Positions 1 through 12,298 of a DNA stretch of 12,298 nt are shown piece by piece. The first letter of the stretch is position 1. Each line of letters starts with the position of its first letter. The stretch comes from an uncultured Ruminococcus sp. Lineage in GTDB: Bacteria; Bacillota; Clostridia; Oscillospirales; Acutalibacteraceae. Below the pieces are notes generated by a model, which saw nothing but the letters and a program-made list of their open reading frames with translations, was not told the DNA's origin and did no database searches. Position numbers and translations under genes: made by a program. The DNA is taken from the NCBI GenBank assembly GCA_951800855.1, contig CATOLC010000015.1, positions 1-12,298 of the forward strand, read 5' to 3'.

Positions 1-1970
1 ATCTTAACTTCTTTTGAATCCCTCGCTGCCATAAACGCAGCATTTACCGCAATATTTTTGATACTTCCTCCTGTCATTTCAAAATTCTTTGACAAATATT
101 TAAAATCTATATCTGAGCTTAACGGAGTTTTGGAAGAAAACATATTTTTCCAGATTTTTTCCCGAGCGGCAGCATCAGGAAAAGCAAAATGAATAACATA
201 GCTTATGCGCCGAAAAAAAGCAACATCTATGTTTTCTACATAATTAGTGGTCATAATAGATATTCCGTCATATTCTTCCATCTTTTGCAGCAAAAATGAG
301 GTTTCGAGATTGGCATTTTTATCGTGGGAATCTTTAACCGCAGTACGTTTCCCAAAGAGTGCATCAGTTTCATCGAAAAGTAAAATAGCATTACTTTTTT
401 TTGCTTCATTAAAAAGTTCATTGAGATTTTTTTCCGTTTCACCTATATATTTTGAAACTACTTGAGACAAGTCTGTCTTGTAAAGCTCTAAATTCAATTC
501 ATTCGCCACAACCTGTGCGGCCATAGTTTTCCCTGTACCAGGAGGTCCTGCAAAAAGCATGCTAAGACCCCTTCCATAAAGTATCCTGGAATTCATTCCC
601 CACTCATCGTAAACGATATTTCTATATTTAATCTGATCACATGCATTTCGTATCATATTTTTCTCATTTATGTCCAAAACTAAATCTTTCCATGTATATC
701 TGGATTTTATTATAGTAGATTTACTAGACAACTTGCTTATATAGTTAGAATAAGCACACTTGCATAAATCCTTGATTTTAAGCTCTTTGCAACCCTTCCA
801 ATACCAAAATGACCGTACAGAACCTATTGTGGATTTAATCTGTGCAGGTGTAAAATTAAACCTATTAGCAAGTTCTCTTGATGGTACCTTAGTAACGCCA
901 TTTAAATCTTTTAAATAACTTTTCCACAGTGCAGCATTTTCCTTGCCGTTAAGACTCTCAATGGGAATATTTATAATCGAAATATTGTCTTTTACCGGTA
1001 TATTTGATAGTTCTCTATTCGAAAGGATAAACATTTCTCTTGAGAATTTAGGAATATTTTCCATCAAAAATTCCAAATACTCGTATTTTTGTGCAGACAT
1101 CTCATTAAAAACTTCAAAATTATCTAAACATATACTCCCGTTTATTATAAGCGCTTCCCTTAACGGCGAATAAATCAGATTATAAAATGTTTCACTTCTC
1201 AGTAAAGCATAAAGCTTCATATCAATTATTATTGTGCCTTTAACCATAAGTTCAGATGCTCTTTTAGCTATCGTCTTTTTCCCTATTCCCGACTCTCCAT
1301 GCAAGTAAAAACAAAATTGTTTTCCCTGTGGTCTAAGTTCGCTTATTTCAAAAATTCTCTTGGAAATTCTTTCTCTTATGGGCAGCACTCCCCTGCTGTC
1401 CGTATCCGGAACATACACTTCTACTCCGCTTAGGGCAATCTTTTTTTCTCCAAAATATAAAAAACTTAAAATATTTTCGTCTATCTTTGTTGAGTGTTCT
1501 GAAAAGCATAAGGAGGACATCTTAAATTTTAGATTTATTAGCTGTGAAGATGAATACTCTATTTCATCAAAGTTCTCAACAAAATAAAATATTTTCATTA
1601 TAATCTCATAATCTAAAACACCCCTCTCCTCTGCCCCTCCTAAACTCTGAATAAGTGCTTTGTAATGATGATCTGTATCAAATATCAAACTCATCAGAAA
1701 GCAAAACCACTCCAAATCATTTAAACTAAAACATTCTTTTATATGTTTGGCATAAAGTGACAACTTTTTATCAGTGTTTTTCAGACGTGAAGAAATAAAA
1801 ACACCTGCAAGAGAAAAGTCTTCTTTTACTAGTTTACGGCACTCTATAAATATTTTTTGCTCTGCACAGATTTTATAGTAATTTATCATCATTTTTACTA
1901 TTTTTAAATTATCATCCAGATATTCCCTGTTATCTTCATACCCCACGTCTAATAAATTCGAAGGGAACAT
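1..1970 (-). CDS. Tandem AAA+ ATPase of the contractile injection system type (Afp15/Pvc15-like), C-terminus cut by the window edge
   Basis: My translation reads without a stop for 656 codons from the ATG at 1970 to the window edge, so the C-terminal end is missing. Residues 1-200 are a helical region with no motif I recognise. A first AAA+ module has Walker A GESGIGKKT (225-233) but a Walker B ending LDN (D283, N284), with Asn where the catalytic Glu belongs. The second module is canonical: GPPGTGKT (475-482), LLFDETDALFGKR with D533/E534, sensor-1 Asn576, an arginine pair after FF (587-588) and a GGSIKN sensor-2 motif. The DETDALFGKR stretch is typical of ATPases in eCIS gene clusters, whose role is thought to be particle assembly or remodelling; the exact substrate is unknown. 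The first module probably binds but does not hydrolyse ATP (inference). It is the last visible gene of the operon. The start is uncertain: the ATG is directly abutted by AAGGAG with no spacing, and an ATT at 1991 is better placed. Confidence 0.9.
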   Translation of the reverse strand, partial: MFPSNLLDVGYEDNREYLDDNLKIVKMMINYYKICAEQKIFIECRKLVKEDFSLAGVFISSRLKNTDKKLSLYAKHIKECFSLNDLEWFCFLMSLIFDTDHHYKALIQSLGGAEERGVLDYEIIMKIFYFVENFDEIEYSSSQLINLKFKMSSLCFSEHSTKIDENILSFLYFGEKKIALSGVEVYVPDTDSRGVLPIRERISKRIFEISELRPQGKQFCFYLHGESGIGKKTIAKRASELMVKGTIIIDMKLYALLRSETFYNLIYSPLREALIINGSICLDNFEVFNEMSAQKYEYLEFLMENIPKFSREMFILSNRELSNIPVKDNISIINIPIESLNGKENAALWKSYLKDLNGVTKVPSRELANRFNFTPAQIKSTIGSVRSFWYWKGCKELKIKDLCKCAYSNYISKLSSKSTIIKSRYTWKDLVLDINEKNMIRNACDQIKYRNIVYDEWGMNSRILYGRGLSMLFAGPPGTGKTMAAQVVANELNLELYKTDLSQVVSKYIGETEKNLNELFNEAKKSNAILLFDETDALFGKRTAVKDSHDKNANLETSFLLQKMEEYDGISIMTTNYVENIDVAFFRRISYVIHFAFPDAAAREKIWKNMFSSKTPLSSDIDFKYLSKNFEMTGGSIKNIAVNAAFMAARDSKEVK

Positions 1971-1988
1971 CTCCTTAAGCTTGCTTTT

Positions 1989-2005
1989 AATACAAACCAC
2001 CTCCC
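1989..2005 (-). promoter_or_regulatory. Strong Shine-Dalgarno with a possible ATT start for the AAA+ gene
   Basis: On the minus strand GGGAGG (2000-2005), part of GGGAGGTGG (1997-2005), lies eight bases before an in-frame ATT (1991-1989). From there the reading continues KSKLKEMFPSN into the ATPase. The annotated ATG (1970) is touched by AAGGAG (1971-1976) with zero spacing, which is poor for initiation. The only other in-frame candidates, GTG at 2000 and GTG at 2009, overlap or precede the Shine-Dalgarno. ATT initiation is rare but known, with infC as the classic case. Confidence 0.45.
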
Positions 2006-2023
2006 ACACTATATTTGTAATCT

Positions 2024-3853
2024 TTATTTTTTCTTCTTAAACTCATGTATTCCGTCTTCCAGCGACTCGGCTTCAGGATCTTCAATGCTGGAATTAGCCG
2101 GCGGACCCATTGCCCCTGGTGGCATTGGTGCTTGACCATTTGGAGCGGAATTAGCCGGCGGACCCATTGCCCCTGGTGGCATTGGTACTTGACCGTTCGG
2201 AGCGGAATTAGCCGGCGGACCCATTGCCCCTGGTGGCATTGGTACTTGACCGTTCGGAGCGAAATTAGCCGGCGGACCCATTGCCCCTGGTGGCATTGGT
2301 GCTTGACCGTTCGGAGCGAAATTATCAGGCGGACCCATTGCCCCTGGTGGCATTGGTGCTTGACCGTTCGGAGCGAAATTATCAGGCGGGTTCATTGCCC
2401 CTGGTGGCATTGGTACTTGACCATTCGGAGCGAAATTATTCGGTGGACCCATTGCCCCTGGCGGCATCGGTGCTTGACCATTTGGAGCGAAATTATCAGG
2501 CGGGTTCATTGCCCCTGGCGGCATCGGTGCTTGACCATTTGGAGCGAAATTATCAGGCGGGTTCATTGCCCCTGGCGGCATCGGCGCTTGACCATTTGGA
2601 GCGAAATTATCAGGCGGGTTCATTGCCCCTGGTGGCATTGGTGCTTGTCCGTTCGGAGCGAAATTATCAGGTGGACCCATTGCCCCTGGCGGCATTGGTG
2701 CTTGACCGTTTGGAGCGAAATTATCAGGCGGGCCCATTGCCCCTGGTGGCATCGGTGCTTGACCGTTTGGAGCGAAATTATCAGGCGGACCCATTGCCCC
2801 TGGTGGCATCGGTGCTTGACCGTTTGGAGCGAAATTAGCCGGCGGACCCATTGCCCCTGGTGGCATCGGTGCTTGACCATTGGCTTTTAATTGGTTCATT
2901 GCTCCTGGCTGATTATTCGGGAGCATCGGTATTGGACCACTTATAGCAAATTGCTCTCCTGTGCCAACCTGCTTAGGCGGAAGCATTGCTGAAAAATTAA
3001 TACCCACGTCTCCTTCTTCCATATCATCAAAATTACTTTCTTCCTCTTGTACTTGTAGCGTCTTGGGCAGTTTTTTAGGCTCTAATTCCGTCAAATCTGT
3101 TTCGGCAATAATTAATTTTTCGCTGTCATCTATCTCGGGGACCGACAGCTTCATTTTGGCATATTTCCCCCCTGCAAATACTTCAAATCTTGCTTTGCTT
3201 CCTTTCATAAACTGTCTAAAAATTGGCAAAATAACCTTTCCATTTTCATCAGTTTTTAAATCCCATATTGGATACAGCTTGCCTCCAGGTGATAACTCTA
3301 CTTCAGCTGGATCTTTCATAAAATAATCCGATTTTGATATATCATACCCATATATATAAAATTCATTTTCTGTGCCCTGGTTACGATAAGCATATCTTTG
3401 GAAAACAAAACTTTTATTATTTTCCATATTGAATACTATTTTATTTTTTCTTTTTTTTACAGGCTGCAGCACCTTAAGAAAATTCAAATCATCTACAAGC
3501 TTAAAGCGGACATTAGAATCTTTCCATGGCATACCGTCCTTATTAACTTGAATTTCAAAACGTTTTTCCCTTTGCATTTGTGCATTATCCAAAGCATAGG
3601 GTAAATTCATCATAATAGTTTTCGTTTCATTTGCTCTTACTTCAAGGTCTAAACGAATATCCAAAAAACCTTTGCAAATTATGTCTACACGATATTTTTT
3701 AGGATATAAATTAGAAAAGGCATAATATCCTCCCGTTGCCTTACTATAACGAATCTGCTTACCATCACACAATATAACAGCATTTGCAATAGGCTCTTTA
3801 GTATACATGTCTGTAAGTAAAATTGCCAAAGAAGCTCTATATAAAGTCCTCAT
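2024..3853 (-). CDS. Soluble protein with carboxypeptidase-regulatory-like N-domain and fourteen 19-residue Pro/Gly/Asn-rich repeats (CIS locus)
   Basis: About 609 residues from the ATG at 3853, chosen because AGGTG (3863-3867) sits nine bases upstream; ATG 3862 and GTG 3865 are in-frame alternatives that overlap the Shine-Dalgarno. Residues about 6-88 form a predicted beta-sandwich like the carboxypeptidase regulatory/PEGA families (pattern: I.LTD..T.EPI.NA.I..., then Y.F.NLYP..Y.V). Residues about 100-245 look like a second beta-rich domain of unknown type. An acidic linker (255-290) follows, then fourteen copies of a unit built on NFAPNGQAPMPPGAMGPPD, then a tail with acidic residues ending in four lysines. 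There is no signal peptide or TM helix, so it is probably cytosolic or particle-associated. It lies 17 bases after the Pvc16-like gene and 53 bases before the AAA+ ATPase. A structural, tether or fibre-like role is inference; collagen is a poor match because Gly is not at every third residue. Confidence 0.88.
   Translation of the reverse strand: MRTLYRASLAILLTDMYTKEPIANAVILCDGKQIRYSKATGGYYAFSNLYPKKYRVDIICKGFLDIRLDLEVRANETKTIMMNLPYALDNAQMQREKRFEIQVNKDGMPWKDSNVRFKLVDDLNFLKVLQPVKKRKNKIVFNMENNKSFVFQRYAYRNQGTENEFYIYGYDISKSDYFMKDPAEVELSPGGKLYPIWDLKTDENGKVILPIFRQFMKGSKARFEVFAGGKYAKMKLSVPEIDDSEKLIIAETDLTELEPKKLPKTLQVQEEESNFDDMEEGDVGINFSAMLPPKQVGTGEQFAISGPIPMLPNNQPGAMNQLKANGQAPMPPGAMGPPANFAPNGQAPMPPGAMGPPDNFAPNGQAPMPPGAMGPPDNFAPNGQAPMPPGAMGPPDNFAPNGQAPMPPGAMNPPDNFAPNGQAPMPPGAMNPPDNFAPNGQAPMPPGAMNPPDNFAPNGQAPMPPGAMGPPNNFAPNGQVPMPPGAMNPPDNFAPNGQAPMPPGAMGPPDNFAPNGQAPMPPGAMGPPANFAPNGQVPMPPGAMGPPANSAPNGQVPMPPGAMGPPANSAPNGQAPMPPGAMGPPANSSIEDPEAESLEDGIHEFKKKK
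2090..2884. repeat. 57-bp in-frame tandem repeat, 14 units
   Basis: Fourteen near-identical 57-bp units encode the 19-residue repeat. Unit types are clustered: the ending GPPA occurs at both ends of the array, GPPD and NPPD runs occupy the middle, and Val replaces Ala at QVPMPPG in three copies. Neighbouring units share silent changes, such as the ggcggcatcgg versus ggtggcattgg forms. This points to amplification by slippage or unequal crossing-over. The array is visibly far richer in G+C than the surrounding AT-rich genes. Its periodicity keeps other frames open on both strands, which creates spurious long ORFs. Confidence 0.97.
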
Positions 3854-3882
3854 ATCAACCATCACCTATCGTTAAAACTTAT

Positions 3883-4578
3883 TTAAAAATCGTCATCTCC
3901 GCCATCATCATTTTTACCCAGGTCTTCCGCATCCCTCTGAGTATAATCGTCGTCAATCTCTTCTTCCTTAATTCGGGTTTCAAACTGTATAATCTTCTTT
4001 GGTACAAATTGGGTACTGTTAAGAAGGAACGACTTGACTCTTTTATCAGGTTTCTGTATGTTTTCAGATTCTATAGATATTGGTCCTGCCACATAAAATG
4101 AAGAAATTTTGTAAGATTCCCCAAAAAGAGTCCAAATTTTCACTTTTTCTTCTACCTCAAGCGGAAGCATGCTAATAGGAATAAGTTCACTTGGGTATTC
4201 GCTGGATTGTGGCATATAAATACTTGGAATGTTGGGATTATCGTTCATAACCTGGATAACTTTACCAATTATCCGAGCCTCATCTATGGCTTTAGTCTCT
4301 ATATCTGCCTGGCTACAAACAGATATCATAAAGTAAACCTCTATTCTCGCAGGAGGAGCTTGCACACTGCCATCAGGTAAAGTTAAAGCCTCCTGAGCTT
4401 TTCCATCCCGATTTTCCTGAATATCATAAGGGTGAATTCCAACTACATATCCGCCACGATTTTTAGGTTCACACATGCCAATGTACTCCGGCTTATCAAT
4501 TGGCTCAGGGACAAGCTTGTCCCTGAGCATATTTACAAGTCCCTTTCCTATATCTGAAATTATTGAATATTTAGCCAC
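3883..4578 (-). CDS. DUF4255/Pvc16-family contractile injection system protein
   Basis: 231 residues from a GTG start with AAGGGGG eight bases upstream. The family pattern is visible along residues 1-170: an N-terminal helix (ISDIGKGLVNMLRDKL), HPYDIQEN (49-56), PPARIEVYFMISVCSQ (75-90), a long helix with EARIIGKVIQVMNDNPNIPS (100-119) and VKIWTLFGESYKISSFYVAGP (about 146-166). These match the Pvc16 N-terminal domain (DUF4255). Known members in Photorhabdus/Afp-type particles act at the end of the tube and sheath as a terminator or cap. Residues 205-231 form a strongly acidic tail, rich in D and E, which is not part of the core fold. It sits between the secreted CuAO-like protein gene and the repeat protein, and it is the clearest CIS marker in the window besides the AAA+ ATPase. 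The coding sequence contains a 26-bp perfect palindrome near its 5' end. Confidence 0.88.
   Translation of the reverse strand: MAKYSIISDIGKGLVNMLRDKLVPEPIDKPEYIGMCEPKNRGGYVVGIHPYDIQENRDGKAQEALTLPDGSVQAPPARIEVYFMISVCSQADIETKAIDEARIIGKVIQVMNDNPNIPSIYMPQSSEYPSELIPISMLPLEVEEKVKIWTLFGESYKISSFYVAGPISIESENIQKPDKRVKSFLLNSTQFVPKKIIQFETRIKEEEIDDDYTQRDAEDLGKNDDGGDDDF
4503..4528. repeat. Perfect 26-bp palindrome inside the Pvc16-like gene
   Basis: The arm GCTCAGGGACA is followed by AGCT and then by the exact reverse complement of the arm. The sequence is 26 bp of uninterrupted dyad symmetry with 16 G/C bases in an AT-rich gene. It covers codons of the peptide LRDKLVPE near residues 18-25. In the mRNA it could form an 11-bp stem with a four-base loop about 50 bases after the GTG. 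No U-run follows on either strand, so it is not a standard intrinsic terminator. Confidence 0.9.
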
Positions 4579-4627
4579 CTATATTTCCCCCTTCAAGCTT
4601 TGACTTTAACTCATTTATATTTTCTTC

Positions 4628-5821
4628 TTACCCAATATTTATTTCATTCGGTTCAGAAGGGTCACTTAACTGATTTAAATTATTATACATAACTATTGTC
4701 TCTAGCTCAGAGATATATCTATATGCAATTCCATAAGTCTCAGCAAAAAATTCAGCTGAAATATATATAGTATTGTTTATATTCATTACCGGTACTGACA
4801 TGCTTTTGGGTTCGTCATTCAAATAAGCTATATTTTTCCCGCTTGTAAGTTCTAAAGTATTTCCAGGAGACTGAATTACTAAGTTAGCATTATTATACAT
4901 ATAGTCAACTTTTGCATCTATATATTGATAAGCATCATCTATAGCAATTAATATGTGTCCATCATACATAACCGGCATAAATTTAAGGTTAAACGCACCA
5001 TCCAAGAAAATAACTTGCTCCGGAAAAACACCAGCAGTTTTTTTGCCCCTGCTGCCAAACTCTTCTGATTTTTCCACTAAAGTATTATATTCAGACTCCG
5101 TATATTTTTGTTTCTCATATGATTTAAGAAGCGTTATAGCAACTTCAAGAGCATCTTTAGCAACATCTAAACGGTGATCTGAAAACATATTTTGGCTTAT
5201 AGCTCCATAAAGCATCAAAACATCCAAAAGTGAACGCTGTTTGACTGACATCGCATCTATATCGTTAAGATCTACTAACCCTTCTATCTCAGCAAAAATT
5301 TCCTGAAGCTTTCCAATATCGTCTGAACCTAAAGTTTCCAGAACCATCAAGGCTTCATCTGAAAGAGCCCCTTTTAAATCCTCAAGAATCGTGGTAACCG
5401 CTAAAACTTTATTAAGTTCCTCGTCAAGAGTATTAACATCGCTGTTTTTCTTTTTCATAGCTTCTATCAGACTATTAAGAGAATCTAATTGCTTTTGAAG
5501 CTCATATTTAGATTTTGTATTTTCTGCATACTGTTTTAAAGCATCATTTCCTGAAAGTTCTGCACGTTTGATTATTTCATCTAATTTTTCTAAAACATTG
5601 TCTATATTCGTGGATACCTTTAAATCATCAATTATCTTTTCTATTTCATCGCTTGTCAGACTTTGCTCAGCAGTAGTCTCAGAAGCTGTTCCCTCAGTTA
5701 TTTGTTCAACTGCCGCGGTACTATCATTAGCTGTTGCAAACGAAAGTGCGAGCCCTAAAGAAATTATTCCCGATAAAGAAACTGCTAATATATTTCTTCC
5801 TATAGTTTTTAATGATTTCAT
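4628..5821 (-). CDS. Secreted helical protein with C-terminal copper-amine-oxidase-N-like domain
   Basis: 397 residues. A signal peptide is clear: basic MKSLKTIGRN, a hydrophobic core at about 11-29, then a likely cleavage near the ATA-ND region (30-33). Residues 35-57 are a Ser/Thr/Glu-rich spacer. Residues about 57-255 are strongly helical with heptad-like patterns, likely coiled coil or a helical bundle. Residues about 280-380 (PVMYDGHILIAIDDAYQYID, then VPVMNINNTIYISAEFFAETYGI) resemble the copper amine oxidase N-terminal-like domain common in secreted Clostridia and Bacilli proteins, often in repeats and usually not an enzyme. GAGGAGTG precedes the ATG. The gene is 52 bases downstream of the MORN gene and 49 before the Pvc16-like gene, so co-transcription is likely. 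An extracellular scaffold or envelope role is inference; no catalytic residues are recognised. Confidence 0.85.
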   Translation of the reverse strand: MKSLKTIGRNILAVSLSGIISLGLALSFATANDSTAAVEQITEGTASETTAEQSLTSDEIEKIIDDLKVSTNIDNVLEKLDEIIKRAELSGNDALKQYAENTKSKYELQKQLDSLNSLIEAMKKKNSDVNTLDEELNKVLAVTTILEDLKGALSDEALMVLETLGSDDIGKLQEIFAEIEGLVDLNDIDAMSVKQRSLLDVLMLYGAISQNMFSDHRLDVAKDALEVAITLLKSYEKQKYTESEYNTLVEKSEEFGSRGKKTAGVFPEQVIFLDGAFNLKFMPVMYDGHILIAIDDAYQYIDAKVDYMYNNANLVIQSPGNTLELTSGKNIAYLNDEPKSMSVPVMNINNTIYISAEFFAETYGIAYRYISELETIVMYNNLNQLSDPSEPNEINIG

Positions 5822-5873
5822 TATTTTTCACTCCTCTTAATTTATAAACCATCTATCTTTATGTAAATCTGCC

Positions 5874-7394
5874 TTACATAGAACAAATCTCTATGCATTT
5901 AAGTTCTGTTCTTCCATCATTAAAGTAAAATCTAATAAAATATTGATCCATTATATATTTATCACTAGGAACTTTACTTATATCATTTATATTAATCGAT
6001 AAATCCCTAAGAATAGTCTTGTAATAATTAGGCATATTAAAATTTATAGAAGAAAACGGCTCACCCATCACTTCCCTGCGTTCCATCGCAGTACTCTGTG
6101 CTCCAAGTCCCATAAATTCATCCTTTGTTCCAATTACAACCTTTTCACATACATATATTCCTTTATTTGAATCTATCTTAAATACAATCGAAGCATCCAA
6201 AGAAAGATAAGTCAAAATCATCTTATTATCAACTTCCGTACGGTAGCTTTCCTGGCCAAACTGGGAAGTTACTTCATCAACTGTAGAGTTTAAATACTGT
6301 ATATAATCTATACTCCCACTTCTAAAGGTCCCGCTAAATGATTCTGACCCCAAAGAATCAAATGAAGAGCCTGTTCCCTGTTTTTGACCTTTTGAAAAAT
6401 TACCGTCATAAATTATTACTCCTGTCCCTGGGTCATATAGTTTTCCACTACCATCATATTGTCCCTCCTTAAAATTCCCCGAATAGACCAACGCTCCGGT
6501 ATCCGTATCATAAAGGTTGCCTTCTCCGTCGTACACACCGTTCACAAAATCTCCTAAATACAAAAGATTTCCATTTTCATATAATTTTCCGTTCCCGTTA
6601 TACTCTCCAGATACGAAATTCCCTTCATAAATAATTGTAGATCCATCTGTATCATATAAAACTCCATAGCCTTGTCTTAAATCGCTCTGAAATTCTCCAT
6701 AATAAGTCCTTAGCTGAGTTTTAGGGTCATAATCTATACCTTTACCGGACTTTTGTCCAACAGAAAATTCACCTATATAAGTTACTTTTCCAATATCATT
6801 GTAAAGTTTCCCATTTCCATCATATTTATTGTTCAGAAAAGAGCCTTCATATATCACAATTCCATTAGAATTATACATTTTTCCATCTCCGGAATATCTT
6901 CCCGAACTAAAGTTTCCCTCATAAATAGCGTTTCCACTGCCGTCATACTGTGTGCCGTAACCTTGTGGCTTTCCTTTTTCCATATCACCAATATAAACTG
7001 TTTGGTTCATGGTATCAATAACTTTAGCTTTTCCGGTAAAATATGAATATTTTTCACTGTCTACTCTTATGGTAGCTCTCCAGAGTTTTCCTTCTGCCCA
7101 AGGATAACCATAAGCCACTGCAAGAAAGCCCAAAACACAAGTTATAATGGTGGCCATAACAACAAATCTTTTAGAAAAATAAAGACCCAGAACTTTCCAA
7201 TAATCTTTTTTAGATGTAGGCTTCTTGGTAAGAGTACGCATAAACTTCTGTAGCTTTTGTTGCGCACCCTGAGCCGCCTGAGTAGCGAAATTTTGAAGTT
7301 TAAATACCCAAGCTGTTAGTCCTGTAATCTGAGACTGCACTGAAGACACCAGTCGGGAAATTATCTCGGTAATCGGGTTCTGACCAATAGCCAT
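5874..7394 (-). CDS. Single-pass membrane protein with about ten MORN repeats
   Basis: 506 residues, with AAAGGTGA a few bases before the ATG. Residues 1-57 are amphipathic and Gln/Ala-rich. A basic stretch (57-76, KKPTSKKDYW...SKR) precedes one TM helix (about 77-97). By the positive-inside rule the rest of the protein is extracytoplasmic. MORN motifs of the form Y.G.F..G...G.G..Y begin near 134, 158, 182, 206, 231, 256, 279, 304, 329 and 353 (the last degenerate, FSGTF). MORN repeats are extended beta-hairpin stacks that usually mediate protein or lipid contacts or act as spacers. The C-terminal 140 residues (about 365-506) contain VDEVTSQFGQES and VFKIDSNKGIYV, vaguely like a BamE/SmpA-type alpha/beta fold, but I do not claim it. 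Context: second gene of the operon, 38 bases after the receptor gene. An anchoring or spacer role towards the cell wall is inference. Confidence 0.9.
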   Translation of the reverse strand: MAIGQNPITEIISRLVSSVQSQITGLTAWVFKLQNFATQAAQGAQQKLQKFMRTLTKKPTSKKDYWKVLGLYFSKRFVVMATIITCVLGFLAVAYGYPWAEGKLWRATIRVDSEKYSYFTGKAKVIDTMNQTVYIGDMEKGKPQGYGTQYDGSGNAIYEGNFSSGRYSGDGKMYNSNGIVIYEGSFLNNKYDGNGKLYNDIGKVTYIGEFSVGQKSGKGIDYDPKTQLRTYYGEFQSDLRQGYGVLYDTDGSTIIYEGNFVSGEYNGNGKLYENGNLLYLGDFVNGVYDGEGNLYDTDTGALVYSGNFKEGQYDGSGKLYDPGTGVIIYDGNFSKGQKQGTGSSFDSLGSESFSGTFRSGSIDYIQYLNSTVDEVTSQFGQESYRTEVDNKMILTYLSLDASIVFKIDSNKGIYVCEKVVIGTKDEFMGLGAQSTAMERREVMGEPFSSINFNMPNYYKTILRDLSININDISKVPSDKYIMDQYFIRFYFNDGRTELKCIEICSM

Positions 7395-7432
7395 AGGCTT
7401 ATCACCTTTCTTCCAAAAATTAATCTGAGTGT

Positions 7433-10357
7433 TTAATCAAATAAATTTCCAGTCCATTCTTTTCTGTTAAATTTATTATCTTTAGCATTTATCTGTTCAT
7501 CACACTTCATCAAATAATGAATTGCAACTGCGTCTTTACTGTTTATTTTCAGCACATCTGAAAACATTTTTCTTGCCTTTATAAATTCACCATTTCTATA
7601 AACTTTTACAGCATTTTCAAATAGTTCTTTAGTGTTTATATATAAATCCTTTCTATAGTGGTTATTCATGTCTATTATTTCATAAACTCCAACACTTCCC
7701 GAACTATAAACCTTGCCTATATTCCCTATAAATCTATAATTGCAAATCCCTGTCTGTGGTAATTTCTTTATAATTGAATCTGTAGCTACATGATTAATTT
7801 TAAGTGTTCTCAAATATCTATCTATATTAAATAACTGCATAAGCTGATCTGATACAACCAACACACCTCTACGCTGGGAATTTCCTGATATTCCCAGTAA
7901 GACTTCACCAGAACCTAAGGTAAGATTGAGTGTTTCCCTTATTTTGTCATTTATGAACACTTCTTTGAACTGCATGGAAGCATTAAAAGCATCTTCAGCG
8001 CTGTTCGGGAACAATATTCTTGCCCCTATACTACTAAATAGATGAACAACTCCTCTATTTTTTTCAACTACATTAAAGAAACTTTCATAACTTGCATTCA
8101 AGAGGTCAAAAAGCTCTTTTTCGGAACTAAAGCTATCTGTATCCTGGCACGATATATTAAAAGTAAGATAAATAATATTCATGTTAAGAGTTTTGTAATC
8201 ATGCAAATGTACAGCAGTTATTTTATCTTTACCTATTAATTTAAAAATCTCAGAAGGAGCATATTTTACATATTTTTCGTTTAATAATATAAGATTTGAA
8301 GTATATTTGTCCATTTTAGAAGACATAAGGTTAAAAGTTTCTGCGATATCCGCAAATTCATCCTTAGATGTTACCCGTGCTCTTGTGTTCCAAACACCCC
8401 TTCCCATGGCATTTATGCTCTTTTCCAAAATTTTAATAGGTCTTAAGGAATATTTTACTATTAAACACATATATCCAAAAACTAAAACTACAGCTATAAG
8501 AATTGCTGAGGACGAATGCTCAAATATTTGCCGAATTTTTCTATTTCTGTGTATATTCTCATCTATAAAGTTCCCAACAAACCCTACTACAGTACCATCT
8601 CTGAGTTTTATTGGTGCAAAAGACGCTGAAATGTCTCCATATACATCGCCAAAATCAATCCTCACTATATCTGTTACTTCGGTTTCTGAGGTAAAACTCT
8701 TCCAAGCCGCATAAATTTTTTCTGTCTCACTCCTTTCCAAAGCATAATCTACAAGCATAGTATTATTTGTAATCATATCCGGGTTTGTATACTTAAGGCT
8801 TTCATATGACTCTGATTCAGTTTTATATTTACTGCTGAAAGTTGAATAAATCTTATTATTTTTCACAACATATGCTACAACATAATCACTCCTGTCTCCT
8901 ATTTTTGAGGCAATATCATTGTAAGCTTCCTGCACCATATTTCTTAAAGATATATAATTTGTATTCATGTAATCGCCTGTATGGTCAATAGAGAAAAACA
9001 AATCTCCGTCTATATGGTCCGAAGCAATTTTGGCACCAATGTCCTGATCATTTTTTAAAACTTTTATATATTCATCAGAAGCATCTTTAACCGTAATAAA
9101 AAGCAGAACCAGCATTGAAACAAGAAAAACTGGGAAAAACAAGCCTGTAATCCTGAGAGCTAAAGGTATACGTTTTATTTCATAACGTATAGCTATCTTA
9201 AGCAAAAAGTAAAGTCCAATTACTGCAGCTGCCACAACAATTGTAATTAAAAAGCCTCCTGGAACAAAAGCCCCCGTAACATTTTTAATAATCAAACTAT
9301 TGGCACCAAATCTAACATGATAAGGATTAGAAAAATCTTTAGAAGGAGCATAATAATCATCCAGAGAAATAAGTTTAGGCGTGCGAAGATCCTTTAATTT
9401 TATATCTGTGTTGGTAACAACTGAGCTTTCCAGCTGATAAATATTTGTCGTAGAAATACTCCGTGTATCCATTTTATAAAAATTGCCACTGAGAGCATCT
9501 GTAAAATAAAGGTTATCGCTCCCATCCACGCTAAATCCTGTCAAAAGTATGCTGTCTCTGGATACCACTTCAGTATAATCCAGGAAGGTGCTTTGATTGT
9601 CCATTGCATAAAACTTACCGCTTTTTGTAGAATAAACTACTCTGCCATTAGACAGCACTGCTATATCTTGAACCCACTCAATATTTTTAGTTGACTGATC
9701 TGTAATCGGGTTAATTGTAAATATCTTTAATTCTTGATTTTGTGTATCTTGCAAAGGATCTGCCGTTATCACTCTATAAGTTGTATCTATTGCACAAACT
9801 AAAGTGACTTTCTGATCAACAATTTGGAGTTTCCTTATATAGGGTACAATAGGAGGGCTGGCATCCTGTGAAAAATCTGCCGATGCAGCTTGTTTTATAT
9901 AGTTCCCATTAGTATCATACATTAAAACGGTTTCTCTAAGTATTGGATACTCAGATTTGTCATCTGCAACAGTATATATATCTCTTTCCTCTTTTACTAT
10001 ATAGAAATTACCTTTAGAGTCCGACTCAATAAATCTATATGTGTTTTGGATTTTGTCGGTAGAACTATCTAAATTCATTTGAAACTGTACTTGACCATTA
10101 GAGCGAACTTTTGTTACCTTATATTTATTTGTATCCGTATTAACCCCTAATACGTAAATATTTCCTTCGGGATCCATATCAGAACTCAAAAACACACCAA
10201 AATCCGGTCTATAAAATGTGAACTGTACTAAATATCCCAATACAAGACCAAATATCACTAAAAAAGTGTATATTACTATAGGATTTAAACCTTTTTTTTC
10301 TTTCACCTCCAAAGCTGCCTTGCGGTTACGTTTAAACTTATCTTTCAGCTTAAACAT
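7433..10357 (-). CDS. Membrane receptor: extracellular beta-propeller, Cache-like domain, HAMP, degenerate class III cyclase domain, TPR-like tail
   Basis: 974 residues, GGGGGAT Shine-Dalgarno before the ATG. The N-terminal basic region is followed by TM1 (26-47). Residues about 52-360 are a repeat-rich beta region with propeller blade motifs (DPEGNIYVLG, DSKGNFYIV, GSDNLYFTDALSGNFYKMD). TM2 (368-388) and TM3 (401-422) flank a short cytosolic turn. Residues 423-612 are a Cache-like sensor, then TM4 (613-636), HAMP (637-688, LRPI..LE..I..MGRG...R......DEFADIAETFNLM) and a class III nucleotidyl cyclase fold (713-895). Both metal-binding Asp positions appear changed: LTFNIS has Asn734, and SSIGARILF has Ala779 where GD is expected. 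The tail (905-956) is the helical TPR-like segment often found after cyclase domains. It therefore probably signals by conformation, not by making cAMP or cGMP. It is the first gene of the operon, with a strong promoter. Confidence 0.88.
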   Translation of the reverse strand: MFKLKDKFKRNRKAALEVKEKKGLNPIVIYTFLVIFGLVLGYLVQFTFYRPDFGVFLSSDMDPEGNIYVLGVNTDTNKYKVTKVRSNGQVQFQMNLDSSTDKIQNTYRFIESDSKGNFYIVKEERDIYTVADDKSEYPILRETVLMYDTNGNYIKQAASADFSQDASPPIVPYIRKLQIVDQKVTLVCAIDTTYRVITADPLQDTQNQELKIFTINPITDQSTKNIEWVQDIAVLSNGRVVYSTKSGKFYAMDNQSTFLDYTEVVSRDSILLTGFSVDGSDNLYFTDALSGNFYKMDTRSISTTNIYQLESSVVTNTDIKLKDLRTPKLISLDDYYAPSKDFSNPYHVRFGANSLIIKNVTGAFVPGGFLITIVVAAAVIGLYFLLKIAIRYEIKRIPLALRITGLFFPVFLVSMLVLLFITVKDASDEYIKVLKNDQDIGAKIASDHIDGDLFFSIDHTGDYMNTNYISLRNMVQEAYNDIASKIGDRSDYVVAYVVKNNKIYSTFSSKYKTESESYESLKYTNPDMITNNTMLVDYALERSETEKIYAAWKSFTSETEVTDIVRIDFGDVYGDISASFAPIKLRDGTVVGFVGNFIDENIHRNRKIRQIFEHSSSAILIAVVLVFGYMCLIVKYSLRPIKILEKSINAMGRGVWNTRARVTSKDEFADIAETFNLMSSKMDKYTSNLILLNEKYVKYAPSEIFKLIGKDKITAVHLHDYKTLNMNIIYLTFNISCQDTDSFSSEKELFDLLNASYESFFNVVEKNRGVVHLFSSIGARILFPNSAEDAFNASMQFKEVFINDKIRETLNLTLGSGEVLLGISGNSQRRGVLVVSDQLMQLFNIDRYLRTLKINHVATDSIIKKLPQTGICNYRFIGNIGKVYSSGSVGVYEIIDMNNHYRKDLYINTKELFENAVKVYRNGEFIKARKMFSDVLKINSKDAVAIHYLMKCDEQINAKDNKFNRKEWTGNLFD

Positions 10358-10421
10358 TACAGATCCCCCTTAAAAAATTACTCAAAATTTTTCAATTTTT
10401 CAAGTATCTTCATCTTTACTA

Positions 10422-10450
10422 TTGATAAAATATATTATATAATATAGTAT
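10422..10450 (+). promoter_or_regulatory. Sigma-A-like promoter for the pseudokinase-LysM gene
   Basis: TTGATA (10422-10427), a 17-base spacer and TAGTAT (10445-10450) fit the vegetative consensus moderately. The start would be near 10457, with a leader of about 65 bases before the ATG at 10523. The -10 box lies on nearly the same bases as the -10 of the divergent operon promoter (10446-10451), so polymerase could not open both at once. The surrounding run is very AT-rich, so other -10 choices exist. Confidence 0.55.
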
Positions 10451-10474
10451 ATTAGCATAAAACATTTAAGTCAA
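10446..10474 (-). promoter_or_regulatory. Sigma-A-like promoter for the minus-strand operon
   Basis: On the minus strand, TTGACT (10474-10469), a 17-base spacer and TATACT (10451-10446) match the vegetative consensus closely. Transcription would start near 10439, leaving a leader of roughly 80 bases before the receptor ATG at 10357. I see no riboswitch-like structure in that AT-rich leader. Confidence 0.72.
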
Positions 10475-10522
10475 GTGTAAAAAAATTGGTTTTTATTTAA
10501 AATAAGGAAGGTGTAAAAATTT

Positions 10523-11668
10523 ATGCAAAATTTCAAAAATATGTCAGATTATACTTTAATCGGCAACCTTCATTCCGACGAAAATATAGAAGTATTAATC
10601 GCCTTCAAAAAAGAAAATACCCCGGATAATTTGTACATATTAAACAAAATACCCTTTATCAAACAAAATATGGGAATATTTAAAAAATTTTTCTTTTGTT
10701 TCAATTCAAAAAACAAAATACCAGAATTTGAAGATTTATTTGTTTTAGATAAATATTTTTATGCTATATTTAAATATAAAAACTGCGGGAATATAAAAAC
10801 TAACTTTTCAAGGGAGCTTTGTGTTAATGTTTTTGATGAAAGATGTGCATTTTTAGAGAAAATTCTAATGAAATTAAATTCACTTTCAGAGCTTCCAATA
10901 GGGGCTTTGGTTTGTGTAACTTCCCCTGAAAATATTGCTATAGACGATGATAAAAAAATAAATATTACTTATAATTTTAGTAATATATTTAAAAATCAAA
11001 ACTGTTCTATGGCAGATGTGTATAAAAATATTGGAAATGTTATATTTACTATCCTTCAAATAGAAGCTGGAGTAAAATATAATAAAGCTTTACATGTTGT
11101 ATTAGGGAAATGCAAAAGTGGCGTATATTCTTCCATTTTAGAATTAGCTGTAGACCTTAAAAGGGCCGCAAAAGTTTCAAAAAGTACCAGTCTTCTTTCT
11201 TATCTTAAATATCAGTTAAGCCTTAGGAAAAAATTAATAACCAAATTTACTGAATATGTCACAGTTTCTGCAGCAGTCTTCGGACTTGTTTATTTAGGAT
11301 ATAATGCTATTACTAAAAACACTCAGCAAGCATCTTCTGTCCAAGTTGTGTCTATTGGGGACATTAATTACACTGGTGACACTGAAGATACTACCGATAA
11401 AGACATCAGTACCGAGAAAAAAACAACTAAAACAGAAACTACTAATGCCGAAATTAATCTTTCGCCTGGGCTGGACATAGAATATGAAGACTACATTATC
11501 CAAAGCGGAGATACAATCTCTGGAATATGCGAAAGGTACTATAAAGATGTAACACTTGCAACTGCGGTATCGTCTTTTAATAACCTTTCCGTAAATGAAA
11601 AACTTATCGCTGGGTCTCTATTGAAACTCCCGAATAAGACCGCTATTGCTCTCTATACTTCTAACTAA
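10523..11668 (+). CDS. Membrane pseudokinase-like protein with extracytoplasmic LysM domain
   Basis: 381 residues, with AAGGAAGGTG before the ATG. Residues about 8-220 follow a protein-kinase outline: N-lobe strands with LYILNKI (37-43) at the VAIK position, FEDLFVLDKYFYAIFKYKNCGN (69-90) like the hinge region, SPENIAIDDDKKINITYNF (134-152) like the pxNI...DFG segment, and a C-lobe helix (DVYKNIGNVIFTIL). The HRD Asp and the DFG Asp are absent (YNF replaces DFG), so catalysis is unlikely. A basic stretch (RKKLITK) precedes one TM helix (about 244-262), then a Ser/Thr/Asp/Glu-rich linker (270-315) and a LysM domain (about 322-370, YIIQSGDTISGICERYY...LLKLP) that would bind peptidoglycan outside. 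It is transcribed divergently from the CIS-linked operon. Linking wall state to a cytosolic partner is a plausible but unproved role. The kinase similarity is read by eye. Confidence 0.82.
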   Translation: MQNFKNMSDYTLIGNLHSDENIEVLIAFKKENTPDNLYILNKIPFIKQNMGIFKKFFFCFNSKNKIPEFEDLFVLDKYFYAIFKYKNCGNIKTNFSRELCVNVFDERCAFLEKILMKLNSLSELPIGALVCVTSPENIAIDDDKKINITYNFSNIFKNQNCSMADVYKNIGNVIFTILQIEAGVKYNKALHVVLGKCKSGVYSSILELAVDLKRAAKVSKSTSLLSYLKYQLSLRKKLITKFTEYVTVSAAVFGLVYLGYNAITKNTQQASSVQVVSIGDINYTGDTEDTTDKDISTEKKTTKTETTNAEINLSPGLDIEYEDYIIQSGDTISGICERYYKDVTLATAVSSFNNLSVNEKLIAGSLLKLPNKTAIALYTSN

Positions 11669-11679
11669 TCTTATTAATT

Positions 11680-11862
11680 TTAAGGCAATACCTCGTGAAG
11701 GTTGTGTTGCCAGATACAAGGCAAGTTCTCGTGTTAAATTATGCAAAAATCTCGAAGAAATACTTTACGTATTCTAAGAGATTTTTGTGCTGTATGGCGA
11801 AAAATGTCACGCATATTTTCCACAAAGAAATGCGAAATCCTGGTGTAGCGTTGTTGCCTTAA
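11680..11862. mobile_element. MITE-like non-coding element flanked by TTAA
   Basis: A 175-bp segment (11684-11858) begins GGCAA and ends TTGCC, and both ends are flanked by TTAA (11680-11683 and 11859-11862), which could be a target duplication. The left end has extra inverted copies (GGCAATACC against GGTTGTGTTGCC, and TTGCC/AAGGCAA), and the centre has a long hairpin. No ORF of note lies inside. Short length, inverted ends and internal structure fit a miniature inverted-repeat element, but copy number elsewhere in the genome cannot be seen. The terminal inverted repeat is short (TTAAGGCAA), so this is a proposal. Confidence 0.5.
11745..11786. terminator. Central hairpin of the MITE-like element, possible two-way terminator
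   Basis: AAAAATCTC (11745-11753) pairs with GAGATTTTT (11778-11786), and an inner ATAC/GTAT closes on a short TTTAC loop. The arms end in A5 and T5, so the structure could act as a weak intrinsic terminator in both directions. It lies about 80 bases after the pseudokinase-LysM stop codon and is the only terminator-like structure I see downstream of that gene. Low GC in the stem makes it a weak candidate. Confidence 0.35.
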
Positions 11863-11930
11863 GTAACATACAAACATGGGAATTAAAATGGCGTTTTAAA
11901 TAAAAATGTGTTTACTTTATTATTATTATT

Positions 11931-11936
11931 TATAAT
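11931..11936 (+). promoter_or_regulatory. Possible -10 box for the small right-hand gene
   Basis: A perfect TATAAT lies 22 bases before the favoured ATG, after a TTA/TAT-rich run. No good -35 is present at 16 to 18 bases; TGTTTA at 11909-11914 is the closest. A start near 11943 would give a very short leader that still includes the Shine-Dalgarno at 11947-11953. Confidence 0.3.
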
Positions 11937-11958
11937 TACCTTATAGAAGGAGGTGATT

Positions 11959-12267
11959 ATGATGTTAATTTATGTTGCAGGTACAACATGTTCCAATTAT
12001 ATTTTTGCAGATAAAGGCGGTAAAAGTTTTTCGGTAGAAAAGCAAGTCCCCGGTAATACATTTGCAGAATTGGACGCATTGGTGAACAAACAAAAAGATA
12101 GAAATCCTAATATTAAAGATATAAATAATGCGTTAGATGCATATGTCCAAAAATATGCCCAACCAGATAGAAGCAAGCCAATATCAGAATTTATGGAGAG
12201 TTTTTATAAAGCTTTCCCTAAAGCTAAAGAAGAACTTACAACTCTGGTACTTGATAAAGATACATGA
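11959..12267 (+). CDS. Small protein of unknown function (about 102 residues)
   Basis: I do not recognise this protein. AAGGAGG (11947-11953) lies five bases before ATG 11959 and eight before ATG 11962; a GTG at 11953 is in frame but overlaps the Shine-Dalgarno. The N-terminus is beta-like (MLIYVAGTTCSNYIFAD), followed by a Lys-rich, mostly helical remainder (FAELDALVNKQKDRNP, INNALDAYVQKYAQP, ISEFMESFYKAFPKAKEEL). There is no signal peptide and no TM helix long enough to call. It is probably a real gene because of the consensus ribosome binding site and ordinary composition. It is separated from the pseudokinase gene by the MITE-like element and could belong to a different transcription unit continuing to the right. 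No function is proposed. Confidence 0.68.
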   Translation: MMLIYVAGTTCSNYIFADKGGKSFSVEKQVPGNTFAELDALVNKQKDRNPNIKDINNALDAYVQKYAQPDRSKPISEFMESFYKAFPKAKEELTTLVLDKDT

Positions 12268-12298
12268 CAAATAGCAAAAGGTAAGAAAAACCCAGATG

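Follow-up and report, generated by a model that had tools for sequence, protein, structure and literature searches.

A candidate envelope-control module recurring with contractile injection system genes in Clostridia

The 12,298-b stretch of DNA analysed here (the window) is the entire contig C15 of a metagenome-assembled genome (source MAG G000; 951 kb, 167 contigs, 77% complete), and it raises the question of why genes resembling envelope sensors lie in one run with genes of a contractile injection system (CIS). The ORF list placed six genes in a row, all on the minus strand. In gene order these were a 974-aa receptor (7433..10357), with a HAMP domain (Pfam, 1e-8), predicted transmembrane segments (TMs) and a profile match to adenylate cyclase; a 506-aa MORN protein (5874..7394; Pfam MORN, 6e-18) with one TM; a 397-aa secreted stalk-domain protein (4628..5821; Pfam Cu_amine_oxidN1, 6e-15) with an N-terminal hydrophobic segment; a 231-aa protein of the Pvc16/tail-terminator family (DUF4255; 3883..4578; Pfam Pvc16_N, 6e-21); a CarboxypepD_reg-like protein whose Pro-rich tail consists of 19-aa repeats (2024..3865); and a AAA+ ATPase of the type that eCIS loci carry (3..2009; Pfam AAA, 1e-30), which is cut by the contig end. 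The Pfam matches agreed with the identities that a sequence-only reading had given these genes. Of its repeat protein, the tandem repeats stood, with only a sub-threshold Pfam match to CarboxypepD_reg (PF13620, 1e-4); of its tandem AAA+ ATPase, a P-loop-like GESGIGKK was visible by eye ahead of GPPGTGKT, and Pfam scored the second alone.

The same reading had strand and order right and took the gaps to be 17 to about 50 b; from receptor to AAA+ they are 38, 52, 49, 17 and 14 b, so that the smallest is 14 b. No minus-strand terminator-like site was listed by our scan between the six genes, including the gap between the stalk and Pvc16 genes where a break in the proposed operon had been considered, and two were listed inside the receptor gene. 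The operon had also been said to start from one strong promoter. A promoter-like site with a 10/12 match lies at 10474-10446, within the 165-b divergent intergenic region (10358..10522) that carries such sites on both strands; since promoter-like sites occurred in the window at about chance number (60 found versus 51 +/- 6 expected), the candidate site exists and the label "strong" is without support. Across this region lies a divergent 381-aa LysM gene (10523..11668, plus strand; Pfam LysM, a weak TM and a suspected degenerate kinase-like domain), which had been omitted by ending the feature at 10357 and whose family recurs in CIS loci. The order of the six genes was repeated in a genus-mate (G001; locus L003, CASPLG010000012.1), with 67% receptor identity, and the receptor, MORN and Pvc16 genes recurred jointly across the order, mostly without the stalk gene. 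The six-gene arrangement is therefore not a chance one.

We found the rest of the machine on other contigs. The source MAG gave one sheath match, on contig C4 and not on C15, and C4 codes for sheath, tube, a small conserved protein, a second tube protein, a 967-aa protein, hub, spike, gp25 and the start of baseplate J. In the genus-mate, the structural cluster, including the gene P598, occupies about 55.3-75 kb of the 85.3-kb contig C2, the module lies on the 43.1-kb contig C12, and the distances to the contig ends put the two at least ~21 kb apart. Profiles detected no sheath, tube, baseplate or other CIS gene besides the module on C12. The expectation that CIS structural genes would lie within about 20 kb of the cluster thus failed on this 43-kb contig; since the receptor's contig carried at least one structural gene in all 18 receptor-bearing genomes of the order outside the window's genus, such a distance limit was too strict. 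Among the genus-mate's proteins, the Pfam cut-off was passed by the sheath, both tubes, spike, gp25 and Tail_P2_I but not by the hub (0.001) or baseplate J (0.0004). The sheath matched PF04984/PF17482 and eCIS and phage sheaths, and its second- and third-best PDB matches were 8bky and 8bl4, which we take to be Streptomyces CIS. Both genomes (C4 of G000, C2 of G001) accordingly hold the gene set by which an eCIS is recognised, namely clustered sheath, tube, spike, gp25 and baseplate genes together with a Pvc16/DUF4255 terminator and a AAA+ ATPase. Contiguity of the Pvc16 and AAA genes with the structural genes is absent in the window's genus, where they are split, and present in many other genomes. 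The sole Pvc16 match in each of the two genomes sits within the module, which indicates that the structural cluster and the module each contribute parts of a single machine.

P598 is a single gene in the genus-mate; its N-terminus is common to fibre-like genes elsewhere, its C-terminal Ig-like matches fell below cut-off, and its one weak PDB match covered the C-terminal part. Further features were noted on the structural stretch of the source MAG. The second tube protein (L005:8931-11255; 774 aa, 647 in the genus-mate) has a long, charged, coiled-coil-like tail, and the 967-aa protein (L005:11290-14193), in tape-measure position, had no Pfam match. Two Ser- and acid-rich proteins coded upstream of the cluster (L005:34-2739 and 2819-3469), also without Pfam match, are possible cargo and by eye seemed to have a C-terminal stretch in common. 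A sigma-70-family factor gene (L005:3584-4270) lies on the opposite strand beside the cluster.

Co-occurrence was measured in a sample of 394 genomes of the order, with loci mapped by profile hits. Pvc16 was found in 21 genomes, 19 of which also carried the receptor family (on the Pvc16 contig in 17, on another contig in G115 and G194) and 20 the MORN protein. The exceptions were G059, without receptor, MORN and LysM/kinase-like gene, and G337, which has the MORN and kinase-like genes and no receptor found nearby. P598, the last gene of the baseplate cluster, was followed by receptor and then MORN in 16 of the 21; G106 and G120 differ in gene order or strand, and P598 was not nearby in the source MAG. 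For the reverse direction, an order-wide receptor profile was run over 162 genomes. Full-length receptors were detected in 9 of 10 Pvc16-positive genomes (the tenth being G059) versus none of 152 Pvc16-negative ones, and scored 487-909 bits against 64 bits for the next hit; 122 of the 162 genomes gave only partial hits of at most 64 bits, centred on the HAMP domain, which were left out as receptors. A plain MORN model matched 116 of the 394 genomes at 1e-10, and such counts mislead. Among the matches listed (to E ~1e-11), a MORN protein with the CIS-type N-terminus occurred in 20 of the 21 Pvc16-positive genomes versus 0 of the 373 others, CIS-type being defined as a match starting at model position 60 or before, a cut set post hoc (six other genomes start at 69-74). 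The Fisher p of 1e-32 for this table takes account neither of shared descent nor of the cut having been set post hoc. The co-occurrence whose absence would have counted against the sequence-only reading was thus observed for receptor and MORN genes alike, and together with the shared loci it strongly supports the membrane genes as part of a CIS, a membership shown here by sequence.

Class-wide, Pvc16 was found in 15 of 391 genomes; two belong to the order (G000 and G068), and the 13 others were all inspected. Receptor-family and MORN genes were nearby in seven of the 13 (G419 at its second locus, G480, G550, G590, G610, G701 and G717). In G590 and G701, the receptor-family genes (564 and 320 aa, respectively) align with the model over its C-terminal part only, and gene order or strand differs in G590, G701, G717 and the second locus of G419. 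The module was absent from G527, G589, G628, G677 and G745 (G419's genus), whose loci were read through three fibre-like genes; G587 was left out of this tally because its contig ends inside baseplate J. These loci and the first locus of G419 (L098, L099, L111, L112, L114, L115, L120-L122 and L125-L130) are of a fibre type, with three large fibre-like genes apiece (at the G419 locus, two were seen) and no envelope module, and the fibre-like genes have in common with P598 its first ~70 positions only. The G059 locus within the order is also fibre-type. Both kinds of locus meet in G419: the first is fibre-type without the module, whereas in the second (L123, L113) a long P598 match precedes MORN and receptor genes that lie on the opposite strand.

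We next consider what the module proteins could do. Hydrophobicity and flanking charges predict four TMs in the receptor (26-44, 368-386, 403-421 and 616-634), with a propeller-like outer domain between TM1 and TM2, a Cache-like outer domain between TM3 and TM4, and the HAMP domain at 633-680. Next come a class III cyclase-like domain (~695-890), which a profile matched to the adenylate cyclase 2w01 at E 2e-4, and a C-terminal TPR-like stretch. The remaining labels are weak: at E<=5, 6 of 43 relatives matched the SBBP propeller repeat, 4 matched TPR_2 and one matched a Cache family. Over 19 receptor rows, four TMs were predicted in 15, five in 3 and none in one fragment, and identity outside the window's genus was 14-24%. 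Class III adenylate cyclases are alike in the profile match, and the receptor differs from them at the catalytic positions: the two metal Asp and the transition-state Asn/Arg were not kept in the 43 close relatives that this result covers, divergent receptors of other genera being outside its scope. Position 734 (first metal Asp, placed by motif) was Asn in 43 of 43, and positions 777, 840 and 844 (placed by HMMER alignment) were never Asp, Asn and Arg, respectively. The neighbouring positions 775 and 778 were Asp in 27 and 24 relatives, and a one-column slip could restore one such residue in some of them, not in the window. Signalling through cAMP or cGMP by the window receptor was accordingly judged unlikely. 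No kinase, response-regulator or DNA-binding domain was matched in it. Given the lost catalytic residues and no kinase or DNA-binding domain matched, output by protein contact appears likelier than output by cAMP and is the simplest reading. A candidate relative from Duganella (L004) was dropped, as its 27% identity covered 65 aa of the HAMP region alone, and none of 67 stretches of viral contigs that matched a pattern encoded a receptor relative.

The MORN protein has an N-terminal segment of ~76 aa, a TM at 77-95, and then MORN repeats and a C-terminal domain that are predicted to lie outside; hydrophobicity and flanking charge fit an N-in topology. A TM near the N-terminus was present in 20 of 21 MORN locus homologues, the remaining one being a fragment. 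The stalk gene was found among the mapped loci only in G000, G001, G098, G252 and G379; elsewhere its position is taken by other secreted-looking proteins, for example OEP-like (TolC-like) ones. OEP matches between the MORN and Pvc16 genes (L044:5060-7075, L067:10336-12378) were just above cut-off in G080 and below it in G319. An iterated profile placed the LysM-gene family in 25 CIS loci; in G000 and G001 the gene is divergent to the receptor, and in the other 23 it lies between P598 and either the receptor or the MORN gene. The LysM/kinase-like gene was present in 19 of the 21 Pvc16-positive genomes of the order (not in G059 and G125), and the same profile did not find it in the fibre-type loci, the second locus of G419, G701 or G717. 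LysM tails were seen in the window's genus, G098, G252 and G379, and the hydrophobic segment was strong in 16 of the 25 loci, weak in 2 (G000, G001) and absent from 7. The kinase-like label comes from weak PDB matches only, the best kinase E values being 0.008 (A3) and 0.015 (A8, whose top match overall was a bromodomain protein at 0.0067, ahead of the kinase), and we suspect a degenerate kinase-like domain. By its recurrence in these loci, the divergent LysM gene belongs to the envelope module.

Going by their families, Pvc16 proteins cap the tube and AAA+ ATPases of this kind aid loading or assembly. The window's Pvc16 protein gave profile matches to 9gts (Pvc16_N, 1e-7) and to Afp16 (6rap, 1.5e-4). 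The AAA+ ATPase, presumably a counterpart of Pvc15, has a 709-aa orthologue in the genus-mate (L003:17971-20100). In the repeat protein, a 57-b tandem repeat at 2092-2878 (13.8 copies, 93% matching) codes for the Pro-rich 19-aa unit, and the genus-mate's counterpart has an acidic tail in its place. Long antisense ORFs over this repeat look like by-products. Directly after the AAA gene, G098 has an eCIS_core gene (L034:4749-7427; PF13699, 6e-30; payload-type) and the genus-mate only small ORFs.

Taken together, we think it rather probable that these genes form the envelope-control module of a CIS that is docked to the envelope and gated by the receptor, and this interpretation is supported as far as sequence can carry it. 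A CIS would assemble in the cytoplasm from the sheath, tube, hub, spike, gp25 and baseplate proteins, whose genes lie at another place in the genome; Pvc16 would cap the tube and the AAA+ ATPase would assist loading or assembly. The MORN and LysM/kinase-like membrane proteins, together with the wall-side stalk protein, would hold the particle at membrane and wall, and the cytoplasmic parts of the two membrane proteins would contact the baseplate. The four-TM receptor would read an outside ligand or contact and pass the signal through HAMP to the cyclase-like domain with its lost catalytic residues and the TPR-like tail, which by protein contact would permit outward firing through the cell's own envelope. 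We infer docking, gating and the outward direction of firing; a docking or triggering role, which the sequence-only reading had suggested for the membrane genes, is the best reading of them. The co-occurrence, the place after P598, the fibre-type contrast seen in G419, the topology and the lost catalytic residues all argue for the module. The exceptions G337 and G059, the variants of order and strand, the partial receptor-family genes of G590 and G701, the loci in which the LysM/kinase-like gene is missing or has no clear TM, the stalk gene in five loci and the lack of linkage in the window's genus argue against it; expression or cell death, in place of docking, may also be what the module acts on.

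Cell death is central to the alternative that survives best, one we consider rather unlikely: a cytoplasmic CIS under sensor control, in which envelope stress, sensed by the module, leads to the death of the producing cell, with no delivery to another cell. The sheath's second and third PDB matches point toward Streptomyces, and the MORN protein is similar in topology and place to the Streptomyces protein CisA. CisA, a bitopic protein, is encoded directly after the baseplate genes; firing and cell death require it, and its particle showed no tail fibres (PMC12237407). However, the envelope parts here outnumber CisA alone, the payload-type gene beside the AAA gene in G098 fits delivery, and suicide would be hard to reconcile with a host-bound lineage. 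Quite improbable, in our view, is a module that regulates CIS production only, with particles freed by lysis as in other eCIS. HAMP receptors usually regulate, and the sigma-70-family gene beside the structural cluster of the source MAG would suit such a role. According to Geller et al., a GerE regulator adjoins 25.8% of eCIS loci, in some cases together with a histidine kinase, and LysM is an eCIS shell domain; the receptor, however, has no matched kinase, response-regulator or active cyclase domain. That unrelated envelope genes lie beside the Pvc16 and AAA genes by chance, as might be thought from the source genome alone with its structural genes on another contig, is refuted by the recurrence of the receptor in 19 of 21 Pvc16-positive order genomes (17 on the Pvc16 contig) and 7 of 13 further class genomes and by the contrasts of 9/10 versus 0/152 (receptor) and 20/21 versus 0/373 (MORN, among the matches listed).

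If the envelope-docked, receptor-gated reading holds, the host lineage suggests a target. The genus-mate codes for an ATP/ADP translocase (E 5.6e-138), and none was found in the window's 77%-complete MAG. Two translocase-like genes were seen in the genus-mate (L082 and L083, on G001:C6 and C63), one strong and one weak; G768, given as the same genus, showed match coordinates identical to those of G001, and these two were taken as one genome. A published genome study describes a 'small genome clade' of putative energy parasites in the Acutalibacteraceae, known from termite-gut protists and from MAGs of the ruminant and human gut; the clade is proposed to have originated together with the ATP/ADP translocase (PMC10579323). 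The GC content of 35% on the two contigs read and the MAG size fit this clade, and the genus-mate at 1.8 Mb is large for it. The three endosymbionts named in that study appeared in our MORN search with 98-99% coverage and 42-45% identity (P0249, P0263 and P0271), with the CIS-type N-terminus and the TM present. From the co-occurrence of MORN and Pvc16, these three protist endosymbionts should carry the CIS. The words 'contractile', 'injection' and 'secretion' are absent from the main text of the study, and Sec export is assigned there to at least 20 of 42 eukaryotic-like gene products (PMC10579323). With the translocase in the genus-mate, delivery into protist hosts is plausible. More tentatively, and as a possibility only, 'energy parasite' Clostridia (the Ca. 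Improbicoccus lineage) might have kept a Gram-positive, T6SS-like mode derived from an eCIS, receptor-gated and with four-protein envelope docking, to inject proteins into gut protists.

What is new here is the recurring envelope-sensor module of the CIS; clostridial eCIS as such are already in print, Geller et al. listing one from Ruminiclostridium. We found no description of such a module in the open-access papers searched on contractile injection with MORN, HAMP or Oscillospiraceae and on eCIS with Firmicutes and adenylate cyclase. On the question of how a Gram-positive CIS contacts the membrane and receives its firing signal, CisA is the one adaptor described in the literature covered. A defined, recurring candidate set (receptor, MORN anchor and LysM/kinase-like protein) with a sharp contrast of presence and absence, extending to two locus kinds within G419, makes this question testable. 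The recurring sensor and anchor genes suggest a machine that stays at the envelope until a receptor fires it, instead of being released. It may also be a means of delivery for Clostridia dwelling in protists, for which Sec export was proposed in the published genome study.

Among known systems, the closest is the CIS of Streptomyces, likewise Gram-positive, in which CisA is coded where other eCIS have tail fibres (PMC12237407). The outer domain of CisA is solute-binding-like, whereas MORN repeats, a four-TM receptor, a LysM/kinase-like protein and a secreted stalk protein are found here. By hydrophobicity and charge, the MORN protein follows a CisA-like plan (bitopic, N-terminus cytoplasmic), and it stands in a CisA-like place, one or two genes after P598, except in the window's own genus; the likeness is one of plan and place. 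The thylakoid-anchored CIS of Anabaena is likewise thought to act while anchored to a membrane; there, extended baseplate and fibre proteins of the particle itself provide the anchor (PMC8894136), unlike the separate module here. PVC and Afp eCIS have homologues in common with this system for sheath, tubes, spike, gp25, baseplate, Pvc16 and AAA+, but they are released and aim by fibres, whereas one full-length P598 and an envelope module are present here. The type VI secretion system is alike only in the proposed mode, docked to its own envelope and firing outward; the sheath here is Phage_sheath_1 (PF04984) and not TssB/TssC. The best reading is of an envelope-docked, receptor-gated CIS, analogous to the CisA-dependent one of Streptomyces and built from other parts.
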